Position numbers and translations under genes: made by a program. A stretch of 64,000 nucleotides of DNA from Gemmatimonadaceae bacterium (GTDB lineage: Bacteria; Gemmatimonadota; Gemmatimonadetes; Gemmatimonadales; Gemmatimonadaceae), in the NCBI GenBank assembly GCA_020846935.1, contig JADLCY010000006.1, forward strand, positions 1 through 64,000, written 5' to 3'. Positions 1 through 64,000 of this stretch are shown here, one piece after another. Every line of letters starts with the position of its first letter. Within the stretch, counting starts at the first letter, position 1. Below the pieces are notes generated by a model, which had not been told where the DNA came from, did not search any database, and saw only the letters and a list, made by a program, of their open reading frames with translations.

Positions 1-1
1 A

Positions 2-74
2 GGCGGTATCGTCTAGGGGACTAGGACACAGCCCTCTCAAGGCTGGAACACGGGTTCGAATCCCGTTACCGCTA
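2..74 (+). tRNA. tRNA-Glu (anticodon CTC)
   Basis: A full cloverleaf can be drawn. The 7-bp acceptor stem pairs 2-8 with 67-73 and has one G-T pair. The anticodon stem CAGCC/GGCTG encloses loop CTCTCAA with anticodon CTC, and the T-arm GGGTTCGAATCCC is intact. It is the first of six tRNA genes in a row and reads the GAG codons favoured in a high-GC genome. CCA is not encoded. Confidence 0.95.
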
Positions 75-93
75 TGGTTGGTGAGGTGGATCC

Positions 94-165
94 GGCCCCA
101 TCGTCTATCGGCTAGGACGGCACCCTTTCACGGTGCAGAGAGGGGTTCGATTCCCCTTGGGGTCA
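94..165 (+). tRNA. tRNA-Glu (anticodon TTC)
   Basis: The acceptor stem pairs 94-100 with 158-164. The anticodon stem GCACC/GGTGC carries loop CTTTCAC with anticodon TTC, and the T-arm is GGGGTTCGATTCCCC. It lies 19 bp after the first tRNA-Glu, so both glutamate isoacceptors sit in tandem. Confidence 0.95.
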
Positions 166-217
166 TCTGGTCGCTGCTCCTTGGCGCCAGGCGGAATCGT
201 GGAGTTGGAAGCACATT

Positions 218-291
218 GGGGCTGTAGCTCAGCAGGTTAGAGTGCCGGTCTGTCACACCGGAGGTCGCGGGTTCGAGCCCCGTCAGCCCCG
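218..291 (+). tRNA. tRNA-Asp (anticodon GTC)
   Basis: The acceptor stem GGGGCTG (218-224) pairs with CAGCCCC (284-290), with discriminator G at 291. The anticodon stem CCGGT/ACCGG holds loop CTGTCAC with anticodon GTC. The D-arm contains AGCTCAGCAGGTTAGAG. Confidence 0.95.
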
Positions 292-340
292 TAGGTCATA
301 CAGCAGGACGTGAAGTGGCCGACACTTCACCGCGGTGCAT

Positions 341-422
341 GCCCAAGTGGTGAAATTGGTAGACACGCCATCTTGAGGGGGTGGTGCCGAAAGGCGTAGC
401 GGTTCGAGTCCGCTCTTGGGCA
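341..422 (+). tRNA. tRNA-Leu (anticodon GAG)
   Basis: The acceptor stem GCCCAAG (341-347) pairs with CTTGGGC (415-421). The anticodon stem CCATC/GGTGG encloses loop TTGAGGG with anticodon GAG. A long variable arm around GTGCCGAAAGGCGT marks it as a class II tRNA, as expected for leucine. Confidence 0.94.
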
Positions 423-434
423 CTCAGCAGGTCT

Positions 435-506
435 GCCAGCGTAGCTCAGTGGTAGAGCACCCGATTCGTAATCGGGCGGTCGTCAGTTCAATCCTGACCG
501 CTGGCT
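435..506 (+). tRNA. tRNA-Thr (anticodon CGT)
   Basis: The acceptor stem GCCAGCG (435-441) pairs with CGCTGGC (499-505), with discriminator T. The anticodon stem CCCGA/TCGGG holds loop TTCGTAA with anticodon CGT. It starts 12 bp after tRNA-Leu and is followed by a terminator hairpin. Confidence 0.95.
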
Positions 507-514
507 CTGAAGGC

Positions 515-548
515 AAGGCTCGCCATTGCATTGGCGGGCCTTTTGTCT
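515..548 (+). terminator. Rho-independent terminator after tRNA-Thr
   Basis: AAGGCTCGCC (515-524) pairs with GGCGGGCCTT (533-542), with one G-T wobble and an 8-nt loop. TTTTGTCTTG follows. It probably ends the transcript of the first five tRNAs. Confidence 0.8.
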
Positions 549-611
549 TGGCACTCCGCCCAGCGACGCGCCTTTCTTCCCCACCGGCCGCCCGATACCT
601 TTCCGGTCCTT

Positions 612-684
<73 letters not shown>

Positions 685-697
685 CTCGCCGTGCCCG

Positions 698-730
698 CGC
701 CCGGTCCATCTGGACCGGGCGTTCTCATTT
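698..730 (+). terminator. Rho-independent terminator after tRNA-Gly
   Basis: A perfect 10-bp stem, CGCCCGGTCC (698-707) and GGACCGGGCG (712-721), has a 4-nt loop and is followed by T-rich TTCTCATTT. It separates the tRNA genes from the TonB receptor gene. Confidence 0.85.
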
Positions 731-761
731 CCGGCGTGCACGCCCCGTGTTGCCTGCCCTC

Positions 762-3038
762 ATGCTTCCGCTCGTCAACGCTTTTCTCCTGGTTGGGCTG
801 TCCCTTGTATTCGCGAGATCGGCGCCCGCGCAGCGCCCTGACTCCACCGCGCGCCTTCGCGTGCGCGTGACGCACGAGGGCGCACCCGTAGCGGACGCAC
901 TCGTGCGCGCGGGGCGCCTCGCGACGCAGACTGACAGTGCAGGAGAGGCGCGGCTGGTGCTCCCTGCCGGATCACACCACCTGGTGGTTTCGCGAATCGG
1001 GTTCCAACCCCACGCCCTCACGCTCTCGCTCCTGGCCGGAGCAGACACAACCATCCGCGTGGCGTTCGAGGCTGCGGTCGCCGAAATGGAGGCGATCCTC
1101 GTGAGCGCCACCCGCAACGAACGCCGCGTGGAAGACCTGCCGCTGCGCGTCGAGGTCATCGACGAGGAGGAAGTCGCCGAGAAGGTCTCGATGACGCCGG
1201 GCGACATTGCGATGATGCTGAACGAAACTGCCGGCCTCCGCGTGCAGGTGACCAATCCGTCTCTGGGCGGCGCCAACGTCAGAATGCAGGGACTGCTGGG
1301 CCGCTACTCGCTGCTGCTTGCCGACGGACTGCCACTCTACGGCGGGCAGGCCGGAGGGCTTGGCCTCCTCCAGGTGCCTCCGGTGGACCTCGGTCGCGTC
1401 GAGGTGATCAAGGGCGCCGCGTCTTCGCTCTACGGGCCGGGAGCCTCGGGTGGTGTGGTCAACCTCATCTCCAGGCGACCGGAGGAGCAGGCGTCCCGGA
1501 CCTTGCTCGTCAACCAGACGTCCCGCGGCGGCACGGACGGGGTGGTCTTTGTCTCGGCGCCACTCACCGAGCGCATCGGCTACACATTGCTTGCCGGCAT
1601 GCATCGGCAGCTCGCGCAGGACGTGGACGACGATGCCTGGATCGACGTACCCGGCTACCGGCGCGTCGTGGTGCGGCCGCGGGGGTACTTCGACGACGGC
1701 GCGGGGCGCACGGCGTTTGTCACCGCTGGCTTCACCGGCGAGGGTCGCGATGGCGGCACGCGCGACGGACGTGTGGCTCCCGACGGACGTCCGTTCGCTG
1801 AAGGCCTGCGGACGCGCCGCGCGGACGCCGGCGCGCTGGCGCGATGGCTCGTGCGCGACTCGACGAGCGCCTGGCACGGCGCGATTGTCACCCTGCGCGG
1901 GTCGGCGATGCGCCAGCGGCACGAGCACACGTTTGGCCCGGTGCGCGAGGACGACGTGCATCGCACGGCATTCGGGGAGGCCTCGGTCGCCGTACCGCGA
2001 GGGGCCGCCACCTGGGTTGGTGGTGTGGCGTGGCAGCAGGATGCCTATCGTTCCCGGCGGCTTCCCATGTTCGACTACACGTTCACGATACCGGCCGTCT
2101 TTGCGCAGGTCGATGTGGACGCGGCGTCCTGGCTCGTCGTCTCCACGAGTGCCAGGGTCGACGCGCATAACGTGTACGGGACCGCGGTGAACCCGCGGGC
2201 GTCGCTGCTCGCCCGGCGACCGGCCGACGGCATGCTGGCCGGGTGGTCGACGCGCGCCTCGGCCGGGCTCGGCAGCTTTGCGCCGACGCCGTTCACGGAC
2301 GAGACCGAGGTGACCGGACTTTCCGCGCTCGTTCCGCTCAGCGGCCTGGTGGCTGAGCGTGTGGTGAGCGCGTCGTTCGACGTGGGCGGGCCGATCGCGC
2401 TGACGCGCGGTCGCATCGAGCTGCAGGCGACCGCATTTGGTTCACGCGTGCGACGTCCGCTCCAGGTCCTCGACGCGCCCGCCGGCGCCGTGGATCGATT
2501 CCAACTCGTGAATGCCGGCGGCCCGACGCACACCTGGGGCGGCGAGTTACTCGGTCGCCTCGTGCGCCCGCTCGGCGCCGATGACGATGCGCCGGCGCTG
2601 CGCGTGACCGCGACGTACACCTACCTGCGCTCGCGGGAGTGCGATGTCGACGTGAGCCACGCACGCGGGTGCCCGCGCCGGGAAGTGCCGCTGACGCCGC
2701 GTCATGCCGCGGGGTTGGTCGCGTCGGTTGAGCAGGAGGGGCGGAGCCGCGTCGGGCTCGAGGTCTATCACACCGGACGCCAGGCCTTGCACCGCAATCC
2801 GTATCGCGCCATGAGCCGGCCCTATGTCATCGTCGGCGTGCTTGGCGAGCGCGCGGTGACGGTGGGGGCCGCCACCGCGCGCCTGTTCATCAACTTCGAG
2901 AACCTCACCAACGTGCGGCAGACCCGCTACGACCCCCTGCTGCTGCCCTCGCGAGGCCCCGGGGGGCGCTGGACCACGGATGCGTGGACAGACCTCGCCG
3001 GGTTCACCATGAACGGCGGCGTCAGGCTCGTATTCTGA
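762..3038 (+). CDS. TonB-dependent outer-membrane receptor
   Basis: This 758-residue protein is an outer-membrane gated channel that would import a chelate or other ligand using TonB energy. The reading frame is open further upstream, but that extension crosses tRNA-Gly and a terminator. The ATG at 762 instead gives a clean signal peptide ([20 protein letters not shown], cleaved after APAQ). A carboxypeptidase-regulatory-like beta domain follows (about residues 30-100), then a plug domain (about 105-225) with AGLRVQV and the [13 protein letters not shown] signature. The beta-barrel ends in Phe (GGVRLVF), the usual BAM recognition end. The gene converges on copA with a 17-bp overlap. The nearby copper genes make a metal chelate possible, but nothing in the sequence fixes the substrate. 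Confidence 0.9.
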
Positions 3039-5400
3039 CCCGCCGGAGCCTCAGGCTGTTGGTGACTACGCTGACCGAGCTGAACGCCATCGCGGCGCTC
3101 GCGAGGATCGGGCTCAGCAGCAGGCCAAACGCCGGGTAGAGCACGCCGGCCGCGACCGGAATGCCGACCACATTGTAGATGAAGGCCCAGAACAGGTTCT
3201 GCTTCATGGTGCGCATCGTTTGTCGCGAGAGCGCGACCGCCTCGACGGCGCTTCGCAGGTCCCCGCGCATAAGCACCACGTCGCCCGCCTCGACCGCGAT
3301 GTCGGTGCCGGTGCCGATGGCCATGCCGATGTCTGCCTGGGCGAGCGCCGGTGCATCGTTGATCCCGTCGCCGACCATGGCCACGACGCGACCGCTGGCC
3401 TGCAGGCGCCGGATCTCGTCTACCTTGCCCTGTGGGAGCACGCCTGCCACGACGCGATCGATGCCAGCTTCGCGCGCCACCGCTTCGGCTGTGCGAATGT
3501 TGTCGCCAGTGAGCATGACCACGTCCAGGTGCATCGCGTGGAAACGCGCGATCGCTTCGCGCGACGTCGGCTTGATCGGGTCGGCGATCGCCAGGAGCCC
3601 GGCCAGGGCGCCGTCGATCGCCACATAAACCGGCGTGCGGCCACGCTCGGCCAGCACCGTCGCGCGCTGCTGCACCACAGACACGTCGACCGCGTGGTCG
3701 GCCATCAGGGCTTCGTTGCCGATGGCGATGCCGCGTCCCTCCACGATCCCCATCGCCCCACGTCCTGTCACGGACTCGAAGTGCTCGGGCGCCCTCACCT
3801 CAACGCCTGCGTCGCGCGCTCGCTGCACGATCGCCTCGGCGAGCGGGTGTTCGCTGACCGACTCGAGCGCTGCGGCGAGCCGGAGCAGGTCCGGTTCGGC
3901 AAGTGAGCCCGTGGACACGACGTCGGTCACCGCGGGCCGACCCTCGGTGACGGTGCCGGTCTTGTCGAGCACGATGGTGTGCAGGTCACCCGCACGCTGC
4001 AGCGCTTCACCTCCCTTGATGAGCACGCCCAGTTCTGCCCCGCGCCCCGTGGCAACCATGACGGCGGTGGGTACCGCGAGGCCCATGGCACACGGGCAGG
4101 CAATGATCAGCACGGCCACGGCGGCGGCAAACGCGCGCACGCCGGGCGCCGAGTCCGCGGCGATGAACCACAACACGAAGGTCGCGACCGCAATCGAGAG
4201 CACGACCGGGACGAAGATCGCGCTGATGCGATCCGCGAGCCGCTGGATCGGCGCTCTCGACCCCTGGGCCTCGCGCATGAGCTGCACGATGCGCGAAAGG
4301 ACGCTGTCGGCGCCGAGCGTGGTCGCGCGAAAGCGGAAGGCGCCCGTGCGGTTGATTGTGCCGCCGATGACGCGGTCACCCGCGCGCTTGGTCACCGGCA
4401 TCGCTTCACCGGTGAGCATCGATTCATCGACGGCGCTTTCGCCGTTCGCTACCTCACCGTCGACCGGAATGCGTTCACCCGGCCGCACGACCACGACGTC
4501 ACCCTGCCGAACGTCTTCGATCGGAAGATCCAGTTCGCGGTCGCCGCGAGCGACGCGCGCCGTTCGGGGTTGCAGCTCAACGAGTGCTCGCAGCGAGGCG
4601 GACGTCTGTCGCTTGGCGCGCGCCTCGAAGGCGCTGCCGGTGCGGATCAGCGCGATGATGATGATCACCGCTTCGTAGTAGACGTCGGGGGCGAGCCCAC
4701 GCGAGAGAAAGAACTGCGGCGCCACGGTCGCGAACACCGAATACAGGAACGCGGCGCCCGTCCCGACGGCGATGAGCGTGTTCATGTCCGCGGCGCGATG
4801 CCGGAAGGCGGACCAGGCCCGGGTGTAGAAGTCGCGGCCGACCCACCACATGATCGCCGCCGTCGCGGCCAGCATCGCCCACGAAAGCACGCCCGGAGGA
4901 ACGGCGTAGAGGAACGGGAGGGCGCGGCGAAGCAGCGGATCGAGCACAGCATTCGCCCACCGCATCACCGGATCCGATATGGCGCTGTGTGCACCAGCCG
5001 CGCCTGACATCAATGGCATGGAGACGACCATCGCCACGGCACCGACGATGCCGGCCACGAGCGCCTTGCGTCGCAGGTCATGGTATTCCTCATCCTGCGC
5101 CGCGTCGCGGGCGGCCTGCTCATCAAACGCGGTGCGTCCCGGCGCGGCCAGCTCGGCGCCGTACCCCGTGCCGCGGATCGTGTCGACCAGACGCTCGGGC
5201 GACACGGTCGCCGGGTCGTACGTGACCGTGGCGTCGTGCATCATGAAGTTCACGTTGGCCATCGCGACGCCGGGCTGTTTCTCGAGCGCGCGTTGCACGC
5301 GCGCCTGGCAGGCCGCGCACGTCATCCCGGTCACCGGAATGCGAAGAGTGCGCGATGCGTTCGGTTGCGTCTCGTCAGGCACCCGCGTGGTGATCGTCAT
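3022..5400 (-). CDS. copA: Copper-translocating P1B-type ATPase
   Basis: This is a 792-residue inner-membrane ATP-driven Cu(I) exporter. It has one N-terminal heavy-metal-associated domain with [11 protein letters not shown] (Cys28, Cys31), then paired transmembrane helices from about residue 112. The actuator motif is SMLTGEAMP (about 327-335), the transport motif is CPC (435-437), and the phosphorylation site is DKTGT (Asp479). SEHPLAEA lies near 525 and [10 protein letters not shown] near 690. These motifs are typical of the copper subgroup, and the length is usual for it. The gene starts 6 bp after the cupredoxin gene and is almost certainly cotranscribed from the promoter at 5817-5845. 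Confidence 0.96.
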
Positions 5401-5406
5401 GGCTCG

Positions 5407-5784
5407 CTACTCCGCGACCAGGCGTCCGCGCAGCATGCTCATGCCGCACATGAACTCGTAGGTACCCGCCTTCGGCGGCGTGACCTGCACGCTCGTGTCC
5501 TCGCCGGTGGGCAGGAACTTCCGAATCGCAAAGTCCGGAAAGACGACTTCCTCGGAGCAGCTCGAACGATCGCGACGCTCGAAGACGAGGCGGACTGACT
5601 GCCCCGCCTTCACTCGAACCGTGGCCGGCTCGTAGCCGCCATCGACCACGATGCGCACCTCCGCCGGGCCGGCGGACGTTCCCACGGTGGCCACGGCCGG
5701 TGCGTGCGAGAAGAAGAAGTACCAGTTGATCCAGGCGATCACCGCGATACCGGCGAACGCGATCGCCCATTCAGCGCTGCTCAT
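5407..5784 (-). CDS. Membrane-anchored cupredoxin-domain protein
   Basis: This 125-residue protein has one N-terminal transmembrane segment (about residues 7-26) followed by a small beta-sandwich of the cupredoxin_1 type. Candidate metal ligands are the Cys in SSCSEEVVFPDF and the Cys/Met cluster FMCGMSMLRG near the C-terminus. It is probably exposed to the periplasm and would bind or hand over copper. The start ATG has a strong GGAGGA ribosome site just upstream. It is the first gene of a two-gene operon with copA. Such cupredoxins are common partners of copper ATPases. Its exact role, chaperone or sensor, is not shown by the sequence. Confidence 0.85.
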   Translation of the reverse strand: MSSAEWAIAFAGIAVIAWINWYFFFSHAPAVATVGTSAGPAEVRIVVDGGYEPATVRVKAGQSVRLVFERRDRSSCSEEVVFPDFAIRKFLPTGEDTSVQVTPPKAGTYEFMCGMSMLRGRLVAE

Positions 5785-5800
5785 GATTCCTCCGTTCCTT

Positions 5801-5845
5801 TATACCCTATGGGGGTATATTAGCATACCCGGGGGGTGTATGCAA
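5801..5845 (-). promoter_or_regulatory. Copper-operon promoter with two metal-repressor-like palindromes
   Basis: Read on the minus strand, TTGCAT (5840-5845) and an extended -10 TGCTAATAT (hexamer 5817-5822) are separated by exactly 17 bp. One palindrome, GCATAC(9)GTATGC (5823-5843), lies in the spacer and overlaps the -35. A second, TATACCC(5)GGGTATA (5801-5819), overlaps the -10 and covers the expected start site. Their centres are 23 bp apart, about two helical turns. The ATACCC/GGGTAT half-sites resemble those of CsoR/RcnR-type metal repressors. No such regulator gene is in the window, so the regulator's identity is inferred. Confidence 0.65.
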
Positions 5846-5915
5846 GACTCCCGTGGTGCGTGGGTCGGCGGGGACGCCCAGTTGGAGGAATCGGTACGCC
5901 GGAAAGACCTCCTCG

Positions 5916-6019
5916 TCGAAGGGCCGCAGGTGCACCAGGACGGACTGGACGGCCGGGATCGCTGCCCGATGGCGGACTTGACGGGACCGCCGAAGATGTG
6001 TGCGTCGTGGAGAGACATC
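5916..6019 (-). pseudogene. Remnant 3' end of a second CDF transporter gene
   Basis: This 104-bp stretch is a close copy of 6034-6139, the 3' end of the neighbouring CDF gene, with scattered substitutions and a 1-bp deletion (CCCGATGG against CCCGGATGG). On the minus strand it reads MSLHDAHIFGGPVKSAI, matching MSLHDAHILGGTVKSAI of the intact protein, and then goes out of frame. Restoring the missing base gives a different tail (VLVHLRPFDEEVF). It therefore looks like the end of a diverged paralogue, not a fresh duplication. No upstream part of the paralogue survives. Confidence 0.75.
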
Positions 6020-6027
6020 AGCGACGC

Positions 6028-6924
6028 CTACTCTTCGAACGGCTCCATATGCACCAGGACCGACTGCACGGCCGGGATCGCTGCCCGGATGGCGGACTTG
6101 ACGGTGCCGCCGAGAATGTGTGCGTCGTGGAGAGACATCGCGGGGTCGGCCTGGACGTGAATCGTCAGGCGGAGATGCAGGCCGCTCTTTCGCAGGGCGA
6201 GCTTCTCGATGGCGCGAACGCCCTGGACGCTGCCGGCAACGGTCCGCACGCGGTCGACCACGCCGCCGTCTGGCGTGCGGTCCATCAGTTCACCGGATGA
6301 GCGAAGCAGCAGGTGGACGCCATTGGCGAGGATCACTCCGGACGCGATGAGTGCGGCCCAGTCATCGGCCGACTCCCATCCAGGACCACCGCCCACGGCG
6401 ATGGCGATCCCCACGAACGCGGCGGTCGACGTGATCGCATCGGACAAATGATGCCAGGCATCGGCCGCGACGGCACTCGAGCCGATGTCGGTGGCCACGG
6501 ACTGCACGCGCCGCGAGAGGGCCCACTTGGCGATGACGACGAGCACGAGGACCAGCAGCGTCCACGGCGCCGGCGTCGAATGTGGGGTGCGGATCTCGCG
6601 AATGGATTCGATCCCAATGCCGATCGCGGCCCCGACGAGCATGATCGCGACGACCGCGCCAGCGAGCGTTTCGGCGCGACCGTACCCGAAGGGATAGACG
6701 TCGTCGGGTTCGCGACTGGCCACGCGCAAGCCACCCCAGACGATGAGCGAGCCGAGAATGTCGGCGGTGGACTCGACGGCATCGGCGACGAGGGCGTAGC
6801 TGTTGCCGACGATGCCCGCGACGAGCTTGACGATGGCGAGGGTCGCGTTGACGAGCATCCCGGCTTTGGCGGAGCGGATGCCGCGTTCGGTCGACGTGCC
6901 GGGGTTGGCGGTGGGAGCCTTCAC
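6028..6924 (-). CDS. Cation diffusion facilitator (CDF) metal transporter
   Basis: This is a 298-residue inner-membrane proton-coupled divalent-metal exporter. Helix 1 is preceded by the conserved KAGMLVNATLAIVKLVAG stretch. Helix 2 carries the ligand motif ALVADAVESTAD. YPFGYGRAETL is the family signature after helix 2. HHLSDAIT in helix 5 supplies the second His/Asp pair, and a C-terminal cytoplasmic ferredoxin-like domain ends in VHMEPFEE. The D-x3-E arrangement in helix 2 makes the metal uncertain. The start is GTG, 1 bp after the ligD stop on the same strand, so the gene is probably read through from ligD. A decayed copy of its 3' end lies just downstream. Confidence 0.9.
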   Translation of the reverse strand: MKAPTANPGTSTERGIRSAKAGMLVNATLAIVKLVAGIVGNSYALVADAVESTADILGSLIVWGGLRVASREPDDVYPFGYGRAETLAGAVVAIMLVGAAIGIGIESIREIRTPHSTPAPWTLLVLVLVVIAKWALSRRVQSVATDIGSSAVAADAWHHLSDAITSTAAFVGIAIAVGGGPGWESADDWAALIASGVILANGVHLLLRSSGELMDRTPDGGVVDRVRTVAGSVQGVRAIEKLALRKSGLHLRLTIHVQADPAMSLHDAHILGGTVKSAIRAAIPAVQSVLVHMEPFEE

Positions 6925-6925
6925 G

Positions 6926-9556
6926 TCAGGCAGTCAACAGGGTGGCGAGGCGAGTCATCACGGCCGCCAGGTCCACCTTCTGGTCGATGACGGCGCGCAC
7001 GGGGTCGGCACCGAGCGTGGTCATGCGATCGACCGCCGTTCGGATGGTGTAGCGTCGAGGGTCGAGATCCTGGTTGACCTCGTCCCAGGTGAGGGGCATG
7101 GACACGGTTGCGCCGGGGAGGGGTCGCACGCTGAAGGGAGAGACGATGAGCTGCCCATGGCGGTTCTGCAGGTAATCGAGGTACACCTTGTCGCCGCGGC
7201 GTGTGACGTGACGCGTGATGGTCGTGATGTCACCCAGCTCGCGGATGACGAGCCGCGCCAGCAGCTCGCCGAGGGTGCGGCTCTGCTCGTACGTGCATTG
7301 CAGGCCGAGGGGGATCATGATGTGCAGGCCGGTCTTGCCGGTGGTCTTGATGTAGTCCGGCAGCCCCAGCTCACCACAGAGACGATGCAGGACCAGCGCC
7401 GTCTTCACGACGTCGGAGAACGGGGCATCCTTGGGGTCGAGGTCGATCACGCACCAGTCGGGACGTTCCAGCGACTCGACACGACTCATCCAGATGTGCA
7501 GCGGGATCGTGCCGCTGTTGGCGAGGTACACGACGCCATCGACGTCGTCACAGACGAAGTACTGGATGAAGCGATTGGTGTCGCTGCTCCAGATGGGCAC
7601 CGTGCGCATCCACTCCGGCGCGAACTCGGGTGCATCCTTCTGGTAGAACGACTTGCCGTCGATGCCGTCGGGGAATCGGGTGAGCACCACGGGTCGATCG
7701 CGCAGGTAGGGGAGCAGCCAGGGGGCGATGGCGCGGTAGTACTCGATGAGGTCGCCCTTGGTGTACTTCTCCGCCGGCCAGAAGACCTTCTTTGGATTGG
7801 AGATGTTCACGGCGCGCGACACCACGCGCGGCGGCAGGTGCGGATCGTGGTCGAGCGCACCATCGGACGTTGTGTCGGGCGCTGTCGTCTGCGGTGTCGC
7901 TGCCGCGCCGTTCGATGCGCCGCCATCGACGTGGCGCCAGTCCTGCCGTTCGCAGTCGTGCGGCCGTTTGTCGTCGCGCAAGCGGAGGAATGCAGGATGG
8001 CGCAGTACGCCGTCCGGCGTCCACTCGGTGTATCGCACCTCGCAGACGTGGCGCGGCTCCACCCAGGTCGTGGAGGCGGTGTCCGGAATCGCCGTCGAGG
8101 GGAGAGGAGGTTCGCCTCGTGCACGCACGGGTCCAAAGCAGGGCGGCGCGTCGCGGATGTCGGGCGTGAGCATGGCGTGGATCTCGTGCAGCGCCCGGTC
8201 CGTGAACCCGGTGCCCGCGCGACCGGTGTACACGAGGGCGCCGTCCACGTAGTCGGCGAGTTGCAGTGCGCCAAAGCCGGTGCGGCTTCCCTGCGGGGCT
8301 GTGAACCCGACGACCACGAAATCCCCGGAGTTCTGCGCCTTGATCTTGAGCCACTGGCTGCTGCGCCCGGCGCGGTAGGGCGCGTCCGCGCGCTTGGCGA
8401 CGATGCCCTCGAGGCCCATCGTGCCGACCTGGGCGAGCATGGCTTCGCCCTGCGTTTCGATGTGTTCGAGGTACCGTACGGCGCCGACCGGCGGGAGCGC
8501 GCGCTGCAGGAACGCCTTGCGTCTGACGAGGGTGAGGTCGCGCAGGTCCATCTGTTCGAACCCGAGGAGGTCAAACACGTAGAAGGTCGTTGGCAGCTCC
8601 ACCGCGAGCCGTCGAATGTCCGGCTCGCTGGTCAGGCTCCCGCGCTTCTGCAACAGGGAGAAGCTCGGCCGTCCCGCGGAGTCGAGCGCGACGATCTCGC
8701 CGTCCATCACGAACTGCTCGAAGGGCAGGGCACGCAACGCCCTGGCGACTTCTGGAAAGACGCGCGTGTAGTCGTTCCCGTTGCGCGTCATCAGGGTCAC
8801 CTCGCCCTTGTCCCGCGCGGCGAGCATGCGATAGCCGTCCATCTTGAGCTCGAAGATCCAGCCCTCGCGCGTGAACGCATCGTCACGCGGTTCGGCGAGC
8901 ATGACTTCAGCCGTGCGGAGCGTGACCGGCCCGGGCCGCGCCGCGCCTTCCACCTCCCGACGGAGTGCACTCGCGTCGGAGCGTCCGGTCTTCACCTCCT
9001 CGACGGTGAGTCCCGACAGGACGGACTCCTCGGGAAACTGGTCGCCCGGCGAACGAAGGTACGCGTCGCGCTCCTTGATGAAGAGCCAGTCCTTCTCGCT
9101 CTTCTTGATCTTCACGAGCGTCCACTTGCCCTTGAGCTTGTAGCCCTTGAGTTCGAAGAGGAGCTTCCCCTTCTCCAGTCCCTCGCGCCAGTCCTCGAGT
9201 GGCACCCACTCGCCGCGGTCCCAGACGATGACGCCGCCTGCGCCGTAGTTGCCCTCGGGAATCACACCCTCGAAGTCGGCGTACTCGAGCGGGTGGTCTT
9301 CCACTTTCACGGCGAGCCGCTTGTCGGCCTGGTCATACGACGGTCCGCGGGGCACGGCCCACGAGCGCAACACGCCGTCCATCTCGAGGCGGAGGTCGAA
9401 GTGCAGCTGACGCGCGGCGTGCTTGTGGACGACGAAGAGCCGGCCCGGGATCGCCGAAATGCTGCCGACGGGTTCCGGTGAGCGGTCGGCCGACCGCTTG
9501 GCCCGATAGGTGGCGAGGTGGTCGGCGGGTGGCGGTGTTTCGTCGTCCGGAGACAT
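6926..9556 (-). CDS. ligD: ATP-dependent DNA ligase D (NHEJ)
   Basis: This 876-residue three-domain enzyme repairs double-strand breaks with Ku. The order is phosphoesterase, ligase, polymerase, as in Pseudomonas and unlike mycobacteria. The 3'-phosphoesterase domain shows HKHAARQLHFDLRLE (His44, His46, His52, Asp54). The nucleotidyltransferase has FELKMDGYR, with the adenylated Lys at about 238. The primase-like domain (about 585 to the end) has NPKKVFWPAEKYTKGD, WCVIDLDPKD and TTGKTGLHIMIPL. The gene is divergent from ku across 160 bp. A TAGTAT hexamer ends 6 nt before the ATG, suggesting a leaderless transcript. It is followed by the CDF gene with 1 bp between. Confidence 0.96.
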   Translation of the reverse strand: MSPDDETPPPADHLATYRAKRSADRSPEPVGSISAIPGRLFVVHKHAARQLHFDLRLEMDGVLRSWAVPRGPSYDQADKRLAVKVEDHPLEYADFEGVIPEGNYGAGGVIVWDRGEWVPLEDWREGLEKGKLLFELKGYKLKGKWTLVKIKKSEKDWLFIKERDAYLRSPGDQFPEESVLSGLTVEEVKTGRSDASALRREVEGAARPGPVTLRTAEVMLAEPRDDAFTREGWIFELKMDGYRMLAARDKGEVTLMTRNGNDYTRVFPEVARALRALPFEQFVMDGEIVALDSAGRPSFSLLQKRGSLTSEPDIRRLAVELPTTFYVFDLLGFEQMDLRDLTLVRRKAFLQRALPPVGAVRYLEHIETQGEAMLAQVGTMGLEGIVAKRADAPYRAGRSSQWLKIKAQNSGDFVVVGFTAPQGSRTGFGALQLADYVDGALVYTGRAGTGFTDRALHEIHAMLTPDIRDAPPCFGPVRARGEPPLPSTAIPDTASTTWVEPRHVCEVRYTEWTPDGVLRHPAFLRLRDDKRPHDCERQDWRHVDGGASNGAAATPQTTAPDTTSDGALDHDPHLPPRVVSRAVNISNPKKVFWPAEKYTKGDLIEYYRAIAPWLLPYLRDRPVVLTRFPDGIDGKSFYQKDAPEFAPEWMRTVPIWSSDTNRFIQYFVCDDVDGVVYLANSGTIPLHIWMSRVESLERPDWCVIDLDPKDAPFSDVVKTALVLHRLCGELGLPDYIKTTGKTGLHIMIPLGLQCTYEQSRTLGELLARLVIRELGDITTITRHVTRRGDKVYLDYLQNRHGQLIVSPFSVRPLPGATVSMPLTWDEVNQDLDPRRYTIRTAVDRMTTLGADPVRAVIDQKVDLAAVMTRLATLLTA

Positions 9557-9716
9557 GGGGGAATACTATGGGCCGGAGACGCCATGTCGGGCCACGGGCG
9601 ACGCATCATCCCAGCGGCTTTGGTGCCGGACGAGGGGACGCCATACATTGGAAGCACTGCCTCGAGCCAGGGACCGCGCGGCGGCCCCACCCGTCCAATC
9701 GCCCACCGCCCGGACC

Positions 9717-10535
9717 ATGCCTGCCCGCTCAATCGGTACCGCCACCATCTCGTTCGGCCTCGTGTCCGTTCCGGTGAACGTGTATTCGTCCTCGGAGTCG
9801 CGGCAGAGCGTGTCGTTCAACATGCTGTCCAAGAAGTCGCTCACGCGAGTGAAGCAACAGTACATCGACCCGAAGACCAACGAGGTGGTGCCGCGTGAGG
9901 AGATGGTGAAGGGCTACGAGTTCGCGAAGGACCAGTACGTGGTGTTCACGCCCGAGGAACTGAAGGCCCTGGAGGAGAAGGCGACCGGGACGATCGACAT
10001 CGTCGAGTTCGTGCCGCTGGCCCGCGTGGACCGCGAGTACCTCGACAAGGTGTACTACGTGGGTCCGGACAAGGGCGGCGATCGCGCGTACCGGCTGCTC
10101 GCCAAGGCCCTCGAGGAAACGGGCAAGGCGGCGCTGGGACAATACGCGGCGCGTGGCCAGCAGCACCTCATACTCATCCGGCCGCGCAACGGCGTGCTGG
10201 TGATGGAGCAGCTCCATTACGCCGACGAGCTGCGCTCGACGTCGGAAGTGCCGGTCGGCGAGGGCGAGATCAAGCCGATGGAGCTCACGCTGGCCAAGCA
10301 GCTCATCGAGCAGACGTCCAACGAGGACTTCCAGCCCGAGAAGTACCGGGACACGGTGCGCGAGCGCGTGCTCGAGGCGATCAACCGCAAGGTGGACGGT
10401 CAGGAGATCACCGCCGAGGCGCCGCAGGACGGCGGCGGCAAGATCATCGACCTGATGGAAGCGCTCAAGGCGAGCCTTACGAAGCAGGGCGGCGCGGATA
10501 CGGGCGGCGAGGGAGGCGAGCGCAAGGCGTCGTGA
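9717..10535 (+). CDS. ku: Ku-type DNA end-binding protein
   Basis: This 272-residue bacterial Ku forms the homodimeric ring that loads on broken DNA ends and recruits LigD. It opens with the family hallmark MPARSIGTATISFGLVSVPV. The core contains LSKKSLTRVKQQYIDPKT, and the tail is charged. The ATG at 9717 is chosen because the longer open frame upstream has no conserved residues and lies in the ligD/ku divergent gap. Its stop overlaps the GTG of the DUF72 gene (GTGA), so the two are translationally coupled. Adjacency to ligD gives the complete minimal NHEJ pair. Confidence 0.96.
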   Translation: MPARSIGTATISFGLVSVPVNVYSSSESRQSVSFNMLSKKSLTRVKQQYIDPKTNEVVPREEMVKGYEFAKDQYVVFTPEELKALEEKATGTIDIVEFVPLARVDREYLDKVYYVGPDKGGDRAYRLLAKALEETGKAALGQYAARGQQHLILIRPRNGVLVMEQLHYADELRSTSEVPVGEGEIKPMELTLAKQLIEQTSNEDFQPEKYRDTVRERVLEAINRKVDGQEITAEAPQDGGGKIIDLMEALKASLTKQGGADTGGEGGERKAS

Positions 10536-11251
10536 AGGTTCTCGTCGGCACGTCTGGGTTTGCCTTCAAGGAGTGGAAGGGCCCGTTCTATCCGGAAGAC
10601 CTGCGGGACGATGACATGTTGCGCCACTACGGGACGCGATTCCCGACGGTGGAGATCAACAACACGTTCTATCGTCTGCCCCGGGAGTCGGTGCTGCTGG
10701 AGTGGGTATCGCAGGTACCGGCCGGGTTCACCTTCTCCATCAAGGCGTCGCAGCGCATCACGCACTACGCGCGACTCAAGGAGGAGTCGGCGGCGAGTCC
10801 GCTCGAGTTCCTGCTGCGCAATTGCGAAGTCATGGGCGACCGGCTGGGCGTGATCCTCTTCCAGTGTCCGCCAAACCTGAAGAAGGATCTGCCACGCCTG
10901 CAGCGGTTCTGTGACCTCCTCCCGGCGGGTCGTCGCTTTGCCTTCGAGTTCCGGAACGGGGAGTGGTATTCGGACGACGTGATCGCAGAGCTGCGCGGCC
11001 GCAACCTCGCGCTCGTGGTGAGCGACAGCGAGGAGTTCTCGGGCCCGATGATACCGACCGCGGACTGGGGATACGCACGGCTCCACCGGTTCGACTACGA
11101 CGACAATGCGTTAGGTACGTGGGCCCGTCGCATTGCCGACGAGCCGTGGCGGGAGACGTTCGTGTTCTTCAAGCACGACTACTCGCCGTTCACGGGGCCA
11201 CCGGCGGTGGCTGGCTTCACCGACGCACTTCCCGCGTCGGCGAGGGAGTGA
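10532..11251 (+). CDS. DUF72 (YecE-like) protein
   Basis: This 239-residue protein of the DUF72/YecE family, a TIM-barrel fold, has no firmly established activity. Recognisable segments are the start VLVGTSGFAFKEWKGPFYP, the VEINNTFYRLP strand, FTFSIKASQRITH, and FAFEFRNGEWY. Translation starts at GTG 10532, inside the ku stop, and the gene ends in the same GTGA fashion into the polymerase gene. It is therefore the middle cistron of a ku-DUF72-polB operon, and the association suggests a role in nucleic-acid metabolism. Leu-Gly near the C-terminus is encoded by TTAGGT, one of the GTTAGG motifs. Confidence 0.9.
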   Translation: MKVLVGTSGFAFKEWKGPFYPEDLRDDDMLRHYGTRFPTVEINNTFYRLPRESVLLEWVSQVPAGFTFSIKASQRITHYARLKEESAASPLEFLLRNCEVMGDRLGVILFQCPPNLKKDLPRLQRFCDLLPAGRRFAFEFRNGEWYSDDVIAELRGRNLALVVSDSEEFSGPMIPTADWGYARLHRFDYDDNALGTWARRIADEPWRETFVFFKHDYSPFTGPPAVAGFTDALPASARE

Positions 11252-13602
11252 GCGGCGCGCGCGCGTTGCCCATCGAGGACGAGTGGCTCTGGGGCTGGGA
11301 TCAGACCCCGGGCATCGTGTCGGTGTGGGCCACGCTGGACGGTCGGGCCTGGGTCTGGCGTCGCGACCTCGCCGACGGATCGCTGCATCGGGAGCACGTG
11401 CGCTTTCGCCCGTGGCTGCTGCTGGACCGGCTCGACGATCTCACCCACCTCGGATCGACTCTTGGCCCCGAAGGCGGTGAGGCGCCGGTGACATGGCGCG
11501 AACTCGATGGGCCCGGCGAGCTGCGCTTTCTCGTGAGCGCCGCCGATGGACGCGTGCTTCGCGACGAGGTGCTGCAGGGCGCGTCGCGCCGAGTCGGACA
11601 GCGCGTGGGCCGGCTGCGCGACGTTGGCGCCGATCGTGTCCTGAGCCTGCCGCCGGACGAGCAGTACCTCGTTGCCACGGGGCGCACCTACTTTCGCGAC
11701 CTGCCGTTCGAGCGGCTGCGCCGGCTTCAGCTCGACCTCGAGACCGAGGGACTCGACGCGCGCCGGCACCGGATCTTCATGGTGGCGGTGCGCGACCCGT
11801 CGGGACAGGCCACGACCCTGGAGGTACAGGCGCCCGGAGACCGCGGCGAGGCCGACCTGCTGGCGCGGCTGGTCGCCGCGGTGCGCGAGGCCGACCCGGA
11901 CGTGATCGAGAACCACAACCTGCACGGGTTCGACCTGCCATTCCTCGAGCAGCGCGCCCGGCGACTCGGCGTGCGGCTCGCGTTAGGCAGGCTCGGCACG
12001 GGCCTCGTGTCCCGCGCGGCACGCCGCGGGGCCACGGGCGACGACGCCAGGCGCCGCACGCGACTCATCGCGCCCGGACGCGAACTGATCGACACGATGG
12101 ACGCCGTCCTGCGCCACGACTTCTCGGCGCGCGACCTGCCCGGCCACGGCCTCAAGGCCGTCGCCAGGCACTTCGGACTTGCCGGCCCGGATCGGGTGGT
12201 GATCCGCGGCGACCGGATCGCCGAGGTCTATCGCAGCGACCCGGCACTCGTCAGGCGCTACGCCATCGCGGACGTGGAGGAGGTGGAGGGGCTGGCCCGG
12301 GTGCTCGGTGGCGCCGCGTTTGCCCTCGCCCGCATGGCGCCCAGGCGCTACGAACGCCTGGCCGACGCCGGCGCGGCAACAGGCGTGATCGACCCGCTGC
12401 TCGTGCGCGCGTACCTGCGCGCCGGGGCCGCGCTTCCTGCGCACCGCGAGGGACGATCCGACGCGCACACGGGCGCAGCGCTCCACCTGTTTGCGACCGG
12501 GGTCGCGTCGCGCGTCGTGAAGGCGGACGTCGCGAGTCTCTATCCGTCGTTGATGCGGGCATGGCGCATCGGGCCCGCACGTGATCACCTCGGCGCAATG
12601 CTCACGCTGGTCGACCGCCTGGTCGAGCGTCGACTGCAGGAGAAGGCGGCTGCCCGCCAGCATCCCGCGGGGTCCGCGGCGCGTCATACACACGAGGCCA
12701 CCTCTGCCGCAATGAAGATCGTGGTGAACTCGGCCTACGGGTACCTCGCCGCGGGCGGTGGGCTCACGCGGTTTGCGGACGTCGACGCGGCCAACGAGGT
12801 GACGCGCCGCGGGCGCGAGACGCTCGACCTCATGTGTCGCGAACTCGCGACGCGGGGCGTCACCCTGCTGGAGGCCGACACCGACGGCGTGTACTTCGCG
12901 GTGCCGGCTGAGTGGACGGAGGCCGACGAACGCCGCGTCGTTGCCGAAGTGGCTGCGCTCTTCCCGCGACTGGTGCAACTCGAGTTCGAGGGGCGCTACC
13001 GCGCCATGCTTTCGCACGAACCCAAGAACTACGCACTGCTCGGCTACGACGGCACGCTGACGCTGCGCGGCGTGGCGTTCCGATCGAGCCGCGCCGAGCC
13101 ATTTGGTGAGACGTTCCTGCGGCGTGCCCTCGCCCGCCTGCTGGTCGAGGATGTTGCCGGCGTGCGCGACGTGTACCTGGAAACGGTCGACGCGCTGCGC
13201 GGCCGGGCGCTCGCGACGCGCGAGGTGTCATCGAGGGTGCGCCTGACGAGGACGCCCGGGCAGTACCAGGGCGCACGCGAGCGCCGCCGCGAGCTGGTGT
13301 ACGAAGCCCTGATCACGGCGGGCCGGGCGACCTGGCGGATCGGCGAACGCGTGCGCGTGTACCGCACCCGCGCGGGCGCCGGCGCGCTCGTGCCCGAGGA
13401 GGATGACGCCGACGCGCGCGACTACGATGTGGAGCACTACGTCGGCCAGCTGCGCGACACCTTTGCCGCGCGCCTTGCCCGCGCCTTCACCCCGGACGAC
13501 TTTGCCGCCGTCTTCGCCGACCCGGTGCAGCTCTCGCTCTTTGTGCGGGATCCCGCGCAGATCCGCCCGCTGCTGCGGGTGCTGTCGACGGGAACGCGTT
13601 AG
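11248..13602 (+). CDS. Family B DNA polymerase with 3'-5' exonuclease domain
   Basis: This 784-residue replicative-fold polymerase is almost the length of E. coli Pol II. The proofreading domain is intact: Exo I DLETEGLD (Asp163, Glu165), Exo II NHNLHGFDLPF (Asp229) and Exo III YAIADVEEV (Asp342). Polymerase motifs are A DVASLYPS (Asp427), B KIVVNSAYGY (490-499) and C ADTDGVYF (Asp544, Asp546), followed by KNYALLGYDG. All catalytic residues are present. Translation starts at GTG 11248, within the DUF72 stop. The operon with ku suggests a repair or damage-tolerance role at broken ends, but this is inferred. The 3' end overlaps the convergent helicase gene by 4 bp, with stop TAG inside a CGTTAGGC motif. 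Confidence 0.93.
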   Translation: MSGARALPIEDEWLWGWDQTPGIVSVWATLDGRAWVWRRDLADGSLHREHVRFRPWLLLDRLDDLTHLGSTLGPEGGEAPVTWRELDGPGELRFLVSAADGRVLRDEVLQGASRRVGQRVGRLRDVGADRVLSLPPDEQYLVATGRTYFRDLPFERLRRLQLDLETEGLDARRHRIFMVAVRDPSGQATTLEVQAPGDRGEADLLARLVAAVREADPDVIENHNLHGFDLPFLEQRARRLGVRLALGRLGTGLVSRAARRGATGDDARRRTRLIAPGRELIDTMDAVLRHDFSARDLPGHGLKAVARHFGLAGPDRVVIRGDRIAEVYRSDPALVRRYAIADVEEVEGLARVLGGAAFALARMAPRRYERLADAGAATGVIDPLLVRAYLRAGAALPAHREGRSDAHTGAALHLFATGVASRVVKADVASLYPSLMRAWRIGPARDHLGAMLTLVDRLVERRLQEKAAARQHPAGSAARHTHEATSAAMKIVVNSAYGYLAAGGGLTRFADVDAANEVTRRGRETLDLMCRELATRGVTLLEADTDGVYFAVPAEWTEADERRVVAEVAALFPRLVQLEFEGRYRAMLSHEPKNYALLGYDGTLTLRGVAFRSSRAEPFGETFLRRALARLLVEDVAGVRDVYLETVDALRGRALATREVSSRVRLTRTPGQYQGARERRRELVYEALITAGRATWRIGERVRVYRTRAGAGALVPEEDDADARDYDVEHYVGQLRDTFAARLARAFTPDDFAAVFADPVQLSLFVRDPAQIRPLLRVLSTGTR

Positions 13603-16472
13603 GCGAGGCCCATTTCGACGAGAAACCGCCGATCGACGCGCGGCGAGTCGCCGCGCTGCTCGGCCCACGTCAGCACGAGCCGATCGATGGTGCGCGTCAT
13701 GCCCACGTACAGCAGGCGTCGCGCCTCGTCGACGTCGGCTTCGGAGCGCCGCTCGCTGCCGCCCGGGAGCAGGTCATCATCGGCGACCCCGACCAGGTAA
13801 ACACGGGAGAACTCGAGTCCTTTGGTCGCGTGCAGCGTCAGCAGGTTCACACGGTCCTGGTCGGGCTCGGAGCCATCCCATCGGGACAGCACGACCGTCT
13901 CGAGGAAGCCTTCGAGTTGCGTGCTGAGTGGCGCCGCAGGGTCGATGCCTTCGAGGAGTCGTCGGAGGCGCGCCATCGTCTCCGGGTAGCGGGAGTCTGC
14001 GTCCTTGTCGGCACGGACCTTCGCCATGAGCACAGCCCCGCCGAGCAGGTCGATGAGTCGCGGCGTGTCGGGCGAGCCTGCGTCGCCGGCGCGCTCGCGC
14101 TCGTACGCCTCGAGCGCCGAGCTGTACTTGCCGAACGCAAAGATGCGCACGACGTCGAACAACGCTACGCCTTCGGAGCTGCGATCTGGCGTGAGCGCGA
14201 GCCCGATCGCGAGGTGATCGAGCAGGTTGGTGAGCGCCGTCTTGCGCGCTCTTGCGAGCTTGAGCTCGTTGAGTCGCTGAAAGACCTGGGCGAGCGCGAC
14301 GGTGTCGTCCAGCGCGCGATGGCTGGCGCCGGCGTCGATGCCGAAGGCGTGAGCGAGTTCCGACAGCGAGCGACTGCCTGCGTGCAGCTCGCGCGCGAGC
14401 GGGAGGCTGTCGAAGGGCGTGAGGGAAAGAGGTTCACCGATGCCTTCCACGTGGCGGCGCAGCAGCGGAAAGTCGTAGCCGTGACCGTTGTGTGCGACGA
14501 CCACATCCCGCCCGATGAAGTCACGCAGGGACGGCCACACGTCGGCGAAACTCGGCGCGTCCGCCACCATCGCGTCCGTGATGTGGTGAATGCGCGTCGA
14601 GTCCGGCGGGATCGGCGTGCCCGGATTCACCAGCGACTGGAAGCGATCCACCACCGCGCCATTGCGAACGCGGACCGCCGCCAGCTCGATGATGCGCGCG
14701 TCGCCGATCACGCGGCTCGTGGCCTCGATATCAAACGCGGTGAAGTCGGCAAAGATGTTGGTGAACTCGCGCGTCGCCAGGAGTTGCAGTGCCTTGAACA
14801 GCCCGAGGGCGGCGCCGAGCGATGGTACCGCGTCGCGGTCGATGAGGAGCGGACCGCTCGGGTGGGGCCGGTCGAGCAGGAGCCCCGGTTGGGCGGCGCG
14901 CAGCATGTTGCGCAGCGCGTATTCGATGCCACCCATCGGCGCAAACGCAACCGGCCGACCGCAAGCGATCGCGTCGGAGAGCGCGCTGGCGAGCGCCACG
15001 ACTTCCGGGTTGGCGGCCGGATCGGTCCACTCATCATGCCGGTCCTCGATCACCGATCGATATTCGCCGACCCGCTGCGAAAGGAGCTCGTGCACCAGGA
15101 GTTCCAGCCGATGGTGACGCCGGGCCAGCGTCGCGAGGTTCTGCAGTTCGACGCGACCGCGCCGGATGCGGCGGGCATCTTCGGATCCCTTCGGGCGCTC
15201 GCGAGCGATCTGTTCCAGCTGCGCCAGCACGTCGTTGTCGCGAGCATCGGCGCGCGTGAGCGCCTCGGCGAACAAGGTGCCCGGCAGCACCACGCGCATG
15301 AACTCCGCTTCCCGCACGACGTCGTTGGGTTGCGCGATCACCTTGAGCGCCGCGATGAGGTAGCCCACCACCGGGTCGTCGCTCAGCGCGCGACCCTGCG
15401 CCATGCGACACGGCACGTCGGCGCGCAGGAACTCGGCTTCGAGCGCGCTCCCCATCGGGTTCGTGCGATAGAGCACGGCCACCTGACCCCAGCCCAGAGC
15501 ATGCGTCTCGCGATCACGCTGGATGTCCTCGAGCAGCCAGGCGGCCTCGGCGGCGTCGTTGCTGAAGCGACGCACCTCGACGTCGAACGGCGATGTGTGC
15601 GACGTGTCAACCGCGCGTGGCTCGTCAAAGAGCGAGGCGTTCTGCTTCATGAGCGCCCGCCCCAGCGCGACGACCTGACTCGGGCTGCGTCGGTTCTCCC
15701 GCAGCGTGACCCGCTGATGAACGCCGAAGGTGTTGGCGAAGGTGAGAAACACCTTCGGGTCCGCCCCGGCCCACGAGTAGATCGACTGTTCATCGTCGCC
15801 GACGCCGAACACGTTGCCGTGTGATTTGACGAGGGCGTGCACGATGTCGAACTGCACCGGGTTCAGATCCTGGAACTCATCGACGAGCACATAGTCGAAT
15901 CGATCGGCGACGAGTGACCCAACCTGCGGGTGGCCCATGGCGGCGGCGGCCTTGATGACCAGCGTATCAAAGTCGACGACGTTGCGACGTTCGAGGTATT
16001 GCTCGTACTTGCGTAGCTTGCGCGCATCGTCGTCGCCCAGGGCCTTGCCCTGAAAGCGCGCCTGGGAGATGCGCGACAGAAGCCCTTTCTGGAAGCGCGA
16101 CGGCGTACCGAGGCGACTGAACACGGCGCGCTGATAGTCCTCGTCGGCAATGCCGAACCCGCGCCGGAGGCCAACCTGTGCCCCGTGATCGCGCAGGAGC
16201 TTCGCGCAGAACGCGTGAATCGTCCCGCTCCAGACCAGCCCGGAGCGCTCGCCGAGCCCGGACAGGCGATGCGCAATCTCTCCGGCGGCTTTGTTGGTGA
16301 ACGTGAAGGCGCAGATGCGCTCGGGATCAAAGCCGCGCTGGCTGATCAGGAAGCGGATGCGCTCGATGAGGCAGAAGGTCTTGCCCGCTCCGGGCCCGGC
16401 GACCACCAGCACGGGTCCGAGCGGCGCTTCGATGGCCTGGCGCTGATCGGCGGAGGGAATTGGGGCTGCCAC
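13599..16472 (-). CDS. UvrD/Rep-family helicase with internal DEDDh exonuclease domain
   Basis: This is a 957-residue superfamily 1A helicase. Motif I is GPGAGKT (26-32), motif II DEFQD (198-202), motif III GVGDDEQSIYSWAGAD, motif IV TLRENRRS (256-263), motif V LLTLHATKGLEF (877-888) and motif VI LLYVGMTR (920-927). Between motifs IV and V, at about residues 575-735, sits a complete epsilon/DnaQ-like exonuclease: Exo I FDIEATS (Asp581, Glu583), Exo II AHNGHGYDF (Asp667) and Exo III SHRALDDT (His718, Asp722). The embedded domain is in frame with all catalytic residues, so it is a true fusion. The GTG start is followed by MAAPIPSADQRQAI, the Q-motif region. The gene converges on the polB gene. 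Confidence 0.93.
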   Translation of the reverse strand: MAAPIPSADQRQAIEAPLGPVLVVAGPGAGKTFCLIERIRFLISQRGFDPERICAFTFTNKAAGEIAHRLSGLGERSGLVWSGTIHAFCAKLLRDHGAQVGLRRGFGIADEDYQRAVFSRLGTPSRFQKGLLSRISQARFQGKALGDDDARKLRKYEQYLERRNVVDFDTLVIKAAAAMGHPQVGSLVADRFDYVLVDEFQDLNPVQFDIVHALVKSHGNVFGVGDDEQSIYSWAGADPKVFLTFANTFGVHQRVTLRENRRSPSQVVALGRALMKQNASLFDEPRAVDTSHTSPFDVEVRRFSNDAAEAAWLLEDIQRDRETHALGWGQVAVLYRTNPMGSALEAEFLRADVPCRMAQGRALSDDPVVGYLIAALKVIAQPNDVVREAEFMRVVLPGTLFAEALTRADARDNDVLAQLEQIARERPKGSEDARRIRRGRVELQNLATLARRHHRLELLVHELLSQRVGEYRSVIEDRHDEWTDPAANPEVVALASALSDAIACGRPVAFAPMGGIEYALRNMLRAAQPGLLLDRPHPSGPLLIDRDAVPSLGAALGLFKALQLLATREFTNIFADFTAFDIEATSRVIGDARIIELAAVRVRNGAVVDRFQSLVNPGTPIPPDSTRIHHITDAMVADAPSFADVWPSLRDFIGRDVVVAHNGHGYDFPLLRRHVEGIGEPLSLTPFDSLPLARELHAGSRSLSELAHAFGIDAGASHRALDDTVALAQVFQRLNELKLARARKTALTNLLDHLAIGLALTPDRSSEGVALFDVVRIFAFGKYSSALEAYERERAGDAGSPDTPRLIDLLGGAVLMAKVRADKDADSRYPETMARLRRLLEGIDPAAPLSTQLEGFLETVVLSRWDGSEPDQDRVNLLTLHATKGLEFSRVYLVGVADDDLLPGGSERRSEADVDEARRLLYVGMTRTIDRLVLTWAEQRGDSPRVDRRFLVEMGLA

Positions 16473-16698
16473 CGCCGGAAGCTACACGGGGGCGGGAAGG
16501 GAAGCAGGTCACGGCTCCACGACAGTGATGCGGACAGCGCCAGGCCGCTGGACCCTAGGGAATCTCTTCGGTCGACCTTTCCCTCACACGGTAAGCACCT
16601 CGGGTCCTCAGAGGGCTCACGTGCTGGCCACGCCACCATTCAGCTCGGCAAATCACGCGTCTCGTGGTGCGGAGTCGGCGCCCGCCACCAGCGAGCGT

Positions 16699-17436
16699 TT
16701 ACGGAGCGGCCTTTTCGGCTTCGACGGTTTCGTGGGCAAGCAGCTGAAGTTCCTGCCACGCGGCGCGACTCAGGCCGCCAAAGCCGTCGGCGAACGGAAT
16801 GGTGGTGATGTTTCGGCCGGACAGGCGCTCGTAGATGACGAGGCCCGCAAGGATGGTTCCCGTCGGCGACGGATGAAACCCGTCGGCTCCGTAGACGGCG
16901 AGCGACGCGTTGCGCGAAAGGCCGAGCCGCCAGGCCTCCCCGGCCGGGAGAAAGATCCCCTGAACAGAAGTGGCTGCATTCTTGTAGGCCGCCCGGACGC
17001 CGGGCCAGTCCCCCTGACGCGCGAGCGATGGCCACACCATGTAGAGCGCCGGCGTCGCCCCCGCCGCGCGGATTTCGGGTGCGAACCGCTCTGTCCACGT
17101 CCGCAGGAACGCCTGGTTGTCCGGGAGGGACGATGGCCCTTGCTGCATCACCACAAAGTCCCACGCGGCGGCCCGCAGTGCGCGACGCGCCGTCCCTTCG
17201 TTCCAGTGGTCCTCGAGCGCAAAGTCCGGGAACGCGACCGTTCGAGCTTCGACCGTATCTCCGGCCGCGCGGGCGATCGCGACCACGACACTCGGCAGGT
17301 CGTTCACGTAGGTGAGGCTGTTGCCGATGAACAGAACCCGGCGCCCAGGCCCAAGCGGGATGTCGAGCCCCGGCGCCGTGGGGGAGCCGAGGCATGACAA
17401 CGTGAACGCAAGGAAGAGCGAACGGAGGAGAGTCAT
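16699..17436 (-). CDS. Exported SGNH/GDSL-type hydrolase
   Basis: This 245-residue protein has an N-terminal export signal (MTLLRSLFLAFTLSC; the Cys could be a lipid-anchored residue). Its catalytic core shows block I GNSLTYVNDLP, where Ser replaces the usual GDS as GNS, and block V DGFHPSPTGT with the Asp/His pair. This arrangement is typical of SGNH hydrolases that cleave acyl or acetyl esters. The longer upstream frame lacks any signal sequence, so the ATG at 17434-17436 is preferred. It is separated from the helicase gene by 226 bp with no visible feature. The substrate is unknown. Confidence 0.82.
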   Translation of the reverse strand: MTLLRSLFLAFTLSCLGSPTAPGLDIPLGPGRRVLFIGNSLTYVNDLPSVVVAIARAAGDTVEARTVAFPDFALEDHWNEGTARRALRAAAWDFVVMQQGPSSLPDNQAFLRTWTERFAPEIRAAGATPALYMVWPSLARQGDWPGVRAAYKNAATSVQGIFLPAGEAWRLGLSRNASLAVYGADGFHPSPTGTILAGLVIYERLSGRNITTIPFADGFGGLSRAAWQELQLLAHETVEAEKAAP

Positions 17437-17747
17437 GGTCGCTGAGTCCGGTGGACGAGGTCGCAATCTCGGGTGCGCCGAGGATCCCGCCAGCGGTCGG
17501 TGACGGCCGAAGCGCTGCGGCGGACGAGCCGTCCGGCAGGCTCCGTCAAGTGCCGATCCGCGCTGCAACCATTGGGAGAGAGGGGTGGTCCAAACGCGGG
17601 TACCGACCGATCGGTGCACCGCGACTCACGGCACCCCTCTCACGACTGGTCCCGGATTCCTTGGGTTCGACGCCAGAGGCCGACAAGTTCCACCGAACGG
17701 CGCTGGCGAGCGATCGCCGGGGCGCCTCCCCATCGGTCAGGCATCGT
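17437..17747. other. Intergenic gap between divergent SGNH and kinase genes
   Basis: This 311-bp divergent gap should contain promoters for both flanking genes. A 10-bp palindrome ACCGATCGGT lies at 17606-17615. The plus frame is open through here, but it has no conserved residues and no good start. No convincing -35/-10 pair could be assigned. Confidence 0.5.
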
Positions 17748-20108
17748 ATGAGGGCAAGCCGTCTTGCCGTGGCAATCGAGCGGCCACGTTCCCTGTGGCT
17801 CCACGCCTTCGCGGCGTGGACGCTGTACGGGCTCGTGCATGGCATCCTGTGGACGGCCGCCAACACGGTGCCCTCGGAGGCCTACCACTGGACCCTGCCC
17901 AGCGCGCTGATCCTCGCGTGGACGTGGGCGCTGTTCACGCCGCTGGTGTTTCGCCTCGCGCGCACGCTCTCCCCGTCGCGCGTGGGCTGGCCGCTCTCGA
18001 TCGTCGGGCATGCGGCCTCCGCGCTCATCCTCGCGGCGAGCCTGCAGTGGGTACGCCGCGAGGCCATCGTCGCCTTTTCCGACTTTCCGAGAGATCCATA
18101 CTGGTCGGCGCTGACGTACTGGTTCGATGTGTGGCTCTTCATCTACATCACCCTCGTCGTGATCGGCCGCGCGCTCGACCTGCGCCGCCGATATGCCGAT
18201 CGCACCATGCGCGCCGACCTCCTCGAAACGCAGCTCGCGCGCGCACAGCTGCAGTACCTCGAATCACAGCTCCAGCCACACTTCCTGTTCAACGCGCTCA
18301 ACACGATCGCCGAGCTGGCGCACGAAGCCCCCGCGGCGGCCGAGCGCATGCTGCAACGCCTGCGGGCGCTGCTGGCGATCTCGCTCGAACGCTACGGCCA
18401 GGACGAGGTCACGCTGGCGGACGAACTGTCGGCGCTCGAGCCGTACCTCGACATCCAGCGCACCCGCTTCTCCAATTGGCTCACCGTCGATGTGGACCTG
18501 CCTGACGAGGTGCGCCATGCACGGGTGCCGCACCTGATCCTGCAGCCGTTGGTGGAGAACGCGATTCGCCACGGCGTGTCGGTGCGTCAGGCGCCCGGGC
18601 GCATCCTGATCACGGCGCGTCGGGTCGGGGAGCGCCTGCGCGTGACCGTTGAAGACGATGGCGTGGGACTCTCGGCGTCCCCTCGTGAGGCACGCAGCGG
18701 GATCGGACTCCGGAACGTCGTTGATCGGCTGCGACAGTTGTACGGGACCGATCACGCATTGCAGTTGCGCGAGCGACCGGGCGGCGGCGCGATCGTGGAG
18801 TTCGAGGTGCCGTTCCGCGTGGACACGACGGTCGGATCCGAACCCGCTTTAGCGGAGTGGCCGTCGATCGACGAGATCTCGACTTGGCGGACGGGCGAGT
18901 TCGCCTCGACCGCGGTGACCGACGGCGCGAAGTCACCTGCAACTGGCGATGCGGCGCCGAGTCGTGAGACGCGTGCGCCCGATCCATCAGATGGGAGTCA
19001 CGGCGTCGAGTGGCCGTCGCCGGCGCTGTCGTTGCGCGTGTGGCTCGGCATCGCCGGGATCTGGCTCCTGCTCGCCGTCTTCTGGACCAACCAATTGATG
19101 GTGTTCGACCGACTGCGCCCGACCACGGAGCCCATGAGCCTCTGGTCGACGGCGTTGCTGCAGCTCGGTGGCTCGGCGGCGTGGCTCGTGATGTCGCTTC
19201 CCGTGCTGTGGCTGGCCCAGCGGTTTCGCTTTACGCCCGACAACTGGCCTCGCGTCCTGCCGATTCATGTCGCCGCGGCGTTGGGATGTGGCTTTGCGCA
19301 CCTGCTCCTGCTGCGGGTCGTCGGGTTGTCGACGATGCCCATGTTGTCATACCTCAATCTGAATCCGCTCACCGGAGACTTCTTCATCTACCTCGCGTTC
19401 CTCGCCTGGTCCCACTCGCGGGACTTTGTCGCCTGGTTCCGCGTGCGCGAGATCGAAACGGCCCGCCTGACCGCGTCGATCGCGCGGTCGCGGTTTCAGG
19501 CCCTGCGGGTGCAGCTGCGACCCGAGTTCGTCCTCGCGACGCTCGAGTACCTGGAGCGGCTGGTGCATGACGACGTCGATCGCGCCGAGCGACTGATCGC
19601 GCGCCTCGCCGACACGTTGCGGCTCACGCTGGACATCGGCAGACACGGGACAACCTCGATGGCGCGCGAACTGGAACTGGTGAGCGCTTGCATCGAAGCG
19701 CACGGGCTCGGCGTGCGCACCGGAGTGCGCCTGCGACAGCGCGTCGATGTGCACGCCCGTGACGATGCGGTGCCAAGCCGCCTGATCTGCGCGATGGTCG
19801 ACGAACTGCTGGCGAACGTATGGCTGGCGCCCGAGGCCCCGCTGCTCGTGGACATCGACGTCGCGCGCGTGTCCGGGTACACGCAGGTCACGATTCGCGC
19901 CGTGGCAGAGGGCATCGTGCGGTCTGGCGTGTCCCACGCATGGTGGCACAAGCACGGCGTCGCCGAACGCGCGGTGGAGCACGCCGGGAGCATGGTATCC
20001 GTCCTCGTTCCCGATACGACGAGCGTGATGCTCATGATCGGCGATGACGCCGCGCGTGCCACGGATGAGGTCGAGGAGCCGTCGGAGGTGCTGTTGCAGG
20101 CCGGGTGA
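17748..20108 (+). CDS. LytS/YehU-type histidine kinase with a degenerate second kinase module
   Basis: This 786-residue membrane kinase has two tandem modules. Module 1 has four or five transmembrane helices, then a His_kinase domain with LQPHFLFNALNTIAEL (His178) and an HATPase with LQPLVENAIRHG and EDDGVGLSASP/GIGLRNV. Module 2 (from about residue 425) repeats the plan: helices and a matching LRPEFVLATLEYLERL, where the phosphoacceptor His is Glu593. Its ATPase half has DELLANVW in place of the N-box, and the glycine boxes are lost. Module 2 therefore looks like a pseudokinase. The LytTR regulator follows 73 bp later. The start is the ATG at 17748, just before the first helix. Confidence 0.9.
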   Translation: MRASRLAVAIERPRSLWLHAFAAWTLYGLVHGILWTAANTVPSEAYHWTLPSALILAWTWALFTPLVFRLARTLSPSRVGWPLSIVGHAASALILAASLQWVRREAIVAFSDFPRDPYWSALTYWFDVWLFIYITLVVIGRALDLRRRYADRTMRADLLETQLARAQLQYLESQLQPHFLFNALNTIAELAHEAPAAAERMLQRLRALLAISLERYGQDEVTLADELSALEPYLDIQRTRFSNWLTVDVDLPDEVRHARVPHLILQPLVENAIRHGVSVRQAPGRILITARRVGERLRVTVEDDGVGLSASPREARSGIGLRNVVDRLRQLYGTDHALQLRERPGGGAIVEFEVPFRVDTTVGSEPALAEWPSIDEISTWRTGEFASTAVTDGAKSPATGDAAPSRETRAPDPSDGSHGVEWPSPALSLRVWLGIAGIWLLLAVFWTNQLMVFDRLRPTTEPMSLWSTALLQLGGSAAWLVMSLPVLWLAQRFRFTPDNWPRVLPIHVAAALGCGFAHLLLLRVVGLSTMPMLSYLNLNPLTGDFFIYLAFLAWSHSRDFVAWFRVREIETARLTASIARSRFQALRVQLRPEFVLATLEYLERLVHDDVDRAERLIARLADTLRLTLDIGRHGTTSMARELELVSACIEAHGLGVRTGVRLRQRVDVHARDDAVPSRLICAMVDELLANVWLAPEAPLLVDIDVARVSGYTQVTIRAVAEGIVRSGVSHAWWHKHGVAERAVEHAGSMVSVLVPDTTSVMLMIGDDAARATDEVEEPSEVLLQAG

Positions 20109-20181
20109 GCGATCGGCTCCGTCGCGCACTCCGGGTGGTGCAGGTCCCGCAGGATCCCAAACCCTTCAGCCCCACCAGCCT

Positions 20182-21030
20182 ATGCCAGTTCGTGTGTTGA
20201 TTGTGGATGACGAGCCCATCGCCCGGCGACGCCTGCGCCGACTCCTGCGGCTCGAAGACGATGTCGAGGTGGTCGCGGACGTCGGGAGCGGTCGCGAGGC
20301 GATCGAAACCATCCAGCGCGACCGTCCGGACCTGGTGTTGCTCGACGTGCAGATGCCCGACGTGGACGGGTTTGGCGTGGTCGACGCCCTCGGCGTCGAC
20401 CACATGCCGGCCACGATTTTCGTCACCGCGTACAACGAGTACGCCGTTCGGGCGTTCGATGTCCACGCCATCGACTACCTGCTCAAACCATTCGATGGCG
20501 AACGGTTCAAGGCCGCGTTTCAGCGTGCACGGCTGCACCTCGAGCAGGTGTCGTCCGCCGAGCAGGGTCGTCGCATCAAGGCGCTGCTCGAACAGGTGCT
20601 GGGCGAGGGCGGGGTCGCGGCGACGGCGGGGGCCGGCGCTCCCCCCACGCTCGTCGCGCACCAGGGCGGGGCCGCGTCGTCGCCGCGGCATCGCTTCGTC
20701 GATCGTCTCATGGTGAAGCACGATGGTCGCGTGTTCTTCGTGAAGGTCACCGATGTCGATTGGTTCGAGGCCTCGGGGAACTACGTGCGCATCCATACGG
20801 GCAAGGTCTCGCACCTGATCCGGGAGACCATGCAGCGCGTGGAGTCGCAGCTGGATCCCTCGATGTTCGTGCGCATCCATCGGGCAGTGATCGTGAACCT
20901 CGACCGCATTCGTGAGCTGCAGCCGTGGTTTGCCGGGGACTACGTGGTGATCCTGCGGGACGGCCGTCAGCTCAAGCTGAGCCGGACGTACCGCGAACAC
21001 CTGCACACGCGGATGCAGCGCCTGGCGTGA
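20182..21030 (+). CDS. LytTR-family response regulator
   Basis: This 282-residue DNA-binding response regulator is the partner of the upstream kinase. The receiver has VDDEP (Asp9, Asp10), phosphoacceptor Asp55 in LLDVQMPDVDG, Thr in FVTAYNEYAV and Lys in YLLKPF. A glycine/alanine-rich linker (about 145-170) leads to a LytTR domain with VDWFEASGNYVRIHTG, MFVRIHRAVIVNLDRI and LKLSRTYREHL. LytTR regulators bind direct repeats in promoters of exported or surface functions. The ATG at 20182 begins the receiver exactly. The operon ends at the hairpin 21054-21086. Confidence 0.94.
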   Translation: MPVRVLIVDDEPIARRRLRRLLRLEDDVEVVADVGSGREAIETIQRDRPDLVLLDVQMPDVDGFGVVDALGVDHMPATIFVTAYNEYAVRAFDVHAIDYLLKPFDGERFKAAFQRARLHLEQVSSAEQGRRIKALLEQVLGEGGVAATAGAGAPPTLVAHQGGAASSPRHRFVDRLMVKHDGRVFFVKVTDVDWFEASGNYVRIHTGKVSHLIRETMQRVESQLDPSMFVRIHRAVIVNLDRIRELQPWFAGDYVVILRDGRQLKLSRTYREHLHTRMQRLA

Positions 21031-21053
21031 CCTGGTGTACCAGGTGCAGGGAC

Positions 21054-21086
21054 GGGTACGCGGCGCAGGCCGCGTACCCGTTTGCG
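21054..21086 (+). terminator. Terminator of the LytS/LytTR operon
   Basis: A perfect 11-bp stem, GGGTACGCGGC (21054-21064) and GCCGCGTACCC (21069-21079), has loop GCAG and is followed by GTTTGCGCTT. A smaller palindrome CCTGGTGTACCAGG lies just upstream at 21031-21044. Confidence 0.75.
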
Positions 21087-21174
21087 CTTCTGTCCGGTGG
21101 TCTGGCGCTGGTAGTTTGCGTGCGACCTCCCGCGCATGCGCAGACAACGAACCTGCGCTTGCTCGTCGCCCACC

Positions 21175-21720
21175 ATGACGGCCATGACACCACACGTCCG
21201 AGTCCCGCAGGTCAACGTCGAGTCCGCGACCCCGGCACAACGGGCCGCGGCCGCCGACCACGAGCGCGTGGCCACGATGACCAACCTCAAGCGCACGATG
21301 CTGCAGTCCGTGCCGGCCTTTCGCGCGCTCATGACCTGGTATGATCTGCGCGACACCGTGCGGCCGTTTCTCGGCGAGCGACTGACGACCATCTTTGCGC
21401 ACGCGATCTCCGCGTCGACCGATTGCCTGATCTGCAGCACGTTCTTCCGGCGTCTGTTGATCGAAGCCGGGGACGATCCCGATGCGCTCGTGCTCGACGA
21501 CCGGGAGCGCGCGGTGGTGGCGTATGGTCGGCGCCTGTCGGCCTCGCCGTTCTTCGTGCCCGAGGCAACGTTCGGGCCGGTGCGTGCGCTCTTCTCGGAT
21601 GAGGAACTCGTGGCCCTCACCGCGTTCGGCGCGTTGATGGTGGCCACGAACGTGATGGTCAACGCACTCGACGTGCCGCTCGACGGCTACCTCGAACCCT
21701 ATCGTCGGCGGGCATCATGA
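21175..21720 (+). CDS. Carboxymuconolactone decarboxylase/AhpD-like protein
   Basis: This all-helical protein of about 181 residues belongs to the CMD/AhpD-like superfamily, with the paired-cysteine motif TDCLICSTFFRR. The histidine usually found three residues after the second cysteine is absent, so it may be a redox-active CxxC protein that is not a canonical AhpD. The GERLTTIFAHAISASTDC segment is typical. The start could be the ATG at 21175 or 21184; the farther upstream ATG at 21136 adds unconserved residues. Its stop overlaps the next start (ATGA at 21717), coupling it to the SDR gene. Confidence 0.8.
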   Translation: MTAMTPHVRVPQVNVESATPAQRAAAADHERVATMTNLKRTMLQSVPAFRALMTWYDLRDTVRPFLGERLTTIFAHAISASTDCLICSTFFRRLLIEAGDDPDALVLDDRERAVVAYGRRLSASPFFVPEATFGPVRALFSDEELVALTAFGALMVATNVMVNALDVPLDGYLEPYRRRAS

Positions 21721-22520
21721 AGCGATTCGACGGGCAGGTGGTGTTCATCACCGGGGCGGCGCATGGACAGGGGCGAGCGACGGCGCTCGCCTTCGCACGC
21801 GAGGGCGCCCGCGTCGTGGCCCTGGACGTCGCGCGTCCGCTGGCCTATCCCGGCTACGCGTTAGGCTCGGCGGACGACCTGTCGTCGCTGGAAGCGGCCG
21901 TGCGGGCAAGCGGGAGCGAGGCGTTGACGTTCGTGGGCGATGTGCGCGACGACGCGGCCGTGACCGCGGCGGTGCAGGCGACCGTCGCCGCGTTCGGGCG
22001 CATCGACGTGCTGTTCAACAACGCCGGCATCTGCGCGTACGGACTCGCCCACGAACTCGGTGAAGGCGAGTGGGACGCGATGATGGACATCAATGTCAAG
22101 GGTGCGTGGCTCGTCGCCCGGCGCGTCATTTCCGTGATGATCGCACAGCAGCGCGGGGTGATCATCAACAATTCGTCGATTGCCGGCCTGCGCGGGATGG
22201 GCGGACTGAGCCACTATGCCGCGTCCAAGTGGGCGCTCACGGGGCTCACCAAGTCGTGGGCGATCGAGCTGGCGCCGCACGGCATCCGCGTGAACTCCGT
22301 GCATCCCACGGGCGTGAACACTCCGATGAACGACGGCCTCGCGGCCCTGGAGGGCCTGACGCCGCGCGAGGTGGCCGAGCGTTCGGCGGGGAACCTGTTG
22401 CCGGTGCCGTGGGTGGAGCCGGAGGACGTGGCGGCGGCCGTGCTCTTTCTGGCGTCGTCGGAGGCGCGGTACGTGACCGGGACGCAGTTCGTGGTGGACG
22501 CGGGGCTGCTGAGCCGTTGA
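21717..22520 (+). CDS. Short-chain dehydrogenase/reductase
   Basis: This 267-residue NAD(P)-dependent oxidoreductase has a Rossmann fold. The cofactor loop is TGAAHGQGRATA, and NNAG, the catalytic Ser of NNSSIAG and YAASK follow. The GAA-x-GQGR form of the glycine loop is characteristic of the mycofactocin-coupled SDR subgroup and its relatives, but no mycofactocin genes are in the window. It is translationally coupled to the CMD-family gene, so the two may act on the same hydroxylated or cyclic substrate. The codons for Ala-Leu-Gly at 21859-21866 contain the GTTAGG motif. The substrate is unknown. Confidence 0.9.
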   Translation: MKRFDGQVVFITGAAHGQGRATALAFAREGARVVALDVARPLAYPGYALGSADDLSSLEAAVRASGSEALTFVGDVRDDAAVTAAVQATVAAFGRIDVLFNNAGICAYGLAHELGEGEWDAMMDINVKGAWLVARRVISVMIAQQRGVIINNSSIAGLRGMGGLSHYAASKWALTGLTKSWAIELAPHGIRVNSVHPTGVNTPMNDGLAALEGLTPREVAERSAGNLLPVPWVEPEDVAAAVLFLASSEARYVTGTQFVVDAGLLSR

Positions 22521-22591
22521 GAGGGCGGCTGGGGGAGTGAAGGCGCTACCTTCGGGAATGGCGGGGGGTTACGTTTCGCGTCCGGTTGTGA

Positions 22592-22665
22592 CGGGACGTA
22601 GCGCAGTCCGGTAGCGCACCTGAATGGGGTTCAGGGGGTCGCGGGTTCAAATCCCGCCGTCCCGA
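22592..22665 (+). tRNA. tRNA-Pro (anticodon GGG)
   Basis: The acceptor stem CGGGACG (22592-22598) pairs with CGTCCCG (22658-22664), with discriminator A. The anticodon stem CCTGA/TCAGG encloses loop ATGGGGT with anticodon GGG. The T-arm GCGGGTTCAAATCCCGC is intact. A strong terminator follows at once, and the DNA beyond it is decayed. Confidence 0.95.
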
Positions 22666-22668
22666 TTC

Positions 22669-22704
22669 GCAAGAGAGCGGCCCAAGGGCCGCTCTCTTGC
22701 GTTT
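22669..22704 (+). terminator. Terminator after tRNA-Pro
   Basis: A perfect 14-bp inverted repeat, GCAAGAGAGCGGCC (22669-22682) and GGCCGCTCTCTTGC (22687-22700), has loop CAAG and then GTTTGG. Confidence 0.9.
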
Positions 22705-22915
22705 GGGGACGGTGGGAATTGGTCGACGCCGCTTGCTTCGGGCGCGGCTTACGGTCAAATGCCGTGCTGGCAGCGTGGATGCGTTACTTGTGCTGGGAGC
22801 ATCGCTCGGCGAGGGCGAAGACGTGCTGCGGACGTCAGGCGCGCTTGGTCGGGACGCGCCCCCGGATTCGCTTGCGACGAAACGCCGGACCCACGCACCT
22901 CACGTGGAGCTCGCG

Positions 22916-23442
22916 TCAGTCGCGTGCCGAATACCAGTCCAACACGCGCAAGGCGCGGAGAGTGGTCCACCGACTCGGTCGGCCCTCCACCTCGGCGATG
23001 TCGACCGATATCTGGCCACGATGCCGAACCTCGAGCGGCCACCGACCGTCGCTGTCGCGCTTGGATTCGACCACGCCGATCGCCTCGGCCACGCGGCCGT
23101 CGGGTGCGACCTCGGCGCGTCGCAGATACTCGAGTCCCCGCAGCAGGTCGTAGTGCCACCAGGCCGGGAACGCGAATCGCGTCCAATTGGCGCCGCGAGC
23201 CTTACGATCTTCGATGGCTGCGCCGGTCGACCGCCGTCGAAAGAGGCGGCGCTCGAGGAGATACTCCTGGCCGCGCAGGAGGCCCTCGGTCACCTTCGGC
23301 GTGCCCCCGCCCGCTCCCTCATACGCGAGCAGGTTGCGACCCGGGCACGCTCGGCAGCGACCTGCTCGGTCGGTGTATCGGTCAGATCCTGCATCGCCTG
23401 CCAGCGAATCGAGGGGTCAGAATCAAGCAGCCACTGTATCAC
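22916..23442 (-). pseudogene. Deletion-truncated squalene-cyclase-like gene
   Basis: The two ends of a squalene-cyclase/prenyltransferase-like alpha-barrel protein are present in different frames. The N-terminal part, from a GTG at 23440-23442, reads VIQWLLDSDPSIRWQAMQDL and ends at AAERARVA. The C-terminal part reads LLAYEGAGGGTPKVTEGLL, then YLLERRLFRRRSTG, FPAWWHYDLLRGLEYL and SRWTTLRALRVLDWY, ending at 22916. The family normally has about 120-150 residues between these segments. They are missing, and the junction near 23330-23345 is out of frame. The gene is therefore inactive. Family recognition is from memory of conserved segments. Confidence 0.75.
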
Positions 23443-23920
23443 TCCTGGCTTTGGCTTGGAGACACCCCGGTTGCGTGGGTTCGTTTTCACCAGTTGGGCT
23501 GCCCCGGTTCCCTCGGGCGTTGTTGGGAACCTGATCTTCCGATGCGAACTGGCCGTTCGCATGCAAGGAAGACATGCGTCGAGCGCAGGGTCACCGGAGA
23601 CGATGCTCGCGGGCGGTAACGTCCGCGTTGGCCTACGGAGCGGCTGCAGCCCCAGGGCGCCGAGACGCTCCTCGTAGGGAGTCTGAGACGACGGCGCGGG
23701 GACGAACGGGGGGCGTCCGGGCACGGTTTGTCGGCGCACGAGTCGGGATTCGCCTTGGCGAACCGTCGTACCCCACGCACCTTCTCGTCGAGTTCGATCA
23801 CATGGACGCTGCGCATGACGCATCCCCCTGGCACCGCTTGGCCCTCCAATGTCGCCGACGGCCTGAGGATGGCACGGGCTGTGGCGACCGCCTGGGTGGC
23901 GCCCGGCGCGCACCCTGCGC
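23443..23920. other. Decayed or non-coding stretch
   Basis: No convincing gene is seen in these 478 bp. The minus strand has open frames running into the squalene-cyclase remnant (one includes MRSVHVIELDEKVRGVRRF), but no recognisable domain or ribosome site. The stretch lies between the remnant and the DUF481 gene, downstream of tRNA-Pro, and may be debris of a past insertion. Confidence 0.4.
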
Positions 23921-24685
23921 TCAGAACGTCGTGCGCGCGCCAAACAAGAACTGTCCGTCATGGTTGCTCCGCGCCCCACGTCGCACTGCCTCGCTGTCGT
24001 AGGCGTCCCGCAGAGTCACCGTCAGCGACACCTGCCGCGTCACGGATACCGCGAATGCAGTACTGGTGGACGCGGTATACCGTGACGGCGCATCAACCGT
24101 CGGTTGGTACAGCGTCGTGTGCGAAAAATGAAGCGCCGGCGTGAGCTGTCGCGAGGCACGCACGCGGGTCGACCAGCGGGTCCGCGAGAATGACGACGGG
24201 GTCCCCGGCGCCGGATCGAGCGCACGCGTACGCTCGGCGAGGAGCGCCAGGCTCAGACTCACCTCGTCAGGTCCGCGCTTCACGAAGGTGAGCTTGCCGC
24301 CCACGCCCGCTGACCCACGCTGGCGAATGCGTTGCTGCAGGCTGGACTCGAGGCTGCCGAACACGAATGGACTCAGGCGACCGAAGGGGTTGTAGTCCAT
24401 GGCAACGGAGAGCCGCGAGGCTCGCGCGCTCACGCGGCTCCGGTCCTCGTCGTTCGCCCGTGCGTCGGCATAGCTGAACGTTGCTTCGCTGCGCACGTCG
24501 AGGGTGCTGTCGGCCCGATTGGTCGCGAGCGAAAAGGCGATGAGGCGCCCGTGCGCCGCACCAAAGAGCACACTGGTGTTGGCCTCGGCGCGCCCGCTCC
24601 ACGTACCCGTCTGCGCGAGCGCGCCATGGGTCGCACAACAGACGGCCAGGGACGCGATAACCGCGGAGCGAACGTATCTGGACAT
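23921..24685 (-). CDS. DUF481-type outer-membrane protein
   Basis: This 254-residue protein has a signal peptide (MSRYVRSAVIASLAVCCATH, cleaved after GALAQ) and then alternating beta-strands. Recognisable segments are VDARANDEDR-like turns, AMDYNPFGRLSPFVFGSLE, GVGGKLTF, and a C-terminal strand ending in Phe (FLFGARTTF). This matches the YdiY/DUF481 family of small beta-barrel outer-membrane proteins, whose function is poorly known. The ATG at 24683-24685 is chosen because it opens the signal peptide; the frame extends upstream without one. It is divergent from the VOC dioxygenase gene. Confidence 0.8.
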   Translation of the reverse strand: MSRYVRSAVIASLAVCCATHGALAQTGTWSGRAEANTSVLFGAAHGRLIAFSLATNRADSTLDVRSEATFSYADARANDEDRSRVSARASRLSVAMDYNPFGRLSPFVFGSLESSLQQRIRQRGSAGVGGKLTFVKRGPDEVSLSLALLAERTRALDPAPGTPSSFSRTRWSTRVRASRQLTPALHFSHTTLYQPTVDAPSRYTASTSTAFAVSVTRQVSLTVTLRDAYDSEAVRRGARSNHDGQFLFGARTTF

Positions 24686-24986
24686 GTTCCTTGGGTTGAG
24701 GGAGTTCACAACGCATGTGGGCTCGAGCCCCCAGCATTGAGGAGCACGCGAGCGACGGTGGTGCCCGGTAGCGCCTCTGACGCCCGCCCGCGGAGAGCGA
24801 GGCGCGCAACAGGGCCCGCCAACAGCGCTGCACGTGCGGACCCGCAGCGAGCGCTGCCCGCACCGGCCAGCACACAGGATAAGCGACGAGCGCCTCGCCG
24901 GCATGGCCCAACCGTGTCGGCGCGCACCGGGTCGCCGCGCGCGGCTCCGTCACGCACATTCCCTCTGTTTCATGCTGCACGCCACC
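24686..24986. other. Divergent intergenic region
   Basis: These 301 bp lie between the DUF481 gene and the dioxygenase gene. A perfect 12-bp palindrome GGGCTCGAGCCC occurs at 24719-24730, 34 bp upstream of the DUF481 start, and could be an operator. Nothing else was recognised. Confidence 0.45.
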
Positions 24987-26006
24987 ATGCCTCCCATCCG
25001 CGGCCTCCATCACGTCACCGTCGTCTCGGCCGACCCACGCGGAACGATTGAGTTCCATGCGGGCATGCTCGGCCTTCGCCTCGCGAAGCGAACGGTCAAC
25101 TTTGACGATCCGTCGATGTACCACCTGTACTTCGGCGATGTCGAGGGCACACCGGGGAGCCTCATCACGTTCTTCCCGATGCCGTGGGCCGCGCGCGGCC
25201 GTCAAGGCACGGGCCAGGTGGCCACGGTCGGTTTTTCCGTTCTGCCCAGCGCCATCGGGTTCTGGATCGAGCGCCTGATCCGCTTTGGCGTTCCGTTCAC
25301 GGGGCCGGCGACAAGGCGGCTCGGTGCCGGCGCGGAAAAGGTTCTCTCGTTCCGCGATCGCGATGGACTGATGCTCGAAATCGTTGGGCACGCGCGCGCC
25401 GAGGCGCGACGGACATGGCACGAAACGCCCGGCATCGACCGCGACCACGCGATTCGTGGGCTGCACGGGGTAACGCTCTGGATGGAGCACACCGCACCGA
25501 CAGATCACGTGCTGAAGAACGTGCTCGGCTTTCGCGAGGCGTCAGGTGACGAGACCACGCAGCGATACGAGACGGGCGAAGGTGGCCCGGGCACGATCGT
25601 CGACGTGCGCAACGTCGGGGGATTCCTCAAGGGTGCAGAGGGCACGGGCACCGTCCACCACGTCGCGTTCTCCGTCACCGACGACGGCACGCAGCTCACG
25701 CTGCGCGATGTCGTCAGGCAGGCCGGGCTCAGGCCAACGCCGGTCCTCGATCGCAAGTACTTCCGGTCGGTCTACTTTCGCGAGCCGGGCGGCGTGCTGT
25801 GCGAGATCGCGACGGTCCCGCCCGGCTTCACGGTGGACGAATCGCCGGAACAACTGGGGGACCACCTGCGGCTCCCAGCGCAGTACGAGCCGCTGCGCCC
25901 AGAGATCGAGGCGGCGCTCCCCCCGCTGGAATGGAGCGCCCCTCCGTCGGCGGACACGAGCGCATTCGGCGAGCGCAACGACTCAGGCGACGACCCGCAG
26001 CCTTGA
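24987..26006 (+). CDS. VOC-superfamily ring-cleaving dioxygenase (MhqO-like)
   Basis: This 339-residue protein is made of two glyoxalase/vicinal-oxygen-chelate modules. Module 1 starts IRGLHHVTVVSADP with FYAG-like FHAGMLGLRLAKRTVNFDD and FFPMPWA. Module 2 starts IRGLHGVTLWME and contains GTVHHVAFSV and FREPGGVLCEIATVPPGF. The histidines of LHHVT and VHHVAF and the Glu of CEIAT are likely iron or other metal ligands. MhqO-type proteins are linked to quinone and catechol detoxification. An in-frame ATG at 24972 is an alternative start. It faces away from the DUF481 gene. The substrate is inferred from the family. Confidence 0.88.
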   Translation: MPPIRGLHHVTVVSADPRGTIEFHAGMLGLRLAKRTVNFDDPSMYHLYFGDVEGTPGSLITFFPMPWAARGRQGTGQVATVGFSVLPSAIGFWIERLIRFGVPFTGPATRRLGAGAEKVLSFRDRDGLMLEIVGHARAEARRTWHETPGIDRDHAIRGLHGVTLWMEHTAPTDHVLKNVLGFREASGDETTQRYETGEGGPGTIVDVRNVGGFLKGAEGTGTVHHVAFSVTDDGTQLTLRDVVRQAGLRPTPVLDRKYFRSVYFREPGGVLCEIATVPPGFTVDESPEQLGDHLRLPAQYEPLRPEIEAALPPLEWSAPPSADTSAFGERNDSGDDPQP

Positions 26007-26203
26007 CGATGCGAGGTCACGCGCTGTAGATCAGGTGACACCGGATGGCGGCTGCAGTCGTTGCAACACACTTGTAGTTGTCCATGGCTGTGATGCGCGC
26101 CGAGTTCACGGCGCAATGATGTTCGTGATCCGGGGCGCGAGATGGCACGCCAGCGGCAACGACACACTGCCCGCCGGACCGATCACCCTGACGAGGAGCG
26201 ACG

Positions 26204-26737
26204 ATGACGCGGAACCAGGTGTGGTGGATTGCCGGCACCTGCCTTACGCTGGCGGCACCCGTTGAGGGACAGGGACCGAACATCAGAGTGCAGGTTCCCG
26301 GCATCCCGGGCGTCGTCCTGCTCGACTCCATTGCCGAGCGCAAGCGGGTGATCGGCAACACCGAGGCGATCCTCAAGGCCATCGACTCGGCGTATGCCTT
26401 CTTTCAGCTCCCGGTCGAGGCGATCGATCCCGCGGTCGGACGGCTGCCCAACCGGCGCGTGACGCTGTCACGACGCATGGGCAAGACACCGCTGTCACGC
26501 TTCCTCGACTGCGGGCGCGGGTTCTCGGGGAACTACGCCGACATGTACCGCGTCACGATCTCCACGGCGGCCTGGCTGTCTCCCCCGCGCGGCGACACGA
26601 CCGAAGTGAACATCGCGATCATCGGTGGTGCGCTGGATCCCGCCGGGACGGGCGATGGTTACGTGCTCTGCACGTCTCGCGGCTACTTCGAGGCGGACTT
26701 CGCGCGCAAAGTGACCGAGATCGTGTCGCGACGGTAG
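26204..26737 (+). CDS. Exported protein of unknown function
   Basis: This 177-residue protein follows a good ribosome site (GAGGAGCGACG before ATG) and has a signal peptide (MTRNQVWWIAGTCLTLAAPV, cleaved near EGQ). The mature part has no family that I recognise. It contains two cysteines (DCGRGFSGNY and YVLCTSRGYFE) that could form a disulfide, and a VNIAIIGGALDP strand. It lies 74 bp before the DUF885 gene. The 197 bp upstream hold nothing recognised. Confidence 0.65.
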   Translation: MTRNQVWWIAGTCLTLAAPVEGQGPNIRVQVPGIPGVVLLDSIAERKRVIGNTEAILKAIDSAYAFFQLPVEAIDPAVGRLPNRRVTLSRRMGKTPLSRFLDCGRGFSGNYADMYRVTISTAAWLSPPRGDTTEVNIAIIGGALDPAGTGDGYVLCTSRGYFEADFARKVTEIVSRR

Positions 26738-26811
26738 CGCGACCCTGGGGTTGCCGCCCGCGTGACCGGGGCGTATTTCGAACCGCAACTGTTGCGATTC
26801 GGGAGCGTTCC

Positions 26812-28554
26812 ATGATGTCATGCACGGGAAGGCGCGCATTCGCGCCTGGACTGTTCCTGCCGGCGCTGTCGCTGGCCGTGCTGTCCACTGCCGCTGCGGC
26901 GCAGAGCGCGGCTGACGCTCGGCTCAAGGCGCTGTACACGGAGGAGTGGAACTGGCGCGAACGTGAGCTGAAGGAGACTACCGCGTTCGCCCGTGTGGAT
27001 CCGGCGACGCAGCAGTCCCGGCTGGCCTACTGGACGCGCGTGCTCGCGACGCTCGACAGCATCCCGCTCGCTCAGCTCTCGCCGGAGGAGCGGGTCAACG
27101 CGCAGGTCTTCGGCACCTCGCTTCGTGCCCTGGCCAACGAGGTGCGCTTTCGGACGTACGAGGCGCCGTTCAACAGCGACACGTTCTTCTGGACGGACTT
27201 CACACCGCGACAGGGCCTGGGGACGCGCGAAGCATACCGCAACTACATCGCCCGCCTCCGTGACGTTCCGCGGCATTTCGACGAGCAGGTGGCCAACATG
27301 CGTGCCGGCCTCGCGCGCGGGTTCACCGTGCCGCGTGTGGCGGTGCTGGGCCGCGATCGCACCATCGAGCCGTACGTCGTGGGCGACACGACCAATCCGC
27401 TCTGGATCCCCATGAGGGATATGCCGGCCAACATCGCAGATGCAGACCGGTCGGCGATGCGCGCGGAGGCGCTCACGGTGATCAGGGACGTCGTGGCGCC
27501 TGCCTACGCAAAGCTGCTCGCCTTCATGCGCAACGAATACCTGCCCAGGGCGCGCGTCGATCTCGCGGCGGTCCGGCTTCCTGACGGGCCGGCGTACTAT
27601 CAGGCGATGATCGACAAGTTCACCACGCTCAGGCTCACACCCCAGGAGATTCACGAAATCGGCCTGCGCGAAGTTGCACGCATCCGCTCGGAGATGGACG
27701 AGACGATGCGACGCGCCAACTTCACGGGATCGATGGACGCGTTCATGACGTTCCTCCGAACCGATCCGCAGTTCTACGCAAAGACGCCCCGCGAGCTGTT
27801 GTCGTACTCCGCCTACGTCTCCAAGAAGGCAGACTGGAAGTTGCGCGAGACGATCGGCTTTCTGCCGCGCTATCGTCACGGCATCCGGCCCGTCCCGGAC
27901 GCCATCGCGCCGATCTACACGGGCGGGCGCGGCGGGCTCGAAACGTGCCTCATGAACACGTACGATTTGCCGTCGCGTCCGCTGTACACGCTGGCCGCGC
28001 TGACGCTGCACGAGTGCACGCCCGGTCACTCGTTCCAGGCCGCGCTCGCGCTGGAAGGGCCGGAGCGTCCCGCGTTCCGTCGAGGGACCTCCTTCTCGGG
28101 GTACGGCGAGGGTTGGGGGCTCTACACGGAGTGGCTCGGCACCATCATGGACATCTATGAGACGCCGTACGAGGACTTCGGCCGGTTGACGTACGAGATG
28201 TGGCGGGCCAGCCGCCTGGTGATCGACACTGGCATCCACCAGTTTGGCTGGTCGCGCGAACGGGCGATGGACTACCTTCGGGCGAATGCTGCGCTGTCCG
28301 AACACGAGATCACGACGGAAGTCGAACGCTACATCGCCTGGCCCGGCCAGGCGCTGGCCTACAAGCTCGGAGAGCTGCAGATTCGCCGGCACCGCCGTGA
28401 GGCCGAGGCGGCGCTCGGCGACCGGTTTGACCAGCGCAAGTTTCACGACGCGATTCTTGCCCTGGGCTCCGTGCCGCTTCCTGTCCTCGAGGAACGCATG
28501 AAGCAGTTCATCGCCGACGGTGGCGAGAACCCGCCGACGCGTCCGGCCCGCTGA
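26812..28554 (+). CDS. Exported DUF885 family hydrolase
   Basis: This 580-residue protein has a signal peptide (PGLFLPALSLAVLSTAAAAQ). It carries the DUF885 hallmark HECTPGH (400-406), a gapped zinc-peptidase-like site, followed by SFQAALALE and the downstream YGEGWGLYTEWLG. The long helical N-terminal part is typical. DUF885 proteins are regarded as likely metallopeptidases or carboxypeptidases of the cell envelope, with little biochemistry available. Two adjacent ATGs (26812, 26815) are possible starts. It begins a run of exported peptidase-like genes, and the next gene starts 26 bp after its stop. Confidence 0.88.
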   Translation: MMSCTGRRAFAPGLFLPALSLAVLSTAAAAQSAADARLKALYTEEWNWRERELKETTAFARVDPATQQSRLAYWTRVLATLDSIPLAQLSPEERVNAQVFGTSLRALANEVRFRTYEAPFNSDTFFWTDFTPRQGLGTREAYRNYIARLRDVPRHFDEQVANMRAGLARGFTVPRVAVLGRDRTIEPYVVGDTTNPLWIPMRDMPANIADADRSAMRAEALTVIRDVVAPAYAKLLAFMRNEYLPRARVDLAAVRLPDGPAYYQAMIDKFTTLRLTPQEIHEIGLREVARIRSEMDETMRRANFTGSMDAFMTFLRTDPQFYAKTPRELLSYSAYVSKKADWKLRETIGFLPRYRHGIRPVPDAIAPIYTGGRGGLETCLMNTYDLPSRPLYTLAALTLHECTPGHSFQAALALEGPERPAFRRGTSFSGYGEGWGLYTEWLGTIMDIYETPYEDFGRLTYEMWRASRLVIDTGIHQFGWSRERAMDYLRANAALSEHEITTEVERYIAWPGQALAYKLGELQIRRHRREAEAALGDRFDQRKFHDAILALGSVPLPVLEERMKQFIADGGENPPTRPAR

Positions 28555-28579
28555 CGCTCACTCCACCGGTCCATTGCCG

Positions 28580-29866
28580 ATGCTCTCCCGTCGCCGTTTC
28601 ACCGAACTGTTGACCCTCTCGTCGTCGGTCGCGTTCCTCGCGCGGGACGCGCACGGGCTCGAAACCACGGCGTACTCCACCGATCCGCTGCCGAAAACGC
28701 CGGCCCGACCTGACGAGCGATTCTGGCAACAGGTCCGATCGCGGTACCTGGTGCCCGACGACGTGGCGTTCCTCAACGCCGCCAACCTGTGCCCGATGCC
28801 ATTGCCGGTGCTCGAGGCGCTCGATCGGCAGAACCGCCGGTACGAGGTGGGGCCGTCACCCGATGTTCGTGCTCACCTCATGTCGGAGGGCAGGGAAGCG
28901 GCGCGTACGCTCCTCGCCACGATGCTTGGCGTGGCGCCGGAGACGATCGTGATCACGCGCAACACCAGCGAAGGCAACAACATGGTGTCGAGCGGCGTGC
29001 CACTCGGGCCCGACGACGAGGTGATCGTGTTCTCCGACAATCACCCGAGCAACCTGTTGGCGTGGACGGAAAAGGCCAGGCGGTTCGGCTTCCGTGTGAA
29101 GACGCTCGCGCACGTGGTGCCGCACCCGGGGGCCGAGTACTACGTGGATCTGTTCCGGCAGGCGATCACCCCTCGCACGCGACTCATCGGGTTCACACAC
29201 CTGACCAGCAACTCGGGCGATCTCTTCCCGGCCGCCGAGATCTGCGCCATGGCACGCGCCCGAGGTGTGCTCACCCTGCTCGATGCGGCGCAGACGTTTG
29301 GTGGGCTGGACATCGATCTGTCGCGCATTCAACCCGACTTCTTCACGGGTTCGGCACACAAGTGGCCGTGTGGACCCAAGGAGTGCGGCGTCCTGTACGT
29401 GCGCCCGGACGCGCAGGATCGCATCTGGCCGAGCGTCGTTGGCGTGTACGCGGGCGCGGTCGGCGTGTCTCGCAAGCTGGAGGGCATGGGACAGCGCGAC
29501 GACGTCCGGCTGGTGGCGCTGGCCGAAGCGTTGCGGTTCCGCGAGGCGATCGGCCGGTCGGTCATCGAGGCGCGCATCCGCGAGTTGGCCCAGGCGCTCA
29601 TGGAAGGCCTGTCCGGGCTCCCGGGCGTGGCACTCTACACGCATCGGTCCCCCGATCGCTCGGCGTCCCTCGTGGTGGTGCGGCCGGGTGCACTCGATCC
29701 GCGCAAGCTCGGCGCGGCCCTGATGGAGAAGGAGCGCATCGTGTGCACCGTCCGCGGAGGTCAGGATCGCCCCGGACTGCGCTTCTCGCCACACCTGTAC
29801 AACACGATGGCCGACGTCGATCGCACGGTGGCGACGGTGCGTCGGTATCTGTCGACGGGGGTTTAG
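28580..29866 (+). CDS. Class V aminotransferase-fold PLP enzyme with Tat signal
   Basis: This 428-residue enzyme belongs to the cysteine desulfurase/isopenicillin N epimerase-like fold type I group. The core shows TRNTSEGNN, DEVIVFSDNHPSN, LLDAAQTFGG and the cofactor lysine in TGSAHKWPCGPKECGVLYV. It begins with MLSRRRFTELLTLSSSVAFL, a twin-arginine signal followed by a hydrophobic segment, which predicts folding with PLP in the cytoplasm before export. Exported enzymes of this class are few. The ATG at 28580 is 26 bp after the DUF885 gene, suggesting an operon. The substrate is unknown; the setting suggests modified amino acids or peptides. Confidence 0.87.
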   Translation: MLSRRRFTELLTLSSSVAFLARDAHGLETTAYSTDPLPKTPARPDERFWQQVRSRYLVPDDVAFLNAANLCPMPLPVLEALDRQNRRYEVGPSPDVRAHLMSEGREAARTLLATMLGVAPETIVITRNTSEGNNMVSSGVPLGPDDEVIVFSDNHPSNLLAWTEKARRFGFRVKTLAHVVPHPGAEYYVDLFRQAITPRTRLIGFTHLTSNSGDLFPAAEICAMARARGVLTLLDAAQTFGGLDIDLSRIQPDFFTGSAHKWPCGPKECGVLYVRPDAQDRIWPSVVGVYAGAVGVSRKLEGMGQRDDVRLVALAEALRFREAIGRSVIEARIRELAQALMEGLSGLPGVALYTHRSPDRSASLVVVRPGALDPRKLGAALMEKERIVCTVRGGQDRPGLRFSPHLYNTMADVDRTVATVRRYLSTGV

Positions 29867-30020
29867 TCTGACGCTCCCGGGCCGCACCGCCTCGTCCCGG
29901 AGCGCGGGCGCGCATCTCGTGGCGGTTGGTGGGACGGCGCGGCCGACGCGCGCCTGTCGTGCATGGACGTCGGGCAGCTCACGCGCGAAGTTCCGTTTCT
30001 CTTTCTCCATCAATCCTCCG

Positions 30021-31601
30021 ATGCGTTTCCTTCGATGCGCGGCCGTCGCCGCGCTTGCTCTCCTCCCGGTGACGGCGTCGTCCCAGGGGTTCCGCTCCAA
30101 CGACTCGACCATCCGCCGCATGTGGCAGGTGGGGATCGAACAGTCGCAGGCCGAGCGACTGGCGCAGGTGTTGATCGACTCGATCGGCCCGCGCCTCTCG
30201 GGTTCGCCGGGCTTCAGCAACGCCGTGGGGTGGCTCGAGCGCACCTACCAGGCGTTAGGAATCCCGGTGCGCCGTGAGCAGTATGGCACCTGGCGTGGAT
30301 GGCAGCAGGGCACCGTACACATGCAGCTGATCGCGCCGCGCGTGCAGAACCTCGAGGTCGAGCTGCTGGCGTGGAGTCCGGGCACACCGTCCGGCCGCGC
30401 CGTCGAGGGCGATGTCGTCGTGATCCCCGACCTTGCCGATGCCGCGGCGGCCACGGCCTGGCTCCAGACGATCCGCGGCAAGTTCGTGCTGATCTCGGCG
30501 CCGGAACCAATGTGCCGCGCGCCCCAGGAACTCGAGCGGTACGCCCGGGCCTCCACGATCGAGAAGCTGAACGCGCAGCGTGCGGACCTGCGACGGACCG
30601 CCGGCGTGCGGCTGAACGCCCTCGCCTCCGCGACCGTGCCTCCCGATCAGCGCCAGCGCAGCATCTACCAGCGGCTGGACTCAGCGGGCGTGATCGGTGT
30701 GGGGACACTGCTGTGGTCGAACGGCTGGGGCGTGAACAAGATCTTCGGCGCGACCAACGATCGGGCGCCGTCGGTCGATCTCTCCTGCGAAGACTACGGG
30801 CTGCTGTATCGGCTGGCGTCGAACCGCCAGGGGCCCCGCGTCCGGTTCACGGCGGAGTCGCAGGCCACGGCGGCGGAAGTGCCGATGTTCAACGTCGTGG
30901 CCGAACTCAAGGGCTCGGAGCTACCTAACGAATACGTGCTGCTCTCCGCGCACCTCGACAGCTGGCACGGCGCCACGGGCGCCACGGACAACGGGACGGG
31001 CACGCTCACCATGCTCGAGGCGATGCGCATCCTCAAGGAGACGTATCCCAACCCCCGCCGCACGATTCTGGCCGGCCACTGGGGCGGCGAGGAGCAGGGG
31101 ACCATCGGCTCGCGCGCGTTTGCGGAAGACCACAAGGAGGTCGTCGACGGGCTTCAGGTCGTGTTCAACCAGGACAACGGCACGTGGCGCGTCGAAACCC
31201 TCGAGGGGCAAGGGTTCCTCAAGGCCAGCGCCAACCTCGCGAAGTGGGTGGCGCAGCTCCCCGGGGAGATGACCGACAGCGTCAGGCTCCAGGTGCCGGG
31301 TCCGCAGGCCAACTCCGGCAGCGACCACACGTCATTCCTCTGCCGCGGTGCGCCGGCGTTCCGTCTGCAGTCGCCGTACGCCGAGTATCGCCAGTACACC
31401 TGGCACACCAACCGGGACACGTACGACAAGATCGTGTTCGACGACCTGCGGCAGAATGCGACGATGGCGGCGATGCTGGCATACGCGGCCTCAGAGGATC
31501 GTGAGCGGACGTCGCGTGACCAGGCGAGACTGTCGCTGCCGAACGGCAGCGCACGCGCGTGGCCGCGTTGCGGTACGGCGCCGCGAGCGTTCCAGCGTTA
31601 G
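30021..31601 (+). CDS. Exported M28-family zinc aminopeptidase
   Basis: This 526-residue exopeptidase has a signal peptide (MRFLRCAAVAALALLPVTAS) and a PA-like insert (about 110-280), followed by the M28 core. Zinc ligands and catalytic residues are visible: SAHLDSWHGATGATDNGTG (His, Asp), WGGEEQGTIG (Glu pair), FNQDNGT (Asp) and YTWHTNRDTYD (His). It should remove N-terminal residues from peptides in the periplasm or outside. The ATG at 30021 opens the signal sequence; the open frame upstream is unconserved. The stop codon TAG is part of a CGTTAGGC motif. Confidence 0.9.
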   Translation: MRFLRCAAVAALALLPVTASSQGFRSNDSTIRRMWQVGIEQSQAERLAQVLIDSIGPRLSGSPGFSNAVGWLERTYQALGIPVRREQYGTWRGWQQGTVHMQLIAPRVQNLEVELLAWSPGTPSGRAVEGDVVVIPDLADAAAATAWLQTIRGKFVLISAPEPMCRAPQELERYARASTIEKLNAQRADLRRTAGVRLNALASATVPPDQRQRSIYQRLDSAGVIGVGTLLWSNGWGVNKIFGATNDRAPSVDLSCEDYGLLYRLASNRQGPRVRFTAESQATAAEVPMFNVVAELKGSELPNEYVLLSAHLDSWHGATGATDNGTGTLTMLEAMRILKETYPNPRRTILAGHWGGEEQGTIGSRAFAEDHKEVVDGLQVVFNQDNGTWRVETLEGQGFLKASANLAKWVAQLPGEMTDSVRLQVPGPQANSGSDHTSFLCRGAPAFRLQSPYAEYRQYTWHTNRDTYDKIVFDDLRQNATMAAMLAYAASEDRERTSRDQARLSLPNGSARAWPRCGTAPRAFQR

Positions 31602-31758
31602 GCGGCGCCAGCGGCTCGCAACGTCAGGCCCCTGGCCAGGTTCCGGCTGTGCGGATCAACAACGCGCGGGCATGGCCGGCGTCGGCAGGTGACGTCTTGG
31701 CGTGCGTTCCCGCTCGGTATCGTGCAGGGACGGCGCCCGGCGGGTCCGGCAGGGTCCG

Positions 31759-31776
31759 GCGCGGCGCGTGCCGCGC
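31759..31776. terminator. Hairpin between convergent genes
   Basis: GCGCGGC (31759-31765) and GCCGCGC (31770-31776) form a perfect 7-bp stem with loop GCGT. It lies between the convergent M28 and YdiJ-like genes. There is no T-tract, so a terminator role is tentative. Confidence 0.35.
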
Positions 31777-31791
31777 GGATACGGGGAGGCG

Positions 31792-34716
31792 CTAGGGTAC
31801 CACCGTCTGCCGTGGGCGTACCGCCGCGCGCAGAATCTCCACCGGATGCAGCGCACGCCGTGAGGTGCCGTCGAGGATCTGATGGCGGCACGATACACCG
31901 GTCGCCGCGACGAGGGCGTCCGGTGGCGCCGCGCGCACCGCGGGAAACAGCCTCATGTCGCCGATCGCCAGCGACAGATCGTAGTGCGACGCCTCAAAGC
32001 CGAACGCGCCAGCCATGCCGCAGCAGCCCGCATCGAGTACCTGCACCGTCGCACCAGGGATCCGCTGCAGGATGCCGATGCTGCCAGCCGTGGCCAGGGC
32101 GGCCTTCTGGTGGCAATGCCCGTGAAAGAGGATGGTGCGGTTCGCCACCGGCGCCCCAGGGTCGAGCACCAGCGTGCCGTCGTCGATGGCCGCGAGGAGC
32201 AAGTCGTCGACGAGCCGTGCCTGACGAGCGATCGCGAGGGCTGCCTCGCCACGGTGCGCGAGGTGGGGAAGCTCGTCGGTCATCGTGAAGACGCACGACG
32301 GCTCACAGCCCACGATCGGCACCCCCGCCGCCGCGGAGGGCCCGAGCGTCGCGATCAGGTACTCGTGCTCCGCGCGCGCTTCGGACAGGAGACCGCTCGA
32401 AATCAGCGAACGCCCGCAACACACCTCGTCGGCAAGCTGTACCTCCCAGCCGGCGAGTTCGAGCAGCTCGATCGCTGCGCGCCCGATCGCGGGCTCGGTG
32501 TACGACGTGAACGAGTCGGCGAGAAACACCACGGCGCCGCGCACGGGCGGGCGTGACGGCTTGCGGCGCTGCCTGAACCAGCGCGGAACGGTCTCGCGCT
32601 CGAAGACGGGCAGGGAACGTCGACGGTCGATGCCGATGAGGCGTTCTGTGATCGCGCGAACGGGCGCTGCGCGCGCGAGCCAGTTGGAGACGGGCGCCGT
32701 CGCGGCGCCGAGCCGATTGAGCGTGCGCACGTGGCCAAACAGGTGCGTGCGGAGCGGTGTGCCGTGCGTCTTGTGGTAGTGTGAGAGGAACTCGGCCTTG
32801 AGGGTCGCCATGTCGACCGACAGCGGGCACTCCGTGCGGCACGCCTTGCACGCGAGACACAGGTCGAGCACGTCGTGCAGGCCGGCATCACCGAGCGCGG
32901 CGGCGGGATCGACCGCGGAGAGCGCGTGAACGAGCGCGTTGGCGCGGCCCCGGGTCGAATGGCGCTCGTCACGCGTCGCCATGAACGATGGGCACATGGT
33001 GCGCCCCGCCTGGTCGGACTTGCGGCACGCACCGATGCGCGCGCATCGGTTGGCGGCGGCCCGCATCCCGCCCTCGCCATCAAACGGGAACTGCGTGGCC
33101 AGCGGCAGTGCCCGCGGCAACGCCGGCTCGCGCAGGTGCTCGGTCATCGCGGGGGCGTCGACCTTCTTGCCCGGGTTGAAGCGCCCGGCCGGATCGAAGA
33201 TCCGCTTCACCTCCCGCATCGCCCCGTACAACTCGTCGCCAAAGATGCGCCGGTTGAACTCGCTCCTGACCAGACCATCGCCGTGTTCACTGCTGTTCAT
33301 GCCGCCGTACGACGTGACCAGGTCGCACACTTCGTCGGCGACCGCGCGCAGGGTGTCGACGGCTCCAGGCCGCGTGAGGTCCATGAACGGACGGATGTGC
33401 AGGCACCCTGCCGACGCATGCCCATAGAAGCCGGCGCGAAGACCGTGGCGCGAGAGCAGCTCGGCGAACCGTCGCGTGTACTCGGCGAGGTGAACCGGAT
33501 CGACCGCGGTGTCTTCGACGAACGCCAGTGAACGTTCGCCGTGTTCGCCGGCCGCGCTCAGGAGGCCTAACCCCGCCTTGCGCAGTTCGCGAAACCGGGC
33601 GAGTTCTCCCGATGACTCCGCGCGCAGGACGGCGTACCCGTGCCCGTGTGCGCGCCACTGCGCCTCCACGCGGCGCGCGGCGCTGACGGCGGCGTCGCGC
33701 GTGTCACCGTAGAACTCGAGCCAGAGCAGGGCGCCCGGATCCCCGTCCAGAACCGTGACGAGCCCGCGATGCAGCGGAGATCGGCGGGCGAGGTCGAGGA
33801 TGAAGCGATCGACCAGTTCGATGGCCGCCGCGTCGCCGGCGCGCGCGTCATCGACAGCGGCGATGGCACGCTCCACGTCCGTGAAGTGGCCGGCGATGCC
33901 CACCACGAAGCGCGGCTGCGGCACGAGCCGCACCGTGGCTTCGACGACAAACGCGAGCGTGCCTTCCGAGCCGGCGACGAGGTGCGCCAGGTTGAACGGC
34001 CCACGCTCCGGCAGCATGCGTTCGAGGCGATAGCCACCGGACTTGCGCCAGAACGGAGGAAAATCGCGGCGGATGCTCACCTCGTGCTGCCTGACGAGTC
34101 GGTCGACCTCTCGATGGAGACGTGCGTCCATGGAATCGCCGCGCTGACGTTGCGCCAGCGCATCGGCATCGAGGGCCTCCAGGCGCGTGCGACTGCCGTC
34201 GGCGAGCACGACGTCGAGCCCGATGACGTGATCGATCGTCATGCCGTAGCGCGCCGAGCGCGCACCGCACGAGTTGTTGCCGATCATGCCACCGAGCGTG
34301 GCGCGGTTCGAGGTCGACGTGTCGGGCGCGAACAGCAGGCCATGCCGCGCGGCGGCGCGATTGAGATCGTCCTGCACGAGCCCCGGCTGCACGCGCGCCG
34401 TCTGCGTGGTCGGGTCGAGCTCGAGCAGCGCGTGCATGTGGCGCGAGGTGTCGAGCACGATGGCGTGCGCCACGGTCTGGCCCGCGAGGCTCGTCCCCGC
34501 GCCGCGCGGGAGGATCGGCACGCCGTGGTCGTTCGCCACCTGCACGGCGGCGACGACGTCGTCGGCATCGCGCGGCCAGGCGACGCCGATCGGCTCGATC
34601 GCGTAGATGCTGGCGTCGGTGGCGTAGACGTGCCGCGACCACTCGTCAAAGCGGACCTCGCCGCGCATCGCGCGGCGCAGCGCGGCTTCGAGACCCGAGG
34701 TCACTCGCCCTGCCAC
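31792..34716 (-). CDS. YdiJ-like FAD/Fe-S D-2-hydroxyacid dehydrogenase
   Basis: This 974-residue fusion oxidises a D-2-hydroxyacid to the 2-oxoacid and passes electrons to the respiratory chain. The N-terminal FAD domain has GVPILPRGAGTSLAGQ and GGMIGNNSCGARS, and an FAD-oxidase C domain follows. Two Fe-S binding segments come next: CARIGACRKSDQAGRTMCPS and LCLACKACRTECPLSVDMA. The C-terminal cysteine-rich part has ADEVCCGRSLIS, VGCEPSCVF, GHCHQKA and DAGCCGMAGAFGFE, as in GlpC/GlcF. This layout matches E. coli YdiJ, a D-2-hydroxyglutarate dehydrogenase. The GTG start overlaps the upstream hydratase gene by 16 bp. Confidence 0.9.
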   Translation of the reverse strand: MAGRVTSGLEAALRRAMRGEVRFDEWSRHVYATDASIYAIEPIGVAWPRDADDVVAAVQVANDHGVPILPRGAGTSLAGQTVAHAIVLDTSRHMHALLELDPTTQTARVQPGLVQDDLNRAAARHGLLFAPDTSTSNRATLGGMIGNNSCGARSARYGMTIDHVIGLDVVLADGSRTRLEALDADALAQRQRGDSMDARLHREVDRLVRQHEVSIRRDFPPFWRKSGGYRLERMLPERGPFNLAHLVAGSEGTLAFVVEATVRLVPQPRFVVGIAGHFTDVERAIAAVDDARAGDAAAIELVDRFILDLARRSPLHRGLVTVLDGDPGALLWLEFYGDTRDAAVSAARRVEAQWRAHGHGYAVLRAESSGELARFRELRKAGLGLLSAAGEHGERSLAFVEDTAVDPVHLAEYTRRFAELLSRHGLRAGFYGHASAGCLHIRPFMDLTRPGAVDTLRAVADEVCDLVTSYGGMNSSEHGDGLVRSEFNRRIFGDELYGAMREVKRIFDPAGRFNPGKKVDAPAMTEHLREPALPRALPLATQFPFDGEGGMRAAANRCARIGACRKSDQAGRTMCPSFMATRDERHSTRGRANALVHALSAVDPAAALGDAGLHDVLDLCLACKACRTECPLSVDMATLKAEFLSHYHKTHGTPLRTHLFGHVRTLNRLGAATAPVSNWLARAAPVRAITERLIGIDRRRSLPVFERETVPRWFRQRRKPSRPPVRGAVVFLADSFTSYTEPAIGRAAIELLELAGWEVQLADEVCCGRSLISSGLLSEARAEHEYLIATLGPSAAAGVPIVGCEPSCVFTMTDELPHLAHRGEAALAIARQARLVDDLLLAAIDDGTLVLDPGAPVANRTILFHGHCHQKAALATAGSIGILQRIPGATVQVLDAGCCGMAGAFGFEASHYDLSLAIGDMRLFPAVRAAPPDALVAATGVSCRHQILDGTSRRALHPVEILRAAVRPRQTVVP

Positions 34717-35477
34717 ATCGGAGGACGCTTCTCGACGAACGCCTTCACCCCTTCGCGGAAGTCGCGGCTCGCGTAGGCGCGCCGCACCAGGTCGTCGCCC
34801 TTGGGGGTCATCGTGGCGATGATGCGCGTGAGGGCGGTACGCGTGACCTGCAGCGTGATGGGGGCGTGTTCGGCGAGTCGCGCGCAGAGCCTCGCAAGGC
34901 TCGAGTCAAAGGCGCGCGGGTCAACGGGCGGGAGGATGAAGCCGCTCGCGTGGGCCTCGGCCGCGGTGAGGAACTCCGCGGTGAACAGCAGGTGGCGGGT
35001 GCGGCCGGCGCCGAGGTGTGCCACGAGCCGCGCCAGGTTCGACATCGAGAGGCAGTTGCCCACGGTGCGGGCAATCGGCACGCCGAACTGCGCGTCCGGC
35101 GTGCACAGCCTCAGGTCGCACGCGGTGGCAAGGGCAAAGCCGCCACCGACCGCGTAGCCCTGGATCGCCGCGACGGTCGCGAGCCTGAGGTCGTCGATGC
35201 GCGCGATGGTGGCATCGAGGCGCTTCTCGTAGGCCACGCCGTCCTTGCCCGTCCGGAAGGTGGCAAACTGCGAAATGTCGGTCCCGGCAACGAAGTGGCT
35301 GCCCGTGCCCCGCAACACAAGGACACGGAGCGAGTCGTCCTCCGCGATGCGGTCGAGGGCGGCGTCGAGCGCATCGTACATCGCCCAGGTCATCGCGTTG
35401 CGTGCGGTGGGCCGGTCGAAACGAATCGTGGCAACCGGACCGCGGGTGGTGACGTGGACCCTGCCTTCAGGTGTCAT
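34701..35477 (-). CDS. Enoyl-CoA hydratase/isomerase family protein
   Basis: This 258-residue crotonase-fold enzyme acts on an acyl-CoA. The first oxyanion loop is seen in SHFVAGTDISQF and the second in IQGYAVGGGFALATACDLRL. Position-specific catalytic residues of classical hydratases (paired Glu) are not obvious: the region after GVPIARTVGN has no clear Glu. It may therefore be an isomerase or another crotonase-fold activity. Its start overlaps the CoA-transferase stop (ATGA, 35474-35477), and its end overlaps the dehydrogenase gene, so the three are coupled. Confidence 0.88.
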   Translation of the reverse strand: MTPEGRVHVTTRGPVATIRFDRPTARNAMTWAMYDALDAALDRIAEDDSLRVLVLRGTGSHFVAGTDISQFATFRTGKDGVAYEKRLDATIARIDDLRLATVAAIQGYAVGGGFALATACDLRLCTPDAQFGVPIARTVGNCLSMSNLARLVAHLGAGRTRHLLFTAEFLTAAEAHASGFILPPVDPRAFDSSLARLCARLAEHAPITLQVTRTALTRIIATMTPKGDDLVRRAYASRDFREGVKAFVEKRPPMWQGE

Positions 35478-36682
35478 GTGTCCTCCGGGGAGGCTGCGCC
35501 TGTGCCGCGGTCGCCAGGTCCTGACGGTTCACGCCCGAGCTCGCGGCGAACCTCGTGGCCGTGTTCGCCCAGGGCCGGTGGAGGGCGACGAACGCGCGGC
35601 GGCGTGTCGCTGAACTTCACGGGAAAGCCGAGCGTACGCACGGAACCGATACCGGGATGCTGGACGGTCTCGACCATGCGCCGGGCATGCGTGTGGGGAT
35701 CTTCGAGCGTCTGCGCCAGGTCGTGGATCGGGCCGGCGGGCACACCGGTGGCGAGGAATGCGTCAACCCACGCGGCCGTGGTGTCGCGCGCGAGCGCCGC
35801 CTCGATCTCCGTGACCAGCGCGACCCGATGCGCCATGCGGGCCGGATTGTCGCGAAACCGCGGGTCGTCGACGAGATCGGCGCGGTCGATCACGGTGCAT
35901 AACGAGCTCCACTGCGACTGCGTCAGGGCGGCCAGCGTGATGAAGCCGTCGCGCGTCCGGAACGCCTGATACGGAGCGCTCAGGCGGTGCGCGGATCCCA
36001 TCGGGCCGGGCGCGGTGCCTGTCGCCCACAGCTCCGTCGACTCCCAGACCGTGAGCGCGAGGGCGGCGTCGTAGAGTGACGTTTCCACGTGTTGCCCGCG
36101 CTGCGTCGTGTGACGCGCGTGCAAGGCGGCGAGGATGCCCGTGACCGCCAGCAGACCCGCGGACAGGTCGGCGATCGGAACGCCGCACTTCACGGGCGCG
36201 CTGCCCGGTTCCCCGGTGACGCTCATGACGCCCGTCATGCCCTGCGCAATCAGATCAAAGCCAGGACGATCCGCGTAGGGACCGGTCTGCCCAAAGCCGG
36301 ATATGCTGCAATAGATCAGTCGCGGATTCACGGCCGACGTCGCCTCATGGTCTACACCGAGCCGCTTCGTCACGCCGGGGCGAAAGCTCTCGACGAGCAC
36401 ATCGGCCGTGCGCACGAGGCTCATGAACGTGGCGTGATCGGCCGGCGCCTTGAGGTCGAGGGCGATGCTGCGCTTGTTCCGATTCAGGGCGAGGAACGGC
36501 GCGTTGTCGCCCGCCGCCGTCCGCATCGATGCGCCGCCCATCGATCGTGCGAGGTCGCCGGTGCCCGGTGGCTCGACCTTGATCACGTCCGCCCCGAGGT
36601 CACCGAGCTGCATCGTACAGAACGGGCCGGCCATGACCTGCGTGAGGTCCACGACACGAACCCCGTCGAGGGGTGAGGGCAT
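35474..36682 (-). CDS. CaiB/BaiF (type III) CoA-transferase
   Basis: This 402-residue enzyme moves CoA between acids. Conserved segments are LDGVRVVDLTQVMAGPFC, LGDLGADVIKVEPPGTGD, NRNKRSIALDLK, and the catalytic Asp region GFDLIAQGMTGVMSVTGEP, with DLSAGLLA further on. It is the first gene of the minus-strand operon with the hydratase and FAD/Fe-S dehydrogenase genes. Together they could activate a hydroxyacid to its CoA ester and process it, or recycle the 2-oxoacid. Which direction the pathway runs is not evident. Confidence 0.92.
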   Translation of the reverse strand: MPSPLDGVRVVDLTQVMAGPFCTMQLGDLGADVIKVEPPGTGDLARSMGGASMRTAAGDNAPFLALNRNKRSIALDLKAPADHATFMSLVRTADVLVESFRPGVTKRLGVDHEATSAVNPRLIYCSISGFGQTGPYADRPGFDLIAQGMTGVMSVTGEPGSAPVKCGVPIADLSAGLLAVTGILAALHARHTTQRGQHVETSLYDAALALTVWESTELWATGTAPGPMGSAHRLSAPYQAFRTRDGFITLAALTQSQWSSLCTVIDRADLVDDPRFRDNPARMAHRVALVTEIEAALARDTTAAWVDAFLATGVPAGPIHDLAQTLEDPHTHARRMVETVQHPGIGSVRTLGFPVKFSDTPPRVRRPPPALGEHGHEVRRELGREPSGPGDRGTGAASPEDT

Positions 36683-37165
36683 GGCGAATCATCGCCCGGG
36701 ACCCCGGGTCGCGTCCAGTACAACGCGCGGGAGCGTGAACCACACCCGTCGCGTCGTCGCCTCGCGCTGGTGCGCGACCTGAATGGCCTGGCGTCGGGTG
36801 ACCCTCTCCGCGCTGGACACTACAGGGATCACGCGGCAGCGAATCTGGACGACAACTCAACGTGCGTCGCTTGCGACGCTGCTTGCGATGACGGCTGAGC
36901 CACTCGCGGACGCAGGCCGACGGATCGGACTCATCACGGTGCGCCCGCCCCGCGCCCGTGGCGCCAGCGGGGCCTCGCGCCGCTGCCCGTGAGCGCGCGC
37001 TCACGACCGGAAAGCGTGTCCGGGCTCACACACGGCGATGTGCCGCGCCGTCGCTGCGCAGCAGTGCGTGGTGTGCACCTGCCGAGGCCCAGATCGGGCG
37101 CTAGTTTCCGACCCACGGACGGCCACGTGTGGTGCGCACGTCCCGACACCGGCCGGAGGTATCCG
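36683..37165. other. Long divergent intergenic region with 16-bp palindrome
   Basis: These 483 bp lie between the CoA-transferase operon and the SH3 gene. A perfect 16-bp palindrome GTGAGCGCGCGCTCAC sits at 36989-37004, and a smaller one, CCCGGGACCCCGGG, lies near 36693. CTAGTTT occurs at about 37111, 50 bp before the SH3 start. No gene is supported here. Confidence 0.5.
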
Positions 37166-37894
37166 TTGCAGTATGTGCGCTGCGACGCCTGTGGAGCCAA
37201 GGCGCTCTTCGCCGCGTCGCGCTGCCCCAGGTGCACCCACGCCTTCTTTCTGCGCGATCACCGCGGGGGGATGGTGCCGCTGTCGCATTGCCGGAAATGC
37301 GACACGTACTACCCGAAATCCGTCGGCGGCTGCAAATGGTGTGGGACAGAGGCGTCGCCGTCCTTCAGCAGGACCGGGATCTTCGCGATCGCCGGGCTCA
37401 TCGCGGTTGCCATTGCCGCGCTCGTCTACTTTCAGGGGTACGGCCGACGCGCGGCGAGCGGCGGCCCGGCCGATCCGGCCGCGCCCGCGTCGGAGTCTGT
37501 CCTCGTCTCACCGCCGCCTTCGTCAACCATCGCCGCCGTCGACACCGTCGTCCCGGGCGCCGAGCCGGTGGACTCGCTGCCTGACGACTCGGCCGTCGCC
37601 CCGATCCCGGCGGCGGCCGTTGCCGTCACCACTGCCCCGGCCGTCGCCACGATTCCCCTGCCACCAGGCGCGGGACTCCCGACGACGGTGCGCTGGACGC
37701 CGGCGCGTGCGTTGACCTACATCAACGTGCGTTCCGGGGCCGATCGAAAGGCGCCCGTCGTTGGAGTGGTGACGCCGAACATGGCCGTGGAGCTTGGCGC
37801 ACGGTTCCATGGGTGGCGTGAAGTGCGCGCCGCGGGCCTGCGCGGCTGGGCCGATCCACGCAACTTCAGTTCCGACAGCTCGACGCCGCGATAG
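37166..37894 (+). CDS. Membrane protein with zinc ribbons and SH3-like domain
   Basis: This 242-residue protein is predicted from a TTG start at 37166, which has a perfect GGAGG 6 nt upstream and is followed directly by conserved sequence. Two N-terminal CxxC pairs (VRCDACG with RCPRC, then HCRKC with CKWCG) form zinc ribbons on the cytoplasmic side. One transmembrane helix follows (about 73-91, IFAIAGLIAVAIAALVYF). An Ala/Pro/Val-rich linker leads to a C-terminal SH3-like domain (YINVRSGADRKAPVVGVV, WREVRAAGLRGWADPRNF), which would bind peptidoglycan in the periplasm. The role is unknown, and the protein may link envelope status to a cytoplasmic partner. VKOR follows 71 bp later. Confidence 0.75.
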   Translation: MQYVRCDACGAKALFAASRCPRCTHAFFLRDHRGGMVPLSHCRKCDTYYPKSVGGCKWCGTEASPSFSRTGIFAIAGLIAVAIAALVYFQGYGRRAASGGPADPAAPASESVLVSPPPSSTIAAVDTVVPGAEPVDSLPDDSAVAPIPAAAVAVTTAPAVATIPLPPGAGLPTTVRWTPARALTYINVRSGADRKAPVVGVVTPNMAVELGARFHGWREVRAAGLRGWADPRNFSSDSSTPR

Positions 37895-37965
37895 GGCGCG
37901 TCTCCTCAGTCGAGTCCCTCGTCGTCGGGACCTGAACTCCCCGCTCCGAAAATCCACGCACGCCC

Positions 37966-38430
37966 ATGTCGAACGACGACGCTCCGACCAATCCCGCGAT
38001 CTTCCGCCAGGCCATTGCCGTGCTCGCCCTCGTGGCGGGCCTCGTGGCGCTCTACCTGCACCTGGTGAAGATCGGAACGTTCGGCGTTCCGGCCTGTGGA
38101 CCCGGGCATGGTTGCGTGCAGGCGTGGTATTCGCCCTGGGGCAGCTTCCTCGGCCTGGATGTCGCGCTGATCGGGGCGATCGGCTACGGCATCCTGAGTG
38201 CGGTTGCCTTCATAGGCGCGACGCCGACCCATGAGGACAACCCCGCGTTCACGACGGCCATTCTCGTGCTCACCGTCGCCGCGATCGTCTTCACCTGGCG
38301 GCTCAAATACGGCGAGTGGGCGGTCATGAAGATCTTCTGCATCTGGTGCATGGAGAGCTTCCTCACCATCCACGCCTGCCTCGTCCTCGCCTGGCTCGAT
38401 CGGAAGCGACTCCGCCGCGCCGCCGCGTAG
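37966..38430 (+). CDS. Vitamin K epoxide reductase (VKOR) family protein
   Basis: This 154-residue, four-helix membrane quinone reductase would reoxidise periplasmic disulfide donors in place of DsbB. The loop cysteine pair is Cys44/Cys50 (ACGPGHGC), and the active-site pair near the quinone is Cys125/Cys128 (FCIWCMES). The SPWGSFLGLDVALIGAIGY stretch is characteristic of the family. There is no fused thioredoxin domain and no DsbA-like partner gene nearby. It is 71 bp after the zinc-ribbon/SH3 gene. The downstream lipoprotein gene is convergent with a 1-bp gap. Confidence 0.9.
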   Translation: MSNDDAPTNPAIFRQAIAVLALVAGLVALYLHLVKIGTFGVPACGPGHGCVQAWYSPWGSFLGLDVALIGAIGYGILSAVAFIGATPTHEDNPAFTTAILVLTVAAIVFTWRLKYGEWAVMKIFCIWCMESFLTIHACLVLAWLDRKRLRRAAA

Positions 38431-38431
38431 C

Positions 38432-38971
38432 TCAACGCACGACGAACGGCGGCGAGTAGTCGACGAGAGGCGTCACGCCCGCGGTGTTGGGCGTCGTGAA
38501 ATACCGGAGGCGCAGGCGCATGGTGCCAACGACGCGCGGCTCCTCGAGGTGACCGCGCAGCTCGTAAGTCTTGCCGGAGCGGAGGCCCACCACCTTCGAA
38601 CCCTCGATGAGGATACCCGTCGGCAGCACGGTCCATGAGCCATCGGCTGCGAGGCGCTCGACGGCCGCGTCGGTGCCCCCCGCGATGTAGACCGGGTCCT
38701 GGTCCCCGGATCCGCCAAAGAAGTCGCCGATTCTGCTGAAGTAGTCGCGCGTGCTGAGGTTGGCGATCGTGGCCACGATGCCGTCGCCGGCGAACGAGAC
38801 CTCGTTCCACGGATACGTGGCCTTTCGCGTGCTGACGGTGAGGATATTGGCCGCATCAGCAGGAGCCTGGGGCGTCGGCGGTTCGGTCCCGCCGGTCGAG
38901 GTACCACAGGCGGCCAACAGAACGAGCGCCGCGACAGAACACGAGCGGGTCGGTGCGATCATGAGGGCCAT
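38432..38971 (-). CDS. Predicted lipoprotein of unknown function
   Basis: This 179-residue protein has a lipoprotein signal with lipobox LLAACG. The mature part is rich in beta-strands, with segments such as YPWNEVSFAGDGIVATIAN and GKTYELRGHLEE, and has no family that I recognise. An internal Met (residue 4) could be the true start. It converges on the VKOR gene and is divergent from GNAT. A predicted Ig-like or jelly-roll fold would fit but is not proven. Confidence 0.65.
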   Translation of the reverse strand: MALMIAPTRSCSVAALVLLAACGTSTGGTEPPTPQAPADAANILTVSTRKATYPWNEVSFAGDGIVATIANLSTRDYFSRIGDFFGGSGDQDPVYIAGGTDAAVERLAADGSWTVLPTGILIEGSKVVGLRSGKTYELRGHLEEPRVVGTMRLRLRYFTTPNTAGVTPLVDYSPPFVVR

Positions 38972-39093
38972 GGTGGTTTCAGCCTCTCGACACCGTTGAC
39001 GCGCCGAACCCCGAAGAACTCGTCCCTCCCGTCGCCGGGCGACCCGTCACAGGATATGATCCGGGCGAACCACCGACTGCCCCCCAAACACCG

Positions 39094-39558
39094 ATGCGCC
39101 CGATCTCCCCCGCCCGCGAATACGACGCGCCCGCCCTGGCCGCGCTGAACAACCGATTCAACGCCGCCGGGCTCACCCTGCCGCGCTCCGAGGCGTTCGT
39201 CGAATCGCATCTCGATGACTATCGCGTGATCCGCGACGACGACGGTCATATCGTCGGGTGCGTGTGTCTGGACGAATACTCGCCGTCACTGGTCGAACTC
39301 GTGTCGCTCGCAGTCGACCCCGACCACCACCGCAAGGGACTGGGCGCTCGACTCATCGCCGCTGCGGTCGACCTCGCCCGCAAGCGGGGATACCCGGAGA
39401 TCTTCGCGGTGTCGTTTTCGGATGACTTGTTCACGCGCTGTGGCTTCGCACCCAAAGACGTCGGGAGCTATCCGGAAAAGAAGAAGCGCTACGACAAGGT
39501 GTCGGCCGACGAATGGACGGTCGGGCAGAAGCACTGCTTCGCCGTCTCGCTCCGCTGA
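39094..39558 (+). CDS. GNAT-family N-acetyltransferase
   Basis: This 154-residue acetyltransferase has the acetyl-CoA loop DPDHHRKGLGARLIAAAVDLA and ends in KHCFAVSLR. The region YPEIFAVSFSDDLFTRCGFAPKD resembles small ArgA-type amino-acid N-acetyltransferases, so it may acetylate glutamate or another amine, but this is tentative. A TATGAT hexamer at 39054-39059 is a possible -10. Confidence 0.85.
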   Translation: MRPISPAREYDAPALAALNNRFNAAGLTLPRSEAFVESHLDDYRVIRDDDGHIVGCVCLDEYSPSLVELVSLAVDPDHHRKGLGARLIAAAVDLARKRGYPEIFAVSFSDDLFTRCGFAPKDVGSYPEKKKRYDKVSADEWTVGQKHCFAVSLR

Positions 39559-39637
39559 GCCCCGAATCGCCTCGCCTTCACCGGACCTTCACCTGTCCCT
39601 GGTCTCATTCATGACCACTCAGGGGAGACACTCGAAG

Positions 39638-40786
39638 ATGACGTTTCGTGTGATCGTTGCGGGGCTCACTGCGCTCTCGCTCGCCGGCAGCGCCGATGCG
39701 CAAGGGGCTCGACAGGCCGCGCTCGGTCGCGCCGAGGCACGTCTGCCGGAGCCACTCTCGCTGGTCACGACGGTTCGCGAGCTGGCCAGCGGTCAGCTGG
39801 TCGTCGCTGACCCGATCGAGCGCAAACTCATGATCGTCGATGCGTCGCTGCGCACGAACCGGGCGCTCGGACGTGAGGGAAGCGGGCCGGGTGAGTACCG
39901 CCAGCCGGATGGCGTCTGGGCGTTTCCGGGCGACAGCACGCTGGTGATGGACCTCGGGAACGCGCGGCTCTCGGTGATCGCCCCGGACGGCCGCTACGTC
40001 CGGAGCATGCCGCTCTCGGTCCCGGGCGGCGATGGTCCGCCGATGGCCATGTTCCCGGGCGGGACGGACGCGCGGGGCAACATCTACTTTGCGCCGCCTC
40101 GCATGAGCATGCGCGTCGACACGGGCGATGTGATGCGCGCCGACTCGAAGGGCACCGCCGCTCTATCCGTGGCGCGCATCAAGACGCCAGATGTGGATCG
40201 GCAGGAGTCAGGGAGCGAAAACGCGCGCCAGGTGCAGATCCGGCCGATCCCTCTCGCGGCGAGTGATGGCTGGGCCGTCAACGCCGAGGGCGAGGTCGTC
40301 GTGCTTCGCACCGGTGACTATCACGCCGAGTGGCTGGGAGCGACGCGCCGGGTCGGTGCACCGGTGCGCGTCGCGCGCGCTACGATCGGCGACGCCGAGA
40401 AGCGCGAGTGGGTGAACCAGCAGATGCTCTCAGGCGGCATCTCGATGCAGGTCGAGGACAACAACGGCCAACGCATCGTGTCGTTTGGGCGCGCACGACC
40501 CACGCGGGAGCCGAACACGTCGGGGTACCGTTGGCCGGCGACCAAGCCACCCTTTGATCCGGCGAGCCTGCGGGTCGATGGCGCGAGCCGAGTCTGGGTG
40601 CGGCGGCATCGCCCAGCGGGTGAGCCGGTGTGGTACGACGTGTTCGGGCGAGACGGCAACCTGGTCGGTTCGGTGACGTTCCCCGCGCGACGGACGCTGG
40701 TCGGCTTTGGAGCGCGCCACTTGTACGCCGTGGAGATCGACGGCGACGGCCAGTACACCATCGAGCGGTACGCGCTGCCGCTGTGA
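39638..40786 (+). CDS. Exported six-bladed beta-propeller protein
   Basis: This 382-residue protein has a signal peptide (MTFRVIVAGLTALSLAGS, cleaved near ADAQ) followed by repeated strands of a six-bladed NHL/TolB-like propeller. Clues are LASGQLVVADPIERKLMIVD, GREGSGPGEYRQPDGVWAF and DLGNARLSVIAPDGRYVRS. Such proteins bind ligands but have no active site in view. The ATG at 39638 has GGGGAGA upstream; an earlier in-frame ATG at 39611 is less suitable. Its stop overlaps the regulator start (GTGA), coupling the propeller to a two-component system, which is an unusual pairing. Confidence 0.82.
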   Translation: MTFRVIVAGLTALSLAGSADAQGARQAALGRAEARLPEPLSLVTTVRELASGQLVVADPIERKLMIVDASLRTNRALGREGSGPGEYRQPDGVWAFPGDSTLVMDLGNARLSVIAPDGRYVRSMPLSVPGGDGPPMAMFPGGTDARGNIYFAPPRMSMRVDTGDVMRADSKGTAALSVARIKTPDVDRQESGSENARQVQIRPIPLAASDGWAVNAEGEVVVLRTGDYHAEWLGATRRVGAPVRVARATIGDAEKREWVNQQMLSGGISMQVEDNNGQRIVSFGRARPTREPNTSGYRWPATKPPFDPASLRVDGASRVWVRRHRPAGEPVWYDVFGRDGNLVGSVTFPARRTLVGFGARHLYAVEIDGDGQYTIERYALPL

Positions 40787-41508
40787 CCGACGCCAGGGCG
40801 CAGGGCGGTGCCGGGACCGTGCTCGTGGTCGAGGACGACACCAAGACCGCGGAGACGATCGCGCTCTACCTGCGCCATGAGGGCTTTCGGGTCACCCACG
40901 CGCCGGACGGTGTGGTCGGGCGACACCGTGTGGCTGCCGAGCGCTTTGACCTCGTGATCCTCGATCGAATGCTGCCGGGCGCCGACGGCATCGACGTGTG
41001 CCGACACCTGCGCGAACACGCGGACACGCCGGTGATCATGCTGACGGCCATGGTCGACGAACACGACCGACTCGAAGGGTTTGCGGCGGGCGTGGACGAC
41101 TACGTGCCCAAACCGTTCAGCCCGCGCGAACTCGTGGCGCGGGCGCATGCCGTGTTGCGGCGGGTGGGTGTGCAGCGCGACCGGCGCGAGGGCAGCCTGC
41201 GCTTGGGCACGCTCTACCTCGCCGAAGCGACGCGTGAAGCATGGCTCGGCGAGCGCGCCCTGGCGCTGAGTCCCACCGAGTTCCGGCTGTTGTGGATCCT
41301 CGCTGCCACGCCGGGGCGCGTGTGTTCCCGGAGCGAGCTGTCCGAGCGTGCACTACGGAGCGCGGGAGAGTCCGACCTTCGCACCGTCGACGCGCACGTG
41401 AAGAACCTGCGGCGCAAGCTCGATCCCGGCGGTCCGGCGGACGCGTGCATCGAAACCATCTTCGCCGTTGGGTATCGCCTGCTCGCCGGCGCGTTCCGCC
41501 ATGCGTAG
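40783..41508 (+). CDS. OmpR/PhoB-family response regulator
   Basis: This 241-residue regulator starts with GTG within the propeller stop. The receiver has VVEDDTK (Asp18, Asp19), phosphoacceptor Asp61 in ILDRMLPGADG, MLTAM and Lys in YVPKPFSP. The winged-helix DNA-binding domain ends in TVDAHVKNLRRKLDPGG and IFAVGYRL. It is paired with the histidine kinase that follows, overlapping it by 8 bp. Targets are unknown, but the coupled propeller gene is one candidate output. Confidence 0.94.
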   Translation: MTDARAQGGAGTVLVVEDDTKTAETIALYLRHEGFRVTHAPDGVVGRHRVAAERFDLVILDRMLPGADGIDVCRHLREHADTPVIMLTAMVDEHDRLEGFAAGVDDYVPKPFSPRELVARAHAVLRRVGVQRDRREGSLRLGTLYLAEATREAWLGERALALSPTEFRLLWILAATPGRVCSRSELSERALRSAGESDLRTVDAHVKNLRRKLDPGGPADACIETIFAVGYRLLAGAFRHA

Positions 41509-42910
41509 CCTCCGCGCCCAGGTGCTGGCGCTCGTGGTGGCGTCGGTGCTCATGGCGCTGGTGCTGTTGGCGTACTTCGGCACACGCACGGCGAGCGTGC
41601 AGTTCCGGGCGATCGTGGCGTCCACGCGGGTCGCGGGAGATTCCACCGTGGCGATCCGGCTCGACTCCGCGTTGGCGCGGGGCGGAATCGATGAGGTGCG
41701 TCGCGTGGTCGAAGGGGCGGGGCGGGACTCGCTGCATGCCGTCGTTGTGGGTCTGGACGGGACGATCGTGGCCTCCGGCGACTCGGGTTGGCGCGGCCGG
41801 AGGGCCGTTCGCACACCGGGCGGCGGGCTCCGCGTGGAGCTGGGTGACACGAGCGACCTGCGTCGGATCGAGATCAGCCACGGGACGCCGCTCCGGCGAT
41901 CACTCGGCGACACCGCCGCCTTCGTGTTCGCCATTCCTCGCCCCGACCTCCGGGCGGCCGCGACCCCACGGGACCTGGAGGTCGTGAGCCGCGGCTTTGC
42001 CAGGCGCTTCGGTCGCGCGCTCTGGTTAGGCATCCCGGCGCTGCTGGCAGCGGCCGCGTTCCTGGCGGTGATCCTGACCGGGCGACTGCTGGACCCCATT
42101 CGCCGCCTGACGACCGCGGCGCAGGGCATAGCCGCCGGCGACTACGGCACCCGCGTTGGTCGCACGAGTGTGAGCGAACTCCGGGAACTGGCGGCCGTCT
42201 TTGATCGCATGGCGGAGAGCCTGGAGCGCTCGGAAGGCGCGCGACGACAGGTCATGCGCGACCTCGCCCACGAGCTGCGTACGCCACTCACCAACCTCAA
42301 AGCCCAGATCGAGAGTCTGCAGGACGGGTTGCGCACGGTCGATGCGGCCTCCCTCGCTTCGCTGCACGAAGAAGCGACGGTGCTCGAACGGCTCGTCGGC
42401 GACGTCGACGTGCTCGCGCGCGCCGACGCCGGTCGACTGGAGATGCACCTCGAACCGCTCGCGTTGCGGCCGTTGGTCGAGGCGACCATCGATGCCTTTG
42501 TCCATGCGGGCCGGATCGACGCGTCACGGATTTCAGCGCACGTACCGGAGGATCTCGGTGTACATGCCGATCGCGTTCGGCTTGGGCAGGTGCTGCGGAA
42601 CCTCATCGACAACGCGATGCGGCACGGCGGGGCCGGCGTCACCGTGCACGTTGGCGCCCGGCGCACCGGAGACCACGCGGTCCTGAGTGTCGTTGATACC
42701 GGTGAGGGCATCGCTCCCGAGCACGTCCCGCGCGTGTTCGACCGGTTGTATCGCGTCGATCCCTCGCGGACGCGCGCCACCGGAGGTTCGGGCCTCGGAC
42801 TCAGTATTGCGCAGGCGCTGGTCGAGGCGCAGGGGGGACTGATCCGACTCGAGAGCGCGACGGGGCGCGGGACCACCGTGACAGTGGAGCTGCCCGCGCG
42901 CAACGCCTGA
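41501..42910 (+). CDS. Sensor histidine kinase with HAMP domain
   Basis: This 469-residue kinase is the partner of the upstream OmpR-type regulator. A first helix (about 8-26) is followed by a periplasmic sensor region, a second helix (about 176-194), and a HAMP domain (TGRLLDPIRRLTTAAQGIAAGD). The HisKA box RDLAHELRTPLTNL has phosphoacceptor His257. The ATPase shows LGQVLRNLIDNAMRHG, VVDTGEGIAPEH and GGSGLGLSI. The ATG at 41501 lies inside the regulator gene. It probably senses an envelope cue, possibly via the propeller protein, but this is conjecture. Confidence 0.94.
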   Translation: MRSLRAQVLALVVASVLMALVLLAYFGTRTASVQFRAIVASTRVAGDSTVAIRLDSALARGGIDEVRRVVEGAGRDSLHAVVVGLDGTIVASGDSGWRGRRAVRTPGGGLRVELGDTSDLRRIEISHGTPLRRSLGDTAAFVFAIPRPDLRAAATPRDLEVVSRGFARRFGRALWLGIPALLAAAAFLAVILTGRLLDPIRRLTTAAQGIAAGDYGTRVGRTSVSELRELAAVFDRMAESLERSEGARRQVMRDLAHELRTPLTNLKAQIESLQDGLRTVDAASLASLHEEATVLERLVGDVDVLARADAGRLEMHLEPLALRPLVEATIDAFVHAGRIDASRISAHVPEDLGVHADRVRLGQVLRNLIDNAMRHGGAGVTVHVGARRTGDHAVLSVVDTGEGIAPEHVPRVFDRLYRVDPSRTRATGGSGLGLSIAQALVEAQGGLIRLESATGRGTTVTVELPARNA

Positions 42911-43000
42911 CGTTCAGCCTGCCGGCCGTGTGGCGTCGTAGTGCGAGGGCCGCGAGCGTTTCGCCCGTGGCCTGTCAGCGCAGGCCTTACCCAGGAGAGC

Positions 43001-43855
43001 CTACCTGGTACCGACGCGACGGCGGGCCACGAGGTCCAGCGTGTCTCCGGCCGCAAGGGTCGCGTACGGCAGGCCGGCATCGTGCGCGCCGCGGCCGTTG
43101 TGCACGAAGAGCTTCCCACGGCCGACCACCACGGCGCGCGTGCCCTCCACGACGATGGCCGTGCCCTCGTCGAGCCCCAACCCGAGGAGTTCCGGGTGTC
43201 GGGCCACGACGGCCTGCAGGTCCAACTGTCGGCTGCGTGCCGAGACGTGCTGGTCCACCGCGACACCGCGGATGAAGCCGAACCCGGCTTCGTAGCCGGG
43301 CGCCATCATGATCGTGTTGCCCTCGCGCGCACCGCGCACCATGTACGAGGCCTGCACGGAGGCTCCCGCCGACGTTCCGCCGATGACGCCGCCGCGGCGG
43401 AGCAGTGCATGCAGCGCACGCTCGGTGCGCGTCCCCGCGTAGGCGTCGACCAGTCGCCACTGCCGGCCACCGGGGAACCACACGCCGCGGGCCCGCGAGA
43501 TCGGCGCCACGAACGAATCGCTCTCCGCCACGGAGCGGTCAGTGGTGTGGCGCACGACGACGCGTCGCGCGCCGCGTGCAGTGAGCAACCGGAGGCCGTT
43601 CCAGTCTGGCGGATACAGCGAGTCCTCGCCCGCGGTGGGAATCACGACGATCGGCGCGTCCGGGCCACCGGCCAGCGCGATGAACCGATCGATGATCTCC
43701 GGGCCGAGCTGACCGCCCCCGGCGATCACGAGGTGCCCGGCCACCGGAGGTATGCCGCCTGTGGACGCGGGTGCGCTCGCGACCGGGCGTTGGCACGCGA
43801 TGACCAGGAGGGCGAGGGCACTGAGAAACACGAGGGTATGGGATCTGGCAGGCAT
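43001..43855 (-). CDS. Cyanophycinase-like serine peptidase (S51)
   Basis: This 284-residue protein has a lipoprotein-type signal (LSALALLVIAC) and a class I glutamine-amidotransferase-like fold. The nucleophile elbow is GGTSAGAS, with GHLVIAGGGQLG at the start and GLGLDEGTAIVV near the end, matching the cyanophycinase group of peptidase family S51. Export and the absence of a cyanophycin synthetase gene in the window suggest use on external polypeptides. It is convergent to the kinase operon with 90 bp between. Confidence 0.87.
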   Translation of the reverse strand: MPARSHTLVFLSALALLVIACQRPVASAPASTGGIPPVAGHLVIAGGGQLGPEIIDRFIALAGGPDAPIVVIPTAGEDSLYPPDWNGLRLLTARGARRVVVRHTTDRSVAESDSFVAPISRARGVWFPGGRQWRLVDAYAGTRTERALHALLRRGGVIGGTSAGASVQASYMVRGAREGNTIMMAPGYEAGFGFIRGVAVDQHVSARSRQLDLQAVVARHPELLGLGLDEGTAIVVEGTRAVVVGRGKLFVHNGRGAHDAGLPYATLAAGDTLDLVARRRVGTR

Positions 43856-43882
43856 CGGCGAGTTGGTGGTCAGGAGAGCACA

Positions 43883-44019
43883 CGTCCAGTCACTTGGCTC
43901 GTTGGGCTTTGCGCTTCTGCGGAGGAACTCTCACCGGCGTCTCGTGTCGATAGCGCAAGCGTCCAGTCACTTCGCTCGGCGGGCTTGCGCTTCAGCGGAG
44001 GAACGCTCAACGGCGTCTC
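43883..44019. repeat. Imperfect direct repeat pair with internal hairpin
   Basis: Two about 60-bp copies, 43883-43943 and 43960-44019, start CGTCCAGTCACTT and end CGGCGTCTC, with roughly ten differences and a small indel. The second copy is bracketed by a perfect 9-bp inverted repeat, AGCGCAAGC (43952-43960) and GCTTGCGCT (43983-43991). The first has a weaker version. They fill the 307-bp gap between the cyanophycinase and hydrolase genes, which otherwise holds nothing recognised. They look like members of a repeated extragenic palindromic family. Confidence 0.75.
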
Positions 44020-44162
44020 TTTCATTGACGCGACGTCCTCCGTTGCGGGTGACGACTCCCTCACTGACGACATGCCCAGCGCCCCGGTCCCGGACGCGTG
44101 GCCCGGCAGGTCCGCACCGACGTCATTGCGCTCGCGCGCACCGGTAAGCTTCGGTTCTCGCA

Positions 44163-44963
44163 CTACTCGAGTGCCAGCGCCGCGGTCACGCGATCGACCA
44201 GCTGCAGAAACCGATCACGCCCGAGGCCGACCTCGTCGGTGATGTAATGCCGCAGGCCGCGCCCCGCCGACGTCCGGTCCTTCTCCACGCTCTCGATCCG
44301 CCACGCGCCGTCAAGGTCGTGTTGCGTGATCCAGGCGCGCAACCTTGACTCGCTCACGAGTTCGTCGCGGGCGTCCATCAGGACCACCGTGGGAATGCGG
44401 AGGCGCTCGGCGCGGTCGATGCCGGCGAGCGCGGTCTCGTAGCGGAATAACGCTTCGTACGCCGCGACGCTCGTCCCGCGGTGGGAGCGCACCGGCATGG
44501 GGGCCAGCGACGGAATGAGGAAGCGCGATCCCAGGAACCGGAAGATCCGCACGAGCCGTGAGCGCGGGTGAATGCGAATCGCGGGCGCGAGGAGTACTTG
44601 CCGTGCAAAGGAGCCCGGTGGCGATGCCTCCGAGGCCAGTTCGTATACGTGGACGAGCGCCCCCAGGCTGAACCCAACGAAGCACAGCGGGACGTCGTGT
44701 GTCGCCGCCAACGAGGCGGCCGAGGCCGTCGCTTCGCGCCAGTCCTCGCGCCACTGTTCCCACGTAATCTCGCGCCAGGCTTCGAGTGCGCGCGGATCCA
44801 CCTCGTCGTCGCGACGATGGCCACGGAACGCCAGCAGCACGACCGACGCCCCGCGATCCCGCAGGGCCTGGGCGAGCGGCCGCAGGGCGCTCGCCCGCTG
44901 GTTGAGCCCGTGCGCCATCAGCACGACGGCCCGCGGACGCGCCGCGGGGGCCAGGACCTCCAT
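44163..44963 (-). CDS. Alpha/beta hydrolase
   Basis: This 266-residue serine hydrolase has no signal peptide. The nucleophile elbow is GFSLGAL, the oxyanion region is MAHGLNQRASALRPLAQ, and the acid/His end is MDARDELVSESR with HYITDEVG. The fold is that of lysophospholipase or monoacylglycerol-lipase-like enzymes. It lies 24 bp after the small exported protein gene on the same strand. The substrate is unknown. Confidence 0.82.
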   Translation of the reverse strand: MEVLAPAARPRAVVLMAHGLNQRASALRPLAQALRDRGASVVLLAFRGHRRDDEVDPRALEAWREITWEQWREDWREATASAASLAATHDVPLCFVGFSLGALVHVYELASEASPPGSFARQVLLAPAIRIHPRSRLVRIFRFLGSRFLIPSLAPMPVRSHRGTSVAAYEALFRYETALAGIDRAERLRIPTVVLMDARDELVSESRLRAWITQHDLDGAWRIESVEKDRTSAGRGLRHYITDEVGLGRDRFLQLVDRVTAALALE

Positions 44964-44987
44964 CGGTGCGCCCGCCGCTGCCGAGCG

Positions 44988-45434
44988 TCAGTGCTTCATG
45001 CCCTTCATGTCGTGGCTCCCGCACTGCTTCTCCACGCGCTCGAACTTCGTGTGCAGGGCGCCAATGGCCTTGAGCAGCTCGGCATCGGTCGCGTTCGCCA
45101 GCACCTGGTTGGCGATGGCCAGCGCATCGGTCGAGATGTCGGCGACCGTGGATCGCACCGACGCGGCCGCGCACGTCCTGGGGGGCGTGGAAGCCGACCA
45201 GCTGCGCGCGGTCGCAGCCAGCGAATCGGCTCGGGCGCGCAGGGGCTTCAGGTCCTTCTTGCCCGAGGCGGGATGGTAGGTTGCCGCGAGCACGGTGTGG
45301 AAGGCGTCCATCTCCTTCCATGCGCTGTTCGCATGCTGCATTTCGTGTTTCGGCGCCGCTGGCTGCGACTGGGCACCGGCCGAGGCGGAGGTCGCCACGA
45401 TGGCGAGAGCGAGGAACGTGAGTCGGGAACGCAT
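44988..45434 (-). CDS. Small exported helical protein
   Basis: This 148-residue protein has a signal peptide (MRSRLTFLALAIVATSASAG, cleaved near AQS) and a helical body. Two cysteines (TCAAASV and KQCGSHD) are present, and the tail HDMKGMKH has His and Met, with an N-terminal HEMQHANSAWKEM. These could bind a metal such as copper. A start at 45458 would add eight residues and is less likely. The family is not recognised. Confidence 0.6.
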   Translation of the reverse strand: MRSRLTFLALAIVATSASAGAQSQPAAPKHEMQHANSAWKEMDAFHTVLAATYHPASGKKDLKPLRARADSLAATARSWSASTPPRTCAAASVRSTVADISTDALAIANQVLANATDAELLKAIGALHTKFERVEKQCGSHDMKGMKH

Positions 45435-45711
45435 GAGGGCGGCAGTGTGGGGCGTCATTGAGCTGGTGCGTGAGGAAGCTAGCGCGCGTTGCGGCCCGGG
45501 TGGCGTCCACCCGCGACCAGATCTGTGGAAATGACCACTTCCTGACCGGATGTCTTCCGTGTTCGCGCAACTGCCAGCACGTGGTTGGCCAGGGCAACAG
45601 TGTCTCCATCGGCCACAACCCGGAAAGAATGACCACCCGGGCCCCGTGCTCGTCGTTATCCGCGGGCCGGGGTGCCAATGGGGCCCACCGGCGACTAGTT
45701 TGCAGTCACCA

Positions 45712-46212
45712 ATGCAGAACGAAAACAGGCGCCCGGGCCGCCGACGCAGGCGAGGGTCAGGGAAGGGCGCGCAAGAACAGGTATCCTCCGTACCGACAGG
45801 GCGTTACGCCTACGCAGAAACGCGACGCTGGCTGTTGGCCCAGCATGGCCCGACCTGCGCCTACTGCGGTCTCCGGTACGACGAAGGCACGATGACGCTC
45901 GACCACGTGACCCCGCGCAAGGGCCTCACGGCGTACGATCGTCGCGACAACCTCGTCCTCTGCTGCAAGCGCTGCAACAGCGCCAAGGCCGACAAGTCGT
46001 TCGTCGCCTACCTCCTGGCCCAGCGGGGACGCGCCACCAATCTGCTCCGATACGGCGCGCACCTGAGTCACGGCATCGTCGATCTCGTCAAGCACCTGGC
46101 CGGTGGCATGGTGGACGAGGTGTCCGGGAGCATATCGCCGCGCATCGTCTACGGTCCCGACAGCGACGACGACTCGCCGTACCTCGACTCTCCGTACCGC
46201 GAGACGGCCTGA
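45712..46212 (+). CDS. HNH endonuclease-fold protein
   Basis: This 166-residue protein begins with a basic tract (MQNENRRPGRRRRRGSGKG) and contains a compact HNH nuclease core: CAYCGLRYDEG, TLDHVTPRKG and NLVLCCKRCNSAKAD. The two Cys pairs bind zinc, and the DH supplies the catalytic His. The acidic C-terminal region (DSDDDSPYLDSPYRETA) is unusual. A TAGTTT hexamer lies 10 nt before the ATG at 45712, so the transcript may have a very short leader. Its cellular role, repair or restriction-type, is unknown. No methylase is nearby. Confidence 0.85.
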   Translation: MQNENRRPGRRRRRGSGKGAQEQVSSVPTGRYAYAETRRWLLAQHGPTCAYCGLRYDEGTMTLDHVTPRKGLTAYDRRDNLVLCCKRCNSAKADKSFVAYLLAQRGRATNLLRYGAHLSHGIVDLVKHLAGGMVDEVSGSISPRIVYGPDSDDDSPYLDSPYRETA

Positions 46213-46386
46213 GAAGAGCCAGAGGGGAGCGGGTGCGCGGCTGAAAGGGGACTGGCGTCGAAGGAACGCGGTTCGGGGTGACTTGCGGGTGGGGTGACCC
46301 GCCCCAAAGTTCAGCGTCGATGCCGTTCGCGCGCGCGATGCTGACCGCGGAGCGCCGCCAGGATCCGATCCCAGCCCCCTACCCCA

Positions 46387-48015
46387 ATGTTTACCAGACG
46401 CCTTCGTCACGCCCTGCTCGGCGCACTCGCGCTCGGTTGGGCCATTCCGCTCGTCGCTCAGGACGCCAACCCGGCGCCGAATCGTCGGGAGGGCGAAGGG
46501 CCCTTCGACAAGCTGATCATCCGCGGTGCGACCCTGATCGACGGGTCCGGCGGGCCGCCTCGCGGGCCGGTTGATATCGTCATCGAGAAGAACCGGATCA
46601 CGCAGATCGCCGACGTCGGGTACCCGAACCGCCCGATCAACGACGCCCGGCGCCCGAAGGGCCCGGCGCGCGAGATCCAGGCCGAAGGGATGTACGTGAT
46701 GCCCGGCTTCATCGACCTGCACGTGCATACCTGCGGCAAGCCGAAGGCGCCGGATGCCGAGTACTGCTACAAGCTGTGGCTGGCTCACGGCGTGACGACG
46801 GTGCGCGGTGTGCCGTTTGGTGGCTTCGAGTGGTCGCTTTCCGAGACCAAGCGCGCCAACGCAAACGAGATCACCGCCCCCCGCATGGTGAACTGCCAGC
46901 GGCCGGGCAGCGGACGCGCCTGGGGCGGCAAGCCGATCCTCACCGAGGCGGACGCGCGCGCATGGACGCGCTTCGCGAAGGAGCAAGGGGTCGACTGCCT
47001 CAAGGTCGGCGCGCACGATCCGGCCGTGATGAAGGGACTCATGGAGGAAGCGAAGACGCTCGGCATGGGCAGCACGGCGCACCTGGCGCAGACCGGCGTC
47101 GCCAACATGAACGGCGCGGATGCCGTGACGCTCGGCCTCGGGGCGATCACGCACTACTACGGCATCTTCGAGTCGATGTACGAGAACACCGACATCCAGC
47201 CGTATCCGGAGAACTACAACTACAGCGACGAACAGTGGCGCTTTGGGCAGGTCGCGCGGCAGTGGAACCTGGTGAAGCCGCGCAGCGAGAAGTGGAACGC
47301 CTTCCTCAAGTTGCTCAAGGACAACAACGCGACGCTCGACCCGACGATGACGACGTACATGTCGGGCCGCGACCTCATGAAGCGCCGCAACGCCGACTGG
47401 CACGAGCAGTACACGCTGCCGTCGCTCTGGGACTTCTACACGCCCAACCGCGAGAACCACGGCGCGTACTTCTTCAACTGGACGACGTGGGATGAAGTCG
47501 CGTGGAAGAAGTTCTACCAGGTGTGGATGGAGTTCATCAACGACTACAAGAACATGGGCGGCCGCGTGACACCCTCCACCGACGCGGGCTTCATCTACAA
47601 CACGTACGGCTTCAGCTACATCGAGGAGCTGGAGAACTTCCAGGAAGCGGGGTTCCATCCGCTCGAGGTGATCCGTGCGGGCACGCAGCACGCCGCCGAG
47701 GAGCTCAACAAGGCCAGCGGCAAGGCCATCGAGACGGGTATCGTGCGCAATGGCATGCTTGCGGACCTCGTGATCGCTCCGGAGAACCCGATCGCGAACC
47801 TCAAGACGCTCTATGGCTCTGGCTTCCAGCGCCTGAACGACCGCACCGGCAAGGTCGAGCGTGTCGGCGGCGTGCGGTACACCATCAAGGACGGCATCGT
47901 GTACGATGCGAAGAAGCTGCTCGCCGACGTCGCCGCGATGGTCGACCGGCAGAAGAAGGAGCGCGGGATCAGCCGCCTTCCGGTGGCCGCGTTCGTTCCC
48001 GAGGAGGATCGGTAG
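46387..48015 (+). CDS. Exported amidohydrolase
   Basis: This 542-residue enzyme has a signal peptide (MFTRRLRHALLGALALGWAI, cleaved after LVAQ). The metal-dependent hydrolase core opens with LIDGSGGPPRGPVDIVIEKN and the first-strand DLHVHT. Further metal-site candidates are STAHLAQTG, GAITHYYG and the Asp in TPSTDAGF. The C-terminal extension MLADLVIAPENPIANL closes the small beta domain. Imidazolonepropionase/dihydroorotase-like family. It belongs to the exported hydrolase set. The substrate cannot be read from the sequence. Confidence 0.87.
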   Translation: MFTRRLRHALLGALALGWAIPLVAQDANPAPNRREGEGPFDKLIIRGATLIDGSGGPPRGPVDIVIEKNRITQIADVGYPNRPINDARRPKGPAREIQAEGMYVMPGFIDLHVHTCGKPKAPDAEYCYKLWLAHGVTTVRGVPFGGFEWSLSETKRANANEITAPRMVNCQRPGSGRAWGGKPILTEADARAWTRFAKEQGVDCLKVGAHDPAVMKGLMEEAKTLGMGSTAHLAQTGVANMNGADAVTLGLGAITHYYGIFESMYENTDIQPYPENYNYSDEQWRFGQVARQWNLVKPRSEKWNAFLKLLKDNNATLDPTMTTYMSGRDLMKRRNADWHEQYTLPSLWDFYTPNRENHGAYFFNWTTWDEVAWKKFYQVWMEFINDYKNMGGRVTPSTDAGFIYNTYGFSYIEELENFQEAGFHPLEVIRAGTQHAAEELNKASGKAIETGIVRNGMLADLVIAPENPIANLKTLYGSGFQRLNDRTGKVERVGGVRYTIKDGIVYDAKKLLADVAAMVDRQKKERGISRLPVAAFVPEEDR

Positions 48016-48189
48016 CGCGATTGTCCGCTGGCGATCCGCCAGCAGATGCGCAATCGGACGGGGGTGGGCGCCATGCGGCGTCTGCCCCCGTCGGCGTTTC
48101 AATCCCGTGCCGATGCGCGAGGCTCACGGTGGCCAGCGTGTGTCCGGCGCGCTAACGTTAGGCATCCTCCCTCCCGGAGCGCCTGGCCC

Positions 48190-49200
48190 ATGCTGGAATC
48201 TCTCCCCGCCCTCGGCCTCGGGGCCGTGGTCGGGGCCATCCTCGCCTGGCTCTGGCTGCGCTCGCGTCACCTCGCCACGATCGCCGCGCTCCGCGCCGAG
48301 CGGGACACCGAACGACGCTTTGCCGAGGAACGGCGCGCTCAGGCCGAGCGGACCGATACGGTCCTCGCGCAACTGGCGACACTTGGCGATACCCATCGCG
48401 ACCTCTCCAGCCAGACGCAGCACCTGCTCGATACCATGCGCAGCCCCGTCGTGCGCGGGCAGTGGGGCGAGCTGCAGCTGCGGCGCGTGTGCGAGCTGGC
48501 ACAGATGACGGAGCACGTCGATTTCGTCGTGCAGGAAACAGTCTGGTCGGGCGAGGGACGGCTTCGGCCGGACCTTACCGTGCTCATGCCCGGCGGCCGC
48601 TCGGTCGTGATCGACGCGAAAGCCCCGATGGCTGCGTGGCTCGAGGCAATGGAGGCGCCTGACGAGGCTGCGCGCGTCGATGCGCTCCGGCGCCATGCCC
48701 GCCACGTGAAGGACCACATCACACGGCTCGCGGCCCGAGGGTACTGGGAGCAGTTCGCGGAATCGCCCGAATTCGTGGTGCTGTTCCTCCCGGGCGAGGC
48801 GCTCTTCAGTGCCGCGCTGCAGTACGACGCCGGTCTGGTGGAGCATGGCGTGGAGCGCGGAGTGATCCTCGCCAGCCCGACCACGCTCATCGCGCTGCTG
48901 CGGGTCGTCGGTCTCGGATGGGCTCGGCAACGGATCGCTCGCGACGCGGACGAAATCCGCGAACTGGGCGTCGAGCTGCACGGCCGACTCGAGACGTGGG
49001 CCGGTCACGTGAACGACGTCCGCCGGGGACTGGAGAAGGCGATCGATGCGTACAACCGAAGCGTCGGCTCGCTGGAGCATCGCGTTCTGCCGCAGGCCCG
49101 TCGCTTTGGATGGCTCAGCGGTGCCGGGGATGGCGCCACGCCCGAGCTGCGCCCGCTGGTCGCGAGTTGGCGCGAGGCCGAGCCACCTCCCACGCCGTAA
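48190..49200 (+). CDS. rmuC: RmuC-family protein
   Basis: This 336-residue protein has one N-terminal transmembrane helix (LPALGLGAVVGAILAWLWLR), then a coiled-coil (about 25-70), then the RmuC nuclease-like core. The core shows RGQWGELQLRRVCELAQM, RPDLTVLMPGGRSVVIDAKAPM and EFVVLFLPGEALFSAALQ. In E. coli, RmuC limits certain inversion events at short inverted repeats and has a PD-(D/E)XK-like domain. The ATG at 48190 is preferred because it begins the helix. CTAACGTTAG, overlapping a GTTAGG motif, lies 30 bp upstream. Confidence 0.88.
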   Translation: MLESLPALGLGAVVGAILAWLWLRSRHLATIAALRAERDTERRFAEERRAQAERTDTVLAQLATLGDTHRDLSSQTQHLLDTMRSPVVRGQWGELQLRRVCELAQMTEHVDFVVQETVWSGEGRLRPDLTVLMPGGRSVVIDAKAPMAAWLEAMEAPDEAARVDALRRHARHVKDHITRLAARGYWEQFAESPEFVVLFLPGEALFSAALQYDAGLVEHGVERGVILASPTTLIALLRVVGLGWARQRIARDADEIRELGVELHGRLETWAGHVNDVRRGLEKAIDAYNRSVGSLEHRVLPQARRFGWLSGAGDGATPELRPLVASWREAEPPPTP

Positions 49201-49265
49201 GGGCTCGACGGCTCGATGCACGGGCCGCACATTGGCCGCCAGTCACCCCTTGCCACGGAGCCGAC

Positions 49266-50567
49266 ATGCTGACCCGCCGTACCTTTCTCGCCACGTCCAC
49301 GGTTGCCGCCGCCGGCGCCGCCTGCGCTCCGCGGAGCGGTGAAGCGTCCGCGCAGGATGGTGCGTCGAGCACGGACCTTCCACCGGCGATCGCAGCTCTG
49401 ACACCGATGAAGGAGGGTGTCGTGCCGATCTCGGTGGACGAGCGCAAGGCTCGACTGGAGAAGGCGCGTCGGCTCATGACCGAGAACGGACTGAGTGCCA
49501 TCATGCTCACCGGCGGCACGTCCATGGTCTACTTCACGGGCATGCGCTGGGGGAACTCCGAGCGCATGACCTGCGCCATCGTGCCCGCCAGGGGCAACGC
49601 TTTCATCGTCACGCCCAAGTTCGAGGAAGAGCGCACGCTCGAGCAGGCGCGACTCGGCCCGTTAGGCAGCGAGACGCGCGTCCTGACCTGGGAAGAGCAC
49701 GAGAGTCCCTACGAACGCGTGGCCCAGGGTCTGCGCGACCTCGGCGTCTCCACGGGTGCGATCGGGATCGAAGAGACCGTCAAGTACGTCTTCAGCGCCG
49801 GCGTCGGCGCCGCTGCCCCAGGGATTCGCATTGCGTCCGGTACCCCGGTGACCGCGGGTTGCCGCATGGTGAAGGATGCGCACGAACTCGCGCTCATGCG
49901 CCACGCGTCGCAGGTGACGCTCAAGGCCTACGAAGCCGCATGGAAGTCACTCAAGGAGGGCATGACCCAGAGCGACTTCGCGCGCCTCGTTTCCCAGGCG
50001 CATGAACGGCTCGGCTACACCGGTGGTGCAGGCGTGCAGGTCGGCGAGTTCTCGGCGCTGCCGCACGGGTCGGTGACGCCGCAGGTCGTCCGCGAGGGAA
50101 GCATCCTGCTCATCGACGGCGGATGCTCGGTCGAAGGCTACGCGTCGGATCTCTCGCGCACCTTCGTGCTGGGCAAGCCGACGGACAAGATGAAGGCCGT
50201 GTTCGATCTCGAGTTCAAGGCGCAGAGCGCGGCGCTCGCGGCCGCACGCCCGGGCGTGGAGTGCCAGGCCGTCGACGCGGCGGCACGCAAGGTCATCGTG
50301 GATGGTGGCTACGGGCCGGACTACAAGTACTTCTCCCACCGCGTCGGACACGGGATGGGCATGGACGGGCACGAATGGCCGTACCTCACGCGCGGCAACA
50401 CGCTCAAGCTCGTGCCGGGGATGACGTTCTCCGACGAGCCGGGGATCTACATCCCCGGAGAGTTCGGTATCCGGCTCGAAGACGACATGGTCATCACCGA
50501 AAACGGCGCGGAGCTGTTCACGCCGCAGAGCCCGAGCCTGGAACAGCCGTTCGCAACCACGGCTTGA
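49266..50567 (+). CDS. Tat-exported M24 peptidase (Xaa-Pro dipeptidase-like)
   Basis: This 433-residue metallopeptidase starts with a twin-arginine signal (MLTRRTFLATSTVAAAGAAC), with a Cys that may be lipidated. The creatinase-like N-domain is followed by the pita-bread fold with metal ligands LIDGGCSVEGYASDLSRT (two Asp), RVGHGMGMDGHE (His), FSDEPGIYIP (Glu) and RLEDDMVI (Glu). It should cleave Xaa-Pro or related peptides outside the cytoplasm. The ATG at 49266 opens the signal. Leu-Gly at 49660-49667 is encoded in the GTTAGG motif. Confidence 0.9.
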   Translation: MLTRRTFLATSTVAAAGAACAPRSGEASAQDGASSTDLPPAIAALTPMKEGVVPISVDERKARLEKARRLMTENGLSAIMLTGGTSMVYFTGMRWGNSERMTCAIVPARGNAFIVTPKFEEERTLEQARLGPLGSETRVLTWEEHESPYERVAQGLRDLGVSTGAIGIEETVKYVFSAGVGAAAPGIRIASGTPVTAGCRMVKDAHELALMRHASQVTLKAYEAAWKSLKEGMTQSDFARLVSQAHERLGYTGGAGVQVGEFSALPHGSVTPQVVREGSILLIDGGCSVEGYASDLSRTFVLGKPTDKMKAVFDLEFKAQSAALAAARPGVECQAVDAAARKVIVDGGYGPDYKYFSHRVGHGMGMDGHEWPYLTRGNTLKLVPGMTFSDEPGIYIPGEFGIRLEDDMVITENGAELFTPQSPSLEQPFATTA

Positions 50568-50772
50568 TCCAGGGTCAGCGCCCAGCCCGCGCGTCGATTT
50601 CGCCATGGCGACGTCGACGCGCGGAGCGGGACAGGGCGCCGGCCAGATGCTGGCGCGCATCCCTGCGTTGATCACGAAGGCCAGCGGGATCCGCGGCACG
50701 GCGGCTGACAGTCGCCAGCGACGACTGGCACGGCAGCATCAGGTCGACGCGTACGTCGTGCCTGTGCGTCTC

Positions 50773-52239
50773 TCAGCGGCCGTAGAGCCGGACCAGGGTC
50801 TGCAGCCTGGCGCGGATTTCTGGCGTGAGCTGCTCCCATCGAAAACGGAATCTCCAATTGCCATGCTGCCGGCCCGGGAAGTTCATCCGGGCCTCGGCGC
50901 CGAGGCCGAGCACGTCTTGCATCGGCACGAGCGCCGTGTCGGCGACCGAGGCAAACGCGGAGCGGATCAACGACCAGTGCATCTCGCGCCCGTCGGTGTC
51001 GAGGTACTGCATCGCGAACGCCTTTTCCTTCGCGATGGCTTCGGCTGATCGGGTGGAATCGCCGGCGCCGTTGGCGTGCCACCACCCCAGGGTCGTGTCG
51101 TTGTCGTGCGTGCCCGTGTAAACGACCCGTTCGCGTGGGTAGTTGTGCGGCAGGAACTCGTTGGCGTGCCCGTCGGCCCCAAACGCAAACTGCAGTATGC
51201 TCATACCGGGAAAGCGGCAGCGTTCACGGAGCGCTTCCACGGCCGGGGTGATCATCCCGAGGTTCTCGGCAACGATGGGCAAGGGGCCGAGTGCCTCGGC
51301 GATCGCGTCGAAGAGTTCGGCGCCAGGTCCAGGCACCCACTGGCCGTCGACCGCCGTCACCGCGTCGCCCGGAACTTCCCAGTAGGACTCGAAGCCGCGG
51401 AAGTGATCGATGCGAACCAGGTCGAACTCCGCGAACGCCGACTTCATGCGACGAATCCACCAGGCGTAGCCCGTCCGACGGGCGGCTTCCCAATCGTAGA
51501 GAGGGTTCCCCCAGAGCTGGCCCGTGGCGCTGAAGTAGTCCGGTGGAACGCCGGCCTGCACGCGGAGGCTGCCGTCATCGTTGAGCTGGAACAGTTCCTG
51601 ATGCGCCCATACGTCCGCGGAATCGTGGGCGACATAGATCGGCAGGTCGCCCATGATGCGGATGCCGCGTTCCGCCGCGGCGCGTTTGAGGGCCCCGAAC
51701 TGATGGAAAAACAGGTACTGCTCGACCTGTAGCGCCTCGATGCGGGGGCGCAGCCGTTCGCGCCAGTCGGTCAGGGAGACGGGGTCGCGGTGCGCCGCGC
51801 CATGTTCCCATCGGTGCCAGACGGCGCCCTCGTGCGCCTCCTTGAGCGCCATGAACAACGCGAAGTCCCCGAGCCAGTCCGCATGCGTTGTCGCGAAGGC
51901 TCGATACGCATCGTCAGGGGTGAAAGCGGCGACCGCCTCGGCAAGGAGTCGACGTTTGTGAGGAATGACCCGATCGAAGTCGACGACGTCGGTAGAGGAC
52001 GCTCCTGCCGCGCCCGCGGCGTGGATGAGCAGCGGATTGCCCGCGAAGGCGGAGAAACATTGATACGGCGAGTCGCCAAATCCCGTAGGCCCGAGCGGCA
52101 ACATCTGCCAGATCTTCAAGCCTGCATCTGCGAGGATATCCAGAAAGCGATGCGCCTCAGGTCCGAGATCACCGATGCCGTGTGGTCCCGGCAGTGAAGT
52201 CGGGTGGAGCAGGATGCCGGCAGCTCTGGGAAATCTCAT
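50773..52239 (-). CDS. malQ: 4-alpha-glucanotransferase (GH77 amylomaltase)
   Basis: This 488-residue enzyme moves alpha-1,4-glucan segments in maltodextrin and glycogen metabolism. Signatures are AAGILLHPTSLPGPHGIGDLG, YQCFSAFAGNPLLI and GDLPIYVAHDSADVWAH. The nucleophile region is FDLVRIDHFRGFESYW, the acid/base region is LPIVAENLGMITP, and THDNDT also follows. The ATG at 52237-52239 gives MRFPRAAG; the upstream frame lacks conserved residues. The gene stands alone, with no glycogen genes nearby. Confidence 0.94.
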   Translation of the reverse strand: MRFPRAAGILLHPTSLPGPHGIGDLGPEAHRFLDILADAGLKIWQMLPLGPTGFGDSPYQCFSAFAGNPLLIHAAGAAGASSTDVVDFDRVIPHKRRLLAEAVAAFTPDDAYRAFATTHADWLGDFALFMALKEAHEGAVWHRWEHGAAHRDPVSLTDWRERLRPRIEALQVEQYLFFHQFGALKRAAAERGIRIMGDLPIYVAHDSADVWAHQELFQLNDDGSLRVQAGVPPDYFSATGQLWGNPLYDWEAARRTGYAWWIRRMKSAFAEFDLVRIDHFRGFESYWEVPGDAVTAVDGQWVPGPGAELFDAIAEALGPLPIVAENLGMITPAVEALRERCRFPGMSILQFAFGADGHANEFLPHNYPRERVVYTGTHDNDTTLGWWHANGAGDSTRSAEAIAKEKAFAMQYLDTDGREMHWSLIRSAFASVADTALVPMQDVLGLGAEARMNFPGRQHGNWRFRFRWEQLTPEIRARLQTLVRLYGR

Positions 52240-52727
52240 GCGATGGGACGCGCGCGACGTGGGAAGCAGACCAGCGCGGAATGGGCGCGCGGAGGCAGCG
52301 GACGAGTCATTACGGAAGTACTTGCTTCGCATGAAGTTCCGATGTCAAGCATAACGAGGCAATCAGCGAGTGATCCCGGTACACCGAGTGCGTCAGGTGA
52401 GGCGATCATCAGAGGACTTTGGTCAACGGTGCGGCCTGCGGCCGGAATGTGGAGATCCTGCAGACGGCTATGAGACGGCGGGGCGGCAGAATGTCTGTGG
52501 ATTCACGAGGACAACAGTCCGACGCCGTCGTCAGTCGGGTGCGGTGCATCCATGGTGCACGTGCCCATGTTGCAGGGGTAAGGGGTATGGCGGCGGCGTC
52601 CGGACCCCCTCGAGTCAGTCGGCGCGCTCTCGCGTCGGAATAGGGTAGAGGCGTCGCGGCCCTTGCCGCGTGGTGGCCCGCTCACCAGCGTTCGCACGGC
52701 CCTCACGTCCTCCCTCTCCGCCCTCCC
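52240..52727. other. Divergent gap, AT-richer core
   Basis: These 488 bp lie between malQ and the dipeptidase gene. The part from about 52305 to 52400 is clearly richer in A and T than its surroundings and is the best candidate for promoters in both directions. No gene, structured RNA or clear -35/-10 pair was recognised. Short open frames show no domain. Confidence 0.45.
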
Positions 52728-53990
52728 ATGTCATTTGGTCGCTCTGTCGCCGCCACGGCGCTCCTTTCCGGCGCGCTCACCCTCCAGGCTCAGCAGCCCG
52801 ATGCCGCGCTCGTGGCACGTGCCCGGGCCATCCATGATCGAGTCATCACCCTCGATACCCACGTCGACTTCAACCCGGGTCAGTTCACGGCTACCAAGCC
52901 GAACTACACGGATCGTCTCAACACCCAGGTCAACCTCCCGAAGATGAAGGAGGGCGGGCTCGACGCCGTCTTCTTCTCCATCTTCGTGGGTCAGGGACCG
53001 CTCACGCCCGAAGGGTTCGCGCGCGCCCACGCCGCTGACATCGAGAAGTTCGAGGCGGTGCGCCGCCTGGCCACCGAGCTCGCGCCCGACCGGATAGAGA
53101 TCGCGCTCACCGCGGCCGACGTCACCCGCATCGCGGCCAAGGGCAAGAAGGTGGCCCTGATGGGCGTTGAGAACGGCTACGGCATCGGGAACGACCTCGC
53201 GAACGTGAAGAAGTTCTACGACCTCGGCGCCCGCTACATGTCGCTCGCCCACAACGGGCACTCGCAGCTCTCCGATTCCAACACGGGTGAGCGCGACAAC
53301 CAGTGGATGTGGAACGGGCTCTCACCGCTCGGCAAGCAGGTCATCGCCGAGATGAATCGCCTGGGCATCATGGTCGACATCTCACACCCGTCCAAGGCGT
53401 CGAACATGCAGGCGATGGCGCTCTCGAAGGCGCCGGTGATCGCGTCGCACTCCGCCGTTCGTGCGCTCTGCGATGTGAGCCGCAACCTGGATGACGAAGA
53501 ACTCCGGGCGCTCGCGAAGAACGGCGGCGTGGTGCAGATGGTGGCGTTCAATTCCTACGTGAAGAAGGCGCCGCCCGATTCGCCCGAGCGGACGAAGGCG
53601 ATGGCTGACTTGCGCACCGAGTTCGGCGTCGCGGGCGGCGGTCCCGGCGGCATGGCCGGCCTCGACTCCACCAGGCGCGCGGCATTCATGCAGCGGATGC
53701 AGGCACTCAACGCCAAGTTCCCGCCGCCGCCGCGTGCCACGGTCAAGGACTTCGTGGACCACATCGACTACGCGGTCAAGCTCATCGGGATCGACCACGT
53801 CGGCATCAGCTCGGACTTTGACGGCGGTGGCGGTGTGGATGGCTGGAACGATGCGACGGAAACTCCGAACGTCACGATCGAACTCGTTCGCCGCGGCTAC
53901 ACCGAGGAGCAGATCCGCAAGCTGTGGAGCGGCAACCTGCTGCGCGTGATGGCCGAAGTCGAGAAGGTCGCAAAGCAATCGCGAAGCTGA
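52728..53990 (+). CDS. Exported M19 membrane dipeptidase
   Basis: This 420-residue zinc dipeptidase of the renal dipeptidase family has a signal peptide (ATALLSGALTLQAQ). Metal-binding sites include LDTHVDFN, the Glu of MGVENGYGIG, and the conserved YMSLAHNGHSQLSDS. MVDISHPSK, VIASHSAVRALCDVSRN and HVGISSDFDGGGG follow. It hydrolyses dipeptides, including D-containing ones in some members. It adds to the exported peptidase set of the window. Two hairpins follow its stop. Confidence 0.93.
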   Translation: MSFGRSVAATALLSGALTLQAQQPDAALVARARAIHDRVITLDTHVDFNPGQFTATKPNYTDRLNTQVNLPKMKEGGLDAVFFSIFVGQGPLTPEGFARAHAADIEKFEAVRRLATELAPDRIEIALTAADVTRIAAKGKKVALMGVENGYGIGNDLANVKKFYDLGARYMSLAHNGHSQLSDSNTGERDNQWMWNGLSPLGKQVIAEMNRLGIMVDISHPSKASNMQAMALSKAPVIASHSAVRALCDVSRNLDDEELRALAKNGGVVQMVAFNSYVKKAPPDSPERTKAMADLRTEFGVAGGGPGGMAGLDSTRRAAFMQRMQALNAKFPPPPRATVKDFVDHIDYAVKLIGIDHVGISSDFDGGGGVDGWNDATETPNVTIELVRRGYTEEQIRKLWSGNLLRVMAEVEKVAKQSRS

Positions 53991-54002
53991 GCACGTTGAA
54001 CG

Positions 54003-54064
54003 ACCCGGCGCGTGCCGGGTGAGCAGTCCAGGGTGAGGGTTGCATGCCTTCGCCCTGGATTGCT
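54003..54064. terminator. Double hairpin between convergent peptidase genes
   Basis: ACCCGGC (54003-54009) and GCCGGGT (54014-54020) form a perfect 7-bp stem. Then AGCAGTCCAGGG (54022-54033) and CCCTGGATTGCT (54053-54064) form a 12-bp stem with one wobble. They fill the gap between the M19 and M16 genes and may terminate both. No T-tract is present. Confidence 0.55.
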
Positions 54065-54091
54065 CCGCGATACGCAGCCTTTGTTCTCGCC

Positions 54092-56923
54092 CTACGGCGT
54101 CGTGCGCTCCGGCAACAACACAAACCGCGCGATGTTGGCGTCGCTGAAGTAACGCCGCGCGGCGGCCTGCAGCGATTCCTTCGTGAGGCCGCGGATGAAC
54201 TCGGGGTACGCCAGCAGTCCCTTCGGGTCTTCGTGATTCTCGATGCGCGACGAGAGATTGAGGAGCCAGTAGCTGTTCTCTCGCAGGTTCACCTCGTACG
54301 CTCGCTGCTGCTGCTCACGGATTTTGGCGACGTCCGCATCGCTGATCACGCCGGCTTTGGCCGAGTCGATCACCGTGCGCACCGCGGCGTACAGCGAGTC
54401 GGCCCGCTGGGGCGACGAGCCAAACTGCACGGAGACGGTGTACGACGGGATCGGCCAGCGCTGCAGGGTTCCGCCGACGCCCACCGAATACGTGCCACCG
54501 AGCGCTTCGCGCAGCGACTCGAGCGCCTTCATCTCCACGTATTCAGTGACCGATCGCAGCGCGTGACGCTCCGTCGGCGCGAACTCGGCCGCGCCGTGAT
54601 AGATCACCACGGTCATGGCCTTGGGTTCGACGCCCTTGTGGACTCGCTTCTCGATGCGTCCGTCCGGTGGGCGTACGCCGGCGTCGCGTGCGACTTCGGG
54701 ACGCCCGCCTCCGGGTAACGCCCCCAGCCATTGTTCGACCAGCGGTCGGACGCTGTCGATCGCGAACGCGCCCACGAGCACAAAGGTGTAGTCGGAGAAG
54801 TCGGTGAAACGCTCGCGGAAGATCGCGAACGCCCGATCGTACGACACGCGATCGAGATACTCGGCGTTCACGGGCAGGGCGCGTGGACTGTAGCGCGACA
54901 TCGTCTGCGAGACGGTGTCGCCAAAGACGGCCTCGGGGTTGGTGGCGCGGTTGGCGAGGAACGGACGCACCTGGTTGCGGAAGGCGATGAAGGCCGCCGA
55001 GTCACGCCGCGGCGTGATCAGGCGGGCCCACGTGAGCTGGAACAGTGTCGAGAGATCGCGCGGAGATGCGCTGCCGGTGACGCCCTCGGAATCGTCGTCG
55101 ATGAACGTGCCGGCACGCGCTTGAATGCCCGTGAGCTTCTTGCCGAGCGCGATGGCGTCAAATGTTCCGGCGCCGCCGCGCTCGACGAGTGTGGTCGCAA
55201 GCGTGGCGGTCGGAACGTCGGCATCGGCGACGAGACTCGCGCCTCCGGGGCTCCATCCGCGCAGGAGCACCTCGTCCGCCTTGAAGTCCGTCGGCTTGAG
55301 GAGTACCCGCACGCCGTTCGAGAGCTTCCACTCGGTGACGCCGAGTTCCGGCATGGTGGACGTCGACACGACGCGACCGGGGGCCGGCGGCTCCGCGACG
55401 AGTGGGGCATCGCTCACCGACTCGGTCCATGCCGCAACGGTCGCGGCCTCGACGCGGGGGAACACCGCGAGGAGTTCCTCCGCCGTCGGCGCCTTGGCTC
55501 CCTCCTTCGCCGGCGCCGAGACCATGACGACGCGGTTCTCGTCGGTGATCCACTGCCTCCCGAGCGCATTCACGTCCTCGACTGTGATGCCGGGAAGCAT
55601 GGTGCGCACCGCGCGCAGCTCCCAGGCGATGCCGGGGCTGGGGTCGCCTTCGAGGAAGTGCTGCACGTACTCCTGCACGAAGTCACCCGACTCCGTTTTC
55701 TCACGCTCGGCCCACGCACTCTCGTATGCGCGGAGGAACGCGGCCTTGGCGCGCGTGAGTTCGGCGGGAAGAAAGCCGTGCGTGCGGACGCGGCGCGCTT
55801 CCGTGAGCACACTTTCGAGCGCCGGGATGGTCGCGCCTTCTCTGGTCACTGCAACCAACTGGTAGGCGTCGGTGCCGCGCACGAATCCACCATAGCCGGA
55901 CGATGCCACCGAAAACGCCGCATCAGGCTTGCGCGACAGCTCAGCAAACCGGCGATTGAGCATGTCATTGTACAGGCTCGCCACGAGTGACTTCCGGTAG
56001 TCGGCCGCGGTACGCACCGAGCGCCGGGCATGCTTGTACAACACGCCCACGGACGTGACCTGCTCCTCGGGGTCGGTGGCGATCGTCACGAGTGGCGCCT
56101 GGTTTGCGGGCACCGGGAAGCCCGTGCGCGGCCGCGGGCGCGCGACGGGCCGCAGTCGGCCAAAGCGCTGCCGGATCATGCGCTCGATCTGCACCGGGTT
56201 CACGTCACCGACCGCGATGACGGCCATCAGGTCCGGGCGATACCAGTCACGATAGAAGCGGCGCAGCGGGGCGGGGTTCGCGTTGCGAATGACCTCGGGG
56301 AGTCCGATGGGCAAGCGGTCGGCATACCGGGACCCCTTGAAGATCACGGGGAACTGCTGGTCGCGGATGCGTGTCTCGGCGCCGAGTCCTCCGCGCCATT
56401 CCTCGAGCACGACGCCGCGCTCATTGACCACTTCGGTGCTGTCGAACAGCGCGGCACCGGCCCAGTCCTCCAGGATGTCGAATGAGCGATCCAGGAGACC
56501 GGGTTTGTCGGTGGGGACGGGCAGGATGTAGATGGTCTCGTCGAAGCCGGTCTGCGCGTTGAGGTCAGCGCCAAAACGCACGCCGATCGACTCCAGGTAG
56601 GAGACGATGTCGTTCTTCGCAAAGCGGCGCGTGCCGTTGAACAGCATGTGTTCGACGAAGTGCGCCAGGCCGCGCTGGTCATCGTCCTCGACGATGGAGC
56701 CGGCGTTGACCACGAGGCGCAACTCGGCGCGATGTTCCGGGCGGGCGTTGCGCCGGATGTAGTAGCGCAATCCATTGGGCAGCCGGCCGACGCGCACCGC
56801 CGGGTCCATCGGGATTGCACCGGTAGGGGTCGCCTCGCGTGCGGGTGCGACGCCCTGTGCGTGCACGACGATCGCGCTGGCGAATAGAAGCGGGAGTACG
56901 GTGGAGCGCACGAACACGGGCAA
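54092..56923 (-). CDS. Exported M16 zinc protease (PqqL-like)
   Basis: This 943-residue, two-half insulinase-family protease has a signal peptide (RSTVLPLLFASAIVVHAQ). The inverted zinc motif is HFVEH (88-92), with the distal Glu in ERGVVLEEW and the preamble AELRLVVNAGSIVEDDDQ. The second half is the usual inactive partner. The translation start is TTG at 56921-56923; no ATG fits the signal peptide. TAGTAT at 56945-56950 may be the -10, giving a leader of about 15 nt. It degrades peptides in the periplasm. Confidence 0.92.
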   Translation of the reverse strand: MPVFVRSTVLPLLFASAIVVHAQGVAPAREATPTGAIPMDPAVRVGRLPNGLRYYIRRNARPEHRAELRLVVNAGSIVEDDDQRGLAHFVEHMLFNGTRRFAKNDIVSYLESIGVRFGADLNAQTGFDETIYILPVPTDKPGLLDRSFDILEDWAGAALFDSTEVVNERGVVLEEWRGGLGAETRIRDQQFPVIFKGSRYADRLPIGLPEVIRNANPAPLRRFYRDWYRPDLMAVIAVGDVNPVQIERMIRQRFGRLRPVARPRPRTGFPVPANQAPLVTIATDPEEQVTSVGVLYKHARRSVRTAADYRKSLVASLYNDMLNRRFAELSRKPDAAFSVASSGYGGFVRGTDAYQLVAVTREGATIPALESVLTEARRVRTHGFLPAELTRAKAAFLRAYESAWAEREKTESGDFVQEYVQHFLEGDPSPGIAWELRAVRTMLPGITVEDVNALGRQWITDENRVVMVSAPAKEGAKAPTAEELLAVFPRVEAATVAAWTESVSDAPLVAEPPAPGRVVSTSTMPELGVTEWKLSNGVRVLLKPTDFKADEVLLRGWSPGGASLVADADVPTATLATTLVERGGAGTFDAIALGKKLTGIQARAGTFIDDDSEGVTGSASPRDLSTLFQLTWARLITPRRDSAAFIAFRNQVRPFLANRATNPEAVFGDTVSQTMSRYSPRALPVNAEYLDRVSYDRAFAIFRERFTDFSDYTFVLVGAFAIDSVRPLVEQWLGALPGGGRPEVARDAGVRPPDGRIEKRVHKGVEPKAMTVVIYHGAAEFAPTERHALRSVTEYVEMKALESLREALGGTYSVGVGGTLQRWPIPSYTVSVQFGSSPQRADSLYAAVRTVIDSAKAGVISDADVAKIREQQQRAYEVNLRENSYWLLNLSSRIENHEDPKGLLAYPEFIRGLTKESLQAAARRYFSDANIARFVLLPERTTP

Positions 56924-57061
56924 GCCCTCGTTGGTGACTGGTGAATACTAGGGAAGCGTGGGCCCGGACGTGACCAGCCCGGTGTCGATTGGTGGCACGA
57001 CGGCTCGCGCCGCTCGGGCCCAGGGACCAGGTGCACCGCGACGGTGGCTAGAATTCCTGCC

Positions 57062-57463
57062 ATGGATGCCACCTTTGTGAGACTCGGGGCCCTGTCAGCG
57101 GCCGTCGCGGTGGGCGCCGGAGCGTTCGGTGCACATGCGCTTCGTGCCCGGCTCACCCCCGAAATGCTCGCCGTCTTCGAAACCGCCGCGCGATACCAGA
57201 TGTATCACGCCTTGGGCATCGTGCTGGCCGCGTTCGTGATGGCGCGACGGTCCAGGCGAGTGGCGCGCGCCGCCGGATGGTTCTTTGCGGTCGGCACCGT
57301 GTGTTTCAGCGGGGCACTGTACGCCCTCGCACTGAGCGGCGTGCGGGCGCTGGGAGCCGTTGCGCCGGTCGGCGGGGCGAGCTTCCTCGCGGGTTGGATA
57401 TGCATGGCGATCGCGGCGCGCCCGGGCACCGATGGCACGGGAGCGACGTTGCGCGGGCCCTGA
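57062..57463 (+). CDS. DUF423 membrane protein
   Basis: This 133-residue inner-membrane protein of the DUF423 family has four predicted helices. Recognisable stretches are GALSAAVAVGAGAFGAHALR, RYQMYHALGIVLAAF and GGASFLAGWICMA. Its function is unknown. A TAGAAT hexamer ends 7 nt before the ATG at 57062, so the transcript may be leaderless. The MFS gene begins 24 bp after its stop, suggesting an operon. Confidence 0.88.
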   Translation: MDATFVRLGALSAAVAVGAGAFGAHALRARLTPEMLAVFETAARYQMYHALGIVLAAFVMARRSRRVARAAGWFFAVGTVCFSGALYALALSGVRALGAVAPVGGASFLAGWICMAIAARPGTDGTGATLRGP

Positions 57464-57487
57464 CGGTCATGTGACCTTTCCCCGCTC

Positions 57488-58693
57488 ATGTCGCGCGCCG
57501 CCCTCGCCGCTGCCACGTTCCTGTGCCTTGTCCCGGTGACCCTGCTGGTCCCGGGGCTGCACGAGCTGGTCGTAGTTGCCCACGGTGGCACCGAGAGCGA
57601 TGCGCACGCGTTCATGACCGTGAACATGATCGCCGGCATGGTGACCGTGCCGCTGGCCATGCGCGCGCTGCGCCGATCGCCCGGCGACGTGCGTCGGTGG
57701 GCAGCGATCGCACTCCTGGCTGACGCGGTCGCCTTCGCCGGTATGGCGTTCGCGCCGTCGCTTGGCGTGCTGTACGTGTTCCGAGTACTCGATGGCGCGG
57801 CGCATCTTCCGGCGATCACGCTCCTGATGGTCGCCAGCAATCGACTCACCAATGAGGGGCGCGGTGGTGCGCTGGGCGCGCTCGCATCAGCCATCATGGT
57901 GGGCGTCGCGATCGGATCACCGCTGGGAGGTTGGCTCGTTCCGCGCGGCCCGATGACGGTGTACCTCACGGGTGCGGTGCTGCTGCTCGTCGCCGCCGGC
58001 GTGTGCGCCGGGATGCCGCGGCAGGAGGTACAACTCGGCGAAGGGAGTCGATATGCGTGGAATCGCCGTTCGTTCGCGTCGTGGATCCCGCTCGGTTACG
58101 GATTTCTGGACCGCTTCTCGATCGGCGTCTTCGTGTCGACGTTCACGCTGTACCTGACCAATGAGGTGGGGCTGAGCGCCCCGCAGCGCGGCGCTCTCGT
58201 TGCGCTCTTCATGCTCCCATTCGCCATGCTGTGCTATCCTGCGGGCCGACTGGCGGACCGGATGGGTTGGTTCTGGCCGTTGCTTGTCGGCAACGTGCTG
58301 TTTGGGATGACGTTCGCGCTCTACGGCGTGGTTGCGCCCTCGTGGCTCCCGGTGGCCATGGTGGCATCAGGCGTGTTCAGCGCACTCATGTATGCGCCCA
58401 ATCTCCTGCTCATCTCGGATCTCGCGCGCAGGGGTCACGGCGAGGGCCTGTTTGGCGCGTTCCAGGTGGCGGGGTCGCTCGGTTTTCTTGTTGGGCCCAT
58501 CGTTGGCGGAACGCTGGTCGCGCTGACGCGTGAGAGCCTCGGGCGCCCGGCGTATGCGGCGATCTTTGGTGGCGTCGGCGTGGTGGCCGCGCTCTTCGCG
58601 GTGGTCTGCTGGTCGGCCGGGCGCCGGCTCTCTCGTGAGGTGCGCGACGGCGGTGTAGCGGCTTCCTCCGCGCTCGCCGACTCAGGAGCCTGA
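57488..58693 (+). CDS. MFS transporter
   Basis: This 401-residue permease has 12 predicted helices. The signature after helix 2 is weak, but FRVLDGAAHLPAITLLMVA, ASAIMVGVAIGSPLGGWL and AGRLADRMGWFWPLL (the loop between helices 8 and 9, here GRLADRMG) are typical of drug- or sugar-type exporters. The C-terminal tail is short and hydrophilic. It follows the DUF423 gene closely. The substrate is unknown. Confidence 0.88.
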   Translation: MSRAALAAATFLCLVPVTLLVPGLHELVVVAHGGTESDAHAFMTVNMIAGMVTVPLAMRALRRSPGDVRRWAAIALLADAVAFAGMAFAPSLGVLYVFRVLDGAAHLPAITLLMVASNRLTNEGRGGALGALASAIMVGVAIGSPLGGWLVPRGPMTVYLTGAVLLLVAAGVCAGMPRQEVQLGEGSRYAWNRRSFASWIPLGYGFLDRFSIGVFVSTFTLYLTNEVGLSAPQRGALVALFMLPFAMLCYPAGRLADRMGWFWPLLVGNVLFGMTFALYGVVAPSWLPVAMVASGVFSALMYAPNLLLISDLARRGHGEGLFGAFQVAGSLGFLVGPIVGGTLVALTRESLGRPAYAAIFGGVGVVAALFAVVCWSAGRRLSREVRDGGVAASSALADSGA

Positions 58694-58907
58694 GCGGCCT
58701 GTTCTGTCGGCCCGTCCATCCAGGCGTCGTGCGAAGATACCGCCGGCATTGGCTCACGTTCGACCCGATGGCAGCCAGGGCGAGATGGGTGCGCAGGTGA
58801 CAGCGATCCGCCGCCCAGTGCGACCGAAGCGGGAGCCTGTCGAGCGGCCGGCCGCGGTGGCCTCGATTGCGTGCGGCTCGGCCACATCGTGACGCGGAAC
58901 CACGAGG

Positions 58908-61328
58908 ATGTCTGACGGCGCGGCGCGCGTGCGCGCGTGGATCGCTGCACAGGGGTGGTCGCCCTTTGCGTTCCAGGAGGAGGCGTGGGCCGCGTATACC
59001 TCGGGGGAGAGCGGCCTGCTCCACGTGCCCACTGGCGCTGGAAAGACGTACGCCGCGTGGCTCGCCGCGCTCGCCGAGTGGATCGACGAGCCTGTCGAGG
59101 GCCTGACCGTCGCCTACGTGACCCCGCTGCGAGCGCTTGCGCGCGACATCCAGCTCGCGATGCAGCGCCCGGTACTCGACCTTGGTCTCGCCATGCGTGT
59201 TGAAACGCGGACCGGTGATACGGCGTCGGCGGTGCGCACGCGCCAACGCGCGCGGCTTCCGCACGCGCTCATCACGACGCCGGAATCGTTGACCGTCCTG
59301 CTCTCGCATCCTGACGCACGGGAGCGTTGTGCGGGGCTTCGGCTCGTGATCGTCGACGAATGGCACGAACTGCTCTCGACGAAGCGAGGCACGCAGACCG
59401 AACTGGCTCTCGCGCGACTCCGTCACTGGGCTCCGCACGTGCGGACGTGGGCGCTGTCGGCGACGCTGCACTCGCCCGAAGCTGCGGCGCAGTGCGTCGT
59501 TGGGACCGGTCGCGCGTGGCGTCTGGTGCGCGGCGCGTTCGCTCGGCGCACGGTGATAGAGACCGTGCTGCCTGAACGCGTGGAGCGCTTCCCATGGGCC
59601 GGCCGCCTCGGCCTTGCGATGCTGCCCCGTGTGCTTGCGCTGATCGAGGACGGCCGGACGACGATCGCCTTCACCAACACGCGATCGCAGGCCGAGCGCT
59701 GGTATCGTGCGATCGTCGAAGCTCGCCCCGACTGGGCCGAGCGCGCGGCGCTCCATCACGGTTCGATCGATCGCGACGAACGCGAGCGCGTGGAGGCCGG
59801 GATCAAGGGAGGGACCATCTCGGTCGTCGTGGCGACCTCGTCGCTGGACCTCGGCGTCGACTTTGCCCCGGTCGATCGGGTCGTGCAGATCGGATCGCCC
59901 AAGGGCATCGCACGTTTGCTGCAGCGCGCAGGGCGCTCGGCGCACCGGCCCGGCGAGCCGGCGCACATCGTCTGCGTCCCGACGCACGCGCTCGAACTGG
60001 TCGAGTTTGCCGCAGCCCGCGATGCGCTCGGTCACCAGGAGATCGAGCCGCGCGAGCCGTTGTCGGCCCCACTCGATGTACTCGTGCAGCACCTCGTCAC
60101 GTGTGCGATGGGCGGCGGGTTTGTTCCCGTGGACTTGTACGACGAAGTGCGCACCGCGTGGTCGTACCGGAACCTCAGGCGCGAAGCATTCGACTGGGCG
60201 CTCGCCATGGTCGAACACGGGGGCTCCACGCTCCGCGCGTACGAGCAGCATCACCGGGTGGTCGAGGTGGATGGCGCCTACGTGGTGGCCTCGCCGCGCG
60301 TGGCCCGATTCCATCGCCTCGGGATCGGAACCATCACCGCCGAGGCGACCATGGAGATCCGCTACCAGAGCGGCGGGCGGATCGGCACGATCGAGGAGGA
60401 CTTCATCGCGAGATTGCGTCCGGGGGACCGATTCACGTTTGCCGGGCGCGCCCTCGAGTTCGTGCGCGTACGCGACATGGTCGCTCAGGTGCGCCGTTCC
60501 GCCGTGCGGCCGTCGCTCACGCCCATCTGGGCGGGCAGCCGGTTTCCGATGTCGACCTCGTTAGGCGGGGCCGTGCGTCGCCGCCTCGCCAGCTTCGCGC
60601 GACACGGTGCCGGCGACCATGTGGAGATGTCGGCTGCGGCGCCGATCCTGGGGGAGCAACAGCGACTCGCCGTCATTCCCCTCGAGCATCAGGTGCTGGT
60701 GGAACGATGGAAGTCGCGAGAGGGACACCATCTGTACGTCTACCCGTTCGAAGGGCGGCTCGCCCACCAGGCGCTCGCCTCACTCCTCGCGTTCCGGTCT
60801 GCGCGTCGCCGGCCCGCCACATTCACGCTCACGGTCAATGACTATGGCATGGAGTTCCTCTCAGCCGACGAGGTCGAGCCCGGCGAGCTGCTGTCGGCCG
60901 AAGGACTTTCGCGTTCGGAGCTGCTCGACGACGTCGCGGCGAGCGTGAACATGGGCGAGATGGCGCGCCGGCAGTTCAGGGACATTGCGCGTGTGGCCGG
61001 ACTCGTCTTCGCCGGCTACCCCGGAGCGCCCAAGGGCACGCGGCAGGTGCAGCTCACCTCCTCGCTCGTCTATGACGTGTTCACGCGGTATGATCCCGAG
61101 AACCTCCTGATCGAGCAGGCGCACCGCGAGGTGCTCGATCAGCAGTTCGAACTGGGGCGCCTCGAGGCCTCGCTCGAGCGGTTGTCGCGGGCGGAATTGG
61201 TGGTGTGCGACGTGCACCATCCGACGCCGCTCGGGTTTCCGCTCTTCATCGATCGACTTGGCTCGCGCCTCTCCACCGAAGATCTCATCACGCGAGTCGA
61301 ACGGATGATCGGACAGTGGCGCGACTGA
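58908..61328 (+). CDS. Ligase-associated DEXH-box helicase (Lhr-type)
   Basis: This 806-residue superfamily 2 helicase of the ligase-associated DNA-damage-response group has motif I PTGAGKT, Ia TPLRALARDI, Ib TTPESL, motif II DEWH, motif III SATLHS, motif V SSLDLGVDF and motif VI QRAGRSAHRPG. The C-terminal Lhr-type region is present. Helicases of this group are usually encoded next to an ATP-dependent ligase, an exonuclease and PdeM. Here only the PdeM nuclease gene follows, overlapping by 13 bp. SLGGA at 60559-60566 contains the GTTAGG motif. Confidence 0.92.
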   Translation: MSDGAARVRAWIAAQGWSPFAFQEEAWAAYTSGESGLLHVPTGAGKTYAAWLAALAEWIDEPVEGLTVAYVTPLRALARDIQLAMQRPVLDLGLAMRVETRTGDTASAVRTRQRARLPHALITTPESLTVLLSHPDARERCAGLRLVIVDEWHELLSTKRGTQTELALARLRHWAPHVRTWALSATLHSPEAAAQCVVGTGRAWRLVRGAFARRTVIETVLPERVERFPWAGRLGLAMLPRVLALIEDGRTTIAFTNTRSQAERWYRAIVEARPDWAERAALHHGSIDRDERERVEAGIKGGTISVVVATSSLDLGVDFAPVDRVVQIGSPKGIARLLQRAGRSAHRPGEPAHIVCVPTHALELVEFAAARDALGHQEIEPREPLSAPLDVLVQHLVTCAMGGGFVPVDLYDEVRTAWSYRNLRREAFDWALAMVEHGGSTLRAYEQHHRVVEVDGAYVVASPRVARFHRLGIGTITAEATMEIRYQSGGRIGTIEEDFIARLRPGDRFTFAGRALEFVRVRDMVAQVRRSAVRPSLTPIWAGSRFPMSTSLGGAVRRRLASFARHGAGDHVEMSAAAPILGEQQRLAVIPLEHQVLVERWKSREGHHLYVYPFEGRLAHQALASLLAFRSARRRPATFTLTVNDYGMEFLSADEVEPGELLSAEGLSRSELLDDVAASVNMGEMARRQFRDIARVAGLVFAGYPGAPKGTRQVQLTSSLVYDVFTRYDPENLLIEQAHREVLDQQFELGRLEASLERLSRAELVVCDVHHPTPLGFPLFIDRLGSRLSTEDLITRVERMIGQWRD

Positions 61329-61972
61329 CCGCGTACGACCTCGAGGTGGCTGGCGAGCATCTGAGTGTTCGCGGCGATCGCTCGGTCTTCTGGCCACGGG
61401 TTCGCACGCTGGTCGTGGCCGACCTGCACGTCGGGAAGACGGAAAGCCTCCGCGGCGACGGCGTGGCCGTTCCGGATGGATCGATGTTCGACGACCTCGT
61501 GCGCCTCAGCGCGGCCATCGAGGACACCGGGGCAAACCGGGTGATCGTGATCGGCGACTTCGTGCACGACGCGCGCGGGCTCACGCCAGTGGTGCGTGCG
61601 TTCGTGGCGCGGTGGCGGCGCACGGTGCCCTGCCGCCTCGACCTCGTGATCGGGAACCACGATCGGCGCGTGCCGACGTTGCCTGACGAGTGGGAGATCG
61701 TGTGCCATGACCCGGCCCTGGTGGAGTCGCCGTTGGCCTTTTCGCATGACGATCCCGTGCGCGGCAGGTACACCCTTCTCGGGCACGTCCACCCCTCGAT
61801 CCGGCTCTCCGGCGGTGGAGACGGCGTACGCGTGCCGTGCTTTCACGTTGGGGAGCGCGCGATGACGCTGCCGGCCTTCTCCACGCTGACCGCGGGCGCA
61901 CCCGTGGCGCCCGCGCGCGGTGAGCTGGCAGTTGCCGTCGTGCAGGGCTTCGTCATACCTATCGTCGCTTGA
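61316..61972 (+). CDS. pdeM: Ligase-associated PdeM-type metallo-phosphoesterase
   Basis: This 218-residue calcineurin-like phosphoesterase/nuclease has the dimetal motifs VVADLHVGKTES (Asp, His), IGDFVHD (Asp), VIGNHDRR (Asn, His) and LGHVHPSI (His pair). This small form is found with Lhr-type helicases in the ligase-associated repair set. The GTG start at 61316 lies inside the helicase gene, so translation is coupled. The gene ends 8 bp before a strong bidirectional terminator. The ligase partner is missing locally; LigD is 50 kb away. Confidence 0.9.
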   Translation: MARLTAYDLEVAGEHLSVRGDRSVFWPRVRTLVVADLHVGKTESLRGDGVAVPDGSMFDDLVRLSAAIEDTGANRVIVIGDFVHDARGLTPVVRAFVARWRRTVPCRLDLVIGNHDRRVPTLPDEWEIVCHDPALVESPLAFSHDDPVRGRYTLLGHVHPSIRLSGGGDGVRVPCFHVGERAMTLPAFSTLTAGAPVAPARGELAVAVVQGFVIPIVA

Positions 61973-61980
61973 GGCCTGAA

Positions 61981-62020
61981 TGCAGGAAACCCCGGGGCAC
62001 TGGCCCCGGGGTTTCCTGCA
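61981..62020. terminator. Strong bidirectional terminator
   Basis: A perfect 18-bp inverted repeat, TGCAGGAAACCCCGGGGC (61981-61998) and GCCCCGGGGTTTCCTGCA (62003-62020), has loop ACTG. It lies between the convergent PdeM and OmpA genes and is among the strongest hairpins in the window. Confidence 0.85.
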
Positions 62021-62033
62021 CTCGCCTGGTCCG

Positions 62034-63617
62034 TCAGCGGTTCTGGTAGTCCGACATCGGCCGGCATCCCGTCGGGACGGCCGTTCCGTTGAGGTTCCAG
62101 ATCTCCACGCGGCGGTTGCGCAGGTGTTCGGCCTTTGGCCGCTGCGGGCGATCGTGATCGTCGTCGAGCAGCAGGCACGCTTCGCCAAAGCCCTGCTGCG
62201 CAGCGATGCGCGAGGCTTCCACGCCGGCGCCGCGGCGCGTGAGGTAGGTGAAGACGCTCTGGGCGCGGGCCCGCGACAGGCGATCGTTGTAGGCATCGCT
62301 GCCGTACGGATCGGTGTGGCCCTCGATCGAGACCACCCAGTTGGCGCCTGCGGCCGACTTGAGCTGGCCGAGCACCCAGTCAAGGGTGTCGCGGCCCGCA
62401 CGCGTCAACGAGGACTGGTTGAAGCCGAAGTGCACGTCGCTGAGGCTCGCGACGAGGCGAGCCGGCGGGGGCGGTGGTGGCGGCGGCGCGTTGCAGGTGA
62501 CCTGCACCGAGCCGGTGCGCGTTTCGTCTCCACGGGTCATCGTGGCGGTGATTGTCGCGGTGCCAGCGGCCACGCAGCGATACGCGCCGTTGTTGTCGAC
62601 GGTCGCAACCGACGGGTTGCTGGACGTCCACGCCGTGGCGCCAGTGACCGGACGGTTGTCCTCGTCAGCGGCCGAGGCCGACGCGGTTCCACCCTGGCCC
62701 ACCAGGTGCGTGCCACCACCGGTCACCGTCAGGCGCCACTCGGGGCGACGAACCGTGATCGTGTGCGTGCCCGACTGCGTCACCCCGTTCTTCATGCCCG
62801 AGCAGGTGATCGTCGCCGTGCCGGGCGAGACGGCCGACACGCGACCGTTCTGATCGACCGTGGCGACGTTCGGGTTGTCCGACGAGCAACGGTAGTTGCG
62901 CAGGCTGGAGAGTTCGATCGGGTTGCCTTCGCCGTCGCGTGCGGAGATCTGCAGCGCTTCGGTCTCGCCCACGCGGTGACGGCTGCTGGCCGGAGCCACC
63001 GCGAGCGCCCAGGTGTAGGGCGCGCCCGGGCACCTGCCACGGATCGCGGTCCCGAGGCCGGCGCGAATGCCGTAGTTCAGCGCCGTGCCGTCGAGCGGAT
63101 CATTCGCCGAACCGTTGAAGTTCGGCGACGGGTTGTAGTCCGCGACGCCATCCACCCGGAAGTTGAGGCGCTCGTTCATGCAGAACTTGAGGCCAACGAG
63201 TCCGGTGAACGCGTCTTCGTATTCGTTCGCGCTCACCACGCCGTTGAACAGGGCCTGCGTGCGGCCGACGTACTGGTTCTGCTGGTAGCCGGCGCCCACT
63301 TCCAGCCTTGTGCGCTCGCTGAGCGGAATGCCATAGATCAGGCGAACGGCCCACGGACGCAGCGTGAGGGACTTGGTCGACCCCGAGAAGTCCCAGTCGC
63401 TCTTGCCGAGCTGGCCGTCGATTTCGGTCGCGAGGTTGTGCAGCATGTAGATCGCGATGCGACCGCCGATCGTGGGACCGTTGCTGAGGTTCAGGTCCTT
63501 GTCGTGCATCGTGAACTGACCGAACGCGCCGACCTCGATGTTCAGCGGTCGTTGCGCCGAAACCGAGGGCGCGAACGCCGCCAGGAGCAGCGCGGCTCCA
63601 ACAAGTCGTTTGTGCAT
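62034..63617 (-). CDS. OmpA-family protein with bacterial Ig-like repeats
   Basis: This 527-residue outer-membrane protein has a signal peptide (MHKRLVGAALLLAAFAPSVS, cleaved after AQ), an N-terminal beta-barrel (about 25-205), and two BIG2-type Ig-like repeats. One repeat contains VATVDQNGRVSAVSPGTATI, the other VATVDNNGAYRCVAAGTATI. A PPPPPPPP linker leads to a C-terminal OmpA peptidoglycan-binding domain (VHFGFNQSSLTRAGRDTLDW, EGHTDPYGSDAYNDRLSRAR). The start is the ATG at 63615-63617, after GAGGAATCC. The promoter with TATAAT is at 63714-63719. Confidence 0.91.
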   Translation of the reverse strand: MHKRLVGAALLLAAFAPSVSAQRPLNIEVGAFGQFTMHDKDLNLSNGPTIGGRIAIYMLHNLATEIDGQLGKSDWDFSGSTKSLTLRPWAVRLIYGIPLSERTRLEVGAGYQQNQYVGRTQALFNGVVSANEYEDAFTGLVGLKFCMNERLNFRVDGVADYNPSPNFNGSANDPLDGTALNYGIRAGLGTAIRGRCPGAPYTWALAVAPASSRHRVGETEALQISARDGEGNPIELSSLRNYRCSSDNPNVATVDQNGRVSAVSPGTATITCSGMKNGVTQSGTHTITVRRPEWRLTVTGGGTHLVGQGGTASASAADEDNRPVTGATAWTSSNPSVATVDNNGAYRCVAAGTATITATMTRGDETRTGSVQVTCNAPPPPPPPPARLVASLSDVHFGFNQSSLTRAGRDTLDWVLGQLKSAAGANWVVSIEGHTDPYGSDAYNDRLSRARAQSVFTYLTRRGAGVEASRIAAQQGFGEACLLLDDDHDRPQRPKAEHLRNRRVEIWNLNGTAVPTGCRPMSDYQNR

Positions 63618-63713
63618 GGATTCCTCTGGTGGATGGGGCGTTGTGTGCGCTGTCAAACACTCAGCAGCGCTGGTAGCCGCACACGTCAGGCGGGTCACGC
63701 CAGAAGTCGAAGC

Positions 63714-63743
63714 ATTATAACGCATTAGCCTGCCTTCGACCAA
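63714..63743 (-). promoter_or_regulatory. Promoter of the OmpA-family gene
   Basis: On the minus strand a consensus -10 TATAAT (63714-63719) is preceded, 18 bp away, by TTGGTC (63738-63743). The expected start gives a leader of about 90 nt before the ATG at 63617. TTAGCC lies in the spacer. Confidence 0.7.
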
Positions 63744-63876
63744 GAGGCATCGTCAGGCGGTCCCGTGTCCGGAATCGAGAGGCACAGCGTCTGGCCGCGA
63801 GACGACTACGCACCGCCGGTTGCCAGTGAGCCAGCCGCGTCGGTGGCGCGTGCGCGCTTCCGCACCGGCCAGTTCA

Positions 63877-64000
63877 TCACGTGCCGCGAAGCACGCTCTC
63901 CACCGCGCTGAGGGTTGCATCGATCTTGATGGGGCGGTTTGAACGCTCCGGGCGAGGCTCCAGCTCCTGATGGTACCACTGCACCGTGCCCGGATCTTTC
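63877..64000 (-). CDS. C-terminal end of a gene cut by the window edge
   Basis: The minus strand keeps an open frame from the right edge to a TGA at 63877-63879, about 40 residues. It reads KDPGTVQWYHQELEPRPERS and then IKIDATLSAVESVLRGT. Composition and codon use look coding. The family is not recognised. No start is visible, as the gene continues beyond 64000. Confidence 0.45.
   Translation of the reverse strand, partial: KDPGTVQWYHQELEPRPERSNRPIKIDATLSAVESVLRGT

Follow-up and report, generated by a model that had tools for sequence, protein, structure and literature searches.

Bacterial NHEJ is usually described as the work of Ku and LigD, and little is known of accessory end-processing enzymes. 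SF1A motors such as those of UvrD, PcrA and Rep move 3'-5', and their 2B subdomain contacts the duplex, swivels, and controls unwinding by UvrD and Rep. DEDDh enzymes, which include the proofreading exonucleases DnaQ/epsilon and PolC, cut 3'-5' with two metals. In AddAB, RecBCD and AdnAB, a UvrD-like motor and a nuclease are brought together in one enzyme of two or more subunits, the nuclease being a C-terminal PD-(D/E)XK domain. WRN combines a RecQ-type (SF2) 3'-5' helicase with an N-terminal 3'-5' exonuclease of the DEDD superfamily and is linked to Ku, which stimulates the exonuclease (PMC4831024). ExoDinG enzymes (SaDinG and B. subtilis DinG) likewise hold a helicase and a DEDD-type exonuclease in one chain (PMC12345164, PMC11981726), with an SF2/XPD-like 5'-3' motor and the exonuclease at the N-terminus. 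In Gabija, the helicase GajB is accompanied by an adjacent OLD-family nuclease, GajA.

Here we describe a protein, P0001, that belongs to none of AddAB/RecBCD, ExoDinG, WRN and Gabija, since in each case a defining feature that we tested is missing. It is encoded in a stretch of 64,000 nucleotides from a Gemmatimonadaceae bacterium (contig JADLCY010000006.1, positions 1 to 64,000), hereafter the window. Like AddAB/RecBCD/AdnAB, P0001 pairs a UvrD-like motor with a nuclease, but the nuclease is a DEDDh domain inside 2B. No PD-(D/E)XK (PF12705-type) domain was found in P0001, and its genome gave no PF12705 or RecC match that would point to an AddB/RecC/AdnA partner subunit; nor did a candidate partner recur beside its orthologs. 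Unlike ExoDinG, it has a UvrD (SF1) motor and an internal exonuclease, and its homology to WRN is limited to the exonuclease superfamily and the general helicase core, so that the likeness to WRN would be a functional one. Whereas GajB adjoins GajA, the neighbors of P0001 on one side are PolB, DUF72, Ku and LigD, and the two genes on the other side had no NCBIfam nuclease match. By analogy, P0001 may work like WRN or like AddAB/RecBCD (AddA) while being a member of neither. UvrD-class helicases and DEDDh exonucleases are both well known; what is new is a DEDDh domain inserted in UvrD 2B, and the related forms in Bacteroidota and Clostridia are uncharacterized. A literature search, which had most subscription papers outside its reach, turned up no description of a UvrD with an exonuclease inserted in its 2B.

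A DEDDh exonuclease within the 2B subdomain of a UvrD-type helicase

The gene for P0001 lies at positions 13599..16472 on the (-) strand of the window and encodes 957 amino acids from a GTG start. We confirmed that the product is an SF1A helicase of the UvrD/PcrA type whose 2B contains an entire DEDDh exonuclease. Pfam recognized UvrD-helicase at residues 8-249 (PF00580, E 6e-60), the RNase_T exonuclease at 579-731 (PF00929, E 2e-26) and UvrD_C at 828-939 (PF13361, E 9e-31). The SF1A motifs AGPGAGKT, TFTNKAA, LVDEFQD, VGDDEQSIYSWAGA, LRENRRS, LLTLHATKGLEFSRV and EARRLLYVGMTR follow in order in a single frame, and their core residues are invariant or nearly so across 53 aligned sequences.

The N-terminal part of the helicase (residues 8-386; 15315..16451, (-) strand) carries motifs I to IV and comprises 1A, 1B and the first half of 2A, with a phmmer match to UvrD/PcrA/Rep over residues 8-397. 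Residues 387-574 (14751..15314, (-) strand) contain the first half of 2B (387-~482), which has a weak structural match to UvrD 407-501, followed by a helical subdomain (~483-566). Next come the DEDDh (DnaQ/epsilon-like) exonuclease domain (residues 575-737; 14262..14750, (-) strand), the second half of 2B as aligned to E. coli UvrD (residues 738-850; 13923..14261, (-) strand), and the second half of 2A with motifs V and VI (residues 851-957; 13602..13922, (-) strand), which matches UvrD 530-618. Alignment to E. coli UvrD (EcUvrD, from MG1655) shows that the exonuclease interrupts 2B near its middle, after EcUvrD residue ~449-456, and so falls between motifs IV and V. The preliminary description had read a complete set of SF1A motifs in one frame and a full epsilon-like exonuclease between motifs IV and V, and both readings were borne out, the former by the motif reading, Pfam and the 53-sequence alignment, the latter by Pfam and the alignments to DnaQ and EcUvrD.

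When the sequence was compared with those of solved structures, residues 8-397 and 852-940 came closest to UvrD, PcrA and Rep, and residues 575-737 to PolC/epsilon exonucleases, the best being the PolC exonuclease 2p1j and epsilon. Among NCBIfam models, the helicase halves score highest with those for PcrA/UvrD/Rep; the pcrA score of 288.7 bits does not reach the curated cut-off of 911.2, which on this measure makes P0001 a relative, not an ortholog, of PcrA/UvrD/Rep proper. All motifs and the 1A/1B/2A/2B layout are common to these helicases and P0001, but the 2B of P0001 is roughly three times larger, owing to the inserted exonuclease and the extra helical subdomain. Two further UvrD/PcrA paralogs are encoded in the window's genome.

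The DEDDh set (DxE, D, HxxxxD) is present in DnaQ register. Alignment to E. coli DnaQ identified the catalytic residues, all on the (-) strand, as Asp581 (DnaQ D12; 14730..14732), Glu583 (E14; 14724..14726), Asp667 (D103; 14472..14474), His718 (H162; 14319..14321) and Asp723 (D167; 14304..14306). The first four agree with the earlier reading, which had placed the last aspartate one residue early, at Asp722; we assign it to Asp723 because DnaQ D167 aligns there and because D723 is invariant, whereas D722 is kept in 49 of the 53 aligned family sequences. All five residues are invariant in a 40-row ortholog alignment, which argues against a chance fusion. A chance open reading frame or an assembly fusion was ruled out by full-length orthologs from dozens of genera, which keep both the domain order and the catalytic residues. 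The fold and all five catalytic residues are thus those of the DnaQ/epsilon and PolC proofreading exonucleases, but the domain is nested in a helicase and not paired with a polymerase.

Predicted structure

An AlphaFold2 model of P0001, built on a 40-sequence family alignment, had a mean pLDDT of 86.5 and a pTM of 0.68. The 1A/1B/2A/2B fold was found in the model, and the whole chain matched Rep (Z 38.7), D. radiodurans UvrD and PcrA, all within Z 36-39, with AdnB, AddA and RecB among its further structural neighbors. Residues 576-736 of the model superimposed on epsilon (1j53) with a Z of 23.6 and a deviation of 1.5 A across 160 residues, indicating an RNase H-like DnaQ fold. In the model, the insert folds as a DnaQ unit inside 2B, and with the catalytic residues in DnaQ register we found neither an unfolded insert nor residues displaced from an active site.

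The extra helical subdomain (residues ~483-566; window 14775-15026) precedes the exonuclease, and Gly515, Lys560 and Gln563 within it are invariant. It is found in Gemmatimonadota orthologs and is missing from the aligned sequences of other lineages. The window's own sequence gave no Pfam match in this subdomain, for which matches were scattered and weak among PDB sequences and reached only Z about 5 in structural comparison.

Distribution of the helicase-exonuclease

When genome contigs were scanned, some 55 orthologs of full or almost full length came up at 44-62% identity, nearly all of them titled Gemmatimonadota. Orthologs at 43-62% identity keep both the helicase and the exonuclease catalytic sets. 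At a threshold of E below about 1e-70, about 69 of 298 Gemmatimonadota genomes are carriers. These belong to families f1 (27/103), f2 (38/65), f9 (three) and f3 (one), and no carriers were seen in families f4-f8, f10 and f11 among the same 298 genomes.

Outside the phylum, too, there are UvrD proteins with a DEDDh domain at this position in 2B (~EcUvrD 449-456). Such proteins were found in Acetoanaerobium (P0002) and, with the same architecture, in Prevotella, Phocaeicola and Chryseobacterium among the Bacteroidota (examples are WP_004367753.1, WP_258920683.1, WP_181715756.1 and P0002); among 291 Clostridia genomes, one had a match over nearly the whole query (L095). Most of the Bacteroidota and Clostridia copies examined carry the RefSeq label "3'-5' exonuclease". 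This domain order is therefore not unique to the window's genome. In contrast to P0001, the Bacteroidota and Clostridia proteins have no extra helical subdomain in the aligned sequences, and their helicase is closer to the PADLOC model RTasHel. In a tree of the helicase with the exonuclease removed, the Gemmatimonadota and the Bacteroidota/Clostridia sets were placed apart; an AU test of one clade gave a borderline p of 0.0496, with long branches present. The Bacteroidota/Clostridia fusion is possibly a second, separate insertion at the same site.

Several observations were made on individual copies. Bacteroidota UvrD-exonuclease proteins (L115-L118) match almost the entire PADLOC RT-associated helicase model. 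The Bacteroides fragilis copy (L119:5848-8587) is annotated as two overlapping open reading frames, one for the helicase and one for the exonuclease domain, perhaps through a frameshift; the Phocaeicola copy (L115), in a similar context, is a single open reading frame. The Acetoanaerobium replicon NZ_CP154629.1 (L088) is filed as a plasmid and, at 2.63 Mb, is probably a chromosome.

No phage record had a place covering 80% of the P0001 query, viral contigs gave plain UvrD-like matches or none, and plasmid matches were plain UvrDs apart from the Bacteroidota/Clostridia form. A phage or plasmid origin was rejected on these searches.

The gene recurs beside DUF72, Ku and LigD

Downstream of the helicase gene, the window encodes a family B polymerase (PolB; 10963-13602, (+) strand), a DUF72 protein (10532..11251, (+) strand; PF01904, E 9e-55), Ku (9510..10535, (+) strand; TIGR02772, E 1e-82) and LigD with phosphoesterase, ligase and primase-polymerase domains (6926..9556, (-) strand). 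Among 52 loci compared, the helicase-exonuclease gene, DUF72 and Ku stand in the same order and orientation in 14, and LigD is also present in 12 of those 14; most of the 52 show no Ku beside the gene, many flanks being too short to tell whether Ku adjoins. DUF72, which separates the helicase gene from Ku elsewhere too, varies in offset from +36 to +4184 bases, and the DUF72-Ku arrangement persists at 48% protein identity (L043). A hand comparison of positions showed that, of the 37 carriers with Ku, 13 have it on the contig of the helicase gene and no more than 10 kb from it, covering about 10 genera and two families. Crude six-frame clustering of the neighbors made no other family of comparable breadth evident.

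The neighbors named in the preliminary description, LigD, Ku, DUF72 and the polymerase, were thus all confirmed, and the NHEJ neighborhood was found to recur in other genera, but a partnership with PolB was not supported. PolB adjoins the gene in the window only; in another locus (L010) it is 6.6 kb away, and the nearest relatives, L008 and L056, have no PolB next to the gene, for which reason we rejected it as a partner. The PolB and helicase genes are convergent, with overlapping stop codons, and the polymerase and exonuclease motifs of PolB (LDLET, NHNLHGFD, DVASLYP, EADTDG) are apparently intact. The first ~100 codons of its open reading frame overlap DUF72, and its true start is therefore probably near 11260. 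The annotated stretches around the Bacteroidota relatives contained no Ku or LigD, which means that the architecture as such can occur apart from NHEJ genes.

Distribution relative to Ku and to AddAB/RecBCD

Co-occurrence was examined in a hand-picked sample of 40 carriers and 40 non-carriers from families f1 and f2, with complete genomes preferred; several tests were run on the same data and the p-values are uncorrected. Ku was present in 37/40 carriers and 21/40 non-carriers (p 1e-4, a value that ignores relatedness), or, by family, in 19/20 against 6/20 in f1 and 18/20 against 15/20 in f2; the difference comes from f1 and is not clear in f2. Stratified by genus, the association was not significant (p 0.22, with only 2 informative genera), and three of the 40 carriers have no Ku.

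These patterns bear on the possibility that P0001 serves replication or repair in general, as a helicase that carries a 3'-5' exonuclease of its own, either a PcrA/Rep-like accessory helicase or one of mismatch or excision repair, and that its NHEJ neighborhood is inherited gene order without functional meaning. The fading of the Ku association on genus stratification, the many loci with no Ku beside the gene and the best scores of the helicase halves with PcrA/UvrD/Rep models would all fit such an enzyme, and UvrD acts together with 3'-5' exonucleases in mismatch repair. However, the two further UvrD/PcrA paralogs in the genome could cover housekeeping, the form with the exonuclease occurs in roughly one in four genomes of the phylum, which is not the spread of an essential accessory helicase, and the DUF72-Ku-LigD order is kept even though DUF72 may begin anywhere from about 0.04 to 4.2 kb away. 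We regard a general housekeeping role as somewhat improbable, if a serious contender.

A RecC or AddAB-type nuclease was found in 3/40 carriers against 19/40 non-carriers (p 1e-4 ignoring relatedness; genus-stratified p 0.038), and the AddAB-type nuclease gave a genus-stratified p of 0.024 over all f1 and f2 genomes. AddAB-type nucleases were called by PF12705 at E < 1e-20, a family that also matches non-AddAB nucleases. Two carriers have RecC (G070 and G126), and one of the three carrier matches (G156) is a 375-aa open reading frame. Phylogeny partly confounds both this association and that with Ku. In several f1 genomes neither the helicase-exonuclease nor AddAB/RecBCD is present, and a number of Gemmatimonadaceae genomes of high completeness (for example G004, G024, G027, G030 and G064) show no helicase-exonuclease, no RecC and no strong AddAB-type nuclease. 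RecJ is present in the window's genome, which may therefore possess RecFOR-type resection.

The nearly exclusive distribution (genus-stratified p 0.02-0.04), together with AdnB, AddA and RecB among the structural neighbors of the whole chain, could also suggest a resection motor-nuclease that substitutes for AddAB/RecBCD in homologous recombination, its link to Ku being secondary. However, where one 3'-5' motor is combined with a 3'-5' exonuclease, 3' ends would be removed unless the enzyme is regulated, which is the opposite of producing 3' tails for RecA loading. No AddB/RecC-like partner gene was seen to recur in the neighborhood, both systems are missing from some genomes and RecC is present in two carriers, and we consider a recombination substitute unlikely.

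An anti-phage defense role, like that of GajB in Gabija or of the RT-associated UvrD-like helicase of DRT systems, is very improbable: P0001 matches the PADLOC models GajB and RTasHel, RTasHel matches extend along the entire relatives from Clostridia and Bacteroidota (435.9 bits for P0002) and a Prevotella plasmid copy (L118) lies in a defense-like cluster with VWA, PP2C and an FtsK/SspH-like gene, but the PADLOC matches of P0001 are generic UvrD matches that are split around the insert, the neighbors scanned included neither GajA nor a reverse transcriptase, the gene recurs across genera beside NHEJ genes, and no phage record holds a full-length relative.

Discussion

Our preferred reading, to which we give a probability of roughly one half, is that P0001 is a single-chain motor-exonuclease that processes DNA ends, its substrate being the end of a double-strand break. 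One chain holds an apparently intact and conserved SF1A motor and 3'-5' exonuclease. The earlier proposal that unwinding and 3'-end trimming are united in one chain holds for the motor and the exonuclease, as judged by motifs, fold and catalytic residues, while the activity and its coupling are inferred. From what its families do, the motor would move 3'-5' on single-stranded DNA and unwind the duplex contacted by 2B, and the exonuclease would use two metal ions to take nucleotides off a 3' end; the genome patterns point to a double-strand-break end as the putative substrate. The enzyme would unwind the end and trim damaged, mispaired or non-complementary 3' termini, which Ku and LigD could then align, fill and ligate, and it may take on some of the motor-nuclease work for which other genomes have AddAB or RecBCD. 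A motor that travels 3'-5' moves away from the 3' end of the strand it tracks, so that coupled digestion would need this strand to reach 2B; otherwise the exonuclease would act on a separate 3' end. It might thus cut the trailing 3' end of the tracked strand, as AddA/RecB nucleases do, or a free 3' end handed over by movement of 2B.

More tentatively, P0001 could be a bacterial functional counterpart of WRN, that is, a dedicated helicase-exonuclease working with Ku and LigD to clean or trim 3' ends in end joining. Such an enzyme would have arisen by insertion of a proofreading-type exonuclease into the mobile 2B of a UvrD helicase, an event possibly repeated in Bacteroidota/Clostridia. We hold this fuller account to be possible rather than probable.

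The geometry of a nuclease borne on 2B differs from that of the C-terminal nucleases of AddAB/RecBCD, and with the nuclease on a swiveling subdomain, trimming could be linked to the conformational switching of the motor. A conserved and apparently intact motor-exonuclease that recurs beside Ku and LigD, mostly in genomes without AddAB/RecBCD, represents a concrete candidate for an NHEJ end-processor.
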